Below, in pieces: positions 1 through 64,000 of a DNA stretch of 64,000 nucleotides. The notes below the pieces were generated by a model, which did no database searches, was not told the DNA's origin, and saw nothing but the letters and a program-made list of their open reading frames with translations. The DNA lies in the NCBI RefSeq assembly GCF_001187555.1, contig NZ_LFIJ01000001.1, forward strand, positions 1,266,169-1,330,168, read 5' to 3'. Made by a program: the position numbers and the translations under genes. Each line of letters starts with the position of its first letter. The stretch's first letter is position 1. Origin of the DNA: Gilvimarinus polysaccharolyticus (GTDB lineage Bacteria > Pseudomonadota > Gammaproteobacteria > Pseudomonadales > Cellvibrionaceae).

Positions 1-294
1 AATGCGGCCAACCGACACACCCGCTGCCCGCATTACCACCAACTCACTCGATCCGGCCAAGTTGCCAAGACCGATTAAGCAACCAATTAAAACCGCGTAA
101 GGCAAGTATTCATAAGCGCTGCGAGGCAAGCCCCATAAAATATAAATCAGCGCCTCGACCAAGGTATAGCCCTGCCTTAACTTATCCAACTGATCAACGA
201 GCTTGCCAATAAAATCAAGCCCCAACACCAGCAGTAAAACCATTGCCACCGCGCCAACGACCGCACGCGTCACATAACGATTAAGCTTTGACAC
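1..294 (-). CDS. lptG: LPS export permease LptG (partial, N-terminus only)
   Basis: This is the N-terminal ~98 residues of the second LPS-transport permease; the rest lies beyond the window edge. Reading from a GTG at 294 the frame stays open to base 1 and encodes a hydrophobic first membrane helix followed by the segment around GLPRSAYEYLPYAVLIG, which matches the TM1-TM2 region of YjgP/YjgQ proteins. The start overlaps the last 14 bases of lptF, the usual lptF-lptG arrangement. LptF and LptG form the inner-membrane channel that, with LptB2, extracts LPS and passes it to LptC. The assignment to LptG rests on this fragment plus gene order. Confidence 0.85.
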   Translation of the reverse strand, partial: MSKLNRYVTRAVVGAVAMVLLLVLGLDFIGKLVDQLDKLRQGYTLVEALIYILWGLPRSAYEYLPYAVLIGCLIGLGNLAGSSELVVMRAAGVSVGRI

Positions 295-1372
295 GCTTAC
301 TCCCCAACCGATTTATCAAGTTGCTAGGCCCAACAAAGATTAACCACGCTATGGCAATAAATACAGCATGTACAGACCACAGCCCCGGTAAAATAGGAAA
401 CTTGCCCGCCTCCATCTCGGAGCGTACCGAGCTGAGCGCCGCCAAATAAACGAGGTACAGAATAATCGCGGGCAACATTTTTAAATATCGACCTTGGCGC
501 GGATTAGTATGACTAAGAGGCACCGACATAAACGCCACGACTAATACCAGTAAGGGCATCGACAACCGCCACTGTAGCGTTGCCCTGGCCGATAGGCTTT
601 CGTCCTTTAATAAGTCGCGAGTTGGCCGGGCATCGGCCTCTATGTCGTAAGCGGCCGACACCTCGGGCTCAGGAATGTGCTGAGCCAGCTGGTCAAACTC
701 GGTAATTTGATAATTGGCAGAACCCGGCCGGCCTTGATAACGAATTCCATTGTGCAGCTCAAGGTAACGCTCACCAAATTCGCTGTTGTAGCGCTGTTTA
801 CCTACCTCGGCAATCGCCACCGAGGTGGGAGTACCTATTTGGGTAAGAAACAATTGGTTCAGTTGAGTTCGGTTGTCACTAATAGACTCAACGTAAGCCA
901 CCACCTTACCGCCGTTGAATGGCTGAAAATGACCGGATCTTAATGTGGTAAATTCACTGCGTGAACGCTGCTCGGCAAAAAGCTTTTGCGTTTTAGCCGC
1001 GCCCCAAGGACTTACCCACAAACTCATCGCACCAACGATTAACGCCACCATCAATGCTGGAACAGCGGTAATAAGCAGTAATTTCTTTTGGCTCATACCA
1101 CAGGCACTAAGCACTACCATCTCACTGTCCATATGCAGGCGACCATAGGCCAGTAATATGGCGATAAAAAATCCCAGCGGTACAATCAGCTCTAAAAAGC
1201 CTGGTAACCGATAGGCCATAATCGTAAACAGTAAATCAACGGCGATTTTGCCCGAGGCGGCATCGCCTAAGTACTTTACAAAGCGGCCGCTCATAATAAT
1301 CAGCAGTAAAGTCGTGCTGACGGCGAGCGTCGTCACTAACACTTCACGCGACAAATAGCGAAATACGATCAA
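281..1372 (-). CDS. lptF: LPS export ABC transporter permease LptF
   Basis: The 363-residue protein has the YjgP/YjgQ family layout: an N-terminal membrane block (MIVFRYLSREVL start, TM helices within residues ~10-125), a central periplasmic beta-jellyroll of ~140 residues, and three C-terminal helices (~265-350). Length matches the family. With LptG and the ATPase LptB2 it moves LPS out of the inner membrane toward the Lpt bridge. It is the promoter-proximal gene of lptF-lptG and is transcribed divergently from pepA, the common arrangement in gammaproteobacteria. The 296-bp gap to pepA must hold both promoters; I did not identify a specific site there. Confidence 0.95.
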   Translation of the reverse strand: MIVFRYLSREVLVTTLAVSTTLLLIIMSGRFVKYLGDAASGKIAVDLLFTIMAYRLPGFLELIVPLGFFIAILLAYGRLHMDSEMVVLSACGMSQKKLLLITAVPALMVALIVGAMSLWVSPWGAAKTQKLFAEQRSRSEFTTLRSGHFQPFNGGKVVAYVESISDNRTQLNQLFLTQIGTPTSVAIAEVGKQRYNSEFGERYLELHNGIRYQGRPGSANYQITEFDQLAQHIPEPEVSAAYDIEADARPTRDLLKDESLSARATLQWRLSMPLLVLVVAFMSVPLSHTNPRQGRYLKMLPAIILYLVYLAALSSVRSEMEAGKFPILPGLWSVHAVFIAIAWLIFVGPSNLINRLGSKRVKA

Positions 1373-1668
1373 AATACAACCATCCTTACAAATTGAGGCG
1401 GTTTAACAGACCCTTAATGGGGGCACATGCACGGTAACAACCAAAGATTTTGGCTCCTCGCCCGCTGATGACGTAAACTAGGCGGCATTATCCCGTAACC
1501 GAGGCCATTTGTCTCGATATCTGGTTAAGCCAAGCGATAGACCGTACCGCGGCGCTGTTCGTTCCAAGATCTGTAGGCCGACTTCCATAAGCCTGTTGCC
1601 TCAGACCCGTATAGCGCACATCGATTATCGCTAACTGCTCGCAATACAAAATCTATTAGGGGTCATAC
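1373..1668. promoter_or_regulatory. Divergent intergenic region lptF / pepA
   Basis: This 296-bp gap separates the two divergent starts and must contain promoters for lptFG and pepA-holC. A purine-rich stretch (TTAGGGGTC) lies just before the pepA ATG and is a plausible ribosome-binding site. I see no long inverted repeat or ORF in it. Confidence 0.4.
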
Positions 1669-3153
1669 ATGCAATTTCAAGCTAAGTCATTCGATGCTGC
1701 CAGCCATCGCAGCCCGCTTCTTGTGGTAGGCGTATTTTCCAATACAACTCTAACCCCCGGAGCCCATCTGATCGACCAAGCAGGCAAAGGCCAGCTAAGC
1801 AAGTTACTAACCCGCGAGAAATTCACCGGCGCTCGCGGCACCAGCCTAATGCTGCATCACAGTGTGGGCCAAACCGCCGAGCGGCTATTAATTATCGGCT
1901 TAGGCCCGCTCGAAAAAAGCTCGATTGAACCTGCAGCGATAAATGCCGCCCTTAATGCACTGCAAAACGTAGCAAAAAGTGCCACATACAAAAGCCTCAG
2001 TATCGATCTGACTGGAGTTTCAGTTAGCGGCCAAGCCAGCAGCTGGTTAGCGAGCCACATTGCACAAACATTAACCACCGGGTTATGGCAATTTGATCAA
2101 CTTAAAAGTCAAAAATCCAACAAGCTTAATATCAACAAAATTACTGTTAACACCGACGGCAGTGCAGCTACGATAAAAAAATCGCTAGAACAGGGGCAGG
2201 CATTAGCCGACGGCATGAACTACGCCCGTGAGCTGGGCAACCTGCCCGGCAATATCTGCACGCCAAGCTACTTAGCCAACCAAGCCCGTGCGATGGGTCG
2301 CGGCCAAAGCAAGTTAAAGGTAAGCGTACTCACCGAAAAACAAATGCAAGCCGAGGGCATGGGTTCGCTCCTGTCAGTATCAGCTGGCAGCGACGAACCC
2401 GCCAAGTTGATTGTCATGGAGTACCGAGGCGCGGCTAAATCGCAAGCACCCAACGTGCTCGTAGGTAAGGGTATTACCTTTGATACCGGCGGCATCAGCC
2501 TTAAGCCTGGCGCCGGTATGGACGAGATGAAGTTTGATATGTGCGGTGCCGCCAGCGTATTTGGCACCATGAAGACGCTACTCGCACTGCAGCCCAAAAT
2601 AAATGTAGTGGCTATTGTGGCGGCGGCCGAAAACATGCCATCGGGCGGCGCCACCAAGCCTGGCGATATTGTCACCTCTATGTCGGGACAAACTATCGAG
2701 GTGCTAAATACCGATGCCGAAGGCCGATTGGTGCTGTGCGATGCATTGACCTACTCCAAGCGCTTTAAACCCAAAACAGTTATCGACATTGCTACGCTCA
2801 CCGGCGCCTGCGTTATCGCTTTAGGCAGTCACGCACATGGCTTGTACAGCAACGACCAAGCATTTGCCGATCGACTTTTAGACGCAGGTATCGAAGCAGG
2901 TGATCGCGCTTGGCAAATGCCGTTATGGGATGAATACCAAAAACAACTCGACAGCAATTTTGCTGATATCGCCAATATTGGCGGTCGCGAGGCGGGCAGC
3001 ATCACCGCCGCCTGCTTCTTATCGCGCTTTACTAAAGATCTTTGCTGGGCACACTTAGACATCGCCGGTACAGCGTGGAAATCTGGTGGCGCAAAAGGCG
3101 CTACCGGCCGCCCGGTACCTTTGTTAGTACAATATTTACTCAACAATAAATAA
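1669..3153 (+). CDS. pepA: Leucyl aminopeptidase PepA (M17)
   Basis: The 494-residue protein is a full-length M17 cytosolic aminopeptidase that removes N-terminal residues (Leu-preferring) using two divalent metals. The metal/active-site segments are visible: VGKGITFDTGGISLKP near residues 265-280 and the family signature NTDAEGRL near 345-352. The N-terminal ~170 residues form the macro-like domain. Homologues in enterics and pseudomonads also bind DNA (Xer/cer recombination, carAB or alg control); whether this one does cannot be told. holC follows after 4 bases, so the two are likely co-transcribed. Confidence 0.96.
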   Translation: MQFQAKSFDAASHRSPLLVVGVFSNTTLTPGAHLIDQAGKGQLSKLLTREKFTGARGTSLMLHHSVGQTAERLLIIGLGPLEKSSIEPAAINAALNALQNVAKSATYKSLSIDLTGVSVSGQASSWLASHIAQTLTTGLWQFDQLKSQKSNKLNINKITVNTDGSAATIKKSLEQGQALADGMNYARELGNLPGNICTPSYLANQARAMGRGQSKLKVSVLTEKQMQAEGMGSLLSVSAGSDEPAKLIVMEYRGAAKSQAPNVLVGKGITFDTGGISLKPGAGMDEMKFDMCGAASVFGTMKTLLALQPKINVVAIVAAAENMPSGGATKPGDIVTSMSGQTIEVLNTDAEGRLVLCDALTYSKRFKPKTVIDIATLTGACVIALGSHAHGLYSNDQAFADRLLDAGIEAGDRAWQMPLWDEYQKQLDSNFADIANIGGREAGSITAACFLSRFTKDLCWAHLDIAGTAWKSGGAKGATGRPVPLLVQYLLNNK

Positions 3154-3157
3154 ACCC

Positions 3158-3589
3158 ATGACCGAAGTAGATTTTTACATCCTTAGCAGCGATGAAACAG
3201 ATAAGCAGCTGGCGTTTGTCAGCCGCTTATGCCAAAAGGCCATCAACAATGGCTTGCGGGTGCTTATCGCAGCCAATGACGAAGCCCAACTGCAGTCAGT
3301 CGCGCAGTATTTAACTCATGAACGTCCCGAGAGTTATCTGCCGTGGCGTCACAGTGATGCCACCGACCGCGGCGAGCCCATCGCCCTTGATTGCAAGGGC
3401 GAGTGCGGCAATCATAAAGATGTACTGATAAACCTATGTGCGCAGCTACCAGAATACTTCAGCCGTTTCAGTCGAATGGCCGAGGTAGTCATTCAAACCG
3501 ATACCGTACTTGCACACACCCGCCAGCATTGGAGTTTTTTAGGCGAGCGAGGCTACCCTATTCGGCATCACAAAATGGGACGTGGTTAA
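3158..3589 (+). CDS. holC: DNA polymerase III chi subunit HolC
   Basis: The 143-residue protein matches the chi subunit in length and in its opening (TEVDFYILSS, then a Rossmann-like segment ending in RVLIAANDE). Chi binds psi in the clamp loader and contacts the SSB C-terminal tail. It follows pepA with a 4-bp gap, and pepA-holC is a widely conserved pair. In many relatives valS comes next; here a small hypothetical gene follows and then a convergent transporter, so valS must be elsewhere. Confidence 0.93.
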   Translation: MTEVDFYILSSDETDKQLAFVSRLCQKAINNGLRVLIAANDEAQLQSVAQYLTHERPESYLPWRHSDATDRGEPIALDCKGECGNHKDVLINLCAQLPEYFSRFSRMAEVVIQTDTVLAHTRQHWSFLGERGYPIRHHKMGRG

Positions 3590-3599
3590 GGTTAACGAC

Positions 3600-4082
3600 A
3601 TGAGCGATACGCCCGAGAAAACTCGCAGTGAATTATTAAACGAGCTGGAATCTATTCAAGGGTTACTGGATGACGATGAGATTCCGGTACTGCAAGAAGT
3701 AATAGAAAGCCTTGAAAAACACCACAATAATGCACTGGGGCTGCATGAGGTCAATTACGAATTGGACTTGGGCAATAGCGCGTTAACCGCTGAGCAAGCC
3801 AACAGCCACGAACCCGCCGAGAAAAACACCACCAGCCGCGCACAACATAATACGGCTCAGGGTGAGAATCCTTTTTTACCACAGCATATTCGCTCCCGTT
3901 TACGAGGCAACCGCGCGGGTGATTTTGCTACCGAGGCAAGTGATTTAAAAAATACCGCACGACAACAACTGATTGATGACGTTATTAACGATTTACTGCC
4001 ACAATTAAAAGCCACTTTACACACAAAGTTATCCGTTTTAACCGATGCCCAGCTGCAAGCGCTAAACAGTCAAAGCGATTAA
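3600..4082 (+). CDS. Hypothetical acidic protein downstream of holC
   Basis: A 160-residue protein from the ATG at 3600 (an upstream GTG at 3582 is possible but would overlap holC). It is rich in Glu/Asp/Asn, has no signal peptide or membrane helix, and shows a predicted helical N-terminus (ELLNELESIQGLLDD) and a C-terminal helical part (QLIDDVINDLLPQLKATLHTKL), with a polar linker between them. It resembles the small uncharacterised gene often found between holC and valS in pseudomonads and relatives. Function unknown; co-transcription with pepA-holC is likely. Confidence 0.75.
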   Translation: MSDTPEKTRSELLNELESIQGLLDDDEIPVLQEVIESLEKHHNNALGLHEVNYELDLGNSALTAEQANSHEPAEKNTTSRAQHNTAQGENPFLPQHIRSRLRGNRAGDFATEASDLKNTARQQLIDDVINDLLPQLKATLHTKLSVLTDAQLQALNSQSD

Positions 4083-4100
4083 CCTACTTTGCAGCCTCAG

Positions 4101-5330
4101 CTACGATTGTGGTCTAAAATTCTTACCGCCTCGCACCAGCATAAACAAACCGCCCGCAATAACCACCAACACCATATTGGCTATAAACACACTTAAATAA
4201 CCGTAAGCTTCAGCCACACCGCTAATCAATACGCTGCTTAGCAAAGTCCCCACATGGGTGGTATTGGTGTACAGCGCCGAAGCACTCCCTGCCCGCCCCG
4301 GCAACATCTCTTGCACCACGGATACGCCTAAGCCTGCCAGCACACCAACAAACACCGCGTTAGCCAACTGTAAGGCAAATAACTGCCATAGCTGATCAGC
4401 CCAGTAAACCCCGGCATACAACACTAAACCGGCCAAAGCGCTGGCACGCACTAAAGTTAAAGGGTTCATTCGCGCCGCCAACACCCCAGCTAACAACATT
4501 ACCGGAACCTCGAGCCCTGCGGCAGCCCCCATAATCCAACCGACCCAACTGATTGAAATATCCAGGTTGCGTGTTAAGTGCAAAGGTAAGCTAATTAAAT
4601 AGGCGTTATTAACACACCACATCAATGAAAATGCTAAGACACACAACGCCAAAGACCAGCGCGAGCGTACATCTAACCCACGCCACAAACCCGATTTAAG
4701 CTCGGCCACATCACCCGAGTGGTTCTCGACTTTTAAAGCAGGCAACATTTTTGGACTGACAATCGCCACCGCCGCAAACAACCCCGCCGCTACCGAGTAC
4801 AAGCTGGTAAAGCCCCAATGACTGGCAATTAAAAAACCAGCTGGAGGGCCGGCCACCCAAGCAAACGCAATTTGAGCCCGCACCACGGCATTAAACAAGG
4901 CAATACGCTCTAACGGCAAACTGCTCTCGGCGTACTCTAAGCTATAAGCCAATATCTGTGAGAACGCCACCATCGCCAAGCTCAGCAAAAATATCGCCGA
5001 TAAACACGTCAGCCAATAATGACGCGACAGTGCAAACACCAGGCAACCCAGCACGCCAACTACACACAATGCCACCACCAACATACGCCGATCTTTAAGT
5101 GAATCAGACCAAGCACCAATCAGTTGATTGTAAACGATACTGCCAATTGCAATGCCCGCGTATGGAATGCCGACCCAAAACGGGCTCACACCCACCTCAT
5201 CGGCAAAAAAGATGCTCAGCGTCGGCAGCAACAATGCCCCCACGACGCCCATCGCAAAGGTCAAAAAATAAATGCCCAGCGCTACCGGAGTAAACAGCAT
5301 CGTATTTCTTAAAAGAACGTTCACTCTCAC
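4101..5330 (-). CDS. MFS transporter, sugar-efflux (SetA/SotB-like) type
   Basis: The 409-residue protein has about 12 hydrophobic helices typical of the major facilitator superfamily. The segment VVRAQIAFAWVAGPPAGF (residues ~149-166) resembles the corresponding loop in the SetA/SetB sugar efflux transporters, as does the overall length. Such proteins export sugars or sugar analogues by proton antiport. Start is one of two GTG codons (5330 or 5324) behind a GAGG. It converges on the pepA operon and stands alone. Substrate is not determinable from sequence. Confidence 0.8.
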   Translation of the reverse strand: MRVNVLLRNTMLFTPVALGIYFLTFAMGVVGALLLPTLSIFFADEVGVSPFWVGIPYAGIAIGSIVYNQLIGAWSDSLKDRRMLVVALCVVGVLGCLVFALSRHYWLTCLSAIFLLSLAMVAFSQILAYSLEYAESSLPLERIALFNAVVRAQIAFAWVAGPPAGFLIASHWGFTSLYSVAAGLFAAVAIVSPKMLPALKVENHSGDVAELKSGLWRGLDVRSRWSLALCVLAFSLMWCVNNAYLISLPLHLTRNLDISISWVGWIMGAAAGLEVPVMLLAGVLAARMNPLTLVRASALAGLVLYAGVYWADQLWQLFALQLANAVFVGVLAGLGVSVVQEMLPGRAGSASALYTNTTHVGTLLSSVLISGVAEAYGYLSVFIANMVLVVIAGGLFMLVRGGKNFRPQS

Positions 5331-5384
5331 CTCAAGTTATAATTGGGCATTATGTTATGCCCGCTAATATCAATGACCCAATGC

Positions 5385-5420
5385 AAAACCCCAGCCTGAG
5401 CAAGCTCAGGCTGGGGTTTT
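5385..5420 (-). terminator. Bidirectional-looking intrinsic terminator
   Basis: A perfect 16-bp stem with a CAAG loop, flanked by A-run on the left and T-run on the right (AAAACCCCAGCCTGAG / CTCAGGCTGGGGTTTT). On the minus strand it lies ~130 bp after the YajD-like gene and would end that transcript before the MFS gene. Confidence 0.9.
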
Positions 5421-5550
5421 ATAATATTGCTAAGTCTACACCAGAATTCGATGACAACAGAGAAAGAAGCGTAAAGTCCGTTAGACTAGAGCCGCCACAA
5501 GATCCTAGCAGACACTATGTAGCTTACTGTGATCCATTGAAAAGACAATA

Positions 5551-5907
5551 TCACTCACCGTCCAGCTTGGCCTTTAAGTCGGCAAACGGGTTGTAAGTCG
5601 CAGGTTTAATTTTGCTTTCCGTGGTACTGCCGTAGCGCACCAAGTTCTCAAATTTAGTGTGCTCTTCATCGTGGCAATACAAGCATAGCAACTCCCAATT
5701 ACTGCCATCGCTGGGGTTATTGTCGTGGTTATGATCTCGGTGATGCACGGTTAGTTCGGACAAATTCTTGTGGGTAAATTCACGAGTACAGCGACCGCAA
5801 ATCCACGGGTAGAGCTTTAACGATTGTTCACGATAGCCCGATGCCCGCTTATTGTTGTACTCCAACTGGGCCGCACGCACTTTATCAAAATTACTGGGGG
5901 TACTCAT
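5551..5907 (-). CDS. yajD: YajD-like HNH nuclease-family protein
   Basis: The 118-residue protein strongly resembles E. coli YajD: two Cys pairs (CGRC near residues 37-40; CLYC near 75-78) surround an HNH-type core, ELTVHHRDHNHDNNPSDGSN, and the end NPFADLKAKL is also conserved. The Cys pairs probably bind a structural zinc and the HH...N...H set forms the betabetaalpha-metal nuclease fold. The biological role of YajD is not established. It is monocistronic, with a strong terminator downstream. Confidence 0.9.
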   Translation of the reverse strand: MSTPSNFDKVRAAQLEYNNKRASGYREQSLKLYPWICGRCTREFTHKNLSELTVHHRDHNHDNNPSDGSNWELLCLYCHDEEHTKFENLVRYGSTTESKIKPATYNPFADLKAKLDGE

Positions 5908-5992
5908 AAAAGCCTCACTCCTGTTCCGTTAGAGCATAAACCAAAGCTGTTATCAGGTATAGGCTCCTGTGTGGGGCTCTACCCCACAATAG

Positions 5993-6262
5993 CTAGCCAC
6001 CCCCCAAAGCCACTGCAATACCGTAGCCTGCGGCGTACAAAGTTTTTGAACCGCTCCACGCGGCAAAAACATAGGCAGGGATAAACAACAAAGCACAACT
6101 TATTGCCCTGCCAGTAAACAAATAAACCAACGCTAAAAATGTACACGCCGCCACAGCAACCCCCTGTATGCTGCTAATACTTGAGGAGTATTCAATTTGA
6201 CTTTGCAGATACAGCGAAATTAACGCGACCAGATACGCCGCAACCACCAATAAAAATTTCAT
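5993..6262 (-). CDS. Small hypothetical membrane protein
   Basis: An 89-residue protein with a hydrophobic N-terminal helix (MKFLLVVAAYLVALISLYL) and two further hydrophobic segments (~33-50 and ~55-88), so probably three membrane helices. No recognisable motif. It lies upstream of the YajD-like gene on the same strand with an 85-bp gap. Function unknown; the reading frame and start are plausible but not supported by any recognised homology. Confidence 0.6.
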   Translation of the reverse strand: MKFLLVVAAYLVALISLYLQSQIEYSSSISSIQGVAVAACTFLALVYLFTGRAISCALLFIPAYVFAAWSGSKTLYAAGYGIAVALGGG

Positions 6263-6566
6263 ACTTTTGCCCTAAGCCCTGTAAAACATAAGTTCGCCCC
6301 TAACAGGCATATTACAAATGGAGCTAACACGCAAAAGGCCCGTCAGGCTAAAAGCCTACGAGTGTTTTTAAATATCGAAGATTGCACCGATGAGATTTGA
6401 TAAATAAAATAAAAATCCATTTAAGAGCTTCCGTTATATTCTTGCGCACAAACTACTGAGTGCTACTTAAACTTAATATTATCCCACAACGATTTAGATG
6501 CCAAGCATTCAGGCACGCGCACTTAATAATCAGCGCTGACAACCACAGTTTTTATTTAACCATTAA
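6263..6566. other. Intergenic region upstream of the small membrane gene
   Basis: About 300 bp without a convincing gene, AT-rich at 6380-6480. A weak AGGC...GCCT hairpin sits near 6336-6357. It should carry the promoter of the minus-strand gene starting at 6262. Confidence 0.3.
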
Positions 6567-6600
6567 AAAAGCCCAGCTTGATCGCTCAAGCTGGGCTTTT
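6567..6600 (-). terminator. Terminator of the aceEF operon
   Basis: A perfect 15-bp stem (AAAAGCCCAGCTTGA / TCAAGCTGGGCTTTT) with a four-base loop, preceded by a longer A-run that becomes a U-tract on the minus-strand transcript. It sits 20 bp after the aceF stop. Confidence 0.92.
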
Positions 6601-6619
6601 AAACACGACCAATTTACCC

Positions 6620-8491
6620 TTACAGCAAAAGACGACGTACGTCGGCAATTACAGCCGTTAGGTAAGTAAAGAAGCGTCCGGCATCGGCACCATTGATGGC
6701 GCGATGATCGTAAGATAACGCCAGCGGCAACATGTTGCGCGGGATAAACTCACTACCGTTCCAAACAGGTTTCATTTGTGCGCGTGAAACCCCCAAGATA
6801 GCCACTTCTGGCGCATTAACAATGGGCGTAAAGCCATTGCCACCCATAGCACCCAAGCTTGAGATAGTAAAACAACCACCTTGCATATCCGCAGCGGTTA
6901 GTTTGCCATCACGCGCTTTTTTAACCAAAGCGGTAAAGTCGTCGGCTAATTCCCACAAGCCTTTTTTATCGACATCGCGAATCACTGGCACCATCAAACC
7001 GTTAGGGGTATCTACAGCAACCCCAATGTGCACATATTTTTTCTGCACAATGTGCTCGCCATCGTGATGCATCGAGACGTTAAAGCTCGGCTCGGCGACC
7101 AATGCGGCGGCACAAGCTTTTAGCAAAAATGGCAGGGGCGATAACTTGCTACCACGCTTTTCGGCTTCGGCTTTAAGGCCTTTACGGAAGGCTTCCAGCT
7201 CGGTGATATCAGCATCATCCCACTGCGTAACGTGCGGAATGTTAAGCCAGTTACGCACCATGTTGTTAGCGGTGAGCTTTTTAACTTTGCTCATTTTTAC
7301 GGTTTCGATCTCGCCAAACTTGGCAAAATCGACCGCTGGAATTGCAGGAATTCCACTACCAGCTGCAGTCGCACCATTACCTGATTGGCTAACGGCTACG
7401 ATGTTTTTGACGTAGCTGCGAACATCGTCTTTGTTAATACGGCTGCGCGGACCACTGCCTTTCACTTGCTTAAGATCAACGCCTAACTGACGCGCCAATT
7501 TGCGCACAGAAGGACCGGCGTAAACCTCGGACGAGTTAACCACTGCGACGTTGTCGGCTGTTACCGGTGATCCGGCTGAAGTGGTCGGAGTGTTCACCGG
7601 GGCGCTTGGTGCTTGAGGCGCGGCCTCAATTTTAGCTGCAACCGATTCAACTTCCATTTCACAAATGGCGTCACCCTGAGAAAGCTTGTCACCCTCTTTG
7701 GCGATAACCTTAAGCACTTTACCGGCACTAGGTGCTGGAATTTCCATCGAGGCCTTATCAGTCTCCAGCACGATCATGGTGTCACCTTCACCAATTTCAT
7801 CGCCAGCACTGATGGATATTTCAATAACTGCAGCGCCTTCAGAGCCGCCAATATCTGGCACAGCAACAGTCTCAACCGAACTGCCAGCAACCGCTGGAGC
7901 TGCAGCACTGGATTGCTCAGGAGCGGCCTCAGCCACCTCTGACGCAGCACCAGTCATTACACCCAACTTATCGCCTTGCGACACTTTGTCGCCTTCTTTT
8001 AAGTCGATGCTAATAATTTTACCGCTAGCCGGCGCTGGAATTTCCAGTGAAGCTTTATCGGTTTCTAACACGACAAGCGAATCGCCTTCATTAACTTCAT
8101 CGCCAACAGCGACACAAACCTCAATCACATCAACGTTATCTGAACCGCCAATATCAGGGATAGTAATCGTTTGTTCGGCCGATGCGGCAGCAGGTGCAGC
8201 TTTAGGGGCCGGCTCACTTTTAGCCGGTGCCGCTTGCTCAGCACTTGCACTCGCTTCTGTTTCGATTTCAAAAATCACATCGCCTTCAGAAACTTTATCG
8301 CCGTCTTTAACTTTAATAGCCGTGATTTTTCCGGCAACAGTACTCGGTATTTCCATCGAAGCCTTATCGGTCTCTAATACCAACAGCGAGTCATCGACTG
8401 CAACGGTATCGCCAACGGCGACCGATATTTCAATGACATCTACATTTTCCGAGCCGCCAATATCAGGGACTTTAATCGATTCAATTGCCAC
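6620..8491 (-). CDS. aceF: Pyruvate dehydrogenase E2, dihydrolipoamide acetyltransferase
   Basis: The 623-residue E2 subunit transfers acetyl groups from E1 to CoA via lipoyl-lysine. Three lipoyl domains are visible, each with a DKAS motif (near residues 43, 159 and 253), joined by Ala/Pro-rich linkers; a peripheral-subunit-binding domain follows (PSVRKLARQLGVDL, ~328-341), then the catalytic domain ending with LSYDHRAINGADAGRF (~593-608). The HRxIN-G variant of the active-site motif is also found in Azotobacter/Pseudomonas E2. It follows aceE by 110 bp and a small hairpin, with a strong terminator after it. No lpd gene is adjacent. Confidence 0.96.
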   Translation of the reverse strand: MAIESIKVPDIGGSENVDVIEISVAVGDTVAVDDSLLVLETDKASMEIPSTVAGKITAIKVKDGDKVSEGDVIFEIETEASASAEQAAPAKSEPAPKAAPAAASAEQTITIPDIGGSDNVDVIEVCVAVGDEVNEGDSLVVLETDKASLEIPAPASGKIISIDLKEGDKVSQGDKLGVMTGAASEVAEAAPEQSSAAAPAVAGSSVETVAVPDIGGSEGAAVIEISISAGDEIGEGDTMIVLETDKASMEIPAPSAGKVLKVIAKEGDKLSQGDAICEMEVESVAAKIEAAPQAPSAPVNTPTTSAGSPVTADNVAVVNSSEVYAGPSVRKLARQLGVDLKQVKGSGPRSRINKDDVRSYVKNIVAVSQSGNGATAAGSGIPAIPAVDFAKFGEIETVKMSKVKKLTANNMVRNWLNIPHVTQWDDADITELEAFRKGLKAEAEKRGSKLSPLPFLLKACAAALVAEPSFNVSMHHDGEHIVQKKYVHIGVAVDTPNGLMVPVIRDVDKKGLWELADDFTALVKKARDGKLTAADMQGGCFTISSLGAMGGNGFTPIVNAPEVAILGVSRAQMKPVWNGSEFIPRNMLPLALSYDHRAINGADAGRFFTYLTAVIADVRRLLL

Positions 8492-8562
8492 GGTAACTCC
8501 TCGCTACTTTTTTAATCCGCCCCAGCTTGTGGCTGTGACTTACGTTATCCAATGATCTTGCA

Positions 8563-8581
8563 GGGCGTCTCTTAGACGCCC
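8563..8581 (-). promoter_or_regulatory. Hairpin in the aceE-aceF gap
   Basis: GGGCGTCT-CTT-AGACGCCC forms an 8-bp GC-rich stem with a 3-base loop between the two genes. There is no T-run on the minus strand, so it is more likely a processing/stability structure or attenuator than a terminator. Confidence 0.5.
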
Positions 8582-8601
8582 CACTTATCGCGGGTAGGCG
8601 A

Positions 8602-11253
8602 CTATACGGTCAAAGGATCGGCTTTTTCTGGATCAATACCAAACTGTTTGATGGCTTTAGCAACAACGTCGGCTTTAATTTTGCCTTGGTCAGCTAAAGA
8701 TTTAAGCGCTGCGATCACAACAAACTCGCGGTCAACTTCAAAGAAGTGACGTAGTTTTTTACGTGAATCACTGCGACCAAAGCCGTCGGTACCCAGCACT
8801 TGATAATCGCCAGGAATAAACGCACGCAATTGTTCTGCGTAGTTTTTCATGTAATCGGTGGCGATAATAAATGGCCCTTCTTGAGCTTCAAGAACCTCAG
8901 TCACAAAGGCCTTACGTGGTGTTTCAGTTGGGTGCAATAGGTTCCAACGAGCGGTTGCCTGACCTTGACGGGTCAACTCGTTAATACTGGTCACACTCCA
9001 AATATCCGCTTCAACACTAAAGTCGTTGCGCAGAATTTCGGCCGCCGCAATTACTTCATTCAAGATAGTGCCCGAGCCCATTAACTGAACGCGATTTTTC
9101 TTTTTACCGGCGCCTTTCTCAAGCTGATAAATACCCTTAATAATGCCCTCTTCTACGCCCTCTGGCATATCGGGGTGAGCATAGTTTTCGTTCATCAGGG
9201 TAATGTAGTAGTAACAGTTCTCTTTGTCCTGATACATACGTTTCAGGCCATCTTGAACCAACACCGCCACTTCATAAGAGAAGGTTGGATCATAGCTGCG
9301 ACAGTTAGGAATAGTATTAGCCAAAATGTGGCTGTGACCATCCTGGTGCTGCAGGCCTTCACCATTAAGTGTCGTACGTCCAGCGGTACCGCCTAGCAAA
9401 AAGCCTCGCGCTTGAGCATCGCCAGCCAACCAAGCTAAATCGCCAATGCGCTGGAAACCAAACATAGAGTAGTAAATATAAAACGGCAGCAACGGTTGTG
9501 CATGGTTGCTGTAAGAAGTCGCTGCGGCAACCCAAGCTGCCATAGCACCGGCTTCGTTAATACCTTCTTCTAAGATCTGGCCTTTCTCATCTTCTTTGTA
9601 ATACATGATCTGGCCGGCGTCTTGCGGGGTGTACTTTTGGCCAAGAGCCGAGTAAATACCCACTTGACGGAACATACCTTCCATACCAAAGGTACGCGCC
9701 TCATCCGGTACAATCGGCACCACTTGCTTGCCAATCTGCTTGTCTTTAAGCAGTGTGTTTAATACCCGAACAAAGGCCATCGTGGTCGAGATTTCACGCT
9801 CGCCAGTTCCTTTAAGCTGCGCTTTAAATGCATCTAGCGCAGGAATTGGCAGCGACTCAAAATCTGATTTACGCGAAGGCAAGTAACCATTAAGAGTGCG
9901 ACGACGCTCTTGCAAATATTGCATCTCGGCGCTGTCATCGGCTGGACGATAGTAAGGAATATTAACCAGCTCTTTATCGTCGATTGGGATATTAAAGCGA
10001 TCACGGAAAGTTTTAAGCGCTTCTATGTCGAGCTTTTTAACTTGGTGAGCGTTATTAACCGCCTCACCTGTTGGCCCCATACCATAACCTTTAACGGTTT
10101 GCGCCAAGACAACCGTAGGCTGACCTTTGGTATTAACCGCATTGTGGTAGGCGTTGTACACTTTGTGCGAATCGTGACCGCCGCGCGCCAGATGCAGAAT
10201 TTCGTCATCAGACAAATCTTTAACCAACTCCAACAACTCTGGGTACTTACCAAAGAAGTGTTTGCGCGTGTAAGCGCCACCGTTGGCTTTGTAGTTTTGC
10301 ATCTCACCGTCAACCACTTCGTCCATGCGCTTTTGCAGCAGGCCGGTGGTATCTTTTTCCAGCAGGGCATCCCATCCGCCGCCCCACAGAACTTTAACAA
10401 CGTTCCAGCCAGCGCCACGGAATACACCTTCAAGCTCTTGTACGATTTTACCGTTACCGCGTACAGGGCCATCTAGGCGTTGCAAGTTACAGTTGATGAC
10501 AAAAATCAAATTGTCGAGCTGCTCACGGCCGGCCAAGGCAATAGCGCCCAAGCTTTCTGGCTCATCACATTCGCCATCGCCCAAAAAGGCCCAAATCTTA
10601 CGGTCGCCTTTTTCGATCAGCTCACGCTGATCCATATAGCGCATAACTTGCGCTTGATAAATCGCGCCAATAGGACCAAGGCCCATCGATACCGTGGGGA
10701 ACTGCCAGTAATCGGGCATCAACCAAGGGTGCGGGTAAGACGACAAGCCTTTGCCATCAACTTCGCGACGGAAGTTATCTAACTGATCTTCAGTCAGACG
10801 ACCTTCAACATAAGAGCGCGCGTACATACCAGGAGAGCTGTGCCCCTGGAAGTAAATCAAGTCGCCCGGCTTATCGCCATCGTTACCACGGAAAAAGTGA
10901 TTAAAGCCCACTTCATATAACGTCGCGGCCGAAGAGAAAGAGGCGATATGGCCGCCTAATTCGTCATCATTTTTATTGGCACGCACCACCATCGCAATAG
11001 CGTTCCAGCGAATAATCGAACGAATTTTACGCTCAATATAATAATCGCCAGGGCTTTGAATTTCTTTAGAGGGCGGAATGGTGTTGCGGTACGGGGTGGT
11101 GATAGCCGAAGGCTGATCAATACCGTGGTCTGCTGCAGACTCGGATAAGCTCTTCAGAAGAAATGCGGCACGCTCTTTCCCCACGTGACGAACTACAGAA
11201 TCGAGGGCTTCACGCCACTCCCGGGTTTCCAGAGCATCAATATCTTCTATCAT
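8602..11253 (-). CDS. aceE: Pyruvate dehydrogenase E1 component (homodimeric)
   Basis: The 883-residue protein is a full-length homodimeric E1 that decarboxylates pyruvate on thiamine diphosphate and reductively acetylates the E2 lipoyl group. The ThDP/Mg-binding motif GDGECDEPES lies near residues 227-236, followed by the conserved NLQRLDGPVRGN segment (~257-268). It starts the aceEF operon; its ATG has a GAGGAGAATT ribosome-binding site immediately upstream. The 300-bp upstream region must hold the promoter, but I see no clear PdhR-type palindrome. Confidence 0.97.
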   Translation of the reverse strand: MIEDIDALETREWREALDSVVRHVGKERAAFLLKSLSESAADHGIDQPSAITTPYRNTIPPSKEIQSPGDYYIERKIRSIIRWNAIAMVVRANKNDDELGGHIASFSSAATLYEVGFNHFFRGNDGDKPGDLIYFQGHSSPGMYARSYVEGRLTEDQLDNFRREVDGKGLSSYPHPWLMPDYWQFPTVSMGLGPIGAIYQAQVMRYMDQRELIEKGDRKIWAFLGDGECDEPESLGAIALAGREQLDNLIFVINCNLQRLDGPVRGNGKIVQELEGVFRGAGWNVVKVLWGGGWDALLEKDTTGLLQKRMDEVVDGEMQNYKANGGAYTRKHFFGKYPELLELVKDLSDDEILHLARGGHDSHKVYNAYHNAVNTKGQPTVVLAQTVKGYGMGPTGEAVNNAHQVKKLDIEALKTFRDRFNIPIDDKELVNIPYYRPADDSAEMQYLQERRRTLNGYLPSRKSDFESLPIPALDAFKAQLKGTGEREISTTMAFVRVLNTLLKDKQIGKQVVPIVPDEARTFGMEGMFRQVGIYSALGQKYTPQDAGQIMYYKEDEKGQILEEGINEAGAMAAWVAAATSYSNHAQPLLPFYIYYSMFGFQRIGDLAWLAGDAQARGFLLGGTAGRTTLNGEGLQHQDGHSHILANTIPNCRSYDPTFSYEVAVLVQDGLKRMYQDKENCYYYITLMNENYAHPDMPEGVEEGIIKGIYQLEKGAGKKKNRVQLMGSGTILNEVIAAAEILRNDFSVEADIWSVTSINELTRQGQATARWNLLHPTETPRKAFVTEVLEAQEGPFIIATDYMKNYAEQLRAFIPGDYQVLGTDGFGRSDSRKKLRHFFEVDREFVVIAALKSLADQGKIKADVVAKAIKQFGIDPEKADPLTV

Positions 11254-11554
11254 CTAATTCTCCTCAGTCATGCGCCTTTTGAGCACATTTGGACACAGCG
11301 TTAACACCAACGCAGACCGTACCTGGCAGGATAGCTACCAGTGGCCTCGCCCCATTACGTGTGACTATATTAGGGTTAAACGTGGCTATTACCCCAATAC
11401 TGGGGCCCAAAAATGCGCGAATTTTTACATATTTACGGCTTTTTTGCTAGTCCTGCGTTATAAGGCTCGGGAGCCGTCGCGATCGGTATGCATTTTGCTC
11501 AGACAGGCTAAATTTCAGGCAAAAGCAATCGGCACGGGTTCTACTAACGACACT
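11254..11554 (-). promoter_or_regulatory. Promoter region of aceEF
   Basis: 301 bp between the M16-family stop and aceE. It includes a small imperfect hairpin CCCCAATACTGGGG near 11393-11406, which might act on read-through from the upstream gene. No coding potential recognised. Confidence 0.35.
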
Positions 11555-14500
11555 TTAAGGCAAAACCGGACCGTTTAATAACTGCTTTTGCAATCGTCCC
11601 CAGTGACTAGCTTGCTCTTTTGACTGGGCCTCGGGGGTATCTATATCGGCTTGACCTTCAAGCACTAACGCGTTGGCGACTCGCTCGGCCAGCGTTTGCC
11701 GATACTTTTTAATCGATGCCGGCGTCGCATCAGCAACAGCGGCCATCACTGCCGCGTTGGGTGCATGGGCGTCTACCAACTCGTGCCACAGCGCGACACT
11801 TGCTTGGCGCTGACCACTGGCGTGGTTATTTGCTAATCTTTGGCCAACCAACGAGCGCGCCTCGGCCAACTCGGCCGCCGACCAATCACGGGCAAGCTGC
11901 TGATGCACAAAAGCGCGCAACTGCTGAGCATCCACCGGCTCGCCAGTCTCGGCATTAGCGTAATAAACCACTATCGCTGGTCGGCCCGCTAAGCGCCAAT
12001 CAAACACCACAACTTGTGCGGGCTGAATAGCAGACACAACCATCGCTGGCGCATCATTTGACTCAATCTGAGCTTCGGTATCGCTTGCTAAGCCAGCGCT
12101 ATGCATTGCGGTTTCGATTTGCGAATCGGCAATGGGCGAATTCGTGGTTGCCGCATCAGTCGCGGCATCGCTTGCCAAAGGTATCGCCGCGTCAACATCA
12201 GTCACATCATCAGTCACGCCATCAACGGTCAGTTGAGAGGCAAAATCTTCGATGGTATTGAACGGCTTGGTTAGCCGCTGCTGTTTTAACGATTGACGCA
12301 ACAGCTGCGCGGCGAGCTGGACGTAGGCGTAATCGGCAGCGCTAGCGCCCTGCCCTTGCAAGTACAGCGCAAGACCAGAATCATCAGTCGTGGGCATCGC
12401 TACAGCTGGCTCATCTGCCGCAACCAACAATCCATAAGTGGCAGGGCGCGGCGCGGCGCTATCGTTTTCTAGCAGGTAATGCTCTGTTAACGCCGCCAAC
12501 CGCTGTGCCTCTTGGCGGTACAAGTTACCGTAAAGTAAAACACTTAAACGCGACACTCGATAATGCACGTGTTCAAACTCGCGTAACTGTCCAAAGCTGA
12601 TACTAGGCAATGCTTTGGCGCGCTCCGAGCGGCTCCAACTAGGCCGATAATGCAGCCCATTTAAATGTTCACTTAAACGGCTATCAAGAGTGTTCTGCGG
12701 CGCGTTTAAACGATCGAGCACAATTTTTTTCGCTCGATTAAAGCGTCGCTCGGTAACCTTTAACTCGTCTACGGTTTGAGCTATCCGGGTAAGCAACAAG
12801 CCTAGCTGCGAATTGTAACCATGGGTATAAATATCCAACCCTAGCGGATGCGCCGTTACACTAAAATCAACTCCGGCCAAATGTGCCGCATAGGCATTTT
12901 CATTAAGCTCCTGACGAATCAACTCGGCCACCAGCTCGGCGGCCACCGCAGCGCGAGCACTGGCTCCGGCGGCAGGAACCTCTAGTCGCAATAACGCCGA
13001 GGCGACTGGGCTTGTCGTTTCGGCTCGACTAAACCAAGCCTGAAAACGCGGCTTACTAAACAGCGTTACGCGCTCATCAATACCCGTTTTTTGCGCGCTG
13101 GGTAGCATCGAAGCTTCTTTAGTACTCAAGCGCCTAGGAATAAAATTATTGCGCTCAGGAAAATCTAAACGTCTGCGTACCGCAATCTTAATATCCGGAT
13201 GCTGTTCGATTGATTTAGCCACTGAGAACGGTGTCAGCAACACTGGGCTGCGCTGCTCACCGTCCACCGCCGTCTTTGACGTCAGACTAATTAAAACATT
13301 ATTACTGCGTAAAAAATCCAAATAGCGTCGTGTCAGGCGCTCATTAAAATCATTAAAACGATAAGGCCCGTACAGCACATCACGCGGCGCGTAGTAATGT
13401 AAAGCATGCACCAGTTGCGCCGGATCACGCACGGCCGTGGCGTCACGATAACGAAAGTTAAGCGCCGCTGCGCGAGCTAGCTCGTCGTGACGCCAAGCGC
13501 GTAAGCCTCGCGCCCGAATTTGATCGAGCATGTAAAACACCAGCGCAACCACTTGATCTTGCGCGCGCAGTCCAAGCTCGGTTAAATCAATCCGCACTTC
13601 GTATAAGCCGTCAAAGCGTGACTGCATTCCCATACCCGTATCGATGGCATCGGCCCAACCCAAGTCTTTTAACAGTGCCAACAAACTACCGGGCCCACCA
13701 TCGGCTAACAGCCTTGACACATCGGCCAACGGTTTCTCGGCGTACAGTGCCAACGGGTTGGGCACAGGGAACAACAACTGCAATTGCGGTTTAGGAATAT
13801 CAGCTTGAATTTGCACCATGAGCGGCAGCACTTGCGGCGCAAATAACGGCGGATACTCCCCCTTACGCAGATTGCCTGGGGCTTTATCGCTCAGACGACT
13901 CAGAGTATTGGTTACCAATTGCTGCTGTTGCTTAAGTGGCAGATTAGCCACAAGCGCAAGACGCATACGCGCGGGAGTATAAAATCGGTTGTAATTATCT
14001 TGCAGCGCCTTAGCCACCACCGGCAACTGCGCAATACTGGCGGATACGCCCTGGCGCCGCGCCATCGGGTGCTTGGCATTAAACAGCGCACTAAAAACAT
14101 CCTCGCGCCGATCGGTTAATGTAGCACCCAGCCCCGAGCGAATATTACTGGCTAATAAATTTTGACCAAGCGCTATTTGCTCATCGGACAAGTCGTCACC
14201 GCGACTAATTTGCTCGACAAAATGCTCCAGTGCTCCAGCCAATTGGCCAACTGGCACAGACAAACGATACTCTGTGTGCTCGGACTGCACCGCGATATCA
14301 GCGGCAGGATCGTTGTACAGCACTAACGCCAAGAGGTTATTAAGCTCTGGCAGTGTGACTGGATCTTGGTTGGCGCCGGCCAGCACACTAAAGGCCCAAT
14401 CGGCCTCGGTTGCAGCTGGGTCGTTAACCAGCAGTACCTGCATGCCATTATCGTAAACCAACGCGCGATACCGACGCGGATCTTCGGGACTGGCAATCAC

Positions 14501-14710
14501 CTCTTCGACTCGATAGCGCGAAGATTTTTGCGTTATTTGTCGAGCTGAGTCAGTTGCCGTTTGCGCGGCCGAGCTGGCGTCCAAAACCGCACCAAAATTA
14601 GACGTGGACTCCGGTGCGGCAGCCACACCCACGGGCAACAAACCCAGTACAATAAAGCTCAATACAGCCGTAAACGATGCCGCATTACGCAGCCAGCACC
14701 GCACAATCAT
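11555..14710 (-). CDS. Large M16 (insulinase/pitrilysin)-fold secreted protein, zinc motif absent
   Basis: From the ATG at 14710 this is a 1051-residue protein with a signal peptide-like N-terminus (WLRNAASFTAVLSFIVLGLL...AAA). The M16 layout is clear: NGMQVLLVNDP at ~85-95 matches the domain-1 start, and tandem peptidase-like domains follow over a pitrilysin-like length. However, where active M16 enzymes have HxxEH just after this, the sequence reads LPELNNLLALVL, with no His or Glu pair, so the protein is probably catalytically inactive. A low-complexity Asp/Ala/Thr-rich insert lies at ~820-890. Its ATG overlaps the stop of the upstream permease by one base (TAATG), implying coupling. Confidence 0.85.
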   Translation of the reverse strand: MIVRCWLRNAASFTAVLSFIVLGLLPVGVAAAPESTSNFGAVLDASSAAQTATDSARQITQKSSRYRVEEVIASPEDPRRYRALVYDNGMQVLLVNDPAATEADWAFSVLAGANQDPVTLPELNNLLALVLYNDPAADIAVQSEHTEYRLSVPVGQLAGALEHFVEQISRGDDLSDEQIALGQNLLASNIRSGLGATLTDRREDVFSALFNAKHPMARRQGVSASIAQLPVVAKALQDNYNRFYTPARMRLALVANLPLKQQQQLVTNTLSRLSDKAPGNLRKGEYPPLFAPQVLPLMVQIQADIPKPQLQLLFPVPNPLALYAEKPLADVSRLLADGGPGSLLALLKDLGWADAIDTGMGMQSRFDGLYEVRIDLTELGLRAQDQVVALVFYMLDQIRARGLRAWRHDELARAAALNFRYRDATAVRDPAQLVHALHYYAPRDVLYGPYRFNDFNERLTRRYLDFLRSNNVLISLTSKTAVDGEQRSPVLLTPFSVAKSIEQHPDIKIAVRRRLDFPERNNFIPRRLSTKEASMLPSAQKTGIDERVTLFSKPRFQAWFSRAETTSPVASALLRLEVPAAGASARAAVAAELVAELIRQELNENAYAAHLAGVDFSVTAHPLGLDIYTHGYNSQLGLLLTRIAQTVDELKVTERRFNRAKKIVLDRLNAPQNTLDSRLSEHLNGLHYRPSWSRSERAKALPSISFGQLREFEHVHYRVSRLSVLLYGNLYRQEAQRLAALTEHYLLENDSAAPRPATYGLLVAADEPAVAMPTTDDSGLALYLQGQGASAADYAYVQLAAQLLRQSLKQQRLTKPFNTIEDFASQLTVDGVTDDVTDVDAAIPLASDAATDAATTNSPIADSQIETAMHSAGLASDTEAQIESNDAPAMVVSAIQPAQVVVFDWRLAGRPAIVVYYANAETGEPVDAQQLRAFVHQQLARDWSAAELAEARSLVGQRLANNHASGQRQASVALWHELVDAHAPNAAVMAAVADATPASIKKYRQTLAERVANALVLEGQADIDTPEAQSKEQASHWGRLQKQLLNGPVLP

Positions 14711-15807
14711 TACAAAGACTCCGAAGTGTCTGATAAATGCTTTTCGTGCGCTTCGGCGCGGATCCCCATAGGCCATGCATAGAGAATGGCTTTGACTAAA
14801 GTGGCTAACGGTATGGCAAAGAACACCCCCCAAAAGCCCCACAAGCCTCCAAACACTAAGACCGCCATAATAATGGCTACCGGGTGCAAGTTAACCGCCT
14901 CCGAGAACAGCAGCGGCACTAATACATTGCCATCTAAGCCTTGGATAATGGTGTACAGCAGCATTAGGTAAAAGAACTCTGAGCCCCACCCCCACTGAAA
15001 AAAGCCAATCATGGCAACGGGTATTGTCACCACCGCTGCGCCGATATACGGAATCACTACCGACAAACCCACCGCGATTCCCAGCAACGCGGCGTAATTA
15101 AGGCCCAGCAATGTAAAGCCCACATACGACACCGAGCCAACAATTAAAATCTCGATGGTTTTGCCACGCACATAATTGGCAATTTGTTGGTTCATTTCAG
15201 CCCAGATTTTAGTCATTACCGGACGCTTATGAGGCAAAAAACTTGCGATCCAAGAAGCAATTAGCGAGCTATCTTTTAAGAAAAAGAACACCAAGATAGG
15301 CACCAAAACAAAGTACACCAGCACCGTCATTAATATGGGCAAGCTGCTTACCGAGAACGTCAGCACATTTTGCCCCATGCGGCCCAGCTCGGCGGTGGTC
15401 GCCGCAATAAGGTTTTCTACCTGAGTGTGTGTGACTAAATTGGGGTAGTTGTCGGGCAACAGCAGCAACACGCTTTGCCACTCGCTTAGCATTCGCGGAA
15501 CCTCGGCAAAGAGCCGGCCAGTTTGCTGCCACAGCACTGGCAACAGCACTAAAAGCACCGAGGCAAGCATGAGCAACAGCAAAATAAAGGTGAGACTAAC
15601 CGCCAACCAATGCGGCGCGCCCCAATCGCGCAGCCGCACCACCAAACCCTGCATTAAAAACGCAATAATAATACTGGCGATCATAGGCGCCAACACCAGC
15701 CCCATGGTTAAAATAACCAGTAAGCTAACGGCGATCATCACTACCAGCAGTACCGCTTCTTCATCCGAGAAGTAACGGTCGACCCAGCTGCGGACTATTT
15801 TCAGCAT
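14710..15807 (-). CDS. AI-2E/PerM family membrane transporter
   Basis: A 365-residue protein from the ATG at 15807, preceded by GGAGAG; an upstream start at 15855 would overlap tusA and lacks such a site. It has the AI-2E family pattern: N-terminal helices (~20-90), a central amphipathic region (~100-150), then clustered helices ending with [26 protein letters not shown] near 310-335. Family members act as exporters or Na+/H+ antiporters; the substrate here is unknown. It lies between a TusA-like gene (25 bp upstream) and the M16-fold gene (overlapping), probably one operon. Confidence 0.88.
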   Translation of the reverse strand: [365 protein letters not shown]

Positions 15808-15832
15808 TGTTGTATAACTCTCCAAGTACCCA

Positions 15833-16096
15833 CTAAGCCGAACCACCCTTTTCAATCACATAAATATATTCATCACCGGCATCGATAAATTCGATCAACC
15901 GATGTTGGGCAAGCTGTACAAAGGCATGAAAATCTCTGACCGAGCCAGCATCAGTAGCGCGTACGATAATGCGCTCGCCCACCGCCAAATCGCGCATAGC
16001 CTGCTTTGCCCGCAACAGTGGCAAAGGGCAACGCAACGTTCGAGCATCTACTGATACCGCACACTGGAGGGAACTGCTCGGATCAACCTTTGTCAT
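15833..16096 (-). CDS. tusA: TusA/SirA-family sulfur carrier protein
   Basis: The 87-residue protein has the family motif CPLP at residues 23-26; the Cys carries persulfide sulfur in TusA-type relay proteins that serve tRNA thiolation, molybdenum cofactor or other sulfur transfer. Length and fold (VDARTLRCPLPLLRAKQAM... then VRATDAGSVRDFHAF) match. It is the first gene of the likely operon tusA-permease-M16 protein and is divergent from the bepA-like gene, an arrangement also seen in Pseudomonas. The exact paralogue (TusA versus YedF-like) is not fixed by sequence alone. Confidence 0.87.
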   Translation of the reverse strand: MTKVDPSSSLQCAVSVDARTLRCPLPLLRAKQAMRDLAVGERIIVRATDAGSVRDFHAFVQLAQHRLIEFIDAGDEYIYVIEKGGSA

Positions 16097-16193
16097 ACCA
16101 CCTACAAACTCACATCAGACCCGCCGGCGCATCGCCAGAAGTGACCCGACATGCTAGTTAACATTACCGGCGTACACAAGTAGCAGACGATAC

Positions 16194-16209
16194 GATTACA
16201 CTTGTAATC
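16194..16209. promoter_or_regulatory. Perfect palindrome in the tusA-bepA divergent promoter
   Basis: GATTACA-CT-TGTAATC, a 7-bp perfect inverted repeat with a 2-bp spacer, lies between the divergent starts at 16096 and 16290. It looks like a dimeric regulator operator; the regulator is not identifiable. Confidence 0.45.
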
Positions 16210-16289
16210 ACGGCATTAATGATACTATGCCCCACTGTAATTCTATCTGTCACCCTGCGGCCTTTAGGGCCAAAAGAGAAAAAAACGCC

Positions 16290-17735
16290 GTGAACAAAGC
16301 TTTATCATTAGTGCTGTCATTGCTATTGAGCCTTCCAGTAAGTCTTCCTGCCTTGGGTCGCACCAATGATTTAAATCTACCAGATTTTGGCGACACCTCG
16401 TCTGGAATTGTCTCCTATCAAGAAGAAAAACGTCTAGGCCAACTGTTTATGCGCAGCTATCGCGCGCAAGTACCCACCTCTGACGACCCCCTACTGATTA
16501 ACTACTTACGTGAATTGATCGGTCGTTTAGCGCAACACAGCCAGCTTAACAATCGCAATTTTGAGCTGATCATCGCCGAAAACGCGAGCATGAACGCCTT
16601 TGCCGCTCCCGGCAACGTCATCGGCGTACACACGGGCTTATTTACCTACTCGCAAAATGAAGCACAGCTGGCATCTGTACTAACCCACGAGCTGGCACAC
16701 TTAAGCCAACGTCACTACGCGCGCCGACTAGAGCAGCAGCGCAATATGACCATCCCCTTTTATACCGCCTTGCTGGCAAGCTTAGTGTTAGCTGCCAGTG
16801 GCAGTGATGGCGGTATCGCCGCCATGGCCGCAACCCAAGCAGCCGCCGCTGATGCCAGTTTGCGTTTTAGCCGCCAAAACGAGCAAGAAGCCGACCGCTT
16901 AGGCATTGATACACTGATAGACGCCGGATACGACCCTTACGCCGCACCGGATATGTTTGAGCAAATGCTAAGGGCCTCGCGCTACTCTCGCCGCCCACCC
17001 GATTTTTTACTGACCCACCCGGTAACCGAGAGCCGTGTCGCCGATGCACGCGCACGCGCCATGCGTTATCCGCGCAACGGCAACACCCAAGACTCGCTCG
17101 ACTTTCAACTAATGAATGCCCGAGTACAAGTGCTGCAAGCCGAAAACGCGCAACAAGCTGTCGATATATTTAAGTCCGAGCTGGCGGGCGATAACCATAC
17201 CCCCGAGGCCAGCCGCTACGGCCTGGCGCTGGCTTACAGCAAAATGGGCGACGCCGAGGCCGGCGCTAAAGCTCTCGCCCCGCTGCTAAAGCAAGACCCC
17301 AACCGACTGGTGTATCAAGTCATGGATATCGACATCGACTTGGCCGCCAAACGCTACGATACCGCCCTAAAAAAGCTGCGCACAGGCTTGCAACACCTGC
17401 CCAACTACTACCCATTTAACGTGCGCTACGCCGAGGCATTAATGAACTCGGGTCACTATCAAAGCGGCGCTGAGTTTTTAAGCCAATACGTACGCAAAGA
17501 CACCGAAGACCCCTACATGTGGTACTTGCTGGCCGAGGTAAGTGGTCTGGCGGGCGATGTACTTGGGGTACACGAAGCGCGAGCCGAGTATTTTATTCAG
17601 GTGGGAGTGTATGATCGCGCTATTGTGCAGCTGCGTAATGCGTTAAAACTAGCGCCAAAAGACAAGCATCGCAGCGCCATACTGCAAGAGCGGCTGCGTT
17701 ACGTCGAACGCTTATTGTCGGAGCTGGATTTTTAG
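16290..17735 (+). CDS. bepA: BepA-like periplasmic M48 metalloprotease/chaperone
   Basis: From the GTG at 16290 the protein has 481 residues, beginning with a signal peptide (NKALSLVLSLLLSLPVSLPALG). The M48 zinc motif HELAH lies at ~133-137 and the third ligand Glu in QEADRLGID ~60 residues later. The C-terminal half consists of TPR-like repeats (~250-480). BepA/YfgC assists LptD and BAM-substrate assembly and degrades misassembled outer membrane proteins. An ATG at 16227 would put 21 polar residues before the signal peptide and is unlikely. Confidence 0.93.
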   Translation: MNKALSLVLSLLLSLPVSLPALGRTNDLNLPDFGDTSSGIVSYQEEKRLGQLFMRSYRAQVPTSDDPLLINYLRELIGRLAQHSQLNNRNFELIIAENASMNAFAAPGNVIGVHTGLFTYSQNEAQLASVLTHELAHLSQRHYARRLEQQRNMTIPFYTALLASLVLAASGSDGGIAAMAATQAAAADASLRFSRQNEQEADRLGIDTLIDAGYDPYAAPDMFEQMLRASRYSRRPPDFLLTHPVTESRVADARARAMRYPRNGNTQDSLDFQLMNARVQVLQAENAQQAVDIFKSELAGDNHTPEASRYGLALAYSKMGDAEAGAKALAPLLKQDPNRLVYQVMDIDIDLAAKRYDTALKKLRTGLQHLPNYYPFNVRYAEALMNSGHYQSGAEFLSQYVRKDTEDPYMWYLLAEVSGLAGDVLGVHEARAEYFIQVGVYDRAIVQLRNALKLAPKDKHRSAILQERLRYVERLLSELDF

Positions 17736-17762
17736 CCGTTAAACTACCTGCTTAACTACCTG

Positions 17763-18017
17763 CTAATAGTGCGGCGGGCGCTCATCGGCGGTTGAGCCCC
17801 CCTGATCACGATCAAAGGTAGCCTCATCAAATTTACGCGCCAAACTGCTCAACTGCTTGGTCAAAGCTTGTAGCTGACGGTCTTGCCGCGCCACAATATT
17901 GCTTAGCTCGTTAATTGTGTCCTCCTGAAAACTCAAACGGCTTTGCAGCTCGATCAACTCGTCTTGCGACACTTCAGGCTGTGAGCCTGCGCCCGCCACT
18001 ATAGGGTCTTGCGACAT
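17763..18017 (-). CDS. slyX: SlyX family protein
   Basis: An 84-residue protein with a heptad-like coiled-coil centre (ELIELQSRLSFQEDTINELS...) and the characteristic SlyX C-terminal PPHY. Length and ending match the family. SlyX function is unknown; in E. coli it lies beside slyD. Here it is 28 bp from the convergent bepA end and 48 bp after the serine-hydrolase gene on the same strand. Confidence 0.9.
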   Translation of the reverse strand: MSQDPIVAGAGSQPEVSQDELIELQSRLSFQEDTINELSNIVARQDRQLQALTKQLSSLARKFDEATFDRDQGGSTADERPPHY

Positions 18018-18064
18018 CCTGCTAACCTCAAAATAATTAGAAAAAGCACACCACTAGGCCCGCC

Positions 18065-19240
18065 TTAAGATACTAACGGCGCCAACTGGGCAATCAACCG
18101 CTGCGCGCGTGCATCGATCAACAAGTTTTGCCCTAAACGCGCCGTGACATACGCAAACCCCAAGCCCGACTCCGGATCGGCAAAACCAACGCTGCCACCG
18201 GCCCCAGGGTGGCCGTAGCCGGCAAGGCTACCAAATAAACAATCGTCAACCGGGCGCGAGCCCATAAACCCCAAACCAAACCGCAGCGGTACACCCAGCA
18301 CTTTATCGGGCTCGGCCGAACGCGCCTGGGTAAACTCAGCCAGCGTCTGTGCGCTAACGCCCACACGTTTAGCACCGGCCGCTAACTCACCGTAAAAGCG
18401 TGCCAACCCTAAGGCACTGGCGTGGCTGTTAGCCGCGGGGATGCACGCGCTGCGCCATTGCGGGCTGTTGGTCGAATTCATTAGCGTTTGCGGGTTGCTA
18501 AAAGCGCGGTTTATCACGCCGCGTGGGTCGGCCTTCATAAGCTGCCCCAGTGCAGCGCTATTGGCACCGGGGCTAGCACTGCCCATGGCGCCCAACGGTT
18601 TTTTTAGCGGTGCAACGTCGGCCAGCTCACTTTGCCGTGCATCGGGCACACCAAAGTGCACGTTAAGAGATAACGGCTCGGCCCAGTAGTGTTTAAATAA
18701 ATCGCTAAAAGTACGGCCGGTTACCTGTTTCGCCAGCTCGGCCAGTATCCAGCCATACAAAAAAGGCGAGTAACCTTGCGCGCTACCCGGTGTCCACCAA
18801 GGTTCATCGTACTCCAGTAGTTTGCTAACCGAATCGGCATCAAAAATCACTGGGTCTTTTAATCTTGGGTGAAACGCACTCATACCACTGCGATGGGCCA
18901 ACACCTGACGTACGCTAATATGTTCTTTGCCCTTGCCAGTAAACGCCGGCCAATAAGCGCTAATAGGCTTATCTAAAGCAATCTCGCCGCGCTCGACCAA
19001 GGTCATTATAAGAGCCGCCACTAATGGCTTACCCGCCGAAAAAACATTAACGCAGGTATCCTCTGCCCAAGCGCGGGTACGGCCTTTATCGCGAGTACCC
19101 GCCCATGCGCTGACCAAGACTTTATTGTCACGCACCACAGCAAGCGCTGCACCTTCTTCGGCAAAGCGTGAAAAATTATCACTAAAGGCGGCAATCAGCG
19201 GTTCGGCTTCGGGCTGCCAATGGCCGTGTACCTCAATCAT
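18065..19240 (-). CDS. Serine hydrolase, beta-lactamase/EstB-like family
   Basis: A 391-residue protein from the ATG at 19240 (AAGG eight bases upstream; a GTG two codons earlier is possible). It has the class C beta-lactamase/esterase fold signature SxxK as SAGK at residues 68-71 and a Tyr-Ser segment (QGYSPFLYG) in the position of the YxN motif; HPGAGGS near 345 fits the third conserved motif. No signal peptide is seen, so it is probably a cytoplasmic esterase rather than a true beta-lactamase. The substrate is unknown. A cytochrome c gene lies 34 bp upstream on the same strand. Confidence 0.85.
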   Translation of the reverse strand: MIEVHGHWQPEAEPLIAAFSDNFSRFAEEGAALAVVRDNKVLVSAWAGTRDKGRTRAWAEDTCVNVFSAGKPLVAALIMTLVERGEIALDKPISAYWPAFTGKGKEHISVRQVLAHRSGMSAFHPRLKDPVIFDADSVSKLLEYDEPWWTPGSAQGYSPFLYGWILAELAKQVTGRTFSDLFKHYWAEPLSLNVHFGVPDARQSELADVAPLKKPLGAMGSASPGANSAALGQLMKADPRGVINRAFSNPQTLMNSTNSPQWRSACIPAANSHASALGLARFYGELAAGAKRVGVSAQTLAEFTQARSAEPDKVLGVPLRFGLGFMGSRPVDDCLFGSLAGYGHPGAGGSVGFADPESGLGFAYVTARLGQNLLIDARAQRLIAQLAPLVS

Positions 19241-19274
19241 TGCCACAACCTTAAATCGTGCGCATTACTCATAG

Positions 19275-19619
19275 CTACTCTCCCTGAATGGCAAAATAAG
19301 CCGCTAGGTGCTGCATATCAGTATCCGATAAGCTCGCCACCATAGAGTTCATCATGGGGTTTTTACGCTGCCCAGATTTAAAGTCACGCAACTGCTCTAA
19401 TAAATACTCTCGTGGTTGTCCGGCTAATGAAGGGTAACTGGCCACGCGCGACACTCCGCGCGGTCCGTGGCAACTCATGCAAACCCGAGCCTTGCGCTCA
19501 CCAAGGGCAATGGGATCTTCAACAATCGGCTCACCATTATCACCTTGGGGTTTATCGCAACCGGCCAGCAGGGCTATTGATAATAGTGCCAGCAACGGGC
19601 GAGCAAAAGCAGTGATCAT
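19275..19619 (-). CDS. c-type cytochrome lipoprotein
   Basis: A 114-residue protein from the ATG at 19619. It starts with a lipoprotein signal (LLALLSIALLAGC lipobox), so it should be anchored in a membrane facing the periplasm. The haem-binding motif CMSCH is near residues 47-51, and a distal Met is available in the NPMMNSM segment. It resembles the small class I cytochromes of the c4/c5 type. Its electron partner is unknown; it precedes the serine hydrolase on the same strand. Confidence 0.88.
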   Translation of the reverse strand: MITAFARPLLALLSIALLAGCDKPQGDNGEPIVEDPIALGERKARVCMSCHGPRGVSRVASYPSLAGQPREYLLEQLRDFKSGQRKNPMMNSMVASLSDTDMQHLAAYFAIQGE

Positions 19620-19729
19620 AGGCAAGCATCCGTATAATAAAAGTCGTGGCGTATTCTAGCGCCTGTGCCGCCCCAGCGCACCTCAGTTATACTGTCAGAC
19701 AAGCAAAACCCAACCCAAAGGAGCCCCAT

Positions 19730-20053
19730 GTGAGCAAAAACAGTCGACTTGTATACTCTACCGACGGCGGCCGCGTCAGCGATAAACCTAAGCCACCCGA
19801 ACCCCCGAGCGGTGACGGCATTGTGCGCATACAACGCTCTAGCAAAGGCCGTGGCGGCAAAACCGTCAGCGTTATCAGCGGTGTACCACTTGCAGGCGAT
19901 GAACTAAAAAGCTTGGCTAAAAAGCTAAAACAGGTGTGCGGAACCGGCGGCGCATTAAAAGATGGCAACATCGAGATACAGGGAGATCACCGCGACACAC
20001 TAAAGGCCGCACTGGAAAAACTTGGCTATAACGTTAAATTGGCCGGGGGTTAA
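19730..20053 (+). CDS. yciH: YciH/SUI1-family translation factor
   Basis: A 107-residue protein from the GTG at 19730, which has AAAGGAG seven bases upstream; an in-frame ATG at 19646 lacks a site and adds a non-conserved leader. It carries the SUI1/eIF1 domain (VRIQRSSKGRGGKTVSVISGV then LAKKLKQVCGTGG...GDHRDTL). Bacterial YciH acts on start-codon selection and has been linked to stress-related translation control. It stands alone between a divergent cytochrome gene and an unknown gene. Confidence 0.93.
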   Translation: MSKNSRLVYSTDGGRVSDKPKPPEPPSGDGIVRIQRSSKGRGGKTVSVISGVPLAGDELKSLAKKLKQVCGTGGALKDGNIEIQGDHRDTLKAALEKLGYNVKLAGG

Positions 20054-20147
20054 TGCCCCTACCCAACCGTCAATCAGCTGGCTTGGTTATTGCTTTAAGC
20101 CAACCGGAGCTTTAAAACTGACAATTAACTGACGGTGAGGCAAATCC

Positions 20148-20684
20148 GTGGACAGCACGATCACATATGAAATTATCGACACCGCGTTTAAAGTCGCCAT
20201 TGGCGGCATCGTCGCACTCGCCAGCGCTTGGTGGTGGGACCGGCGACAAACGGTCATTGGCCCACGTACGCTACGGGAACAAAAGCGGCTCGATATTTTT
20301 GAAGATATCTCGGCATTTGTGGGCGAAGTAACCCATATGTTTAGCAAGTACGCGTCGCTGGCGGCAGAGTCTGTAGAATTTGGCGAGCGCTGGCCCGCCG
20401 AGCGCAAGCAAGAGTTAATTCGCATTACCGAAGAGCTCGTAGAATCTTTCGGCAAAATGTCGGCCGCCGAGGCCAAGCTGTTAATCTTGGGTGAAAAGAA
20501 CTTAGAGCGCAGCCTAAAAATATACGCGGGCCAAATAGTCGCGTTTCGGCGGCAGGTTTACAGTGGCCGCAAAGACATTACCACCGATCAAATAAATGCC
20601 CTAAAACAAGGGGTTTTACAGGCCCGCGAGAGTTTTTACGATATGCTAAGCCGCAAGTACGATCAAACCCTCGCCGGCGCTTAA
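20148..20684 (+). CDS. Hypothetical single-pass membrane protein
   Basis: A 178-residue protein from a GTG at 20148. Residues ~12-30 form one hydrophobic segment (AFKVAIGGIVALASAWWWD); the remaining ~145 residues are charged and helical, with Glu/Lys-rich stretches that could form a cytoplasmic coiled coil. No motif is recognised. It is followed by a strong bidirectional terminator shared with accA, so it is probably monocistronic. Function unknown. Confidence 0.7.
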   Translation: MDSTITYEIIDTAFKVAIGGIVALASAWWWDRRQTVIGPRTLREQKRLDIFEDISAFVGEVTHMFSKYASLAAESVEFGERWPAERKQELIRITEELVESFGKMSAAEAKLLILGEKNLERSLKIYAGQIVAFRRQVYSGRKDITTDQINALKQGVLQARESFYDMLSRKYDQTLAGA

Positions 20685-20704
20685 GCGTCCCTTAAGCAAA
20701 TAGC

Positions 20705-20747
20705 AGCCATAAAAAAACCGCCACTTTCAGGCGGTTTTTTTATGGCT
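20705..20747. terminator. Bidirectional terminator between convergent genes
   Basis: An 18-bp perfect stem (AGCCATAAAAAAACCGCC / GGCGGTTTTTTTATGGCT) with a 7-base loop sits between the plus-strand gene ending at 20684 and accA ending at 20783. A/T runs on both sides suit termination in both directions. Confidence 0.93.
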
Positions 20748-20782
20748 AACAAGTACAGCAACACAACTATTCCATAGCGTGA

Positions 20783-21730
20783 TTAATTACCGTAACTCAT
20801 TAAACGCTCGTAACGCTTATCGATAAGCTCATCCAGTGGAATCTCACTTAACTGTTCCAGCTGTTCGCTCAGACGCTCACGTAAGGTGTCGGCCATGGCA
20901 TCGATATTACGGTGCGCGCCGCCCAGTGGCTCGGGAATGGTCTCATCAACAATGCCCAACTCCTCAAGCACGGTAGAGGTCACCCCCATTGCCTCGGCGG
21001 CCAACGGTGCTTTATCGACGGTCTTCCAAATAATATTGGCGCAACCTTCAGGCGAAATAACAAAATAGGTGGAGTATTGCAGCATGTTTAGCTGATCACC
21101 CACACCAATGGCCAGAGCACCACCGGATGAACCTTCGCCAATCACAGTACAAATAATAGGCGTTTTTAAACGTGACATAACCGCCAAGTTTTGTGCGATA
21201 GCCTCACTAATGCCCCGCTCTTCTGAGTCGATACCAGGGTAGGCCCCAGGGGTGTCAATCAGAGTTAAAATGGGCAGCTTAAAACGCTCGGCCATTTCCA
21301 TTAAGCGCAAGGCTTTACGGTAACCTTCGGGCTTAGGCATACCAAAATTGCGCTGGACTTTTTCAGTCACGCCACGGCCTTTTTCTTCGCCAATCACCAT
21401 CACTGGTATGCCGTTTAAACGGGCAACGCCCCCGATAATCGCACCATCGTCACCAAAGTGACGGTCGCCATGCAGCTCGTCCCAATCGGTAAAAATACGT
21501 TTGATGTAATCGGAGGTATAAGGTCGTTGCGGATGCCGCGCGACCTGTACAACCTGCCAAGAGGTTAAATTAGAATAAATATTCTCGGTCAGTTTAGTGC
21601 TCTTTTCTTTGAGCTTACCGATTTCTTCATTGATATTGAGGTCGTTATCATTACCAACCAATTGCAGCTCCTCGATCTTACCTTCAAGGATGGCAATAGG
21701 CTGCTCAAAATCTAGATAGTTCAGGTTCAT
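20783..21730 (-). CDS. accA: Acetyl-CoA carboxylase carboxyltransferase subunit alpha
   Basis: A 315-residue protein from the ATG at 21730 ([12 protein letters not shown]...), the standard length; a TTG at 21841 would add 37 unlikely residues. The crotonase-like carboxyltransferase core is complete, with IGEEKGRG and the oxyanion segment [15 protein letters not shown]. With AccD it transfers the carboxyl group from biotin-carrier AccB to acetyl-CoA, the first step of fatty-acid synthesis. In many gammaproteobacteria dnaE lies upstream; here it does not, and a 346-bp gap separates accA from the DUF4198 operon. Confidence 0.97.
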
Positions 21731-22033
21731 AGTCACAGTAACGTATTGGGGGGCTTGATTTACCCAAGCGCCCGAAAATTGATTAGGGTTTAACCAACCA
21801 TTTAAAAGGCTTTTGTGGCAACGGCGCAGGGAAACAAACAAAAATACGGCTACTTACTCTATAAACGCGCATTTTTAGTTTTATTTAGACGCTGCGGCGA
21901 CCTCAAATAACGTTTTTAACACTCGGCTAGGTTGCCATAAGATACGCGAAACTGGCTCGTTCGTCGACCTTTACAGCGCCCCAATCTCAGGCGGCGTTCG
22001 GAATATTCAGCTCAACTTTAAACAAGTACAAAA
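21731..22033 (-). promoter_or_regulatory. Region upstream of accA
   Basis: About 300 bp between accA and the DUF4198 operon terminator. It must contain the accA promoter. No gene or repeat recognised. Confidence 0.3.
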
Positions 22034-22056
22034 AAGGCGGCCCAATAGGCCGCCTT
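22034..22056 (-). terminator. Terminator of the DUF4198 operon
   Basis: AAGGCGGCC-CAATA-GGCCGCCTT, a 9-bp GC-rich stem. On the minus strand it is followed by a T-run and sits 20 bp after the DUF4198 stop. Confidence 0.92.
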
Positions 22057-22076
22057 AATTACAGCACCTTAAAAGC

Positions 22077-22886
22077 TTAAGGTTGCAGCACCTCAAGGGT
22101 AACCGAATAGCTGTAGTAACGCTTGGCGATCTCATTGCCCTTAGGCATCTCAATCTCAGCACCCACTTCAATCAAGTAGCGGCCAGGAACACTCCAATTA
22201 ACCTCGGCAGCACCTTTGTCATCCAAGGTATAAGACACGGTTCCCTCTTCATCGCGATAACGAGTACCATCGGGCGTTACCTCTACCGTTAAACCCTTAG
22301 CGGGCTTGCCGTTTAGGTTAAACACAAAGCGCGATGGCTCATCGGCGTATAGCGTATTGGGGTGAGCACCGCCCACCAGCTCGATGCCCTGTCCGCTTTT
22401 ACCAAAGTTGTCGCTCGGGGCACCTAGGGTAATGTAAGTTTCCAGCAAGCTAATAGACTCAGAGAACTTAACATCGGTGGCGTTGGCTGGAATCTTAGCC
22501 TTTAGCTCATCTAATGCACCACGGCCACGGCTTGGCTTTTCTTCGCCCGGCACTTGGAACGATGAAAAGTACATTGGCTTGCCACCGGACATTACGCGGT
22601 AAGTGCCTTCTTTCTCGATATCAACATCAAACACCGAGCGGCGCTTACGCTTTACCGGGTTAATAGGCTTATGCACTTCACCGGCCGGATCAATAATCTC
22701 AACGCCATCCATCGACATGCCTTTATCGACGTAAAACAAGTTGTTTGAGGCGGTAAAATCAAAGCTCACTTGCTCGGCATCGCTCAAACTAAAATCAGTA
22801 GGCAACAACCAACGCTTATGGGCATCGGCCACCAAAGGCCATCCCATAACAGATACGGTTAACGCGACAATCATCTGCTTCTTCAT
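22077..22886 (-). CDS. DUF4198 periplasmic protein
   Basis: The 269-residue protein has a signal peptide (KKQMIVALTVSVMGWPLVADAHKRW) and matches the DUF4198 family, whose members start the mature protein with AH-x-x-W-L/M and contain beta-sandwich domains; the C-terminal half includes a carboxypeptidase-regulatory-like fold (GRYLIEVGAEIE). Family members are often found near TonB receptors and are tied to metal uptake. It is the last gene of a three-gene operon preceded by a Fur box, so iron-repressed expression is likely. Its molecular role is unknown. Confidence 0.85.
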   Translation of the reverse strand: MKKQMIVALTVSVMGWPLVADAHKRWLLPTDFSLSDAEQVSFDFTASNNLFYVDKGMSMDGVEIIDPAGEVHKPINPVKRKRRSVFDVDIEKEGTYRVMSGGKPMYFSSFQVPGEEKPSRGRGALDELKAKIPANATDVKFSESISLLETYITLGAPSDNFGKSGQGIELVGGAHPNTLYADEPSRFVFNLNGKPAKGLTVEVTPDGTRYRDEEGTVSYTLDDKGAAEVNWSVPGRYLIEVGAEIEMPKGNEIAKRYYSYSVTLEVLQP

Positions 22887-22933
22887 ACGTACTCCTTTAA
22901 ATTAAATAATTAGGCTTTTAAGTGCCAGAGGCA

Positions 22934-23401
22934 TTACGGGGCAATGGTTGCCGCAATCAGGCCAAGCTCTTTCGAACCTTTCACTTCTACTTTACCGTTA
23001 TGGTTTGCCGGTAATGGCAAGCGTATATGCTCGCGGCCACCCACCTCGCGTACCGCCTCAACGTTTAGGGTTAGCGCACCTTCGGGTAAATCGCCGTCCC
23101 ACGTTAAGGTATATGTACCGGGCTTACGGGTTGCACCAGAGACACCATCAATGGGCAACTCAGTTTGCGAGCCACCACGACGCCACCAACTGCGCAAATC
23201 ACGCCACCACTTTTCTTGCTCGACCCAAACAGCCACATGCTCAACTATTTGACGACTGTCATCGCTAACCCATACCGCAATATAAGGGCGGTGATATTCC
23301 GCCACATCCATTTCGGGGATGTTTAGCTCTACCGTTAAAGTCTCGGCCTGGACAAAACTTGTCGCCGCCATCAATGCCGCAACGCCTACCAACTTGCGCA
23401 T
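22934..23401 (-). CDS. DUF2271 periplasmic protein
   Basis: A 155-residue secreted protein (signal peptide MRKLVGVAALMAATSFVQA). It fits the DUF2271 family: N-terminal YIAVWVSD, a Trp-rich middle (EKWWRDLRSWWRR), IDGVSGATRKPGTYTLTWDG, and a C-terminal GGREHIRLPL. DUF2271 genes usually accompany PepSY membrane proteins and iron-uptake genes. Here it sits between the PepSY gene (27 bp upstream) and the DUF4198 gene (47 bp downstream). Function not established. Confidence 0.87.
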   Translation of the reverse strand: MRKLVGVAALMAATSFVQAETLTVELNIPEMDVAEYHRPYIAVWVSDDSRQIVEHVAVWVEQEKWWRDLRSWWRRGGSQTELPIDGVSGATRKPGTYTLTWDGDLPEGALTLNVEAVREVGGREHIRLPLPANHNGKVEVKGSKELGLIAATIAP

Positions 23402-23428
23402 ACACGCTCCTGTAAAATTACGCCCCGG

Positions 23429-24106
23429 CTAAGGGACAAAAACAAAATAGATAGCCAGTGGAACCACAAACCCCAGCCCCACCAAAGGCCAAGTTGTGCT
23501 GCGTTTGGGCGCATAAAGCACCAACAGCAAGATCCCGGTAATAGACATAAATATGCCTAAAATTGCCGATATATCGATAAACAATGACCAAGCAGCACCA
23601 CTGTGGCGGCCTTTATGCAGATCGTTAATTAAGGCGACCGAACCGTCCGAGGTAGATTCAAACAACAACTCCCCCAGCTCGACATCAAAAATCACCGAAT
23701 CCACGCCGCCCGGCCTCTGATAATCAAAAAACCATTCCATGTCATCGCGGTCGATTTGACGCGGCACTCCCAAGCCAAACTCTTGGTCTATCACACCCAA
23801 CAACACCTGCAGCTGTTCGGTTGCGCCACTGCTTTGCCAATGGCTATGAGTGTCTGCCGGTAGCGTTGCCACTCGGCTTATCGTTTCTCGGTCGGCCTTA
23901 AACCAGCTGGGGTGGTTAAGAGTGATACCCGTAACAGAGAAAAACAGTAACGCAACCAAGCCAATGGCCGAGCTGGTCCAGTGCAACGTTCGACTCCAAC
24001 GCGCCCACTGACTCTTCTTACTGTTTTTTTTATCAGCCGTTTTTTTGTATTTACCGCGTTTAGAGCGATGCGCCTCACTCTGCCCTGGCACCGATGCCAC
24101 ACTCAC
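23429..24106 (-). CDS. PepSY-associated membrane protein
   Basis: A 225-residue protein with a Lys/Arg-rich N-terminal cytoplasmic tail, a first membrane helix (WTSSAIGLVALLFFSVTGITLNHPSWF, ~45-70), a PepSY-like periplasmic region (~75-165) ending with DLHKGRHSGAAWSLFID, and two more C-terminal helices (~170-225). This is the small PepSY_TM architecture found in iron/siderophore gene clusters, where members are candidate ferric reductases. It is the first gene of the Fur-box operon. Confidence 0.87.
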   Translation of the reverse strand: MSVASVPGQSEAHRSKRGKYKKTADKKNSKKSQWARWSRTLHWTSSAIGLVALLFFSVTGITLNHPSWFKADRETISRVATLPADTHSHWQSSGATEQLQVLLGVIDQEFGLGVPRQIDRDDMEWFFDYQRPGGVDSVIFDVELGELLFESTSDGSVALINDLHKGRHSGAAWSLFIDISAILGIFMSITGILLLVLYAPKRSTTWPLVGLGFVVPLAIYFVFVP

Positions 24107-24136
24107 ATTTACCGCCCTATTGATTTAACCAAAGGC

Positions 24137-24155
24137 GGTAATGATAATTATTACC
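24137..24155. promoter_or_regulatory. Fur box upstream of the PepSY-DUF2271-DUF4198 operon
   Basis: GGTAATGATAATTATTACC matches the 19-bp Fur consensus GATAATGATAATCATTATC at 16 positions and is nearly palindromic. It lies 31 bp upstream of the operon start at 24106, where Fur binding would block the promoter. Confidence 0.88.
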
Positions 24156-24218
24156 ATTATATTTGGCAAGCACTATCAACAGATGCGCCTGAACTTAAGG
24201 CGTGTAACGCTATAGAGG

Positions 24219-24265
24219 GAGTACAGAAATTGAGGAGTACAGAAACTGGAGAGTACAGAAATTAA
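24219..24265. repeat. Short tandem repeat GAGTACAGAAA(T/C)TG, three copies
   Basis: Three consecutive ~16-bp units starting GAGTACAGAAA run up to just after the TfoX-like gene's stop. The units differ by one or two bases. The repeat lies in the non-coding gap between the Fur box and the TfoX-like gene. Confidence 0.7.
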
Positions 24266-24280
24266 AGTAGCGCAGCTAAG

Positions 24281-24604
24281 TTACAAACTTGCGCGCAACG
24301 CTGCCGAAAACGCCCAGCGTGCCCACTGCAGCGCTTCATCGGGGTCATCGTAGATAGAATCCGGGGCCCGCCTATAGGATAAGCGGATAGATTTAATGCC
24401 TTTTTGGTAAGTGAAAGGCTCACACTCTAACTCATCAAACCAAGGGTCGGTTTGCTTATCGGCTTTTAAATAGAGGGTATTATCAGCCACTAAACCAAAC
24501 ATCAGGCCATCGTGATAAACACCATACCCTCCAAACATACGACGGGTGGTTATGGCACCAAAGGGCGCCAACACCTCATGCAAAAACTCGACAAATTCAC
24601 CCAC
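24281..24604 (-). CDS. TfoX/Sxy N-terminal domain protein
   Basis: The 107-residue protein is a stand-alone TfoX N-terminal domain: RRMFGGYGVYHDGLMFGLV (residues ~21-39) and LYLKAD (~44-49) are family hallmarks. Full TfoX/Sxy proteins also have a C-terminal domain and switch on competence genes with CRP; stand-alone versions are common and not clearly tied to competence. comEC is present elsewhere in this window. It stands alone with a small lipoprotein gene just upstream on the same strand. Confidence 0.9.
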   Translation of the reverse strand: MGEFVEFLHEVLAPFGAITTRRMFGGYGVYHDGLMFGLVADNTLYLKADKQTDPWFDELECEPFTYQKGIKSIRLSYRRAPDSIYDDPDEALQWARWAFSAALRASL

Positions 24605-24617
24605 AGAAATAACCGTG

Positions 24618-24821
24618 CTACTGTATTTGCTCTAACTGTTTACGGCGCGCTTCATCGGCTTTTTTCAGCTCGTCCTCAACGCCACGAGCTTTTTCTAACG
24701 CCTCCACCTGGCTATCGGTATAGGCCTCAAATACGCCTTTCTCGGCCACTTCCGGCTCACTGCTGTCTTGCCCACAACCGCTTAGCGCCAATGCTAGGGT
24801 TGCTATCATCCACCACTTCAT
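24618..24821 (-). CDS. Small putative lipoprotein
   Basis: A 67-residue protein from the ATG at 24821. It begins with a lipoprotein signal (MKWWMIATLALALSGC lipobox) and continues with a charged helical region rich in Glu, Lys and Ala (VEALEKARGVEDELKKADEARRKQLEQIQ) that could form a coiled coil. An upstream ATG at 24866 lacks a sensible signal sequence. It is followed by the TfoX-like gene after 14 bp. Function unknown. Confidence 0.7.
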   Translation of the reverse strand: MKWWMIATLALALSGCGQDSSEPEVAEKGVFEAYTDSQVEALEKARGVEDELKKADEARRKQLEQIQ

Positions 24822-24947
24822 ATCATGCTCCGTTGTTGTTTGTTGTGCGTAAGCATAAACCATCAACGCGCCGCTGTAGATAACCCATAACCATTTAAGC
24901 GGCCCGCCTTAAAAACATTAGCCACCGGCTTAAAACCACGCGTTAGG

Positions 24948-25175
24948 CTAATTGACCGCTCGCCCCATTTGTTTAAGCGCCGCTAAGCGCACCACATAGC
25001 CCAACTTGAATACTGCCGGAAACACTATCAGAGCGATATGCCCTGCAACAGTAGCGGGCAATGGCAGCACCAATGATTGCGGCGCGCCGTACAACACATA
25101 CACCACCAATAACGATACAGTGCCACATACAGCCATACCGCCATGAGCGGCTCGTAAGAGATAATCCGGTGCCAT
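24948..25175 (-). CDS. Small membrane protein, candidate NsrR-regulated gene
   Basis: A 75-residue protein from the ATG at 25175, which has GGAGG seven bases upstream. It has two hydrophobic segments (~14-33 and ~36-60), so it is probably an inner-membrane protein. No family recognised. It is divergent from nnrS, and the intervening 123 bp hold two NsrR-like operators, one adjacent to this gene, so it is likely part of the nitric-oxide response. This role is inferred from position only. Confidence 0.65.
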   Translation of the reverse strand: MAPDYLLRAAHGGMAVCGTVSLLVVYVLYGAPQSLVLPLPATVAGHIALIVFPAVFKLGYVVRLAALKQMGRAVN

Positions 25176-25212
25176 AGCAACCTCCAGATGAATTAAACAT
25201 GGCCCACAAAAT

Positions 25213-25235
25213 AAGATGTATTTTATATACATCTA
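25213..25235. promoter_or_regulatory. NsrR-like operator 1
   Basis: AAGATGTATTT-T-ATATACATCTA, an 11-1-11 inverted repeat, closely fits the NsrR consensus (two AANATGCATTT half-sites). It lies near the divergent start at 25175 and upstream of nnrS; nsrR itself is encoded two genes away. Confidence 0.85.
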
Positions 25236-25240
25236 TTATA

Positions 25241-25263
25241 TAGTGTATTTTTAAAACATCTTC
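25241..25263. promoter_or_regulatory. NsrR-like operator 2
   Basis: TAGTGTATTTTTAAAACATCTT plus one base is a second, weaker inverted repeat of the same type, with one good half-site (AAGATGTTTTA on the minus strand). It is 36 bp before the nnrS GTG at 25299, so it probably controls nnrS. Confidence 0.7.
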
Positions 25264-25298
25264 AAGCTTATTTTTTAAACAACTGTTAGAGGCTTACC

Positions 25299-26483
25299 GT
25301 GACGCTAACCACACGACTACAAACCTTATTTGCCTACCCCTTCAGACTGTTTTTTTTGCTGACTGGCCTTTACGCCGTAGCAATATTAATAGGTTGGCTG
25401 GGCTTTTTGCTGGCAGGTTGGCCCCTGCCGGTTGGCTTTAGTCCGCTGCAGTGGCATAGCCACGAAATGCTGTACGGTTTTGTCAGCGCCGCCATTGCCG
25501 GTTTTTTGTTAACCGCCATCACCAACTGGACCGGCTGCCAACCGTTGCGCGGCGGCAAGCTCGCCTTATTAGCTGGCGCATGGCTGGCTGGCCGCTTGGC
25601 ATTTTGGCACTTAGCCAGCCTCCCCCCAGCGCTGGTGGTGGTTGCCGACTTATCTTTTTGGCTGTTTATGTTGGTTTATGTGGTGCACGTATTAAAGGCC
25701 AGCAACAACCTGCGCAACGCACCCATCGCCGGTGTCATATTGCTGCTCAGTATCGGCAACGCGCTAATGCACTGGGGCTTTATAACAGGCAACACGCACT
25801 TATTAAGCTTGGGGCAAAACTGGGGGCTAGATTTAATCTTACTGCTCATTGCCATTATTGGCGGGCGAATTATCCCAGCCTTTAGCCGTAACTGGCTTGT
25901 CAGTCATGGCGCCAATGGCACAGCGGTGCAGCAAAACCCGTGGCTAGATCGCGCCGCCCTGCTGATTATCTTACTGCTCATCATCGCCCATACCGCAGGC
26001 GCATCCAGCGTGGTTATTAGCGCAATAGCACTCACTGCCGCCGCCCTGCACAGCGCCCGCCTTTACTTTTGGCGCGGCTGGCGTTGCCTGCGTGAGCCAC
26101 TGTTGTGGAGTTTACATTTAGGCTATTTATGGCTGGTTATTAGCTTGTGGCTACGCGCGGCCAGCCCTTGGTTAGAGCTACCGGCCAGCTTATGGCAGCA
26201 CACCCTAGCCGTAGGCGGCATAGGCACCCTGATTCTTGCCGTTATGACCCGTGTTAGCATGGGCCACACTGGCCGAACAATGGCGTTAGCTCGCGGGGCG
26301 ATATGGATTTTTATTGCCATCACCGCCGCAACTGTTGTGCGCCTGTTGGTTGCCGTAGGCTTACTGCCCTTTACCACAGGCTTAACAGCATCGGCCGGTT
26401 TATGGGTCATAGCGTTTGGCTTGTTTGTGCTAATTTACGTCCCTATATTAACGGCCTACCGCGCCGATGGTCGCCCCGGTTAA
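25299..26483 (+). CDS. nnrS: NnrS family haem-copper membrane protein
   Basis: A 394-residue, very hydrophobic protein with about 12 membrane helices. NnrS features are visible: the N-terminal segment FRLFFLLTGLYAVAILIGWLGFL, then WHSHEMLYGFVSAAIAGFLLTAITNWTG, GGRIIPAFSRNWL, and RVSMGHTGR near the C-terminus. NnrS is a haem- and copper-containing protein that relieves nitric-oxide stress. It begins at a GTG at 25299, two NsrR-like operators lie upstream, and nsrR follows 66 bp downstream. Confidence 0.95.
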   Translation: MTLTTRLQTLFAYPFRLFFLLTGLYAVAILIGWLGFLLAGWPLPVGFSPLQWHSHEMLYGFVSAAIAGFLLTAITNWTGCQPLRGGKLALLAGAWLAGRLAFWHLASLPPALVVVADLSFWLFMLVYVVHVLKASNNLRNAPIAGVILLLSIGNALMHWGFITGNTHLLSLGQNWGLDLILLLIAIIGGRIIPAFSRNWLVSHGANGTAVQQNPWLDRAALLIILLLIIAHTAGASSVVISAIALTAAALHSARLYFWRGWRCLREPLLWSLHLGYLWLVISLWLRAASPWLELPASLWQHTLAVGGIGTLILAVMTRVSMGHTGRTMALARGAIWIFIAITAATVVRLLVAVGLLPFTTGLTASAGLWVIAFGLFVLIYVPILTAYRADGRPG

Positions 26484-26549
26484 TATGGCCGCTGCAGCAT
26501 TAAACGATAGACCATCACGTGAGCAGGCAATAACAGCAAAAGGTAAAGC

Positions 26550-26987
26550 ATGAAAGTTACCCGTTATACCGATTACGCCCTGCGGGTTTTAATGTGCCTT
26601 GCCGTGTGTGAAAAGCGCGTCACCATCGCCGAGATCGCCACGAGCTATGGCATATCCAAAAACCACCTAATGAAAGTCGTGCAGCAACTCAACCATTTGG
26701 GCTACATCGACGCGGCGCGCGGCAAAAATGGCGGCTTACAACTGGGCCGCCCGCCCAACCAAATAAACCTAGGCGCACTGATCCGCGATACAGAGCAAGA
26801 CCTAGCGCTAGTAGAATGCTTTAACAGCGACACAGATACCTGTACTCTTACCCCCGCATGCCAGCTAAAAGGTATCTTTGCCGAAGCGTTGGCTGCATTT
26901 ATTGCGGTGTTCGATAACTACACTCTGGCAGATTTAACACCCAAAACAAAACATCAATCCCAACTACTTAGGTTGTTAAACTTATGA
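26550..26987 (+). CDS. nsrR: Rrf2-family nitric-oxide-sensing repressor NsrR
   Basis: A 145-residue Rrf2 protein with an N-terminal winged helix (TRYTDYALRVLMCLA; ITLAEIA-like helix-turn-helix at ~25-45). Three cysteines at residues 90, 98 and 104 match the Fe-S cluster ligands of NsrR, and the context (nnrS, NsrR-like sites) agrees. The cluster reacts with NO, releasing the repressor from DNA. Its stop codon overlaps the start of the SirB2 gene (ATGA), so these are co-transcribed. Autoregulation via the upstream sites is possible through nnrS read-through. Confidence 0.94.
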   Translation: MKVTRYTDYALRVLMCLAVCEKRVTIAEIATSYGISKNHLMKVVQQLNHLGYIDAARGKNGGLQLGRPPNQINLGALIRDTEQDLALVECFNSDTDTCTLTPACQLKGIFAEALAAFIAVFDNYTLADLTPKTKHQSQLLRLLNL

Positions 26988-27349
26988 GCTACATGGCCCT
27001 TAAACACTCTCACCTGATGCTCGTCGCACTCTCCATCGGCTTATTTGCCCTGCGTTTTATTGCGCGCGAAGCCGGCGCCCGCTTTGTGCAGGCTAAGTTT
27101 TTTAAAATAGCCCCCCACATTATCGACACCTGCCTGCTAATCAGCGGCTTCGCCTTAATGTTTACCGTCGGCTACTCACTCTGGCCCATCAACTGGCTCA
27201 GCGTTAAATTGCTACTGGTTATCGCCTACATCGTCACCGGCGTTATCGCCATGAAAGCCACCAGCAAATGCAAACGCTGGGCAGCCGGCGCATTAGCGTT
27301 TGTGTGGATTATGGGCATTTTGCATTTGGCGATGAGTAAAGGGTTTTAA
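26984..27349 (+). CDS. SirB2 family membrane protein
   Basis: A 121-residue protein with four hydrophobic segments and the family pattern: HSHLMLVALSIGLFALRF at the start, APHIIDTCLLISGFALM in the middle, and WIMGILHLAMSKGF at the end. SirB2 proteins are small inner-membrane proteins of unknown function. It overlaps nsrR by 4 bp (ATGA), which suggests translational coupling and a role in the same NO or haem context, though this is inference. It marks the left edge of the accessory island. Confidence 0.9.
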   Translation: MSYMALKHSHLMLVALSIGLFALRFIAREAGARFVQAKFFKIAPHIIDTCLLISGFALMFTVGYSLWPINWLSVKLLLVIAYIVTGVIAMKATSKCKRWAAGALAFVWIMGILHLAMSKGF

Positions 27350-27365
27350 GGTAGTAGTGGTTTAA

Positions 27366-27560
27366 ATAGCCTGCCGGAGGTGGAAGCTGGGGTTAAGCCA
27401 AGAGGCGTTGGCAGAAGCCACCGGCGTAACCGTGGAGACGATCAGCCATATCCAGCGTGGGATACATGGGCCTAGGTTTGGGTTGATTGAGAAGCTTGAG
27501 ATGGTACTGGATGTTAATACGGAAAGTTTTTTTAAAAATAATTTGCTATCGCCGTGCTAA
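27366..27560 (+). pseudogene. XRE helix-turn-helix gene remnant without a start
   Basis: A 64-codon open frame reads as an XRE regulator: KLGLSQEALAEATGVTVETI, then SHIQRG and FGLIEKLEMVLDVN. It has no ATG/GTG/TTG at a suitable place: an in-frame TAA sits at 27363, just before the expected first helix. Its stop overlaps the degenerate attC-like site that starts at 27555. It is probably an N-terminally truncated regulator, although use of a rare start cannot be excluded. Confidence 0.65.
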
Positions 27561-27627
27561 GGGGCGGCGCGTTTTATTGCCGTCCCGCTGAGCCGAAGGT
27601 GAAGCAAACTTTGGCGCCTTGTTATGC
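27555..27627 (-). other. Degenerate integron attC-like site (attC2)
   Basis: On the minus strand a 73-nt site starts GCATAAC (R''-like) directly after the TAG of the secreted-protein gene and ends CTTAGCA (R'-like, with C where the conserved G of GTTRRRY should be). Inside, GGCGCCAAAGTTTGC pairs imperfectly with GCAATAAAACGCGCC. Immediate adjacency of gene stop and attC is typical of gene cassettes. The mutated R' may make it inactive. Confidence 0.55.
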
Positions 27628-28185
27628 CTATTCAAAACGCTTCATATCTATGAGTTCAAAACCCTGCATTGAATTAAATATTTCTTTATTTTCAGGCCAA
27701 AGTTCCTCTAATGTACCGGCGATCATGACAACCGCAAGGTCTATACCATTACCCCAAAAAAGGGAATATTGTATTCGGAATTTCTTACCTTCTCCGTGCT
27801 GAGCTGCGGGTTCGATTGTTTCTAAACATATTCGAGTAAATATACCCTGATCTTGGGCTTTACACTGGCTTATAACTTGAACTTCTTCTTTTTTACTTTC
27901 GACGAATTCTCGAAGAAAAGTTTCCGGGGTTTTTCCAGTCTTTTCTTCAACCCCCATTATTGATTGGACTCTCACTCCAGTTATATATGGCCCTTTTTCA
28001 AGGTCTTCTTTTGAGAGTATCCAAGTATACGATTGGCTACTATGGCGTTCATTGTAATGCCATTCTTTTGGTACCTCTATTTTTCCGCCAGTAGGTTCGA
28101 GTATTTGAGTTCGAAAGCCTTCGGATTCAATACCAAAACATGTAAAAGATAGCGCGCATAATAAAGAAGTAATAATTAATTTCAT
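27628..28185 (-). CDS. Secreted hypothetical protein, cassette-type gene
   Basis: A 185-residue protein from the ATG at 28185, beginning with a signal peptide (MKLIITSLLCALSFTCFG). The mature part has one Cys pair (CKAQ and CLET), is mixed alpha/beta, and has no recognised motif. An upstream start at 28329 would run through an attC-like site and is rejected. The gene lies between two attC-like sites in the orientation expected for an integron gene cassette. No strong ribosome-binding site is visible, which is common in cassettes. Function unknown. Confidence 0.7.
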   Translation of the reverse strand: MKLIITSLLCALSFTCFGIESEGFRTQILEPTGGKIEVPKEWHYNERHSSQSYTWILSKEDLEKGPYITGVRVQSIMGVEEKTGKTPETFLREFVESKKEEVQVISQCKAQDQGIFTRICLETIEPAAQHGEGKKFRIQYSLFWGNGIDLAVVMIAGTLEELWPENKEIFNSMQGFELIDMKRFE

Positions 28186-28198
28186 TGTGGGCCAAAAG

Positions 28199-28312
28199 GC
28201 ATAACGCCCATGTCTGTTGCATTTTGGTTGTAGTGGAGCTTTGGGGTAAAGTGGCGAAACCACCCCAAAACGGAACGAAAGCCAAAGCGCCGACAGGACA
28301 TGCTTGTTAAGT
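28199..28312 (-). other. Integron attC-like recombination site (attC1)
   Basis: A 114-nt imperfect palindrome. On the minus strand it opens with ACTTAAC (R'') and GCATGTCCTGT (L'') and closes with ACAGACATG (L') and GTTATGC (R'). L'' has one extra C relative to L', the extrahelical base that defines attC polarity. The centre holds further inverted repeats (TTTGGGGT/ACCCCAAA). Orientation agrees with all neighbouring minus-strand genes. Confidence 0.75.
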
Positions 28313-28358
28313 TTTTGTTTACTGTTCAATTATTTTCTCTCTGTACGACTCAACTGGG

Positions 28359-28426
28359 CAATCGATAGGGTCAGAGTCGTTGATTCTGAGTTACATCATC
28401 TATTTCAGCGACTCTGACCCCATTGA
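28359..28426. repeat. 68-bp palindromic repeat, copy 1
   Basis: Starts CAATCGATAGGGTCAGAGTCG and ends CGACTCTGACCCCATTGA; the two ends are inverted repeats around a conserved core (TTCTGAGTTACATCATCTAT). It is nearly identical to copy 2 and lies between the HEPN gene stop (28460) and attC1. The GGGTCAGAGT/ACTCTGACCC ends resemble REP-like elements mobilised by Y1 (RAYT) transposases. Confidence 0.85.
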
Positions 28427-28459
28427 TTTTGAAATTTGTCCGATGCAGCCGTTTTTTAG

Positions 28460-28966
28460 CTATGGGTTGATCGCCCTTTCGATACATTCTAGGACAGCCA
28501 CACAGTCTTCAAAGTAGTTCTCTACGTTAGAAAAAGTTATTGAAGGTGCCCCCCCATGTGCAAATGCATTTCTTGCTTGATTTAGTGAATCAAGGGAATC
28601 CTTTATTCTACTTTTATGCTCTTTACCAGCCATTTCACTTTTAAAATTATTAGACCAAGAGTCATCGAAGCTGGCTAAACTGCTGCAGATATTTGAGTAA
28701 CTTGGATTCAAAGAGCTATTTCGAAATTTTTTATCTATAAAACTTTTAACCTGATTTGATTGACCCTCTGAATTCGCATCAGAAATAATAGTTTTAAAGC
28801 CAAATTCAATAGCGCCGCATGCCCTAACGATTGAGTATCTAGTCAAATACGGTACCGGGTGGCTCATTGCACCCATACCCTCAATAATACTTTTGATCTT
28901 AAAGAATTCATCTAAGCAGGACTCAATCCTTTCAGATACTGAGCCGTTACTTATATTGAATTCCAT
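28460..28966 (-). CDS. HEPN-domain protein, partner of DUF262
   Basis: A 168-residue all-helical protein resembling the MAE_28990/MAE_18760-like HEPN family. It contains the HEPN RNase motif R-X4-H as RNAFAH at residues 132-137, within QARNAFAHGGAPS. HEPN proteins of this kind are toxins or RNA-cleaving effectors in defence systems. Its ATG lies inside the end of the DUF262 gene (20-bp overlap) with GAGGTGAT as ribosome-binding site, so the two are translationally coupled. The region is more AT-rich than the flanking core genome, suggesting transfer. Family assignment is by motif and context. Confidence 0.78.
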   Translation of the reverse strand: MEFNISNGSVSERIESCLDEFFKIKSIIEGMGAMSHPVPYLTRYSIVRACGAIEFGFKTIISDANSEGQSNQVKSFIDKKFRNSSLNPSYSNICSSLASFDDSWSNNFKSEMAGKEHKSRIKDSLDSLNQARNAFAHGGAPSITFSNVENYFEDCVAVLECIERAINP

Positions 28967-30071
28967 ACATCACCTCAAGAACATGTGAAATTCTACCGTG
29001 GATGCTATCTGCTTGCATTGTACCTTCACTTGTAAATTTTCTATACTCTTCTATTTGCAAAAGGTCCAATCTCTTTTCTTCAAGATTAGCTATGGGGATA
29101 TCATCACCTAAATGCTCTAGCGCAATAGTAGTGCCTACCATTATTGAATCAAAAATAGTAGGATAGAAACGCTTCCTAATCTTACTTCGGTCACCTGAAA
29201 CAATATTGTGAAACGCATCATCACCAATATTATTTCGAACAAATGAAATAGTCCGAGCAAAGGTTTCCTTCAGACTTCTCACCTTTTCATCTGTATTGTT
29301 CTGTTCATCTCCCATGTATTCATTCAGCAATTTTTTCAGAGAAATATTTCCTTTTTGGGCATTCTTTACCTTATCGGTGTTTAATGCTAAATATCTTAAG
29401 ATAAATTCCATATCTTTCATGCGAGAGTCAACATCCCCCCCCATGAAGTATCTCCAATCTTCATTTCTATTTGCATCTATCAGCATTGAGTTTAGATTTC
29501 CTTGGTAGACACAATTTCTAATTTCTTGCGCCGCTAGAGCACGGCCACCAGTATTAATTCTTTCAAATATTTGATAAAGGCTAGTATCATTCTCTTTTGG
29601 TTTTGTTTGCTCGAATACAATAGCGTGAATTGTAGTGCTTCTTATTTTTCTTTGTTCTGCTGAAGAAAGTTCGCCGAATGATTTCCCTTTCCATCTCTCA
29701 TTTATTTTGTCACTATTTGATAATCGAAAGACACGGCCATCTTTTGTCCAGATACCCTTAACAAAATCATAAACAGTCATGATTCTCTGATATCCATCCA
29801 CAATTAACTTATAATCATCTGAGGTATTCGCTAGAAATATACTTGGCACAGGAAGGCCAAGAAGCAACGATTCTATAAATCGACTGGCCTCAACCTTATC
29901 CCACACATAGTGCCTTTGAAGTTCCGGCTTGATCAGCTCATCCTCTTCATACATTGTGATTAATTCACGAAATGACAGGTCAGCACCCCAAGACGTAATA
30001 TTGTAAATATCATCATTGGAATAAGAGTCTTCATTCTCTTCTGGTAAATTTTCAATTTCCTGGTCTGTCAT
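28947..30071 (-). CDS. DUF262 (ParB/Srx-like NTPase-type) protein
   Basis: A 374-residue DUF262 protein. Visible motifs: LQRHYVWDKVEASRFIESLLLGLPVP (residues ~51-76), the DGxQR motif as DGYQR at 92-96, and FERINTGG followed by QEIRNC near 168-182. DUF262 is the N-terminal module of GmrSD-type restriction enzymes, where it binds and hydrolyses nucleotides to control a DUF1524 nuclease. Here DUF1524 is absent and a separate HEPN protein is encoded instead. Ribosome-binding site GGAG precedes the ATG at 30071. The first gene of a likely two-gene defence module. Confidence 0.9.
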   Translation of the reverse strand: MTDQEIENLPEENEDSYSNDDIYNITSWGADLSFRELITMYEEDELIKPELQRHYVWDKVEASRFIESLLLGLPVPSIFLANTSDDYKLIVDGYQRIMTVYDFVKGIWTKDGRVFRLSNSDKINERWKGKSFGELSSAEQRKIRSTTIHAIVFEQTKPKENDTSLYQIFERINTGGRALAAQEIRNCVYQGNLNSMLIDANRNEDWRYFMGGDVDSRMKDMEFILRYLALNTDKVKNAQKGNISLKKLLNEYMGDEQNNTDEKVRSLKETFARTISFVRNNIGDDAFHNIVSGDRSKIRKRFYPTIFDSIMVGTTIALEHLGDDIPIANLEEKRLDLLQIEEYRKFTSEGTMQADSIHGRISHVLEVMYGIQYK

Positions 30072-30111
30072 GATTACTCCATCAATGATAAAAAGTATTA
30101 ATAATCAATAG

Positions 30112-30180
30112 CAATCGATAGGGTCAGAGTCGTTGATTCTGAGTTACATCATCTATATCAGCGACTCTGACCCTATTGAC
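30112..30180. repeat. 68-bp palindromic repeat, copy 2
   Basis: CAATCGATAGGGTCAGAGTCG ... CGACTCTGACCCTATTGAC, almost identical over its length to copy 1 (two or three substitutions) and in the same orientation. It lies between the start of the DUF262 gene (30071) and the stop of the next gene (30208), so copies 1 and 2 flank the DUF262-HEPN pair as direct repeats. Confidence 0.85.
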
Positions 30181-30207
30181 CTCTTGATTGCTTATTAAGC
30201 CTGCTTT

Positions 30208-30645
30208 CTAATCCAACATATTCCAGACTTCAGGTAGCCTGAAGCAAGTATAGCTTTGAATTGAATTCTTAAAGCGTTCCATTTCGTTAACAAGTATATT
30301 TATTTCTGCAGATGATATTTCTCTTTCTTCAACTTTTGGCCTGCTAGATTTTAATATATCCAGACAGCCCGACTTTGCATATACCCTACCGTGAACAATA
30401 ACGTTTCTATCTTCGAATATTTCTTTACAAAGCTTTAAATCAGAAATGATAGACCTGAAATCATTTTTAGTTTGTCGCTCAAAAAACTTTCGTGCGTGAT
30501 CTATTTTGGAACTTATTTGAAAGCCGCCTTTATATGGAGATAATGATTCAATAGAATAAAGTAGTAGTTCTATTTGTTCTTCCAGATAAGCTCCATATAA
30601 CGTTAAATAGCCAACAGATTTTACAACATCATCACCATCTCTCAT
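30208..30645 (-). CDS. Second HEPN-like small protein
   Basis: A 145-residue, mostly helical protein of no named family that I recognise. It contains FEDRNVIVHGRVY, giving R-X4-H at residues 80-85 (RNVIVH), the same type of motif as the neighbouring HEPN protein. This suggests a HEPN fold, possibly catalytic. It is a single gene between repeat copies 2 and 3, and an attC half-site lies just before its start. AT-rich. Alternative: a non-catalytic HEPN-like helical bundle as often found in integron cassettes. Confidence 0.65.
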   Translation of the reverse strand: MRDGDDVVKSVGYLTLYGAYLEEQIELLLYSIESLSPYKGGFQISSKIDHARKFFERQTKNDFRSIISDLKLCKEIFEDRNVIVHGRVYAKSGCLDILKSSRPKVEEREISSAEINILVNEMERFKNSIQSYTCFRLPEVWNMLD

Positions 30646-30662
30646 TTTTTATTTTACTCTTT

Positions 30663-30706
30663 ACTTAACGCCTACCAGCATGTGCGGCTACGGAATGAGG
30701 GCGAAG
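30663..30706 (-). other. attC-like half-site (3' half only)
   Basis: On the minus strand, GCACATGCTGGTAGGC is followed by GTTAAGT (overlapping R' consensus GTTRRRY), 18 bp before the start of the 145-residue gene. The matching R''-L'' half is not present; the sequence instead runs into repeat copy 3. This could be an attC truncated by that repeat. Confidence 0.4.
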
Positions 30707-30710
30707 CCGA

Positions 30711-30776
30711 ATCAATAGGGTCAGAGTCGTTGTTTCTGAGTTACACCATCGATCTCAGCGAATCAGCCCCACTGAT
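30711..30776. repeat. 68-bp palindromic repeat, copy 3 (diverged)
   Basis: ATCAATAGGGTCAGAGTCGTTG ... TCAGCGAATCAGCCCCACTGATT. The left arm and core match copies 1 and 2, but the right arm has several changes, so the hairpin is weaker. Same orientation as the others. It separates the Mrr-like gene from the second HEPN-like gene. Confidence 0.75.
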
Positions 30777-30801
30777 TACAAATTTTTGCACTCGAACCCA
30801 C

Positions 30802-31728
30802 TTAACCATCATCACTAAAAAAGTCAGAATCTATCGTTTTGATTTGGTAGGTCTCTTTTACCGTAACACCCAGGTTATGCTTAATCATTAACTCGGCCAG
30901 TTGTTGGCCATCTATTAAAACTATCTTTTTTTCGATGAGCTTAACGTATTCCAATGCGTCACGACTGAAGGCCGATGTGGTTATAAAAACACCTTTCTTG
31001 GCGCGCTTCATTTCTAGTGCGCCAACAAAACCTTGTATATCTGGCCTACCAATAGAGCCACTGGTATACCTTTTAGCTTGTAGATAGATGGTATCTAGCC
31101 CTAACGGATCTTCGTTAATTATGCCGTCAATGCCACCGTCTGCCGTATATTGGGTCGCCTGACCGGAGTCTTTACTCCAACCGCCGTAGCCCATGGCTTG
31201 CATCAGCTCCACGACTAAGGTTTCCAAAAACTGGGGAGACTGCTCCTTAACGGTAGCAAGCACCTCTTCTATAAGCTCTTGCTGAATTTCGCTATGGGCT
31301 TGCTCTAGACGCTCCGTAGGGTCTGTTTCGCTTTCGACATCGGCTTTAGCCACTACGGAGTGATCTGCCGTGGATTCACTTTTGGGTTTAGCCGTATAAA
31401 ACTCAACGAATTCTGGAAACTGCTTGAGGAATTTTACATTGATACGCTCTGGCTCTTGCTTTAACGCAGCCAAACCACGTTGAGTGATTTGCAGTTGACT
31501 CCGCCCAGGAGCCATCATCAACCCGGCCTTATTCATATAGGTGCGAGCCCAAGCGGTGCGATTGCGAATAACGGTTTGCTTACCAGACGGGAGTTTTTCG
31601 GCTCGCTCTTCACAGGTCAGTTTGAAATGTAAGCAGACCTGCTCAAATGCTTCATTGAATTTATGTATTTGGCCATCTTCAATGGCCGCCAAAAGCGGCC
31701 TCATACAGCGTTGAAAATCTGGAATCAT
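30802..31728 (-). CDS. mrr: Mrr-type restriction endonuclease
   Basis: A 308-residue protein with the Mrr layout: an N-terminal winged-helix (Mrr_N) region (~1-110), a polar linker (~115-165), and a C-terminal PD-(D/E)xK-type nuclease domain. The catalytic stretch is GGIDGIINEDPLG then IYLQAKRY (D and QxK, ~193-218), and GFVGALEMKRAKKGVFITTS follows. Mrr cuts DNA carrying foreign methylation. ATG at 31728 with AAGGA upstream. It stands alone, without a modification enzyme nearby, as expected for a type IV system. Confidence 0.92.
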   Translation of the reverse strand: MIPDFQRCMRPLLAAIEDGQIHKFNEAFEQVCLHFKLTCEERAEKLPSGKQTVIRNRTAWARTYMNKAGLMMAPGRSQLQITQRGLAALKQEPERINVKFLKQFPEFVEFYTAKPKSESTADHSVVAKADVESETDPTERLEQAHSEIQQELIEEVLATVKEQSPQFLETLVVELMQAMGYGGWSKDSGQATQYTADGGIDGIINEDPLGLDTIYLQAKRYTSGSIGRPDIQGFVGALEMKRAKKGVFITTSAFSRDALEYVKLIEKKIVLIDGQQLAELMIKHNLGVTVKETYQIKTIDSDFFSDDG

Positions 31729-31969
31729 GATGTTCCTTATCGACTATTAACTTTCCTACTTAACTTTGACGACCTCAAAACTAAGGTACACACAGACCTA
31801 ACGACGAGCTATAGCGTTAACCACACCAAAAGCAACAAAGTATTAATAAGCGACAATAAGCCAATATGCCCCAAGGCTCAAGAGCTTACAGGTAACTTTA
31901 AAACACGACCTAGACGGGGCAAACTTGCTAAAAGTTAAGCGAGGCCACCTCACTGAAGACTAAGCCATG
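31729..31969. other. Intergenic region upstream of the Mrr-like gene
   Basis: About 240 bp without a recognisable gene. TTAACTTT and AAAGTTAA motifs near its ends form a long-range inverted repeat of ~10 bp that weakly recalls attC ends but are too far apart (~190 bp) to call. It should hold the mrr promoter. Confidence 0.3.
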
Positions 31970-32203
31970 TTAATTCGTCAATTGCGCCACCTGGACACCC
32001 AGCACTTTGGCGGCTTTTACTAGGGTGCGCTTTTGTGGCTTGGCACCGGCTTTTTCTAGCTACGCTACGGCGGGCTGGGTTACGCCCATAAGGTTAGCCA
32101 GCTCAGTCTGGCTTAAGCCTTGAAGGGTACGCCACACGGCGATAAGGTTTAAGCCTTTTTCAATGCACAGGCCTACTACCTCATTGGATAAATAAACGGC
32201 CAC
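31970..32203 (-). pseudogene. XRE-type antitoxin/regulator with an in-frame stop
   Basis: From a GTG at 32203 the frame reads a complete small XRE protein of ~77 residues: WRTLQGLSQTELANLMGVTQPAVA, then a TAG at 32062-32060, then LEKAGAKPQKRTLVKAAKVLGV to a TAA at 31970. The stop falls in the recognition helix where relatives have a residue such as Lys or Ser (AVxKLEKA), so one base change (AAG to TAG) explains it. It starts 3 bp after brnA, suggesting it was a third gene of that operon. Confidence 0.75.
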
Positions 32204-32205
32204 AA

Positions 32206-32490
32206 CTACAGGTGGTGCAGTTTTTTAAGGTCGTTATCCAGTCGCGTTTGCCAGCCTTTACCGCTATCGCGGTAATGGGCCAATACCACCTCAGATAAAC
32301 GCAGGCTTACCGGGGCTTTGGTGGGCGCTTTTTGTGGGCCGCGGGTTTTAGGCTTTAGCATTTGCGCGGCCAGTTTTTTGGGGAATATTTCTGGCAGCAC
32401 GTCGCGGGCTGGACGGGCACGAGCAAAATCGGCATCGGTCCATTCGGGGTTGTCGTGGTCTGTCATTTCAGGGTTGGGTTGCTTGCTCAT
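32206..32490 (-). CDS. brnA: BrnA family antitoxin
   Basis: A 94-residue protein matching BrnA: the acidic N-terminal ENPEWTD-like segment (DNPEWTDADFARARPARDVLPEI) and the C-terminal ribbon-helix-helix region (KAPVSLRLSEVVLAHYRDSGKGWQTRLDNDL). BrnA neutralises the BrnT ribonuclease toxin and represses the operon. It overlaps brnT by 23 bp, so synthesis is coupled. A palindromic operator lies upstream of brnT. Confidence 0.93.
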   Translation of the reverse strand: MSKQPNPEMTDHDNPEWTDADFARARPARDVLPEIFPKKLAAQMLKPKTRGPQKAPTKAPVSLRLSEVVLAHYRDSGKGWQTRLDNDLKKLHHL

Positions 32491-32743
32491 AGCGTGTTAT
32501 CTCCCGCTGATTGGCTTTGCGAAAACTGATGACCCGAATACCACCCGGCACGGGCGAAAATACGAGCATGTGAACACGACCGGCCACTAGACCTAACGCC
32601 TGAAAACGCCGCTCTGTGTAGGTGTGGCGGGTGTCTTCTACGATGCTGGCACCGCTAAAATCAAACTCGGCCACGCGGTCAAAGGCTAAGCCGCGCTGGC
32701 GTATGTTGTGGTCGTTTTTGGCGGTATCGTATTTTATGATCAC
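32468..32743 (-). CDS. brnT: BrnT family ribonuclease toxin
   Basis: A 91-residue BrnT toxin with a RelE-like fold; features include RQRGLAFDRVAEFDF, the charged ERRFQALGLVAGRVHMLVFSP and a C-terminal RVISFRKANQREITRYE that carries the conserved basic residues. BrnT cleaves mRNA. The GTG start at 32743 abuts the palindromic operator, leaving no room for a ribosome-binding site, so the mRNA may be leaderless. Being on the minus strand ahead of brnA, it is the first gene of the operon, as in other brnTA pairs. Confidence 0.92.
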   Translation of the reverse strand: MIIKYDTAKNDHNIRQRGLAFDRVAEFDFSGASIVEDTRHTYTERRFQALGLVAGRVHMLVFSPVPGGIRVISFRKANQREITRYEQATQP

Positions 32744-32770
32744 AACTATATTGTAATGACAATATAGTTG
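32743..32770. promoter_or_regulatory. brnTA operator palindrome
   Basis: CAACTATATTGT-AATG-ACAATATAGTTG, a perfect 12-bp inverted repeat whose end touches the brnT start codon. A TATAAT-like -10 (TACAAT/TATATT) lies inside it, so binding by BrnA would block transcription. Confidence 0.8.
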
Positions 32771-32928
32771 ACTAGCAAGGTAATAAACGGGGCGGCGGTG
32801 AATGAGCCGATAAAGTTGCCGTCTTGATCTTGCAGGGTTAGGCCGGCGCTGTGGTAGGCGGCTAGCTGCTGGGGGGTTAGTACGACTTCATCGTTGGTGT
32901 GTTGGGTGGTTGCTGATTTGACCATCAT
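32746..32928 (-). pseudogene. Possible truncated antitoxin-like ORF upstream of brnT
   Basis: A 60-codon frame whose first ~42 residues (QHTNDEVVLTPQQLAAYHSAGLTLQDQDGNFIG) look like an ordinary soluble small protein, while the end (PFITLLVNYIVITI) is read from the brnT operator region. This suggests that the 3' part of an older gene was replaced when the brnTA unit arrived. No family recognised; it may also be a genuine small gene. Confidence 0.35.
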
Positions 32929-33201
32929 CGCACCTCTTTTTACACACGAAGAATGGCCGAAACCGCAGTGTTCCGATATCGCCGGCGCTTGAGCATAATA
33001 TTGTTAGAGGTATGCGCATTTAGCGCCCGAACATCTTACCGAGGCTCGATACTAAATCGCTGAACCCGCTGGTGGTAGGAATAAAACAAATTGCAGCACG
33101 AGCGTAGACAGTTTGTGGAGACTTTCGGGGATGAAGCAAAAATACGGCCGTTTAAAAAATAGCGATGGCACGCTAAGCCGTTGAAATATATAGATAAAAA
33201 A
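32929..33201. other. Gap between the island and tRNA-Leu
   Basis: About 270 bp with no recognisable gene, promoter or repeat. It adjoins the 3' end of tRNA-Leu, a common junction for islands, but I find no second copy of the tRNA 3' end near the other side of the island. Confidence 0.3.
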
Positions 33202-33288
33202 TGGTGCCCGGGACCGGAATTGAACCGGTACGACCGTTAAGTCGGCAGATTTTAAGTCTGCTGTGTCTACCAATTCCACCACCCGGGC
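33202..33288 (-). tRNA. tRNA-Leu (anticodon TAA)
   Basis: On the minus strand the 87-nt sequence begins GCCCGGGTGGTGGAATTGGT and ends GGTTCAATTCCGGT...CCCGGGCACCA, folds into a standard class II tRNA with a variable arm, and has TAA in the anticodon loop (ACTTAAAAT). CCA is encoded. Its 3' end faces the accessory island. Confidence 0.97.
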
Positions 33289-33408
33289 ATTTAGGGGGGC
33301 ATTTTTTATAGTAGAGATTGGCTCCCTACTTGTAGCTTTTGCCAGCCAAACACTGTGGCCTTACTGGCGCTTTATTTTTACTTTACCCTAAGGCTTAGTA
33401 AAAATAAA

Positions 33409-33482
33409 TGGAGGCGCGACCCGGAGTCGAACCGGGCTAGCTGGATTTGCAATCCAGAGCATAACCGCTTTGCTATCGCGCC
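33409..33482 (-). tRNA. tRNA-Cys (anticodon GCA)
   Basis: On the minus strand: GGCGCGATAGCAAAGCGGTT at the 5' end, anticodon loop TTGCAAA (GCA), T arm GGTTCGACTCC, and acceptor pairing with ...CGCGCC-TCCA. 74 nt with encoded CCA. It lies between pgsA and tRNA-Leu; the tRNA-Gly often found here is absent. Confidence 0.97.
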
Positions 33483-33593
33483 GTTTTGAGGCCGGCATTC
33501 TAGCGTAAAAAACCAAAAAAACCTACTCTATTTCACCCTTTTAGGATGTTTTTATTTTGTAAATGATTGATCTATAAACAGTTAGTGCGGTTT

Positions 33594-34151
33594 TTACTCG
33601 TCGTGGGTGCTGGTGCCGGCCATTAAGAAGGGCCAAGCCGCCTTAAGGTACAGTATCATCGACCACAAGGTTAGCGCCGCTGCAGCCACCATGGCGATGT
33701 AACCCAGCCACAGTAGCACTGGAATATTTGCGAGTAAAACAATGATTGCCACCATTTGCAGCGTGGTTTTAATTTTGCCGATATAAGATACCGCGACGCT
33801 GGCGCGCTGGCCCAGCTCGGCCATCCATTCGCGCAAGGCCGATATAACGATCTCGCGACCAACAATTACGCAGGCACACACGGCAAACCAGGGTGCAGAG
33901 TGCAAGGTAACCAGTAAGACTAGCGCGATAACCACCATCAGTTTATCGGCTACTGGGTCTAAAAATGCCCCTAGCTTGGTGCTTTGATTGTACTTACGCG
34001 CCACATAGCCATCGGCCCAGTCGGTAATGGCGGCGATACTAAAAATAATAGCGGCGGTAATATGGGCCCCTTTAAAAGGCAGAAAAAACACTAGAACAAA
34101 TAAGGGAATAAGCCCAATACGAATAAGGGTGAGCTGATTGGCTAATGTCAT
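33594..34151 (-). CDS. pgsA: CDP-diacylglycerol-glycerol-3-phosphate phosphatidyltransferase
   Basis: A 185-residue inner-membrane enzyme that makes phosphatidylglycerophosphate. The CDP-alcohol phosphatidyltransferase motif is visible as DWADGYVARKYNQSTKLGAF then LDPVADK (residues ~43-68), with four or more membrane helices. It sits after uvrC and before the tRNA pair, the classical gacA-uvrC-pgsA-tRNA order. Confidence 0.96.
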   Translation of the reverse strand: MTLANQLTLIRIGLIPLFVLVFFLPFKGAHITAAIIFSIAAITDWADGYVARKYNQSTKLGAFLDPVADKLMVVIALVLLVTLHSAPWFAVCACVIVGREIVISALREWMAELGQRASVAVSYIGKIKTTLQMVAIIVLLANIPVLLWLGYIAMVAAAALTLWSMILYLKAAWPFLMAGTSTHDE

Positions 34152-34306
34152 AGATGGCTTCTTTTACTGCATTTTGGTACGGCGATTAGGGCAACTCGAT
34201 TGAGCTCCCACATAAGGGCATGATAATACACTACCCACGCAACGGCTGTAAGCGATCAGCGCGCATTTATGTGGCAAGTCAGGCACGATACTGCCGGCAG
34301 CTGGTA

Positions 34307-36166
34307 TTAATCGGGGTGAAAGTAACCGTAGATGTCTTCGGCAAGTTTGCGGCTTACGCCATTAACCCGCGCCAGGTCATCTACGCTGGCACGCTGAATA
34401 TCCGGCAAGCCGCCAAAGTGACGCAGCAGCTCGCGCCGCCGAGTGGGACCAACCCCAGGCACGCCCTCTAGGGATGATGTTTTACGCTTTTTATCGCGTC
34501 GATTTTTATGGCCGGTAATGGCAAAACGGTGCGCTTCATCGCGAATGTGCTGGATCACATGCAGCGCGGGTGAATCGCTGCCCAGCACGATCTCTTTGCC
34601 GGTGCCGCTGTGGTAGAGCGTCTCAAAGCCGGCTTTGCGGGTTGTGCCTTTGGCTACGCCTATCAGCAGTACGTTGTTAACCCCAAGCTCGGCCATGACC
34701 TTCTCGGCCACGCCCAGCTGGCCTTTACCGCCATCGATAAACAAAATGTCGGGCAACTTGCCCTCGCCTTTTTGCAGCCGGGTATAGCGGCGGGTTAACG
34801 CCTGCGCCATGGCCGCGTAGTCATCGCCACCGGTAATGCCATCGATATTAAAACGCCGGTAGTCCGACTTGGCCGGCCCTTCTTTATCAAACACCACGCA
34901 CGAGGCCACGGTTAGCTCACCGCTGGTGTGGCTGATATCAAAGCACTCCATGCGCGCGGGTGTCTCATCTAACCCCAGCACCTCTTGCAGCGCTAACAAA
35001 CGGTCGGTAACCGACTTGCGGCTGTTGATGCGGGCAATAATGTTTTGCTCGGCCGCCTGACGCGCCATATCGATCCAGCGGGCGCGATGAGTACGCACTT
35101 TATGAGTTATTTGCACTCGCGCACCGCGAGATTCAGCCAGCGCGCTCACCAACAGCTCGCTCTCTGGTATTTCACAATCGGTCACGATGGCGGCCGGAAT
35201 GTCGCGGCTGCCACCTAAGTAAAACTGCGGTAAAAATTCGCTGAGGACATCGGCGACGTTTTCGGCCAAGCCTAGTTTTGGGTAGTAACTGCGGCTGCCC
35301 AAAATACGTCCTTGACGAATAAACAGTACATGCACGCACGCCGTGGCGCTTTGGACGGCAGCGGCAATAATATCCATATCGGCATTGCCCTCCTCTACCG
35401 ACTGCTGCGATTGCACGGTACGCAAGGCGCTGATTTGATCGCGCACGGTGGCGGCGCGCTCGTACTCTTGTGCGGCGGCGGCGCGCTCCATTTCATCGGC
35501 CAGCTCGCTCATTAACTGATCACTTTTGCCCAGCAAAAACATGCGAGTGTGGTGCACATCGCGGGCGTAATCGTCTGGGCTAATTAGATCGACACAGGGG
35601 CCGGTGCAGCGATCAATTTGATACTGTAAACACGGCCGCGAACGATTGCGAAACACGCTGTCTTCGCACTGGCGAACCTTAAAGGTTTTTTGTAAAAAGC
35701 TCAGGCTGTCTTTTACCGCGCTTACATTGGGGTACGGGCCGTAGTAATCACCGCGCTTCTTTTTTGCACCGCGATGAACACTGATGCGCGGATAAGGCTC
35801 ACCCGATGACATAAATACATAGGGGTAAGATTTATCATCGCGCAATAAAATGTTGTACGGCGGCCGGTTGGCCTTAATTAAATTTTGCTCAAGAATGAGC
35901 GCTTCGATTTCACTGCTGGTGACCGTGACCTCGACCTGAGCAATCCGCGATACTAATGCCGCTGTTTTAAGCGATAAACCACTCGCGCGAAAATAACTGG
36001 CAAGCCGTGCTTTAAGGTTTTTGGCTTTGCCGACGTATAAAATATCGCCAGCGCTGTTAAACATCTGGTAAACGCCAGGGGCGCGAGTTTGGCTAGCTAA
36101 AAAACGCTTAGCGTCAAACTCGGGCGGTGGGGTATTGTTACTGTGGGTATCGGACATGGCTGGCAT
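34307..36166 (-). CDS. uvrC: Excinuclease ABC subunit C
   Basis: A 619-residue UvrC of standard length (start at 36166 or three codons later at 36157). Domains in order: GIY-YIG nuclease near residues 25-105 (PGVYQMFNSAGDILYVGKAK), UVR motif (~205-240), the RNase H-like C-terminal endonuclease with FDISHTSGE near 395, and a helix-hairpin-helix end (GVPGVGPTRRRELLRHFGG). It makes both incisions at UvrB-bound lesions. It follows gacA by 62 bp. Confidence 0.97.
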   Translation of the reverse strand: MPAMSDTHSNNTPPPEFDAKRFLASQTRAPGVYQMFNSAGDILYVGKAKNLKARLASYFRASGLSLKTAALVSRIAQVEVTVTSSEIEALILEQNLIKANRPPYNILLRDDKSYPYVFMSSGEPYPRISVHRGAKKKRGDYYGPYPNVSAVKDSLSFLQKTFKVRQCEDSVFRNRSRPCLQYQIDRCTGPCVDLISPDDYARDVHHTRMFLLGKSDQLMSELADEMERAAAAQEYERAATVRDQISALRTVQSQQSVEEGNADMDIIAAAVQSATACVHVLFIRQGRILGSRSYYPKLGLAENVADVLSEFLPQFYLGGSRDIPAAIVTDCEIPESELLVSALAESRGARVQITHKVRTHRARWIDMARQAAEQNIIARINSRKSVTDRLLALQEVLGLDETPARMECFDISHTSGELTVASCVVFDKEGPAKSDYRRFNIDGITGGDDYAAMAQALTRRYTRLQKGEGKLPDILFIDGGKGQLGVAEKVMAELGVNNVLLIGVAKGTTRKAGFETLYHSGTGKEIVLGSDSPALHVIQHIRDEAHRFAITGHKNRRDKKRKTSSLEGVPGVGPTRRRELLRHFGGLPDIQRASVDDLARVNGVSRKLAEDIYGYFHPD

Positions 36167-36228
36167 TATAACGCGCTAGTGCATAGCTTTTGTAATATCG
36201 GAGCAAATCAGCAGTATGGGGCCACTTA

Positions 36229-36882
36229 TTAATTGACTAATGCCGCCGGGTCTAACAAATCGTACTTTACCGCCAGCAGGGCCAACTCTACGTCCGATTG
36301 AATATTGAGTTTTTCGAATATTCGATAGCGATAGGTATTAACGGTTTTAGGGCTTACCGAAAAGGTCAGCGCGATATCGTGTGGGCGACGGCCGCTGGCT
36401 ATCAGCATTGCGGTTTCTAGCTCGCGCTGGCTTAAGCATTCAAATGGTGAGGTGTTTTGTGTGCCCGATGCATTGCGCAGCGCCAACTGCTGGGCAATGG
36501 CGCTGCTCATATATTGCCGGCCACGCACCACTGTATCTATCGCGGTGGTGATATCACTAAAACCTGTGCCTTTGGTGACATAACCCACGGCACCGGCTTG
36601 TAATAGTCGTGCGGGATACAAGGTGTCGTCACAGGCAGTAACAGCGATAATTTTAACCGTTGGGTTTACCGCGAGCATTTTTCGGGTGGCTTCAAGCCCG
36701 CCCATACCAGGCATTTTTACATCCATTAGTACAACATCAGGGCTAAGATCACGGGCAATAACGATGGCATCTTCGCCGCTTTTAGCGTCGCCCACAACGT
36801 GGTAGCCCACCACATCATCCAGCATACGGACGATGCCCATGCGCACCAGATCGTGATCATCTACCACTAAAATATTGGTCAC
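36229..36882 (-). CDS. gacA: GacA/UvrY response regulator
   Basis: A 217-residue NarL-family regulator. The receiver domain has the acidic pocket DDHD (8-11), the phospho-acceptor in VLMDVKMPG (~54) and the Lys in TKGTG (~104). The C-terminal LuxR-type HTH reads [22 protein letters not shown], then [17 protein letters not shown]. Linkage to uvrC is the typical GacA/UvrY context; with GacS it would activate Csr/Rsm small RNAs. An AT-rich upstream region (36883-37034) likely carries its promoter. Confidence 0.93.
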
Positions 36883-37034
36883 TTTACCCCCTTGGTGTGG
36901 CCACCAAGTGCCGACACAAGGCCGTTTTTTTGTTGTATTGCGGGTGAAATGATCCTTTTATTATTTTAAAGGAATCTTTCAGCTCGCCCCATACTAGCAG
37001 AATTATTTTTTTTTACGATAGCACTGCAACTGCC

Positions 37035-37649
37035 CTAGCCTAAAACACGCCGATAGGTCAGGTTAATACGTGGCCCCAGTGGTACGTTGGCCTTGGGTAG
37101 CTGGTGCTGCCAACAGCGCTGCAAGCGACCAGACATTATCAATAAATCACCCGCGTGCAAGGTTACCCGCAATTGCCGCAGGCTTTGTTTGTGGCGCAAA
37201 ACAAAATCGCGCTCTGCGCCTAAACTTAACGATGCAATGGTTGGGGTTGGCCCCAGCTCGTGCTCGTCGTCACTGTGCCAGGCAACGCTGTCTCGCTCAT
37301 CGCGGTACAGGTTAGCCAGTACGCTGTTAAAACGCGCCTGTGCCACCGGTTGTAACTGCTCGCGCAGCACTTGCAGCGCATTAACCCAAGGGTGCGGGGC
37401 AAAGTGGGCGCCACTATAACTGTAAAAACTGCCCGCATCACCATACCAAGCATTAAGACGTGGTATGGCGATGCTTTTACCGTACATTTGCAGGTGGGTT
37501 TGCTGCCACGCCAATGTAGCGCTTAGCTCTGTAAACAATTCAGCGCTGCGCTCGGGCTTCAACCAAGAGCGATGCAAAACCGCGCAGCCGTCTTCGTTAG
37601 TAATAACTTGGGGGTGGTTACTGGCAAACAGATCGGCTTGTAGTGACAT
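37035..37649 (-). CDS. AlkB-like alpha-ketoglutarate dioxygenase
   Basis: A 204-residue 2OG-Fe(II) oxygenase of the AlkB family. Iron ligands appear as WHSDDE (H-x-D) and WQHQLPK (second His), and RINLTYR supplies the 2-oxoglutarate Arg. NxYRDERDSVAWHSDDE and ASLSLGAERDFVLRHK are typical of bacterial AlkB/ALKBH2-type proteins that reverse N-alkyl damage on DNA. It is monocistronic between gacA and murB. Confidence 0.92.
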   Translation of the reverse strand: MSLQADLFASNHPQVITNEDGCAVLHRSWLKPERSAELFTELSATLAWQQTHLQMYGKSIAIPRLNAWYGDAGSFYSYSGAHFAPHPWVNALQVLREQLQPVAQARFNSVLANLYRDERDSVAWHSDDEHELGPTPTIASLSLGAERDFVLRHKQSLRQLRVTLHAGDLLIMSGRLQRCWQHQLPKANVPLGPRINLTYRRVLG

Positions 37650-37685
37650 AAAGTTGCGGCATAAAGTAGCAGTAAGACATTTAAA

Positions 37686-38726
37686 CTAGCGTGCGCTTGG
37701 GTAAACCCGCGGCTCTAGTTGCAACACTACACCGTATTGCTCGCGTACAGATTGCGTGATTTTATCGGCAAGTGCCAATACATTTGTCCCTGCACCGCGA
37801 CCAGGGTTGGTAACAACCAGCGCTTGCTCGGCATGCACTGCCACATCACCCTCACAATAACCACGCCAGCCCGCCCTATCAATCAGCCAACCGGCAGCCA
37901 ACTTCACGCTGCCGTCGGGCTGCGGATATGCAACCACATCGGCAAAGCGTTGCCGCAGCAAGTCAAATTGTTCTGCGCTGATAATGGGATTTTTAAAAAA
38001 GCTGCCGGCATTGGGGGTGATGGCCGGATCGGGTAATTTTTCTTGCCGCACGGCAATAACCGCAGCGGCTACTTGATCGGGCGTAATAGCCGTATTTAGA
38101 GCGGAATCAGACAGCTGCAACTGCTGCAATAAACTTGGGTACTCAAGCATGACCTTGGCAACACGATCTAGCTTAAAGGTGACGCTGGTAATAATGTACT
38201 GATCGCGGGCGCTGTGCTTAAACACGCTATCACGATAAGCAAAACCACAGCTGTCGGCGGTAAAGGTAACGGCAAGCCCCGAGCGAATATCAATCGCCGA
38301 TAATTCAGCCACCCGGTCTTTTAGCTCGACCCCATACGCACCAATATTTTGAATGGGCGCGGCACCCACAGTGCCGGGTATTAACGAGAGGTTTTCAAGT
38401 CCGTAACAGCCCATTGCCAAGCAATGTTGCACAAACTCATGCCAGTTTTCACCGGCGGCGGCACGTACCCATACCGAACTGTCGTCTTCCGCAACCTGCT
38501 CGATGCCATGCAGTTTTATATGCATAACCAAACCTGGGTAATGGTCGGCTAACACAATATTACTGCCACCACCCAACGGTAGCAGAGGTAACTTATGCTC
38601 TGCGGCAAAGGCAAGCGCCTCTAGCACTTCGGCATGATTGGTTACCGCCACATAAAAATTTGCCCGCGCGGGAATCGCTAAAGTATTAAATCGCTGAAGA
38701 TCAAATTCGGGTAGAAACAGCGCCAC
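37686..38726 (-). CDS. murB: UDP-N-acetylenolpyruvoylglucosamine reductase
   Basis: A 346-residue type I MurB (E. coli-like length) from the GTG at 38726, which has GAGG six bases upstream; a TTG at 38732 is also in frame. The FAD-binding region shows LPLGGGSNIVLAD, and GTVGAAPIQNIGAYGVEL and NAGSFFKNP are family motifs. It reduces the enolpyruvyl group to make UDP-MurNAc. The start overlaps the phosphatase gene by 26 bp, implying coupling. Confidence 0.96.
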   Translation of the reverse strand: MALFLPEFDLQRFNTLAIPARANFYVAVTNHAEVLEALAFAAEHKLPLLPLGGGSNIVLADHYPGLVMHIKLHGIEQVAEDDSSVWVRAAAGENWHEFVQHCLAMGCYGLENLSLIPGTVGAAPIQNIGAYGVELKDRVAELSAIDIRSGLAVTFTADSCGFAYRDSVFKHSARDQYIITSVTFKLDRVAKVMLEYPSLLQQLQLSDSALNTAITPDQVAAAVIAVRQEKLPDPAITPNAGSFFKNPIISAEQFDLLRQRFADVVAYPQPDGSVKLAAGWLIDRAGWRGYCEGDVAVHAEQALVVTNPGRGAGTNVLALADKITQSVREQYGVVLQLEPRVYPSAR

Positions 38727-39213
38727 TGTCAACCTCGGCCAAATGGTTCTTTTGAATATCGGCCAGCAGGCCGGTGGCAGCTTGCTCGACTAAATCGAGC
38801 ACATGAGCAAAACCTTCGGCACCGCCGTAGTAAGGATCTGGCACTTCACACTCTGGCGCATTAACAGCAAAGTCTAAGTACAAGCAACAGCGCCCCGAAA
38901 AATCATCGGGCTGAAAACTTTTTAGATCGACCAGATTAGCTTCATCCATCGCTAAAATATAATCAAACTCAGAAAAATCGTTGCCGGTGACTTGGCGTGC
39001 ACGCAAACCGCTGATATCGATACCACGCTCAGCCGCTGCCGCAATGGCGCGAGCATCGGGGGCTTTATCGACGTGCCAACCAGCAGTGCCCGCCGAATCG
39101 GTTAACACAGCATGCTGTAAGCCCTGCTCTTTTAAACGCGCCTTAAAAATTCCTTCGGCCGTAGGCGAGCGACAAATATTTCCGAGGCACACAAACAACA
39201 CTTTGACAGACAT
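38701..39213 (-). CDS. Low-molecular-weight protein-tyrosine phosphatase
   Basis: A 170-residue LMW-PTP. The P-loop C-X5-R is CLGNICR at residues 9-15, followed by SPTAEG, and the general-acid loop is DPYYGG (~126-131). In pseudomonads and relatives this gene stands between kdsB and murB, as here. Such enzymes may act on Wzc-like kinases or small arsenate-reductase-like substrates; the substrate here is unknown. Its ATG overlaps the kdsB stop by one base (TAATG). Confidence 0.94.
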   Translation of the reverse strand: MSVKVLFVCLGNICRSPTAEGIFKARLKEQGLQHAVLTDSAGTAGWHVDKAPDARAIAAAAERGIDISGLRARQVTGNDFSEFDYILAMDEANLVDLKSFQPDDFSGRCCLYLDFAVNAPECEVPDPYYGGAEGFAHVLDLVEQAATGLLADIQKNHLAEVDSGAVSTRI

Positions 39214-39980
39214 TAACTTTGCTCCTGCAATAACATCCTAACCCGGGCCAAATCGGCATCGGTATCAACTCCACCGGGAACCTTACAACAAGCTTCGGCT
39301 AAATGAATCTGTTCACCATAGGCCATCACTCGTAACTGCTCTAGCGATTCGGTTTGCTCAATTAAAGCCGGCGCCCAAGTCACAAAACGATTAAGCAGCG
39401 AGACTCGGTACGCATAAATACCAATGTGGCGACGTGCCGGAAAATCATCAGGCACTGCCAATTCACTTAACACATCGGCGTTATCGCGCGGCCACGGAAT
39501 GGGCGCGCGCGAAAAATACAACGCCAGCTGATTGTGATCATACACGACCTTTACGGCATTGGGGTCGCGGAACTCTCGATAACTAGCCAGAGGTTCGCAC
39601 AAGGTCGCGACACTGGCGTTATGGCAATGCGCTAAGTTGGCAGCCACTTGATTGATTACCTCGGGAGGAATCAACGGCTCATCGCCCTGCACATTAACGA
39701 TAATGTCGTCATCGGCCATGTGCTCGAGCGCGGCAACCTCTTGCAAGCGATCGGTGCCCGATACGTGGTCGGCGCGTGTTAAACAAACATTGCCACCAAA
39801 GTGTTTAACCGTATTGGCAATACGCTCATCGTCGGTGGCGACAATCACCCGAGTTGCGTTACTTTGACTGGCGCGACGGTACACGTGCTCGATCATTGGT
39901 CGACCGGCAATATCGGCCAATGGTTTACCCGGCAACCGGGTAGACGCGTAACGGGCAGGAATAACAACGGTAAAACTCAT
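39213..39980 (-). CDS. kdsB: CMP-KDO synthetase
   Basis: A 255-residue 3-deoxy-manno-octulosonate cytidylyltransferase. Nucleotide-binding motifs: [15 protein letters not shown] (7-21), ATDDERI (~50), [14 protein letters not shown] (~70) and [14 protein letters not shown] (~93-106). It activates KDO for lipid A-core synthesis. It lies 38 bp downstream of lpxK; the small Trm112-like gene often found between these two is absent. Confidence 0.97.
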
Positions 39981-40018
39981 GAACTCACTCGCAGGGTTTT
40001 TAACGTAATAGTAACGGA

Positions 40019-41038
40019 TTATTCATACGGGAATAGCGCTTCTAACGCGTGTTCAAAAGCGGGCCAAAAACGTTTTTCTAATACCGCCTCAACCTCTAAC
40101 GCAAGCCATTCTGGCTCGGCAAACGTTTGGCACTTAACCGCATCTTTGCTTGTCATTACCACCGGCAAGACTTGGCGGAACTGAAAGTTTTCACGCGTAA
40201 AAGTATGGTGGTCGCGATAAATATGGCATTCGGGCGTTAAGCCTAATTTACCAAGGGTAGAAAAAAATCGGTTGGGGTTACCAATGCCGGCGACCGCGTG
40301 CACATGAGTGCCGGCAAGCAAATGATCCAGCGGTAAATGTGTTAAATCTTTTACTTTAAACCAGTGCTGGGGCTGCAGACGCATATTGTAATAATCGCGT
40401 TTGTAAACAATATCGGATTCTAAAGAGGTTTGATTGACAACCACAAAATCGACACCCTTTAAGCGCGAGCGCGGTTCACGCAACGGCCCAACCGGCAGGC
40501 AATGGCCATTACCAAAACCACGCGCGGCATCAATCACAGCTATTTCTAGGGTGCGCCCCAAACGGTAGTGTTGTAAGCCATCGTCACTTAGCAACACGTC
40601 GCAGCCAGCGTTTTTTAAAATTCGCGCGGCGGCCACGCGATCGGCATCTATACACACGGCGCAACCCGTTGCGCGCCAAATGCTTAGAGGCTCATCGCCC
40701 GCCTCTGTCGCACTGGATGACTCGGACACCACGTAAGGATACTGCGGCGCAGCCGAGCCATAACCGCGGCTTATAACACCCACTTTTAAGCCGCGTTTTT
40801 GCAAGCGATTAACCAGCGCGATAATAAGCGGTGTTTTACCGGTACCGCCAACACTTATGTTGCCCACTACAATTACCGGCAAGCCAATATTTTTTTGCAG
40901 CCAGCGCACCGTAATGATGCGCCGCACATACGACAGCAGGCGGAACAATCCCTCGAGCGGCAACAGCGTATACACCCAGCGCTTTTTGCCGTACCAAGCA
41001 GTCAGCCATTTTGCTTCACTGTTTGAGCCTTGGCTCAT
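40019..41038 (-). CDS. lpxK: Tetraacyldisaccharide 4'-kinase
   Basis: A 339-residue LpxK. The P-loop is [13 protein letters not shown] (~58-70); [11 protein letters not shown] near 150-160 and [16 protein letters not shown] (~171-186) are family motifs. It phosphorylates the 4' position of the lipid A precursor. It starts 4 bp after exbD, forming exbB-exbD-lpxK-kdsB. msbA is not in the immediate vicinity. Confidence 0.96.
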
Positions 41039-41042
41039 AATA

Positions 41043-41462
41043 TCACTCAGACTCCGGGTGGCGCGTGGTAATACTCATGTTCACAAACCCAATCTGGCCG
41101 GCGCTATCCATCGCGCGCACCACAGCTTGATGTGGTGCTTTGGCGTCCGCCGTAATAATTAGGCTGCGGGAGGTGTCACTGCCGCCCAGCTCAGTTAACG
41201 CCGAGCGCAAAGTAGCAGCTTTATTGTTTATTAAACTTTGGCCGTTGACCGCGTAATCGCCGGCGGCATTAATGATTATCTCCAGCGGGTCTTCGGCTTC
41301 ATTGCTCGGCTCACCTACCGCCTCGGGTAAGTCGATTTCTAAATGAGTTTCTTTAGTAAAGGTGGTAGACACCATAAAAAAGATCAACAGCAAAAAAACC
41401 ACATCAATCAATGGGGTTAAATTAATACTGTCTTCGTCTCGGGGTTGACGTCGAAATTGCAC
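41043..41462 (-). CDS. exbD: ExbD/TolR-family biopolymer transport protein
   Basis: A 139-residue protein with one N-terminal membrane helix (INLTPLIDVVFLLLIFFMVSTTF, ~14-36) containing the conserved Asp (PLIDV) needed for proton-driven motion, and a periplasmic domain. It pairs with the ExbB-type protein encoded 13 bp upstream. This ExbBD pair upstream of lpxK is a conserved orphan energiser with no TonB gene beside it; its client is not known. Confidence 0.93.
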   Translation of the reverse strand: MQFRRQPRDEDSINLTPLIDVVFLLLIFFMVSTTFTKETHLEIDLPEAVGEPSNEAEDPLEIIINAAGDYAVNGQSLINNKAATLRSALTELGGSDTSRSLIITADAKAPHQAVVRAMDSAGQIGFVNMSITTRHPESE

Positions 41463-41475
41463 AGGTGGCCTCCGG

Positions 41476-42105
41476 TTACTTTTTCACTTTCACTTCGACC
41501 CGACGGTCGCTGTGCAGTGCATCAACCAATTTAATAGCCTCTTCTTCCATCGTCACAACGAGCGTATCGATACGGCGCTGAAAGAAGCGATGAAAGATCA
41601 TCGCCGGTATTGCCACGCATAAACCCGCGGCGGTAGTGATCAGTGCCTGCGAGATACCGCCCGCTAACACGCCGGCATTACCCGTACCTTTGATCATGAT
41701 GGCGTTAAACACTTCGATCATGCCAAATACTGTCCCCAATAAACCCAGCAAAGGTGTGATAGCGGCAATCGTGCCCAACACACCGATAAAGCGTTCCATT
41801 TCATGAATAACTTTATTGGCAGCCTCTTGAATACTGTCTTTCATAATTTCACGACCGCTGCGTGAATTACTCAGCCCTGCCGATAAAATCTCACCCAAAG
41901 GTGATGATTGTTTGAGCTCTTTGAGTCGCGCGGCGTCTAATTGGTTGTTTTTAATCCAACCCCAAACTTGTGCCAGCAAATGACGCGGAGCAATCTTTGC
42001 GGGGTTAAGGCTCCAATAGCGCTCTGCACTAATAGCCAACACAGCAATCGAACAAAGTACAAGCGGCAGCATTAACCAGCCGCCGGCGGCGATAACTTCA
42101 AACAC
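41476..42105 (-). CDS. exbB: MotA/TolQ/ExbB proton-channel protein
   Basis: A 209-residue ExbB/TolQ-type protein with three membrane helices: ~8-26, and a pair at ~110-135 and ~150-175 bounded by GVLGTIAAITPLLGLLGTVFGMIEVF and GGISQALITTAAGLCVAIPAMI, the family signature. It forms a pentameric proton channel with ExbD. First gene of the exbB-exbD-lpxK-kdsB-ptp-murB run. Confidence 0.94.
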   Translation of the reverse strand: MFEVIAAGGWLMLPLVLCSIAVLAISAERYWSLNPAKIAPRHLLAQVWGWIKNNQLDAARLKELKQSSPLGEILSAGLSNSRSGREIMKDSIQEAANKVIHEMERFIGVLGTIAAITPLLGLLGTVFGMIEVFNAIMIKGTGNAGVLAGGISQALITTAAGLCVAIPAMIFHRFFQRRIDTLVVTMEEEAIKLVDALHSDRRVEVKVKK

Positions 42106-42256
42106 GGGTGGATTCCTCTTTTACAGGCCTCGGCTGAGCCTATTTTTATGGTGCCTACTGTTAAATTAGCGGCTGTTAAAAACGCTGTACACTACCACAG
42201 ATATAAGCGTTTGGGTTAGTGGGGTTAAGCTAATGTGACCTGTAACAAGCGCGTGG

Positions 42257-44659
42257 CTAATCGCGCCACGGCCGTCGCACTAGCTGGCGTTGCGCACGGC
42301 TGTGTGACACACCCGCCGGATCTATATAAAAGCTTATCGCACCATCGACTGCCGTGTTATAAATTTGGCTGCCCACGCGCTGATAACGCGTCACCACCTC
42401 GGCATGAGGGTGACCGTGACGATTATTAAAACCCGCACTAAACACCACGGTAGCGGGCATAAGTGAGTTGACCAACGCTGCACTAGAGGAAGTTTTACTG
42501 CCGTGATGTGGCGCCACTAACAGGTCAACATTTGTTACGCCAAGCTCTGCCAATACTGCCACAATTTCGGCTTCAAGTGGCCGCTCGATATCGCCTGTAA
42601 GCAACAAACGATAACCTTGATAGTCAATCAGCAATACACAAGATGCACTGTTGCCACGCAGAGAATGCTGGCTTGGTAACGTTAAAAAACGAAACTCTAC
42701 CGCCCCCCAGCGCCAACCCCGAGGGATTTTATCGCCGGCCAAGTTATCGTCACGGCTACTTTTTGTATGACGCGCAACAGTTGCACCACCGCACGGCATT
42801 GCACGCGCGGTATCTTCGAGGCTTAACGCCGCCAAAGGTTCACCCAAATAAATTGTCGCGCTTGGCAGTACCTCTAATAAACCAACCGCGCCGCCGGCAT
42901 GATCGGCATGCGCATGCGAAACAACCAAGGTATCAAGCCGGCGTGTGCCCTGCTCTTGCAACCCTTGTTTACGTAAAAAAGGCGCAATGATATCAGCGCC
43001 GGCATCAAAGTTATCGCTGTAGCGTGGGCCTGCGTCGTACACCAAACTGTGATTGCCAGCCTGTACAACAACAGCCAAGCCCTGCCCTACATCCATCACT
43101 GTCATCGCCAGCAAGGGCGGCTTTGGCGGCGGCACGGCAAGCCCTAGCACTGCCAACAGTAATCCGGTGGTGCGTAATTTAAGTGATTGGGGAAGCAACA
43201 ACAACACAGCGCTTAAAGCTATTAACAACAGGGCCACAGGTTGTGGCTGCCAAGCGACGCTGATCGGCCAGTTGTAATCGGTTTGCGTCCGCGCCAGAGA
43301 CTCCAACCACCACCAGAAACCGTCCAATACCCGGTCGGCCAACCACAATAAGGCTCCGGCGACACTATCGTTAAGCCAGCTGCTGATCGCAGCGGCAAAT
43401 AATAACGGCACAACTAAAAGGCTAACCAACGGAATGGCGACAAAGTTAGCCAGTGGCGAAATTAACGACACTTGGCCAAAGAACACACCCAAAGGCACCA
43501 GTAGCGCCACAAAAACAACCAACTGCGGAAGCCAGAGCGACTGCCAGCGATGGGCATCGGTAATAAGTCCGTCATATATCAGTATTAACGATGCGACTGC
43601 GGTAAATGACAACCAAAAACCGGCATCGCGCGGACTTAACGGGTCGAGCGTACACACCAACAAAGCTGCAGCTGCCAAAATAACACCACCGCCATAATGC
43701 TTACCCAGCACCCGAGTGCAGTACAGCAACACCAGCATAGCTAGCGCGCGCTGCGTCGGCAGACTAAAGCCTGCCAACATACTGTAGCCCCAGGCCGCCA
43801 ATGCCGCGCCGACAAATGCCACAATATGCGCCCGCCAAGGTATGACTGCGGCCAATAATTTACCCATCAGCAGTGCCAAAAGGTAACCAAAGGTGGCGGC
43901 GAGCCCAATGTGTAAACCCGATATGGCAATAAGATGACTGGTGCCGGTGCTTTGCAGTAACTGGCGTTGGTTATCGGTAAGATCGCCGCGCTGGCCCAAT
44001 AACAATGCGCCAATTAAGCCATCATTAGTCGGTTGCTGCCGTTTTAACCACAGCCCTAACGATACTCTGAGCCCAGCTGGAGCCGTGTGTGCGAGACGCT
44101 GGTTGTTGGCATCGGCCCGCACATATCCCACCGCCCCAACACCACGTCGCAACTGCCATAGCTTATAGTCAAAACCAACCGGATTAACAAAGCTGCGCGG
44201 GCGTTTAAGCCGCACTTTAAGCGCAACGTGATCGCCTAATGTTAAGGTTTCGGCCCAATCGGGCGCCCGATACCAGCTCACTTGTATACGCCGTGGTAAA
44301 TCTGTATCGCGGCCTTTTATGGCATCGTGGCTTGGGGTTAACAGCATCTGCACACGAGCGTGATCATGCTTAACTGGCGAGTCGATAACCCCTTGCAGCA
44401 GCACATCCTGCCCTTCAAGCGCGGGATCAAGTTGATTTGCCAGCAGCATTTGCAAGCTCCAGCTACCCCAAACAAACCCCAAGTTAAACAACAGAGCTAT
44501 AAGTAATACCGCGGCAGGGCTTTGATAGCGCCGACGCACCAACAACCATACCGCACACAACAGCAGGGCCAGAATGGTTATTGCGCCAAGAGGCAGCAAC
44601 CAGGGTAAAAAACTGGGCAGAGTTAAGCCGGCAACTAGGGTAAATAGAATGCGGTACAT
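42257..44659 (-). CDS. comEC: ComEC/Rec2 DNA-uptake channel
   Basis: An 800-residue membrane protein with the ComEC layout: N-terminal helices and an OB-like DUF4131 region (~25-190), the Competence domain (~225-480, beginning GTSHLIAISGLHIGLAATFG), and a C-terminal metallo-beta-lactamase-like domain with SHAHADHAGG (~580) and a later HHGS motif. ComEC carries single-stranded DNA across the inner membrane in transformation. Divergent from the DUF2062 gene. Presence does not prove competence, but the gene is intact. Confidence 0.95.
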   Translation of the reverse strand: MYRILFTLVAGLTLPSFLPWLLPLGAITILALLLCAVWLLVRRRYQSPAAVLLIALLFNLGFVWGSWSLQMLLANQLDPALEGQDVLLQGVIDSPVKHDHARVQMLLTPSHDAIKGRDTDLPRRIQVSWYRAPDWAETLTLGDHVALKVRLKRPRSFVNPVGFDYKLWQLRRGVGAVGYVRADANNQRLAHTAPAGLRVSLGLWLKRQQPTNDGLIGALLLGQRGDLTDNQRQLLQSTGTSHLIAISGLHIGLAATFGYLLALLMGKLLAAVIPWRAHIVAFVGAALAAWGYSMLAGFSLPTQRALAMLVLLYCTRVLGKHYGGGVILAAAALLVCTLDPLSPRDAGFWLSFTAVASLILIYDGLITDAHRWQSLWLPQLVVFVALLVPLGVFFGQVSLISPLANFVAIPLVSLLVVPLLFAAAISSWLNDSVAGALLWLADRVLDGFWWWLESLARTQTDYNWPISVAWQPQPVALLLIALSAVLLLLPQSLKLRTTGLLLAVLGLAVPPPKPPLLAMTVMDVGQGLAVVVQAGNHSLVYDAGPRYSDNFDAGADIIAPFLRKQGLQEQGTRRLDTLVVSHAHADHAGGAVGLLEVLPSATIYLGEPLAALSLEDTARAMPCGGATVARHTKSSRDDNLAGDKIPRGWRWGAVEFRFLTLPSQHSLRGNSASCVLLIDYQGYRLLLTGDIERPLEAEIVAVLAELGVTNVDLLVAPHHGSKTSSSAALVNSLMPATVVFSAGFNNRHGHPHAEVVTRYQRVGSQIYNTAVDGAISFYIDPAGVSHSRAQRQLVRRPWRD

Positions 44660-44899
44660 GACACTCCTGTGGCAGTTCGTCCTTGCGTAATATTGCTGTC
44701 ACTATTCAGATCGCACCCCAAGCTGCGCTGAACGGTGTTGGGGTATGATCAAGCACGGCGGGATAAATCTTGCCGCTATTGGCCAGTGTAGCAGGCCACT
44801 TTATTAGCAATTGAATTTATGCCCGTTAGGCGTGGTTAAATCGTGCTTTTATGGGCATAATGTGCGCTCTTTCTTTGATGTCGTAGTGTAACCAACCAG

Positions 44900-45427
44900 A
44901 TGGCGCGTAAGTTAATCAGACGTTTTTTACCCGACGCCACAACGGTAAAGAACAAGCCGGCTTTACAGTTCTTGGGGACTCTGCTGCACGACCCTAACCT
45001 GTTCCACTTAAACCGACACTCTGTGTCGCTGGCTTTTTTCTTTGGGATTTTTCTCGCCTTTATGCCGCTGCCGGGGCAAATGGCGCTCGCCGCCCTGTGT
45101 GCGTTATGGGTGCGCTGTAACCTGCCCATCACTATGACGCTGGTCTGGATCACCAACCCGCTGACTATTTCTCCTATTTTTTTCTTTACCTACCAACTTG
45201 GCCGCTGGATTTTAGAGTCCCCCAAAGTCACCGCACCGACCCACTTGTCGTGGGCATGGCTGGCAGAAGAGTTTGGCTTAATTTGGAAGCCATTACTGCT
45301 AGGCTCGGTACTGACGGGCTTTGTGTTTGGCGGACTTGCGTACATTACCATGCAGCTGTATTGGCGCTGGCACGTAACCCGAAGCTGGAAGAAAAGGTGC
45401 CAAGAGCGACTGCAGCGCTCCGACTAA
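44900..45427 (+). CDS. DUF2062 membrane protein
   Basis: A 175-residue protein with an N-terminal basic segment, then FFFGIFLAFMPLPGQMALAALCALWVRCNLPI (~49-80) and the DUF2062 signature WITNPLTISPIFFFTYQLG (~86-104), plus a C-terminal helix (~135-160). DUF2062 proteins are small inner-membrane proteins of unknown role, commonly encoded beside comEC, as here. It is divergent from comEC with a 240-bp gap holding both promoters. Confidence 0.92.
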   Translation: MARKLIRRFLPDATTVKNKPALQFLGTLLHDPNLFHLNRHSVSLAFFFGIFLAFMPLPGQMALAALCALWVRCNLPITMTLVWITNPLTISPIFFFTYQLGRWILESPKVTAPTHLSWAWLAEEFGLIWKPLLLGSVLTGFVFGGLAYITMQLYWRWHVTRSWKKRCQERLQRSD

Positions 45428-45479
45428 GCAAGCTATGGCCTCGCCCACTTAATATTGCGCACGCCAAAAGAGGTCTATA

Positions 45480-45941
45480 GTGAAACAATTCATAAAAATT
45501 CTTACCACCGCCCTACTATTGATGCCCATATGCTCGATAGCTAAAGATAATATTAATAAGGATATCGCTATGTCAGTATCGGGAACCTTTACCGTTAAGC
45601 TCGAGACACACCACGATGAGTCTGCACCCGCAGGCAGAATGACCCTATTAAAAGAGTACTCCGGCAGCCTTACAGGCAACGGTGTAGGCCAAATGATCAG
45701 TAAAAGAACCACTGGCGGGGCTTCTGTTTACTCGGCGATAGAAGAATTTGAAGGCAGCTTAAATGGTAAAAAAGGCGGCTTTACGCTGTTCCATAATGGC
45801 TTTATGTCTAGCTCAAAACACGAGCTAAACATTATAATCATAGAGGGTTCTGGCAGCGGTGAGCTGGAAGGAATAGAGGGTAAGCTATCTATCACTCAAG
45901 AAAATAATGCTCATCAATATGAGCTGCAATATAACTTATAA
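45480..45941 (+). CDS. DUF3224 secreted protein
   Basis: A 153-residue protein with a signal peptide (KQFIKILTTALLLMPICSIA). The mature part is a DUF3224 beta-barrel: SGTFTVKLETH, EYSGSLTGNGVGQM, YSAIEEFEGSLNGKKGGFTLFHNG and IIIEGSGSGELEGIEGKLSI. DUF3224 proteins are small calycin-like proteins of unknown function. It is slightly more AT-rich than its neighbours and may be a later arrival. It converges on lolE. Confidence 0.87.
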   Translation: MKQFIKILTTALLLMPICSIAKDNINKDIAMSVSGTFTVKLETHHDESAPAGRMTLLKEYSGSLTGNGVGQMISKRTTGGASVYSAIEEFEGSLNGKKGGFTLFHNGFMSSSKHELNIIIIEGSGSGELEGIEGKLSITQENNAHQYELQYNL

Positions 45942-46021
45942 ACGCAATATGGTTTATAAGCATAACCTACAGAGCCAATAACCCGCCGCGCCGGCTCACA
46001 CCCAGCGCAAATACATTTGCG

Positions 46022-47257
46022 TTATTCGTGCCGCAATGCCTCGGCGGGTAAAACTCTAGAGGCGCGCCACGCCGGATAAACACTTGCCATAAAACTTAAG
46101 ACCAATGCCGCCCCGGCAATATAAAGCACATCGCTTAACAACAGCTCGGCAGGCAGATAACTTACTGGGTAAACGTCAGAATGCAAAAACTGAAAGCCGA
46201 TCAAGTGCTCTAACCCAGCAACTGCCGAGGTTACCGTGTAGGAAAAAACTACCCCCAAAACAACACCAATAAAAGTTCCGGTGACACCGATATAACCGCC
46301 CTGCACCAGAAAGATTCCGACAATATCTGAACTGCTCGCCCCTTGCGTTCGTAAAATGGCAATATCAGATTCTTTGTCGACCACCACCATAATTAAAGTT
46401 GTCACTAAATTAAACGCGGCAATACCAATTAACAAAATCAACAACAGCCCAACCAGTTTTTTTGACATATGTATCGCCTGATACAAATTGCCATGACTGC
46501 GAGTCCAATCGCGGCCATAAATATTGGGCGCCAAATTAGCGGTCACTTCATACATGGTGGTTGGCGCGCGAAATAAATCTCGCAGTTTAAGACGCACGCC
46601 ACTAACGCTACCGGGGTAAGCGGTAAGCTTAGAGGCAGCCGCCATATTCATTAGCGCAAGATTATTATCGACTTCGGTACCCGTCGCTAAAATATCAACA
46701 ACTTCTAGCGTCCAAATACTGGGGCTGCTACGCCCCGCGCCCGCCCGTGGAATCACCAGTGTTAAACGATCGCCCACTTCTGTCTGTAAGCTGTTAGCTA
46801 AAGTACTGCCTAACACCACCGCATGGGCGTTATCGGTAAGTTCGTTTAACCTGTTGTGAATTAAATACTGATCGACCCCAGATGCTTTCACCTCCAGCGC
46901 GGGGACAATACCAAACATCCCCACTGGCGCTACATTTTTACCTTTGGCCAGTAAACCCTGCAAGCTAACAAAGGGGGCGGCGGCTTCGACTTCTGGATGT
47001 TGCAGTGCTTGCGCCATAACCGCCGCCGGATCGTGAATACCGTCACGACTGTAAAGTGTGCCTTGCGGCATAACCTGCAAAATTCGCTCGCGCAGCTCTC
47101 GGTCAAAGCCATTCATAATAGCCATCACCAAAATCAATAACGCGACCGAGATAACCAAGCCGATGACCGACATACGGGAAATAAAGCTAACCAAATGGCT
47201 CCCCTGGCGCGCCGTGGCGTAACGCCGCCCCAACGTTAGGGTGAAGCGATTAAACAC
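46022..47257 (-). CDS. lolE: Lipoprotein-releasing system permease LolE
   Basis: A 411-residue FtsX-type permease from the GTG at 47257, with GGAG seven bases upstream and an 8-bp overlap with lolD; the TTG at 47278 is less likely. It has one N-terminal helix ([27 protein letters not shown]), a large periplasmic domain, and three C-terminal helices, with the [13 protein letters not shown] motif. With LolC and LolD it extracts lipoproteins from the inner membrane to LolA. Assignment as LolE rather than LolC is by gene order. Confidence 0.9.
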
Positions 47258-47966
47258 CCGCAGACTCCGCCGCGACAAGCTCAGTTAACTGGCCATCTAT
47301 TAATTGCAGCGTGCGATCCATTTTAGCCGCGAGCGTTAAATCGTGGGTCACCACTACAAAGCTGGTGCCAATACGGGTGTTTAAATCAAGCATTAACGCC
47401 TGAATATCGGCGGCGGAATGCGAATCAAGGTTTCCTGTCGGTTCGTCCATCAAGACGCACGCAGGCTCGGTAACCAGTGCTCTGGCAATGGCCACGCGTT
47501 GACGCTCGCCACCAGACAGCTCGGATGGTTTATGAGTAATACGCGCAGCTAGCCCCACTTGCGCAAGCATATCGCTAGCGCGAGCATTAGCGGTGGCACT
47601 ATCTAGGCCGCCAATTAACAATGGCATAGCGACATTCTCTAAGGCGGTAAATTCGGCTAATAAGTGATGGAACTGATAAACAAAGCCCAGCGAACGGTTA
47701 CGCAATTTACCCCGCGCATCGGCTCCAAGCGCCGATAGCGCTTGCCCTGCTACCACCACCTCGCCCGAGTCGGCTAAATCTAAACCACCCAATATATTCA
47801 ACAAGGTCGATTTGCCCGAGCCCGAAGCCCCAATCACCGCAACCCGCTCGCCGGTTAACACCTCAAGCTCAATATTACGCAACACGCTGACCGCTTGTGG
47901 CCCTTGGGTATAGGCTTTATTAACGCCGTGGCACTGCAACACAGCAGCAGAAGATAAATCACTCAT
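47250..47966 (-). CDS. lolD: Lipoprotein-releasing system ATPase LolD
   Basis: A 238-residue ABC ATPase: Walker [12 protein letters not shown] (~41-51), Q-loop YQFHHLL, signature [15 protein letters not shown] (~148-162), Walker [13 protein letters not shown] (~170-181). It drives LolCE. It overlaps both neighbours by 8 bp, so the three subunits are translationally coupled. Confidence 0.96.
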
Positions 47967-49197
47967 AACGCAGGGCCTCTGCAGGTTGAATTCGTCCGGC
48001 TCGCCAAGCGGGGTAAAGCGTAGCTAAAAAACTTAATAGCAATGCTACAGAACAAATAGTCGCGACATCGGCCCACTGCAATTGTGAGGGCAAATGACTA
48101 ATAAAATACACATCGGCATCAAACACTTGCTGGCCGGTTAAGGTCTCAAAAAAAGCGACGACGGGGCTGATATAGTATGCCAATAGCACTCCAGCTAGCG
48201 CCCCCACGGCGGTGCCAATCACCCCGACACCACAACCTTGCACCATAAAAATTCCCATGATTTGACGGGCATTTAGGCCAAGAGTACGCAGTACCGCAAT
48301 ATCCGAGCGCTTGTCGGCCACCATCAACACCAAGCTTGAAACAATATTAAAAGCCGCCACGGCGATAATAATACTGAGCAACACCCCAATAACAATTTTT
48401 TCCATTTTAACCGCTTGAAACAAACTGCCTTGAGTTTGGCTCCAGTCGTGCAGCTGGTAATCGCTGCCCAAAGTTTGCCGCAAGCGACTGGTAATAGCGC
48501 CCGCTTGATAGATATCGGTAAACTTTAACTGCAGCCCCATGGGTGCTTGGGTGCGGTACAATTTTTGTGCATCGGCAATATGAATAAGTGCCAACTCTTG
48601 ATCAACCGGTGCATTAACCTCAAATATACCGACCACCGTAAAACGCTTAACACGCGGAAAAACACCAGCGGCAGTAATGGCGATATCCGGTAGTGTAAGA
48701 GTTAGTTTGTCGCCCGTAATAACTCGCAGCTGGCGCGCCAACACTGCACCCAAAACGATGCCAAACTGCCCTTCTTGTAAACTAGACAGCTCCCCAATCA
48801 GCATATTATCGGCCACCGCAGAGACATCGCCCTGCAGCTCTGGGTCAATGCCCGACACTTGCACCGCTTGTATCTCAGAGCTGAATCCGGCCAGAGCAAA
48901 GCCCTCAACAAAAGGCGCTGCGGCGATAATATCGGTATTTGTTAACAGCTGTGTACGCATTGCTTGCCAGTTTTGCATGGCCGGCTCTTGGGTGATAAAG
49001 CCGTGTGGGATCACCCGCAATAAACGTTGTTTCATCTCGCGATCAAAGCCGTTCATTACCGACATGACCACAATCAGCGCCATAACCCCCAGCGCCATGC
49101 CCAATAGCGAAAAGCCACTGACAAAGGAGATAAATTGATTGCGGCGTTTAGCGCGGATATACCGCAAACCAATGGCCAAAGGGATGTTTTTTAGCAT
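47959..49197 (-). CDS. lolC: Lipoprotein-releasing system permease LolC
   Basis: A 412-residue FtsX-type permease from the ATG at 49197 ([34 protein letters not shown]...), the usual N-terminus; an upstream start at 49215 adds six residues. It has the [15 protein letters not shown] motif and the four-helix layout, and is ~similar to the downstream LolE. First gene of lolC-lolD-lolE. In the LolCE complex LolC recruits LolA through its periplasmic hook. Confidence 0.92.
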
Positions 49198-49334
49198 GTG
49201 CGCATTTAACCCCAACGCCCTACGGACTACAAGAGCAGCGATAGCTGGCTACCGGCTTTACACAAGACAAATGCCCTAACCCCGAGGGTGTGCTATCGTT
49301 CAGAAATATCTGTTATCAAGACCACGAGAGCCCT

Positions 49335-49892
49335 ATGGACGAACGACGCAATTATTTTCGTTTACAGCTAAATGCTAAAGTCGAGCTTATCCCGCTGGAA
49401 ACCCAGCCGACCGCCAATTCCGAGGCGAGCTCGCACTTTAGCAGCAGCGGTATCTTACAAACGATGGCAGAGCTTAAGCGATTAGAGGTAGATGGCAATC
49501 AACTACAGCAACAAATAAAAGACACCGATCGCGCACTGGGCGAGTTTTTAAACATTCTCACGCGTAAAATCGATGTTCTGGCCCAATTTTGTCTAAGCTT
49601 GCAAACCACTGACAGCGCCAAATCTCAAACCATTGATCTAAGTGAAGGTGGCCTGGTGTTTGATTACCCCAGCGCGCTACCCGAGCAACAATGGTTTGCC
49701 CTAATGTTGCGTTTTGACTCCCCCATAATGGCCACTGCGATTTACGCCCAAGTGATTCGATGTGAACCGGATCGCGGCAATGGTTGCCGTATTGCGGCAG
49801 AATTTAGGTACTTAAACGCAACCGAGCGCCAGCAAATCAGTCAACAAATTATGCGGGCACAAATGGAGTCTGCGCGGCGTAAACCGCAATAA
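49335..49892 (+). CDS. PilZ-domain-like cytoplasmic protein
   Basis: A 185-residue protein from the ATG at 49335. It opens with DERRNYFRLQLNAKVELIP, carrying the RxxxR-type start of a PilZ domain, has a helical middle (QLQQQIKDTDRALGEFLNILTRKIDVL), and continues with TIDLSEGGLVFDYPS, the (D/N)xSxxG motif of c-di-GMP-binding PilZ domains. It is divergent from lolC, as in several relatives, and probably reports c-di-GMP level; its target is unknown. Confidence 0.88.
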   Translation: MDERRNYFRLQLNAKVELIPLETQPTANSEASSHFSSSGILQTMAELKRLEVDGNQLQQQIKDTDRALGEFLNILTRKIDVLAQFCLSLQTTDSAKSQTIDLSEGGLVFDYPSALPEQQWFALMLRFDSPIMATAIYAQVIRCEPDRGNGCRIAAEFRYLNATERQQISQQIMRAQMESARRKPQ

Positions 49893-49945
49893 CCGCTGGG
49901 CTCCACTCGGCAACCAAAACTGCCCACCGGCAAGCAAGGATCACC

Positions 49946-50266
49946 ATGAAACCTGTTATCGCTGTTATTCTTTTCGCTCTAACCTGCCAACTGCAAGCCG
50001 AGACATTACGTATCCCGATTGGACAGCAAGAAAAAACGGGGGAATACCTAACCACTCCAGCCACTGGCGTGACCAAAACCCACGTTAAAGACACTTATGG
50101 CGAACCGATCAAACAATCAGGGCCGGTGGGTACCCCGCCAATTTACACTTGGGTCTATAATGATTTTGTTGTGTACTTCGAGAGTGACCGAGTGATCCAT
50201 TCCGTCATCAAGTTCACCCCTAAAGTTAAACCAACCACACCAGAGGAACTTTCGGGAAACTCTTAA
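49946..50266 (+). CDS. Small secreted protein of unknown function
   Basis: A 106-residue protein with a signal peptide (KPVIAVILFALTCQLQA). The mature ~85 residues contain GVTKTHVKDTYGEP and YTWVYNDFVVYFESDRVIHSVIKF, a pattern reminiscent of SmpA/OmlA-like small beta-domain proteins (T-x-x-x-V...G-x-P...W-x-Y). It follows the PilZ gene by 53 bp and is followed by a strong terminator. Confidence 0.85.
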   Translation: MKPVIAVILFALTCQLQAETLRIPIGQQEKTGEYLTTPATGVTKTHVKDTYGEPIKQSGPVGTPPIYTWVYNDFVVYFESDRVIHSVIKFTPKVKPTTPEELSGNS

Positions 50267-50280
50267 ATCGCTGCAATTAA

Positions 50281-50319
50281 CCACAAAAAACGCCACCTTA
50301 AAGGTGGCGTTTTTTGTGG
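50281..50319. terminator. Bidirectional terminator
   Basis: A 19-bp perfect inverted repeat (CCACAAAAAACGCCACCTT / AAGGTGGCGTTTTTTGTGG) with essentially a one-base spacer lies between the convergent small secreted gene and sthA; both directions have A/T runs. Confidence 0.93.
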
Positions 50320-50352
50320 CAATACACACTAACAATATTATTGCTCGCGTGT

Positions 50353-51768
50353 TTACTTTTTGTTCATACGGCTTATACGGTTTGTACGATTAGTACCATC
50401 CAATGCCGCCAAACGATATGCCTCGGCCATCGTTGGGTAGTTAAAGGTGGTGTTTAAAAAGAAACTGATATTATTGTTTTCACCCGGCTGGCTCATAATC
50501 GCCTGACCAATATGAATAATCTCAGCCGCCTCGGCGCCAAAACAATGAACCCCTAACAGCGCGCCAGTATCGACGTTAAACAGCAGTTTAAGCATCCCCA
50601 CGTCTTCGCCGCTAATTTGTCCGCGAGCGGTATTTTTAAACAGACAGCGACCCACCTCATAGGGAATACGTGCCTCGGTCAGTTCGCGCTCGGTTTTACC
50701 TACCGAACTAATCTCGGGCAACGTATAGATACCTGTAGGCACTTCGCTTACGTCATTCGGCTGTTCCCCTAAAATAACGGCAGCCAATGCCCGGCCTTGA
50801 TCGTATGAAGCGCTGGCCAAACTCGGCCAACCCACTACATCCCCCACGGCATAAATATTTTTCACATCCGTTTCATAGTGCTCATTAACGGTAAGGTTGC
50901 CACGATGATCGGGCGCCAAACCGACGGCCTCAAGATTTAGCTGATCGGTATTGCCGCTACGCCCATTACACCAAAGAAGCGCGTCGGCTTTAATGCGTTT
51001 GCCCGACTCTAAGTATAAGATAACACCGCGATCGGTGGCCTCAATTTTATCGTAGGTTTCACTGTGGCGGACACGCACACCATTATCGCGCAGGTGATAA
51101 CTTAACGCATCAGAGATTTCATCATCTAAAAATGATAACAATCGATCACGGTTATTAACCAAGTCGACCTTCATCCCTAAACCTGAAAGTATTGAAGCGT
51201 ACTCACAACCGATAACACCAGCACCATAAATTAGAATATGACGCGGGGTATGCTTCATTTCTAAGATTGAATCGGAGTCATAAATACGCGGATGGTTAAA
51301 ATCAACATCGGCTGGCTGATAAGGGCGCGAGCCGGTGGCAATAATAATGTGACTGGCGTGAATTGTTTCTGTCGAACCTTCGCTAAATTTTATCTCGATC
51401 GTATTAGCATCAACAAACGAGGCAAAACCGGAATACATCGCGACACGATTGCGAACATAAAAATCGGTGTGTAATTCGACCTGTTTAGGAATCACCTGAT
51501 TTGCCGCCGCCAGCACGCGCGGGTAAGTAATACGCCAGCTCTCGCCATTTTCACGGAACAGGCTACTGGTTTTAAACTGAATAATTTGTTTAACCGTATG
51601 GCGCAACGATTTAGACGGAATGGTGCCTTTGTGGGCGCAATTGCCCCCCATTAGACCCCGATTTTCAATAACAGCTACTTTTTTACCTGCTTTGGCCGAT
51701 GCCATCGCCGCACTTTCGCCCGCCGGACCCGATCCAATAATTACAACATCATACGTATAAGTTGCCAC
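50353..51768 (-). CDS. sthA: Soluble pyridine nucleotide transhydrogenase
   Basis: A 471-residue flavoprotein of the lipoamide-dehydrogenase fold. FAD-binding [11 protein letters not shown] lies at 12-22 and the NAD(P)-binding [13 protein letters not shown] near 182-194. In the redox-active position the sequence reads [13 protein letters not shown], where true disulfide reductases have CxxxxC, so it lacks the second Cys, as SthA does. It re-oxidises NADPH with NAD+. It follows the nqr/nqrM gene group on the same strand. Confidence 0.95.
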
Positions 51769-51834
51769 AGTGTGCCCCCAATTATCCTACATCTCTCCCA
51801 GCCGATTTCACCATCAAATCGTTAGAAGTACAGG

Positions 51835-52086
51835 TCAATCACGCGATTGTTTCGCCGTTGCATCTATTGCCAGATCTGCCGCCACATTAGTGCTTGTGCC
51901 GTTTTTAAGACTTTCGCATTTTTGCTCGTCACCACCGCACAACTCGCAGCTGTAGTCTTTTTCGCCCAGCGCTTTACCAACGCCACCACACGAGCCAGTC
52001 AAGGGTTTACGTCCAAAAATAACGCCAACCGACATGCCAACTATAACCATTAGCATCGCAACAAACACCACTAAAAATACCGTCAT
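51835..52086 (-). CDS. nqrM: Na+-NQR maturation protein NqrM
   Basis: An 83-residue protein with one N-terminal membrane helix (VFLVVFVAMLMVIVGMSVGVIFG) and a Cys-rich tail: GSCGG, then SCELCGG and a final Cys, matching the four conserved cysteines of NqrM (DUF539). NqrM supplies iron for the Fe site between NqrD and NqrE. It lies at the end of the nqr-apbE series, its standard position. Confidence 0.94.
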   Translation of the reverse strand: MTVFLVVFVAMLMVIVGMSVGVIFGRKPLTGSCGGVGKALGEKDYSCELCGGDEQKCESLKNGTSTNVAADLAIDATAKQSRD

Positions 52087-52121
52087 TTCTTTACCCTCCC
52101 GTGCTGCACCGCAGTTACCGA

Positions 52122-53159
52122 TTAGTGCAACAATTGTGAAAAAGTTACCGACTGGCTATCAACAAACCCGTCTTTTGTTTTGACGATCATATACACCGCG
52201 AGCTGCTCGGCATTGGCCAGCTCCATACCTTTTTTAGGCCCCAACACATTTAACGCAGTAGCCCAAGCATCGGCCCTTGCGGCGGTCTCAGCCACCACGG
52301 TTACCGAGGCCAAGTTATGCTTAATCGGCCGGCCTGTTACCGGATCAATGGTGTGCGAATAGCGCACGCCATCGACTTCAAAATAATTACGGTAATCGCC
52401 CGAGGTTGCCACTGCGTGGTTATCCACACTTAACGCTAACCTAGCACCACCGGCCAACACCGAAGGCTGCTCGATGGCAATACGCCAAGGAGTGCTGCGC
52501 GGGCTTTGGCCCACAACACGAACCTCACCACCGATTTCGACCATAAAATTATCAAAGCCACGATCGGCCAAAAAGTTTGCAATCCAGTCGACGCCGTAAC
52601 CTTTTGCCACCGCCGATAAATCAACACCTATATCAGCAGTGCGACGTGCACGATTGACATCCAGTTGCAGATGTTTGTGCCCAGTGCGAGCCAATGCCGC
52701 AGCTAAGGCGTCAGCATCTGGCACTTGATCTGGCTTCATCTCGGGGCCAAAACCCCACAGATTTACCAGCGGACCAACGGTAATATCAAAGGCGCCATTA
52801 GAGCGCTGACTGATATCCTCGCTAATATTGAGCACCTCCATCACCGGCTCAGATAGCTCCACCCATTCGTTTACAGCAACGCTATTAAAGCGCATTAGCT
52901 CAGAGTCACTGATGTACGTCGACATCATCTGATTGATAAGCTGCAACTGCTCTTCAACCGCCTGCTGCAACGGCTCGACATTAATATCAAACTCACCTGA
53001 CACCGGCCCTACCACGGTAATATGGTAATCCGTGCCCATAGTTTTTCCCGAGAATTTTATACTCGGGCGCCCTGTACTGCTGGGCGAACAACCGCTTATC
53101 AGCAGGCATAAAAACAAAAAAGAGGCTGACAACAATGCCAGCCCCTTTTTTATTATCAT
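52122..53159 (-). CDS. apbE: FAD:protein FMN transferase (ApbE) lipoprotein
   Basis: A 345-residue protein from the ATG at 53159, with a lipoprotein signal (KKGLALLSASFLFLCLLISGC). ApbE motifs: GKTMGTDYHITV (~45), GYGVDW (~190s), GGEVRV and a C-terminal THTIDPVTGRP-like YSHTIDPVTGRPI. It attaches FMN covalently to Thr in NqrB and NqrC. It lies 25 bp after nqrF. The alternative start at 53219 adds an unlikely leader overlapping nqrF. Confidence 0.95.
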   Translation of the reverse strand: MIIKKGLALLSASFLFLCLLISGCSPSSTGRPSIKFSGKTMGTDYHITVVGPVSGEFDINVEPLQQAVEEQLQLINQMMSTYISDSELMRFNSVAVNEWVELSEPVMEVLNISEDISQRSNGAFDITVGPLVNLWGFGPEMKPDQVPDADALAAALARTGHKHLQLDVNRARRTADIGVDLSAVAKGYGVDWIANFLADRGFDNFMVEIGGEVRVVGQSPRSTPWRIAIEQPSVLAGGARLALSVDNHAVATSGDYRNYFEVDGVRYSHTIDPVTGRPIKHNLASVTVVAETAARADAWATALNVLGPKKGMELANAEQLAVYMIVKTKDGFVDSQSVTFSQLLH

Positions 53160-53184
53160 TATGTTAGGCGTTGGTATTTTGCGT

Positions 53185-54405
53185 TTAACCACCAAAGTCA
53201 TCCAGCATAATGTTTTCATCTTCGACGCCTAGATCGTGGAGCAATTTAATAACCGCCGCGTTCATCATTGGCGGCCCACACATGTAAAACTCACAATCTT
53301 CTGGGGCTGGGTGTGTTTTTAGGTATTCTTCAAACAGTACGTTGTGAATAAAACCTGTCAAACCTTCCCAGTTATCTTCGGGCTGCGGATCAGACATAGC
53401 TACGTGCCAAGTGAAGTTGTCGTTCTCACGGGCTAGCATGTCGTAATCTTCTTTGTAAAACAGCTCTTTTAATGAGCGCGCACCGTACCAAAAAGATATT
53501 TTACGCGTCGAGTTAAGACGTTTGAGCTGATCAAAAATGTGCGAACGCATAGGCGCCATACCCGCACCGCCACCCACAAACACCATCTCGGCATCGGTAT
53601 CTTTGGCAAAAAACTCACCAAATGGCCCAAATACGGTGATTTTGTCACCCGGCTTCAGGTTAAAGACATAGGTCGACATAATGCCTGGCTGAATATCCGT
53701 AGAGCGCGGAGGTGGAGTCGCAATACGAATATTGAACTTAACCAAGCCTCGTTCTTCGGGGTAATTCGCCATCGAGTAAGCGCGCTGTACAGGCTCGGGG
53801 TTTTTAGTTTCAAGTTTAAAGAAACCAAAGTGCTCCCAATCACCACGAAACTGCTCTTCGATATCAAAATCAGAGAACTTAATGTGGTAAGCCGGACACT
53901 CAAGCTGCACATAACCACCGGCACGGAAATCTACGTTTTCGCCTTCGGGTAGCTTTAATGTCAGCTCTTTAATAAAGGTGGCCACATTGGGATTGGACTC
54001 AACAGTACACTCCCATTGTTTTACACCAAAGACATCTTCTGGCACTTCAACAACCATATCCTGTTTAACCGGAGTTTGACAGGATAAGCGCCATCCCTCT
54101 TGCGCCTCACGCTTGGTAAAGTGACTTTCTTCGGTGGGCAACATAGAGCCACCACCATCGGTCACCACACAGCGACATTGGGCACAGGTGCCACCGCCGC
54201 CACAAGCCGATGGCAGGTATAAGCCTGCGCCCGACAATGTTTGCAGCAACTTTCCACCGGCGGGTACAGTAAGCTTTTTCTCACCGTTAATATCGATGGT
54301 GACATCACCTGTCGATACGAGTTTTGCGCGTGCGCTCAAAATTACAACCACCAGCACTAGCACGATGACCGTAAACATGACTACGCCAAGAATAATTTCG
54401 TTCAT
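53185..54405 (-). CDS. nqrF: Na+-NQR subunit F (NADH dehydrogenase)
   Basis: A 406-residue protein with an N-terminal membrane helix (~3-25), a 2Fe-2S ferredoxin domain with cysteines in [14 protein letters not shown] (~68-81) and a fourth near 113, and a ferredoxin-NADP+ reductase-like FAD/NADH domain ([28 protein letters not shown]). It is the electron entry subunit of the sodium-pumping NADH:quinone oxidoreductase. Last structural gene of the nqr operon. Confidence 0.97.
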
Positions 54406-54420
54406 GTGAATCCTCGCTGA

Positions 54421-55029
54421 TTACAGATCAATGCCGCCGAATGACATAAAGCCAAGCGACATCAGGCCCACGGTAATAAAAGTAATACCCAGGCCACGAA
54501 GCCCTTCAGGCACATCACTGTATTTCATTTTCTCGCGAATACCGGCCAGTGCGGTAATGGCTAACGCCCAACCGACACCAGAGCCAACACCAAATACAAC
54601 ACTTTCACCAAAGTTGTAATCGCGCTCTACCATAAACAGCGAACCACCTAAGATGGCGCAGTTAACAGTAATAAGCGGCAAAAACACACCGAGTGCGTTG
54701 TACAGCGCTGGAACGTATTTATCGAGCACCATTTCTAGAATCTGGACCAGTGCGGCAATGACACCAATGTAAGAAATCAGCCCCAAAAAGCTTAGATCTG
54801 TATTGGGTAAACCCGCCCACGCCAAGGCGCCATCGGCTAACACGTAGGTGTACAGCAAGTTATTCACGGGCACAGTTATCGTTTGCACCACAATAACAGC
54901 AATACCCAAACCAAACGCTGCACCGATTTTTTTCGATACCGCCAGCAAGGTACACATGCCCAAGAAAAATGCTAGGGCCATATTGTCGATAAAAATCGAC
55001 CTTACAAATAAGCTTAAATACGCTTCCAT
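54421..55029 (-). CDS. nqrE: Na+-NQR subunit E
   Basis: A 202-residue protein with six membrane helices, opening with [25 protein letters not shown] and including [20 protein letters not shown] conserved Cys in the helix-loop (NCAILG) and one near MCTLLAVS coordinate the Fe site with NqrD. It starts 3 bp from nqrD. Confidence 0.97.
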
Positions 55030-55031
55030 GA

Positions 55032-55694
55032 TCAGGCCTCCTTAGCTTGCGGCTTGGTGTTAGGGGCTATTTTAAAATCGGCGCGCTCAACTTGATCTTT
55101 CTTCCAAGAGCGTAAGCCCCAGATGAACAAACCAATCAAAAAGAAGGCGCTAGGTGGCAACAATAACAAACCGTTTGGCGTGTACCAGCCACCCTCTGTT
55201 GCCAGCGGTAATAACTGCGTACCAAACAAGCTACCAGAACCTAACAACTCGCGAACAAACGCCAAAGCCAACAACATAGCGCTGTAGCCCAAACCGTTAC
55301 CAACGCCATCTAAAAAGCTGGCGATGGGTGGGTTTTTCATGGCGAATGCTTCGGCACGGCCCATAACGATACAGTTGGTGATAATCAAACCAACAAATAC
55401 CGACAGCTGCTTACTGATCTCAAAGGCGTAAGCCTTCAGGAACTGATCAACTACGATCACCAAAGAGGCAATAATGGTCATTTGTACAATGATACGAATA
55501 CTGCTCGGAGCATGATTACGTATTAACGATACAAACAGGTTAGAAAACGCCGTTACCGTAGTTAGTGCAATACACATAACCACTGTAACTGACAGTTTGC
55601 TGGTTACAGCCAAGGCCGAACAAATACCCAAAATTTGCAATGCAATTGGGTTATTGGAGAATATCGGCGCAAACAAAAGCTCTTTAAGTTTCAT
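55032..55694 (-). CDS. nqrD: Na+-NQR subunit D
   Basis: A 220-residue integral membrane subunit, paralogous to NqrE. Conserved parts include [23 protein letters not shown] and [18 protein letters not shown] with its Cys. It sits between nqrC (4-bp gap) and nqrE (2-bp gap). Confidence 0.97.
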
Positions 55695-55698
55695 GGAA

Positions 55699-56481
55699 TC
55701 AAGCCTCCCCGTTCTTCAGATTTGTGAGGAAGGGCTTGTAGCCATCTTCACCCAGCCAAAAATGAATCAGATTCGCCACGCCACGACTGGTCAGAGTTGC
55801 ACCCGACAAGCCATCAACTTGGTGATCTGCATTTTTAGATTGCGGGTCAACTTTGCCTTTAATAACCGTCAGCTCAACTTCGCCTGCGTCATCATAAGCT
55901 TGCTTGCCTTCCCACTGCGCTTTCCAGGCGGGGTTATCAACCTCACCACCAAGCCCGGGTGTTTCTCCGTGCTCATAAAAGCCCAAACCTCTAACGGTAT
56001 TTAAATCAGAGTCCAACGCTAAAAAGCCATACAAGGTCGACCACAAGCCGTAACCACGAACCGGTAACACTAGAGTCTCTAGACCCGCGTCGCCCTCGAT
56101 CAAGTACACCAGTGCGTACTCTTCACGACGAGAGATTTTGGCGATGTCTTCATCCGCGTTTAGATCTATCGAACGCGACGGATCTTTACTGGCTTTGCGC
56201 TGATCGTAATTAGCAGGCTCAACCGCTTCTGTGAACTTGCCCGTTGCTAAATCTACAACCTGCGTGCTAACGCGAGATTCAAATAGACTCTCGACACTGG
56301 CTTTATCGGTTTTTTCTAACAAACCGGCCGCCGCAAGAATGTTGCGTTTAAAATCCAACGACTTATTAACGTCTTGAATTGGGCGCAGAAGTACCGCCGC
56401 GGTGGACACTACCACTGAACAGACAATACACAGCAACAGCGTTACTATGATTGTTTTCTTAATGGAATCATTACTAGCCAC
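55699..56481 (-). CDS. nqrC: Na+-NQR subunit C
   Basis: A 260-residue subunit with one N-terminal helix ([23 protein letters not shown]) and a periplasmic FMN-binding domain; the covalent FMN site is SGATLTS (~227-233), inside [14 protein letters not shown]. It overlaps nqrB by 8 bp. ApbE, encoded downstream, attaches the flavin. Confidence 0.97.
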
Positions 56482-57679
56482 GTGCCAACCTCCGCTTGAT
56501 ATTTGCGCGAACTACTAAGTAATCAATCAACGGAGCAAACAAGTTAGCAAACAAAATTGCCAACATCATGCCTTCTGGGAAGGCGGGGTTTACGACCCGA
56601 ATAATGATCACCATAAAGCCAATCAAAGCACCAAACCAGTATTTACCGGTATCGGTCATAGAGGCAGAAACAGGATCTGTTGCCATAAAGATCATACCGA
56701 AGGCAAAACCACCCACAACCATGTGCCAATACCAAGGCATTGCCATAGCGGGGTTAGAAGTTGCATCGCCGGTAAAGTTAAACAGTAAAGCGGTCGCGAT
56801 CATACCCAGCATTACGCCGGCCACAATACGCCAGGAAGCAATCCCCATAACCAACAGCACAGCGCCACCAATAAAAATGGCTAAGGTTGAAGTCTCACCG
56901 ATACTGCCCTGCATAAAGCCTAAGAAGGCATCCATCCAGCTCAACTGACTTTCCAGTGCGGCCAAGCCATCTTGTGCCACAACCGATAACGCAGTCGCGC
57001 CGGTGTAACCATCAACAGCAGTCCATACGGTATCGCCCGACATGCTCGCGGGGTAAGCAAAGAACAAAAATGCACGACCCGTTAATGCAGGGTTTAAGAA
57101 GTTTTTACCGGTACCGCCAAACACCTCTTTACCCAACACAACACCAAAACTAATACCCAGGGCTGCGTACAGTAACGGTAAGTCTGGCGGGCAAATTAGG
57201 GCAAAAAGTATCGAGGTAACAAAGAAACCTTCGTTAACTTCGTGTCCGCGAACCATGGCGAATAAGACTTCCCAAAAACCGCCGACGATAAACACCACAG
57301 CATAGATAGGAAGAAAGTACGCCGCGCCGTGTACCAAGCAATCCCAAATACTGTTGGGATCAAAGCCGGCAATAGATGAGATAAGCGCGATACGCCAGCC
57401 TTCGGCACCCGCCATACCAATATCAGCCAAAATTATATTGGCGTTATGGCCGACGTTGTACATACCAAAAAACATCGCAGGGAAGGTACACATCCACACG
57501 GTGATCATGATGCGTTTAAGGTCGATGCCATCGCGTACGTGAGAGGTGGTTTTCGTCACATCGGCAGGACGATAAAAAACGGTATCAATCGCCTCGTACA
57601 AGGCATACCATTTTTCGTGCTTGCCGCCCTTGTGAAAGTTTGGCTCGATTTTATCAAGGAAATTTCGTAATGCTTTCAT
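56474..57679 (-). CDS. nqrB: Na+-NQR subunit B
   Basis: A 401-residue membrane subunit of about ten helices. The covalent FMN attachment motif is GYTGATALS (~225-233), and the N-terminal part carries the riboflavin site region. NqrB is thought to house the Na+ path. It starts 2 bp after nqrA. Confidence 0.97.
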
Positions 57680-57681
57680 GG

Positions 57682-59025
57682 TTAGCCCTCTCGCTCGATC
57701 ATGGTGAGGTTGTCGCGCAAGATCGGGCCATATTCGTACTTACCCGGGCAGACAAACGTACACAACGCCAGATCTTCTTCATCGAGCTCTAGGCAACCTA
57801 GCTGCTGCGCCGTCTCACCATCACCCACAATTAACGCACGCAACAACTGCGTGGGTAATATGTCCAACGGCATGACTTTTTCGTAGCTGCCTACCGGCAC
57901 CATGGCGCGCTCACTACCATTAGTAGTAGTGGTAAAGCCAAAGCGTTTTGCTGGCATCAACTTGGACAGATAGATACCCATTACAGAAAACAAATTAGCA
58001 CCGGGACGCAAGTAATGCAGCATCGGGCGATCATCACCCTCTTTAAGTACACTAACTTGAGTATGGTAACGTCCCAAATAGGCGTAAGACCCAGTCGCCG
58101 TGCGACCACCGAATACCGAGCCAGATATAACTCGATTGCCATCGCCAATTAATTCATCAGCGGTTAGCTCTTCTAGGCTTGCACCAATACGAGTACGAAC
58201 TAAGCGGGGCTGGTTAACAGCGGGGCCAGCCAATGCGACTACTCGGCGAGTATCGATTTGGCCGGTGCTCACAAACGCACCAAATGCGGCTACGTCTTGG
58301 TAGTTAATTGACCAAACGGTTTTGCTTGCACTAACGGCATCCAAGCAATGGATATGAGTGCCCACATTGCCAGCTGGATGCACACCACCAAATTCATTCA
58401 CCGAGAATTGCTCGCCAGTGGCGACTGGAATATCGGCACCCGGTGCTTTGGAGATATAAACTTTGCCCTCGGTTAACCGAGCCAGAACTTTTAAGCCGGT
58501 AACAAAATCATCGGCGCGCTCTTGCAAAACAATCTGTGGATCAGCGGCTAACGGATTGGTATCCATGGCTGCAACGAATATCGCATGGGGTGCGCTATCG
58601 AGGGCTGGAACCTTACTGTAAGGGCGGGTGCGCAAAGCAGTCCACAAGCCAGCCTCATTGAGCAGCTTGCACAGGCTCTCGGCGCTAGCCGCACTCAGCT
58701 CAGCATCGCTCAAGGCACTAAATGTTTCAGACTCGTCGCCCTCAACATCAATCACAACCGATTGCAGCACACGGCGCTCGCCGCGATGAATCGCAGCTAC
58801 AGTACCCGCGGCCGGTGCGGTATAACGCACGCCTTCGGTTTTTTTATCGGTAAACAACAGTTGTCCGAGCTTAACCTTATCACCTACGGCTACCGCCATA
58901 GTTGGCTTCATGCCGTGATAATCTGGGCCAACTAAGGCCACAGAGCGGGCCGCGGGCCCATCAGCGATCGCCTGCTCGGGCGCACCGGATATAGGTAAAT
59001 CCAATCCCCGACGAATCTTTATCAT
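57682..59025 (-). CDS. nqrA: Na+-NQR subunit A
   Basis: A 447-residue protein from the ATG at 59025 ([14 protein letters not shown]), the standard N-terminus; the longer frame from 59178 adds 51 non-conserved residues. It carries the soluble quinone/ubiquinone-binding region and ends with [17 protein letters not shown]. First gene of nqrABCDEF. The upstream 447 bp to mfd must contain both divergent promoters. Confidence 0.97.
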
Positions 59026-59473
59026 ACGTCTCTGCCTAATCACTCGTTGGATTAATAAGTAGTACGACCCAATCGCTGAGCCGCCATGTCGCGGTGTTGA
59101 CTGTGCGCCAACCACTTCTATTGCTTGAAGTTTATTGATTGTTGCGGCCCGGTTTGGTGCATCCATTGCTGCAGGCACTAACCTGCAAGGAGCTCATTTG
59201 AGGCATTACCATTAAAAACTGCCTTACCTATGAAGATAAAAGCAGATTTTGACGCAAAAGAACAAACCGGAACCTACTAAAAAATCGCGGCAATTATAAA
59301 GATCAAGGCCGCTGATGACTAGTGGCGCGACACATTTTTAGCGCATCTTTGCTTAAAACGGCCGGCTCTGGGGATAAGCGTCACCTACAGAGCGCAAAAA
59401 AACGGGTACAATGCCCGCCTCACGCTCGCGCAGCAGCCAACCCTTACACACAAGCAGCAAGCACAAAACCGTT
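59026..59473. promoter_or_regulatory. Divergent promoter region nqrA / mfd
   Basis: About 450 bp with no convincing gene. A small GCAGG...CCTGC hairpin lies near 59171-59187, and the stretch is AT-richer at 59210-59300. It must hold promoters for both operons; no specific regulator site recognised. Confidence 0.4.
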
Positions 59474-62400
59474 ATGACTCAACTTGATCCTCGCCACCCT
59501 GACATCACCGATCGCCCCGGCGAACGCCGCCACTGGGGGCACCTTTATGGTGCAGCGCAAGCGCTGACCCTTGCATCGGCGGCACAACAACATCCGGGAT
59601 TAAGTTTAGCGATTACCAGCGACACCGCCAGTGCCCAGCGGCTGGAGATCGAGCTGCGTTTTTTTGCCGGCGCCGAACTTAATATTTTACACTTGGCCGA
59701 TTGGGAAACCCTGCCCTACGACACGATCTCCCCACATCAAGATATTATCTCTGAGCGCCTGCGCACCCTATATCATTTACCCAGCACACACCACGGTATA
59801 TTAGTCGTGCCGGTTACCAGCCTGCTGCAGCGACTGATGCCCAAAGATTATTTGGTGCAAAACAGCTTGTTATTGCAAGTCGGCGAGACGCTGGACCTTA
59901 CTACTTTACGCGGCAACCTTATTCAAGCCGGTTACCGTGTGGTAGACACAGTATACGAGCATGGTGAATTTGCGGTGCGCGGCGCGCTGATTGATATTTT
60001 CCCCATGGGCAGCGACCTGCCCCTGCGTATAGATCTCTTTGATGATGAAATCGACTCTCTGCGAACGTTTGATCCAGACACGCAGTTAACTCAAGACAAA
60101 CTTGACAACCTAGAGCTGCTGCCGGCTCGGGAATACCCGCTCGATAAAGCCGCTATCAGCCATTTTAAAAATCGCTGGCACCAGCGGTTTGATGTCGACC
60201 CCAGCGCCTGCTCAACTTACCGCGACGTCAGCGATGGCATTGCACCGCCCGGCATTGAGTACTACTTGCCGTTATTTTTTGACCACAGCAGCACGCTGTT
60301 TGATTTTTTACCCAGCAATACCGTCATCTACTCGCTAGGCGATATTCAAGGTGCCGCCACTCGATTTTTACAAGAGTTATGGGCGCGCTATGAATCACGC
60401 GGGGTCGACCCCACCCGCCCCTTGTTAGCACCGCACGAGATCTACCAACGCGAAGAAGAATTGTTTGCCAACCTTAAAGCGATGAGCCGCACCCAAATTA
60501 GCGCCGAACAGCTTCCCAGCAAAGCCGGCCAGTTCAACTTTGACTCAAGCATCCCGCCATCGCTGCCTATACATGCCCACGCCGAAAACCCACTGACCAG
60601 TATCGAGGCCTTTTTATTACAATTTAACGGCCGCGTACTGTTTTGTGCCGAGTCCGCTGGGCGCCGTGAAACGCTATTAGAGCTGCTCGGCCGTATTCGG
60701 GTAAAACCGGTAAGCGTCGACAACTGGCAGCACTTTGCCGACTCAGATGAACGTATCGGCATCACCATTGGCGCTATTGATCAGGGCCTGGTGATCGCTA
60801 ATGGCTCGATCGCACTGATTGCCGAATCGCAATTATTTGGCGAGCGAATCCAACAAACTCGACGCCGTCGCCAAGGCCAAGACAACGCCGAGAACGTCGT
60901 CAAAAACCTCACAGAGCTTAAAGTTGGAGCACCCGTGGTCCATATCGATCACGGCGTGGGACGTTATCGCGGCCTAGAAACCATTAGCGTCGAAGGCGAG
61001 ACCAACGAGTTTTTAATGCTCGAGTACGCCGACGAAACAAAGCTTTATGTTCCGGTCACCAGCCTGCACCTGATTAGCCGTTACAGCGGCGCCGATGCAG
61101 AAACCGCCCCGCTACACCGATTGGGCTCCGAGCTGTGGCAAAAAGCTAAACGCAAAGCTGCCGAGCAAGTACGCGATACCGCCGCCGAGCTTTTGGATAT
61201 TTACGCACGCCGTGCCGCGCGTAAAGGCTTGGCGTTTGCCGACCCCAAGGCCGACTATCTAAGTTTTTCGGCTGGCTTTCCGTTTGAAGAAACCCCAGAC
61301 CAACAAACCGCGATCGAAGCTGTGGTGAAAGACATGTTATCGCCGCAACCCATGGACCGGCTGGTATGTGGTGACGTCGGATTTGGCAAAACAGAAGTCG
61401 CTATGCGTGCGGCCTTTATCGCCGCCCACGCTGGCAAACAGGTGGCGATACTAGCCCCCACCACACTCTTGGCCCAACAGCACTACGAATCACTTAAAGA
61501 TCGCTTTGCCAGCTGGCCATTTGAGATAGAAGTATTAAGTCGGTTTCGCACCACCAAAGAAGTCGAAAACGTTAAAACACGTTTAGCCGACGGCAAAGTG
61601 GATATTGTCGTAGGCACCCACAAGCTGATTCAGCCCGACATTAAATACAAAGATATCGGGCTGCTCATTATCGACGAAGAACATCGCTTTGGCGTACGGC
61701 AAAAAGAGCAGCTTAAAAAGCTTCGCGCTGAAGTCGATATATTAACCTTAACCGCTACGCCGATACCGCGCACCTTAAATATGTCAATGGCAGGGATTCG
61801 CGACTTATCGATTATTGCCACGCCACCGGCCCGGCGACTATCGGTGAAAACGTTTGCCCGACAACACGACGACGCCGTTATTAAAGAGGCGATACTGCGT
61901 GAAATTTTGCGTGGCGGTCAGGTTTATTATTTGCACAACGAGGTAAAAAGCATCGAGCGCACAGCCCGCGCCCTGCAAGAGTTAGTGCCCGAGGCGCGCA
62001 TCGGTATCGGCCACGGTCAAATGCGTGAGCGCGAGCTGGAAAAAGTCATGTCCGATTTTTACCACAAACGCTTTAACGTCATGGTGTGCTCGACGATCAT
62101 CGAAACTGGCATCGACATCCCCAGTGCCAACACCATTATTATTCACCGCGCGGATAAATTTGGCTTGGCACAACTGCACCAATTGCGCGGTCGTGTGGGC
62201 CGCTCGCACCACCAAGCTTACGCATACTTGCTAACCCCCGAACGACGTGCCATGACCGCCGACTCGATCAAACGCCTAGAGGCTATCGCCGCTGCCGAAG
62301 ACCTCGGCGCGGGATTTACGCTGGCCACCCACGACATGGAAATCCGCGGCGCAGGAGAGCTGTTAGGCGACGATCAGAGCGGTCAGATTCACACGATTGG

Positions 62401-62938
62401 CTTCTCACTGTATATGGATATGCTCGATCGCGCGGTAAAAGCCATGCGCGCCGGAAAAGAGCCCAATATAAATCAGCCGTTAGAAGACAATACCGACGTC
62501 AATTTACGCGTGCCGGCCCTGATCCCCGACGATTACTTACCCGATGTTCACTCGCGCTTGGTGATGTACAAACGCCTTGCCGGAGCCAGCAACAATGAAG
62601 CGCTGCGCGAGCTGCAAGTGGAGATGATTGACCGCTTTGGACTCTTGCCAGAACCGGTTAAAAACCTAGTGCGAGTCACCGAGATCAAACTCCTAGCGGC
62701 AAGTTTAGGCATCAAAAAGCTCGAGGCATCCGCCAGTGGCGGCAAACTAGAGTTTGGAGCCGAGACCAGCGTAGACCCATACAACATTGTGCAGCTGGTG
62801 CAAAATCAGCCACGGGTATTCCGCCTAGAAGGCGCCAATTTATTAAAATTTACCCTGCCAATGATTGATGCCGAAGCTCGCCTAGAGCACGTAAATGATT
62901 TGCTGCAAATGTTAAAGCCGACTAACACCAACGCGTAA
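59474..62938 (+). CDS. mfd: Transcription-repair coupling factor Mfd
   Basis: A 1154-residue Mfd from the ATG at 59474 (the upstream ATG at 59411 adds 21 residues). It contains the UvrB-homology N-terminus, the RNAP-interacting domain after GAPVVHIDHGVGRYRGLE, and the RecG-like translocase with DRLVCGDVGFGKTEVAMRAAF (Walker A), IIDEEHRFGV (DEEH box) and QLRGRVGRSHHQAYAYLL. It dislodges RNAP stalled at lesions and recruits UvrA. It is followed 82 bp later by csiV. Confidence 0.97.
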   Translation: MTQLDPRHPDITDRPGERRHWGHLYGAAQALTLASAAQQHPGLSLAITSDTASAQRLEIELRFFAGAELNILHLADWETLPYDTISPHQDIISERLRTLYHLPSTHHGILVVPVTSLLQRLMPKDYLVQNSLLLQVGETLDLTTLRGNLIQAGYRVVDTVYEHGEFAVRGALIDIFPMGSDLPLRIDLFDDEIDSLRTFDPDTQLTQDKLDNLELLPAREYPLDKAAISHFKNRWHQRFDVDPSACSTYRDVSDGIAPPGIEYYLPLFFDHSSTLFDFLPSNTVIYSLGDIQGAATRFLQELWARYESRGVDPTRPLLAPHEIYQREEELFANLKAMSRTQISAEQLPSKAGQFNFDSSIPPSLPIHAHAENPLTSIEAFLLQFNGRVLFCAESAGRRETLLELLGRIRVKPVSVDNWQHFADSDERIGITIGAIDQGLVIANGSIALIAESQLFGERIQQTRRRRQGQDNAENVVKNLTELKVGAPVVHIDHGVGRYRGLETISVEGETNEFLMLEYADETKLYVPVTSLHLISRYSGADAETAPLHRLGSELWQKAKRKAAEQVRDTAAELLDIYARRAARKGLAFADPKADYLSFSAGFPFEETPDQQTAIEAVVKDMLSPQPMDRLVCGDVGFGKTEVAMRAAFIAAHAGKQVAILAPTTLLAQQHYESLKDRFASWPFEIEVLSRFRTTKEVENVKTRLADGKVDIVVGTHKLIQPDIKYKDIGLLIIDEEHRFGVRQKEQLKKLRAEVDILTLTATPIPRTLNMSMAGIRDLSIIATPPARRLSVKTFARQHDDAVIKEAILREILRGGQVYYLHNEVKSIERTARALQELVPEARIGIGHGQMRERELEKVMSDFYHKRFNVMVCSTIIETGIDIPSANTIIIHRADKFGLAQLHQLRGRVGRSHHQAYAYLLTPERRAMTADSIKRLEAIAAAEDLGAGFTLATHDMEIRGAGELLGDDQSGQIHTIGFSLYMDMLDRAVKAMRAGKEPNINQPLEDNTDVNLRVPALIPDDYLPDVHSRLVMYKRLAGASNNEALRELQVEMIDRFGLLPEPVKNLVRVTEIKLLAASLGIKKLEASASGGKLEFGAETSVDPYNIVQLVQNQPRVFRLEGANLLKFTLPMIDAEARLEHVNDLLQMLKPTNTNA

Positions 62939-63020
62939 AAAACGCTAGACTCAAGCAATAACATCAAGCCGCCCGGTGAACCGACCCGGCGCCGCTTAAC
63001 CACTGGAACTGAATAACATT

Positions 63021-63929
63021 ATGAAAGTACGCGCCATCGCATTGTTTACCACCTTATTGCTTAGCTGCAACCTTTGCGTTGCACAGGGCACATTTGAAGG
63101 CTGGTACCAAATTGAAATGATCGTTTACAGTCGTCCGCAGCACAACAGCGTAGAGATCTGGCCTAACGACATCAACCTAAACTACCCGCTTAACTGGCAA
63201 CAACTACACGACCCAAACGCTGTATCTAACGAGCCGATCGACCGCGCAGAAACGCAAGCAGTAGAGCCCGACCTGGACCGCACGCCGTTTTATAAACTAC
63301 CAAAAGATGCGCGCAACCTAAACGCTGCAAGTGATCGGCTGAATGCCCAAGCGGGGTTCAATGTTTTGTTTCACGAAGCTTGGCGCCAGATCGTTGTCAA
63401 TGAAAACAACTCACCGTCTATTTTAATATTTGGCGGCCAAAGTTTTGGCGATCATAACGAGCTTGAGGGCAGCGTTACGATTCATGTATCGCGCTATTTG
63501 CACATCAACACCAACCTATGGCTAAGCCAGTTTCAAACCAATGCGGGACAAAGCCGCAACCAATGGCCGGCACTACCACAACAACCACAAAAGCGCTTAG
63601 AGCAACAAACTAACGATTACGCGAACCACAGTTTATTGGGTCGTCAAAGTGATGCGTTGAGCACGATAAGCGCATTTGATTTTGCCGATGGCAGCGATAT
63701 AGATTCTGCACTAACCGACTTCTTGGCGGCCCCTTACGTACCGCGCGAAATTATCACCATGACACAAACACGCAAAATGCGGAGCGATGAACTGCATTAT
63801 TTGGATCATCCAAGAATGGGGATTTTAATTAAGATTCTTCCCTACACGCCGCCCAAACCAAGCTCACTGCAAGTGTCGCCAACAGAGCTAACAATACCTG
63901 CAATGGTGCCTGGCGAAGTTAATCCTTAA
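63021..63929 (+). CDS. CsiV family periplasmic protein
   Basis: A 302-residue secreted protein (signal KVRAIALFTTLLLSCNLCVA) of the CsiV family: WYQIEMIVYSRP at the start of the mature chain, LNAQAGFNVLFHEAWRQ and GSVTIHVSRYLHINTNLWL in the middle, and KMRSDELHYLDHPRMGILIKILPY near the end. CsiV is essential in Vibrio in the presence of D-amino-acid-related peptidoglycan stress and may bind peptidoglycan. It is commonly encoded just after mfd, as here. The gene is complete; 71 bp of sequence after its stop are too short to judge. Confidence 0.9.
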   Translation: MKVRAIALFTTLLLSCNLCVAQGTFEGWYQIEMIVYSRPQHNSVEIWPNDINLNYPLNWQQLHDPNAVSNEPIDRAETQAVEPDLDRTPFYKLPKDARNLNAASDRLNAQAGFNVLFHEAWRQIVVNENNSPSILIFGGQSFGDHNELEGSVTIHVSRYLHINTNLWLSQFQTNAGQSRNQWPALPQQPQKRLEQQTNDYANHSLLGRQSDALSTISAFDFADGSDIDSALTDFLAAPYVPREIITMTQTRKMRSDELHYLDHPRMGILIKILPYTPPKPSSLQVSPTELTIPAMVPGEVNP

Positions 63930-64000
63930 CGAGGCACGGTGGCCTTGTTTGCTCATCATTAGAATGATCCACCGAGTATGCCACACGGCATAGCCTTGTA

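Follow-up and report, generated by a model that had tools for sequence, protein, structure and literature searches.

The island between sirB and a tRNA-Leu in the 64,000-nucleotide stretch of Gilvimarinus polysaccharolyticus DNA analysed here (the window) raises the question of whether the attC-like site that it contains is a genuine integron site and, if so, how gene cassettes came to be placed where no integrase gene is found. The site at 28199-28312 (attC1) is a genuine integron recombination site (attC). Such sites are delimited by boxes of the consensus R''/R' = RYYYAAC...GTTRRRY, which is fitted by ACTTAAC and GTTATGC of attC1, the latter deviating from the strict GTTRRRY at one base like many sites of this genome. 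Reading of the minus strand from 28312 to 28199 gives ACTTAAC AA G CATGTC C TGT ... ACA GACATG GGC GTTATGC, confirming the R''/L''/L'/R' boxes assigned in an earlier note made from the sequence alone, together with the extra base in L'', which interrupts the 6+3 bp of pairing between the L arms. When the bottom strand (the window plus strand) is folded, this extra C of L'' appears as a bulged G in the L stem, hence the extrahelical base that the note had expected of an authentic site is present, and the R boxes form five pairs, one of which is G-T. Orientation of attC1 agrees with that of the genes, as had been stated, and the downstream gene indeed begins 14 bp past the site, with its ATG at 28185. 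The further statement that all genes share one direction holds for the named genes in 27628-32743, all of which are on the minus strand, but not for the remnant of an HTH gene at the island edge (27350-27560, plus strand). This remnant is of the XRE type, faces the array and overlaps with its end the degenerate site attC2 (Table 1).

Recognition of attC1 by computation is based on a covariance model (R1), used instead of a loose R/L-box script that returned mostly chance matches. R1 was built from ten attC sites of the array at C2:1586640-1592628, hand-picked with a pattern written from the attC consensus rather than by a published tool, and attC1 was left out of the training. A covariance model had been proposed in the earlier note as a check, and R1 matches attC1 with 73.8 bits and a genome-wide E of 7.5e-14, making it the top match outside the training set and the fourth in rank of at least 37 matches at E<=1, obtained by scoring 150 of the 836 first-look candidates. 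As a control, up to 95 candidates per genome were scored in 39 other genomes of the phylum. Of these genomes 29 gave no match at E<=1, and the best foreign score, 54.6 bits, came from one with 95 matches, most of which form long runs on one strand, the pattern of a large integron. The whole hairpin of attC1 does not exceed its shuffles in stability (z -1.2 and -1.0), in contrast to that of a sibling attC from the same genome (z -6.8). This unexceptional stem stability would suit an ordinary terminator or a repeat that happens to resemble attC, but such an origin is in effect excluded by the score of a model not trained on attC1, by the 39-genome control, by the chaining of boxes described below and by 85% identity, over positions 34-111, with a member of a ten-attC array, and we regard it as barely conceivable. 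Searches of the window against Rfam at gathering thresholds matched two tRNAs only, and blastn of attC1 against plasmids gave only short matches (E>=2).

As stated in the earlier note, no intI gene lies near attC1, and the genome search for intI that it suggested, carried out with TIGR02249, identified two genes above the cut-off, both on contig C2 (C2:308090 and C2:499138), the remaining matches on C1 and C2 being below it. The description of an array without integrase is hence valid for the neighbourhood, but not for the genome. Both IntI are full-length ORFs of 326 and 341 aa, of which the one from C2:499138 matches the solved structure of an integron integrase (2A3V, 6e-86). An apparent TGA within one intI is actually the stop codon of the 326-aa ORF. 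The array could be served in trans by these two integrases. It is also not the only one of its kind, as 49 of the 57 attC hits at E<=0.5 are distributed over 11 loci without intI; this number is a minimum (at least 11), counted in 13 own-genome stretches chosen for earlier R1 matches, with ten training sites among the 49 hits and nine of the 57 scoring below 23 bits. Each of seven congeners has 8 to 26 attC hits, and an intI is present in five of them.

Integron integrases cut R' between G and TT, and the closing R' of one attC therefore belongs to the next cassette, so that R' should mirror R'' of the next attC. This chaining was examined in the 48 of 57 own-genome attC hits that score at least 23 bits, leaving out the nine weaker ones and taking as neighbours sites on the same strand with a gap of less than 3 kb. 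Chaining was perfect at all four variable positions in 21 of 29 neighbouring pairs, as compared to 98 of 2227 non-neighbouring ones, and none of 5000 shuffles reached 21 pairs. Nine of the ten pairs within the training array and 12 of 19 elsewhere are perfect. Of the eight pairs that fail, that in locus L011, at least, resembles a one-base shift of the model end. Two such links were found in the window: the R' box GTTAAGT of a half attC (30669) mirrors R'' ACTTAAC of attC1, and R' GTTATGC of attC1 mirrors GCATAAC at 27627, 1 nt past the stop codon of the 185-aa gene. Computed in this manner, the cassette-like part of the island covers about 3.1 kb (27.55-30.69 kb) and is divided into cassettes A and B. 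The half-site link is not unique, as a second GTTAAGT occurs within 3 kb, at 30806, over the Mrr stop codon and with no GGC before it.

Table 1. Features of the array and its island, and the dispersed attI copies (window positions unless a locus or contig is named).
Feature	Position	Strand	Remarks
SirB-family gene	26984..27349	+	Other island flank
attC2, degenerate attC	27545..27627	-	Clear R'' GCATAACAA 1 nt past 185-aa stop; right end ambiguous; R1 10.5 bits
Cassette B, ~0.65 kb	27551..28204	-	185-aa protein and attC2; right end approximate
185-aa protein	27628..28185	-	Signal-peptide-like start by eye
attC1, complete attC	28199..28312	-	R'' ACTTAAC 28312-28306; R' GTTATGC 28205-28199; extra C in L''
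Cassette A, ~2.46 kb	28205..30668	-	145-aa gene, DUF262+HEPN pair, attC1; ends inferred from R-box chaining
69-bp palindromic repeat, copy B	28358..28426		Fold z -5.5
HEPN protein, 168 aa	28460..28966	-	PF18735 E 1.7e-20; PD-T4-2_B E 1.9e-4
DUF262/GmrSD_N protein, 374 aa	28947..30071	-	NsnA E 3.6e-66; PD-T4-2_A E 1.2e-56
69-bp palindromic repeat, copy A	30111..30179		97% identical to copy B, direct orientation
145-aa protein	30208..30645	-	RxxxxH as in HEPN proteins by eye; without family match
Half attC (L'/R', ...GGCGTTAAGT), truncated	30663..30690	-	By eye and R' box; start of cassette A
69-bp palindromic repeat, copy C	30708..30776		78%; adjoins truncated attC
Mrr-type type IV restriction enzyme	30802..31728	-	Island neighbour; R1 finds no attC
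BrnT/BrnA toxin-antitoxin pair	32206..32743	-	Island neighbour
tRNA-Leu and tRNA-Cys	33202..33482	-	Island flank
Orphan attI copies (of C2:499138 attI)	L022 5338, L081 4827, L082 5129, L086 7893, L088 7514, L089 8012, C1:669965-670242		No intI

Only one attC is significant under R1 in 26500-34000, attC2 reaching 10.5 bits (E 0.28 in 7.5 kb), slightly below a chance-like site at 26932-26981 (11.9 bits). This fact, the adjacency of the island to tRNA-Leu and the occurrence of R''- and R'-like boxes seven and six times in the window, on both strands, are consistent with a lone attC that arrived together with a single gene on an ordinary island next to a tRNA, in which case the half and degenerate sites would be due to chance and no array would have existed. 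Such an account is nevertheless quite improbable, given that both adjacent boxes obey the chaining rule against a background of 4.4% each, that GCATAACAA begins 1 nt past a gene stop codon, that the 185-aa gene has in genome G075 a relative which shares its start box and is part of an attC array, and that the low-GC segment coincides with the inferred cassette boundaries (GC in 1-kb windows of 36-41% over the cassettes and of 47-58% before 27.5 kb and after 31.0 kb). The site attC1 very probably is an authentic attC closing the first cassette of a short, part-decayed and integrase-less array, situated in the island between sirB and tRNA-Leu.

This array does not account for the island as a whole. 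The interpretation in the earlier note of the island as a cassette array is correct for the ~3.1 kb at 27.55-30.69, but not for the Mrr and BrnTA genes upstream, between the array and the tRNAs, at which R1 finds no attC. From sirB to tRNA-Leu the distance is 5.85 kb here, as compared to ~0.2-0.5 kb in the syntenic congeners G001, G004 and G006, in which sirB and tRNA-Leu are neighbours and the island is absent as computed; the comparison is confined to these three, no tRNA being present in the 16 kb beside sirB of four other congeners. R1 found no attC in the stretches taken from seven congeners. An alternative to the relic of a longer array is the insertion of cassettes by an in-trans integrase straight into the chromosome at a non-classical attG, whose consensus is G|WT; attG is the topic of Loot et al. 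2024, cited in PMC12444791. The right end of attC2 may read GGCG|AT (27545-27553), the form expected of such a junction, the array is without an attI copy, and attC clusters are scattered over the genome, all of which such an insertion would accommodate. At the same time, the upstream end resembles an attC half site and not plain chromosome, and no empty site could be aligned, as the spacers of the relatives do not align and the junction is not readable at base level. Direct insertion is possible, if on the unlikely side.

Under the preferred reading of a part-decayed array, an integrase encoded elsewhere (the two IntI on C2), or since lost, would have recombined cassettes between G and TT of R', and the start of each cassette would thus mirror the R'' box of that cassette. 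The 145-aa gene was probably the original content of cassette A, then a small cassette, and the DUF262+HEPN pair would have entered it between two direct copies of the 69-bp palindrome. The repeat copies A and B indeed flank the pair, and the exact 12-mer GGGTCAGAGTCG was found on either strand only in the island, with no occurrence in the rest of the window or in another 328 kb of own-genome sequence. By eye the 69-bp palindromic repeats are REPIN-like. Behind the gene of a relative of the 145-aa protein in G158 (37% identity) there is likewise an attC, in the same orientation as the gene, so that entry of the pair into a small 145-aa cassette is the simplest reading; the start box of this relative, GTTAGGC, agrees by eye with R'' of its attC at three of the four variable positions. 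With the upstream attC truncated and the last one degenerate, attC1 would be the one site here that seems to have remained usable, in trans.

The cargo of cassette A consists, besides the 145-aa gene, of the adjacent and overlapping DUF262 and HEPN genes, which are probable anti-phage defence genes, a function suggested by similarity to known systems. PD-T4-2 is listed with both DUF262 and HEPN PF18735 (PMC10952713), and a DUF262 protein adjacent to a PF18735 HEPN protein, in overlapping genes, is what cassette A contains, with the difference that the putative homologue here is carried by an integron cassette. The DUF262 protein has its closest relatives at L076 (Shewanella surugensis, 76%), L077 (73%), L117 (73%) and L118 (55%), and no significant attC was found near any of these four. 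Among remoter relatives, an attC match at E<=1.1e-4 on the strand of the gene was observed in five (L120, L122, L129, L130 and L131) of the 19 foreign loci scanned, out of 25 listed. Within the own genome a relative with 27% identity lies directly after an attC, at C2:929908; this gene (C2:928774-930807, L089) belongs to an attI-headed, intI-less array.

The 185-aa protein of cassette B is probably exported, judging from its N-terminal sequence. It has no match in Pfam, PADLOC or NCBIfam and none among plasmids, and NCBIfam returned nothing for five island proteins. Among the 293 genomes of the order, the own genome included, one strong relative of its gene was found, in G075 (66% identical), and a weaker further match (E 1.7e-4) has three stops. 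The G075 gene (L079, ~1501-2055) is part of an attC array and is preceded by the same box GTTATGC; R1 calls no attC immediately beside it, the nearest called sites being 865-942 and 2613-2713.

For every array, the mirror of the R'' box of the first attC was sought in the sequence upstream of that attC. In five intI-less arrays (L022, L081, L082, L088 and L089) the mirror box is preceded by the attI sequence of the C2:499138 integrase, with a second, unrelated occurrence of the box in L081 and L088. A sixth attI copy, in L086, fits as array head on inspection. The seventh, at C1:669965 (L083), is separated by 2.9 kb from the attC downstream of it, a search for the matching box was negative, and the link to an array is absent. 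These seven orphan attI copies have ~275 bp in common with the intI locus and six of them fit exactly as array heads. The common block begins near -273 (-237 in L089) and ends at the G|TT point, that intI starting at -344, and some orphan copies are alike further upstream, to about -355 and in one pair to -424. Using this block in a genus search, eight strong copies (one beside intI and seven orphan) and two weak ones were obtained in this genome, and copies also occur in five of seven congeners (G001, G003, G005, G006 and G007). An attC follows within 3 kb, in the same orientation, in 17 of all 24 hits, as judged from 48 given attC positions, and three of the 17 are near an intI. Of the two attI hits of G005 one is followed by two attC, and no intI was found in G005 at E<=1e-60.

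Other array heads differ. L085 carries at 7271 an orphan copy of the attI end of the other integrase (GGAAGGAGCCTATTAAAAT|GTT), heading an intI-less array, while L084, L087 and the window array are without a recognisable attI head, and the best match to the attI copy in the window has an E of 0.18. A supposed third attI type (ACGTTTTTCTACAGYCTC|GTT) was rejected, as its upstream sequence is common to several places and resembles an insertion-sequence end. The ACGTTTTTCTACAGYCTC-ending sequence stands directly before GTT in L011 (15096), L013 (15989), L022 (9261), L081 (11959) and L082 (9554). It may be the end of an insertion sequence with attC as its target, presumably in keeping with the habit of IS1111/IS110 elements.

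It is an evenly balanced proposition that the array is an outpost of a distributed integron, in which two integrases would act in trans on at least 11 intI-less attC loci and the capture site would have been multiplied around the chromosome. If the dispersed attI copies are functional, many chromosomal platforms could be filled by a single integrase, and some of the arrays without integrase that are reported from bacteria would not be decayed integrons. Detection of attI by IntegronFinder 2.0 is restricted to class 1 (PMC9024848), so that dispersed attI copies would be overlooked. In the excerpts of the open-access literature compared, which included the integron paper PMC9668308, no genome with several orphan attI was found to be described; attI-derived sites in cassettes of mobile integrons are the subject of PMC12901181.

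Cassette blocks without intI are already known, and in this genome they are scattered over many places. A cluster of attC sites lacking an integron-integrase is termed CALIN, with a default of at least two attC (IntegronFinder 2.0, PMC9024848), and about half of Xanthomonas genomes are reported to have such clusters at loci away from intI (PMC12444791). The window array shares with CALIN its same-orientation cassettes with attC and no intI nearby, but has one clear attC along with a degenerate and a half site where the tool default is two or more. The designation as a CALIN-type array in the earlier note is accordingly apt with respect to the attC and the lack of a nearby integrase, but borderline in number, as one clear attC stands beside a half site and a 10.5-bit site. 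A solitary attC without integrase is termed SALIN in a Shewanella survey, which also reports cassettes with two or three ORFs per attC (PMC9229058), and the one clear attC found here away from intI corresponds to it; in contrast to a SALIN, chaining here points to at least two former cassettes. Shewanella prophage M16-3 carries one intI-less array starting with the attI of the resident integron (PMC9892861), resembling the other attI-headed, intI-less arrays of this genome, which however has seven orphan attI copies as compared to one array there, and none of them in the window array. What the window array offers is an instance of integron cassettes that carry probable anti-phage genes at a distance from any integrase, and the R-box chain serves as a simple sequence test for intI-less gene clusters built by an integron integrase and for the starts of their cassettes, even where an attC is half lost.

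Among the attI-headed arrays, the same first-cassette start follows the attI copy in L022 (5338), L082 (5129) and L088 (7514), with the same attC boxes at the end of the cassette, and the attC of this common first cassette is also present in L081, at 6906-6989. The cassette start common to three arrays suggests copying of cassettes within the genome.
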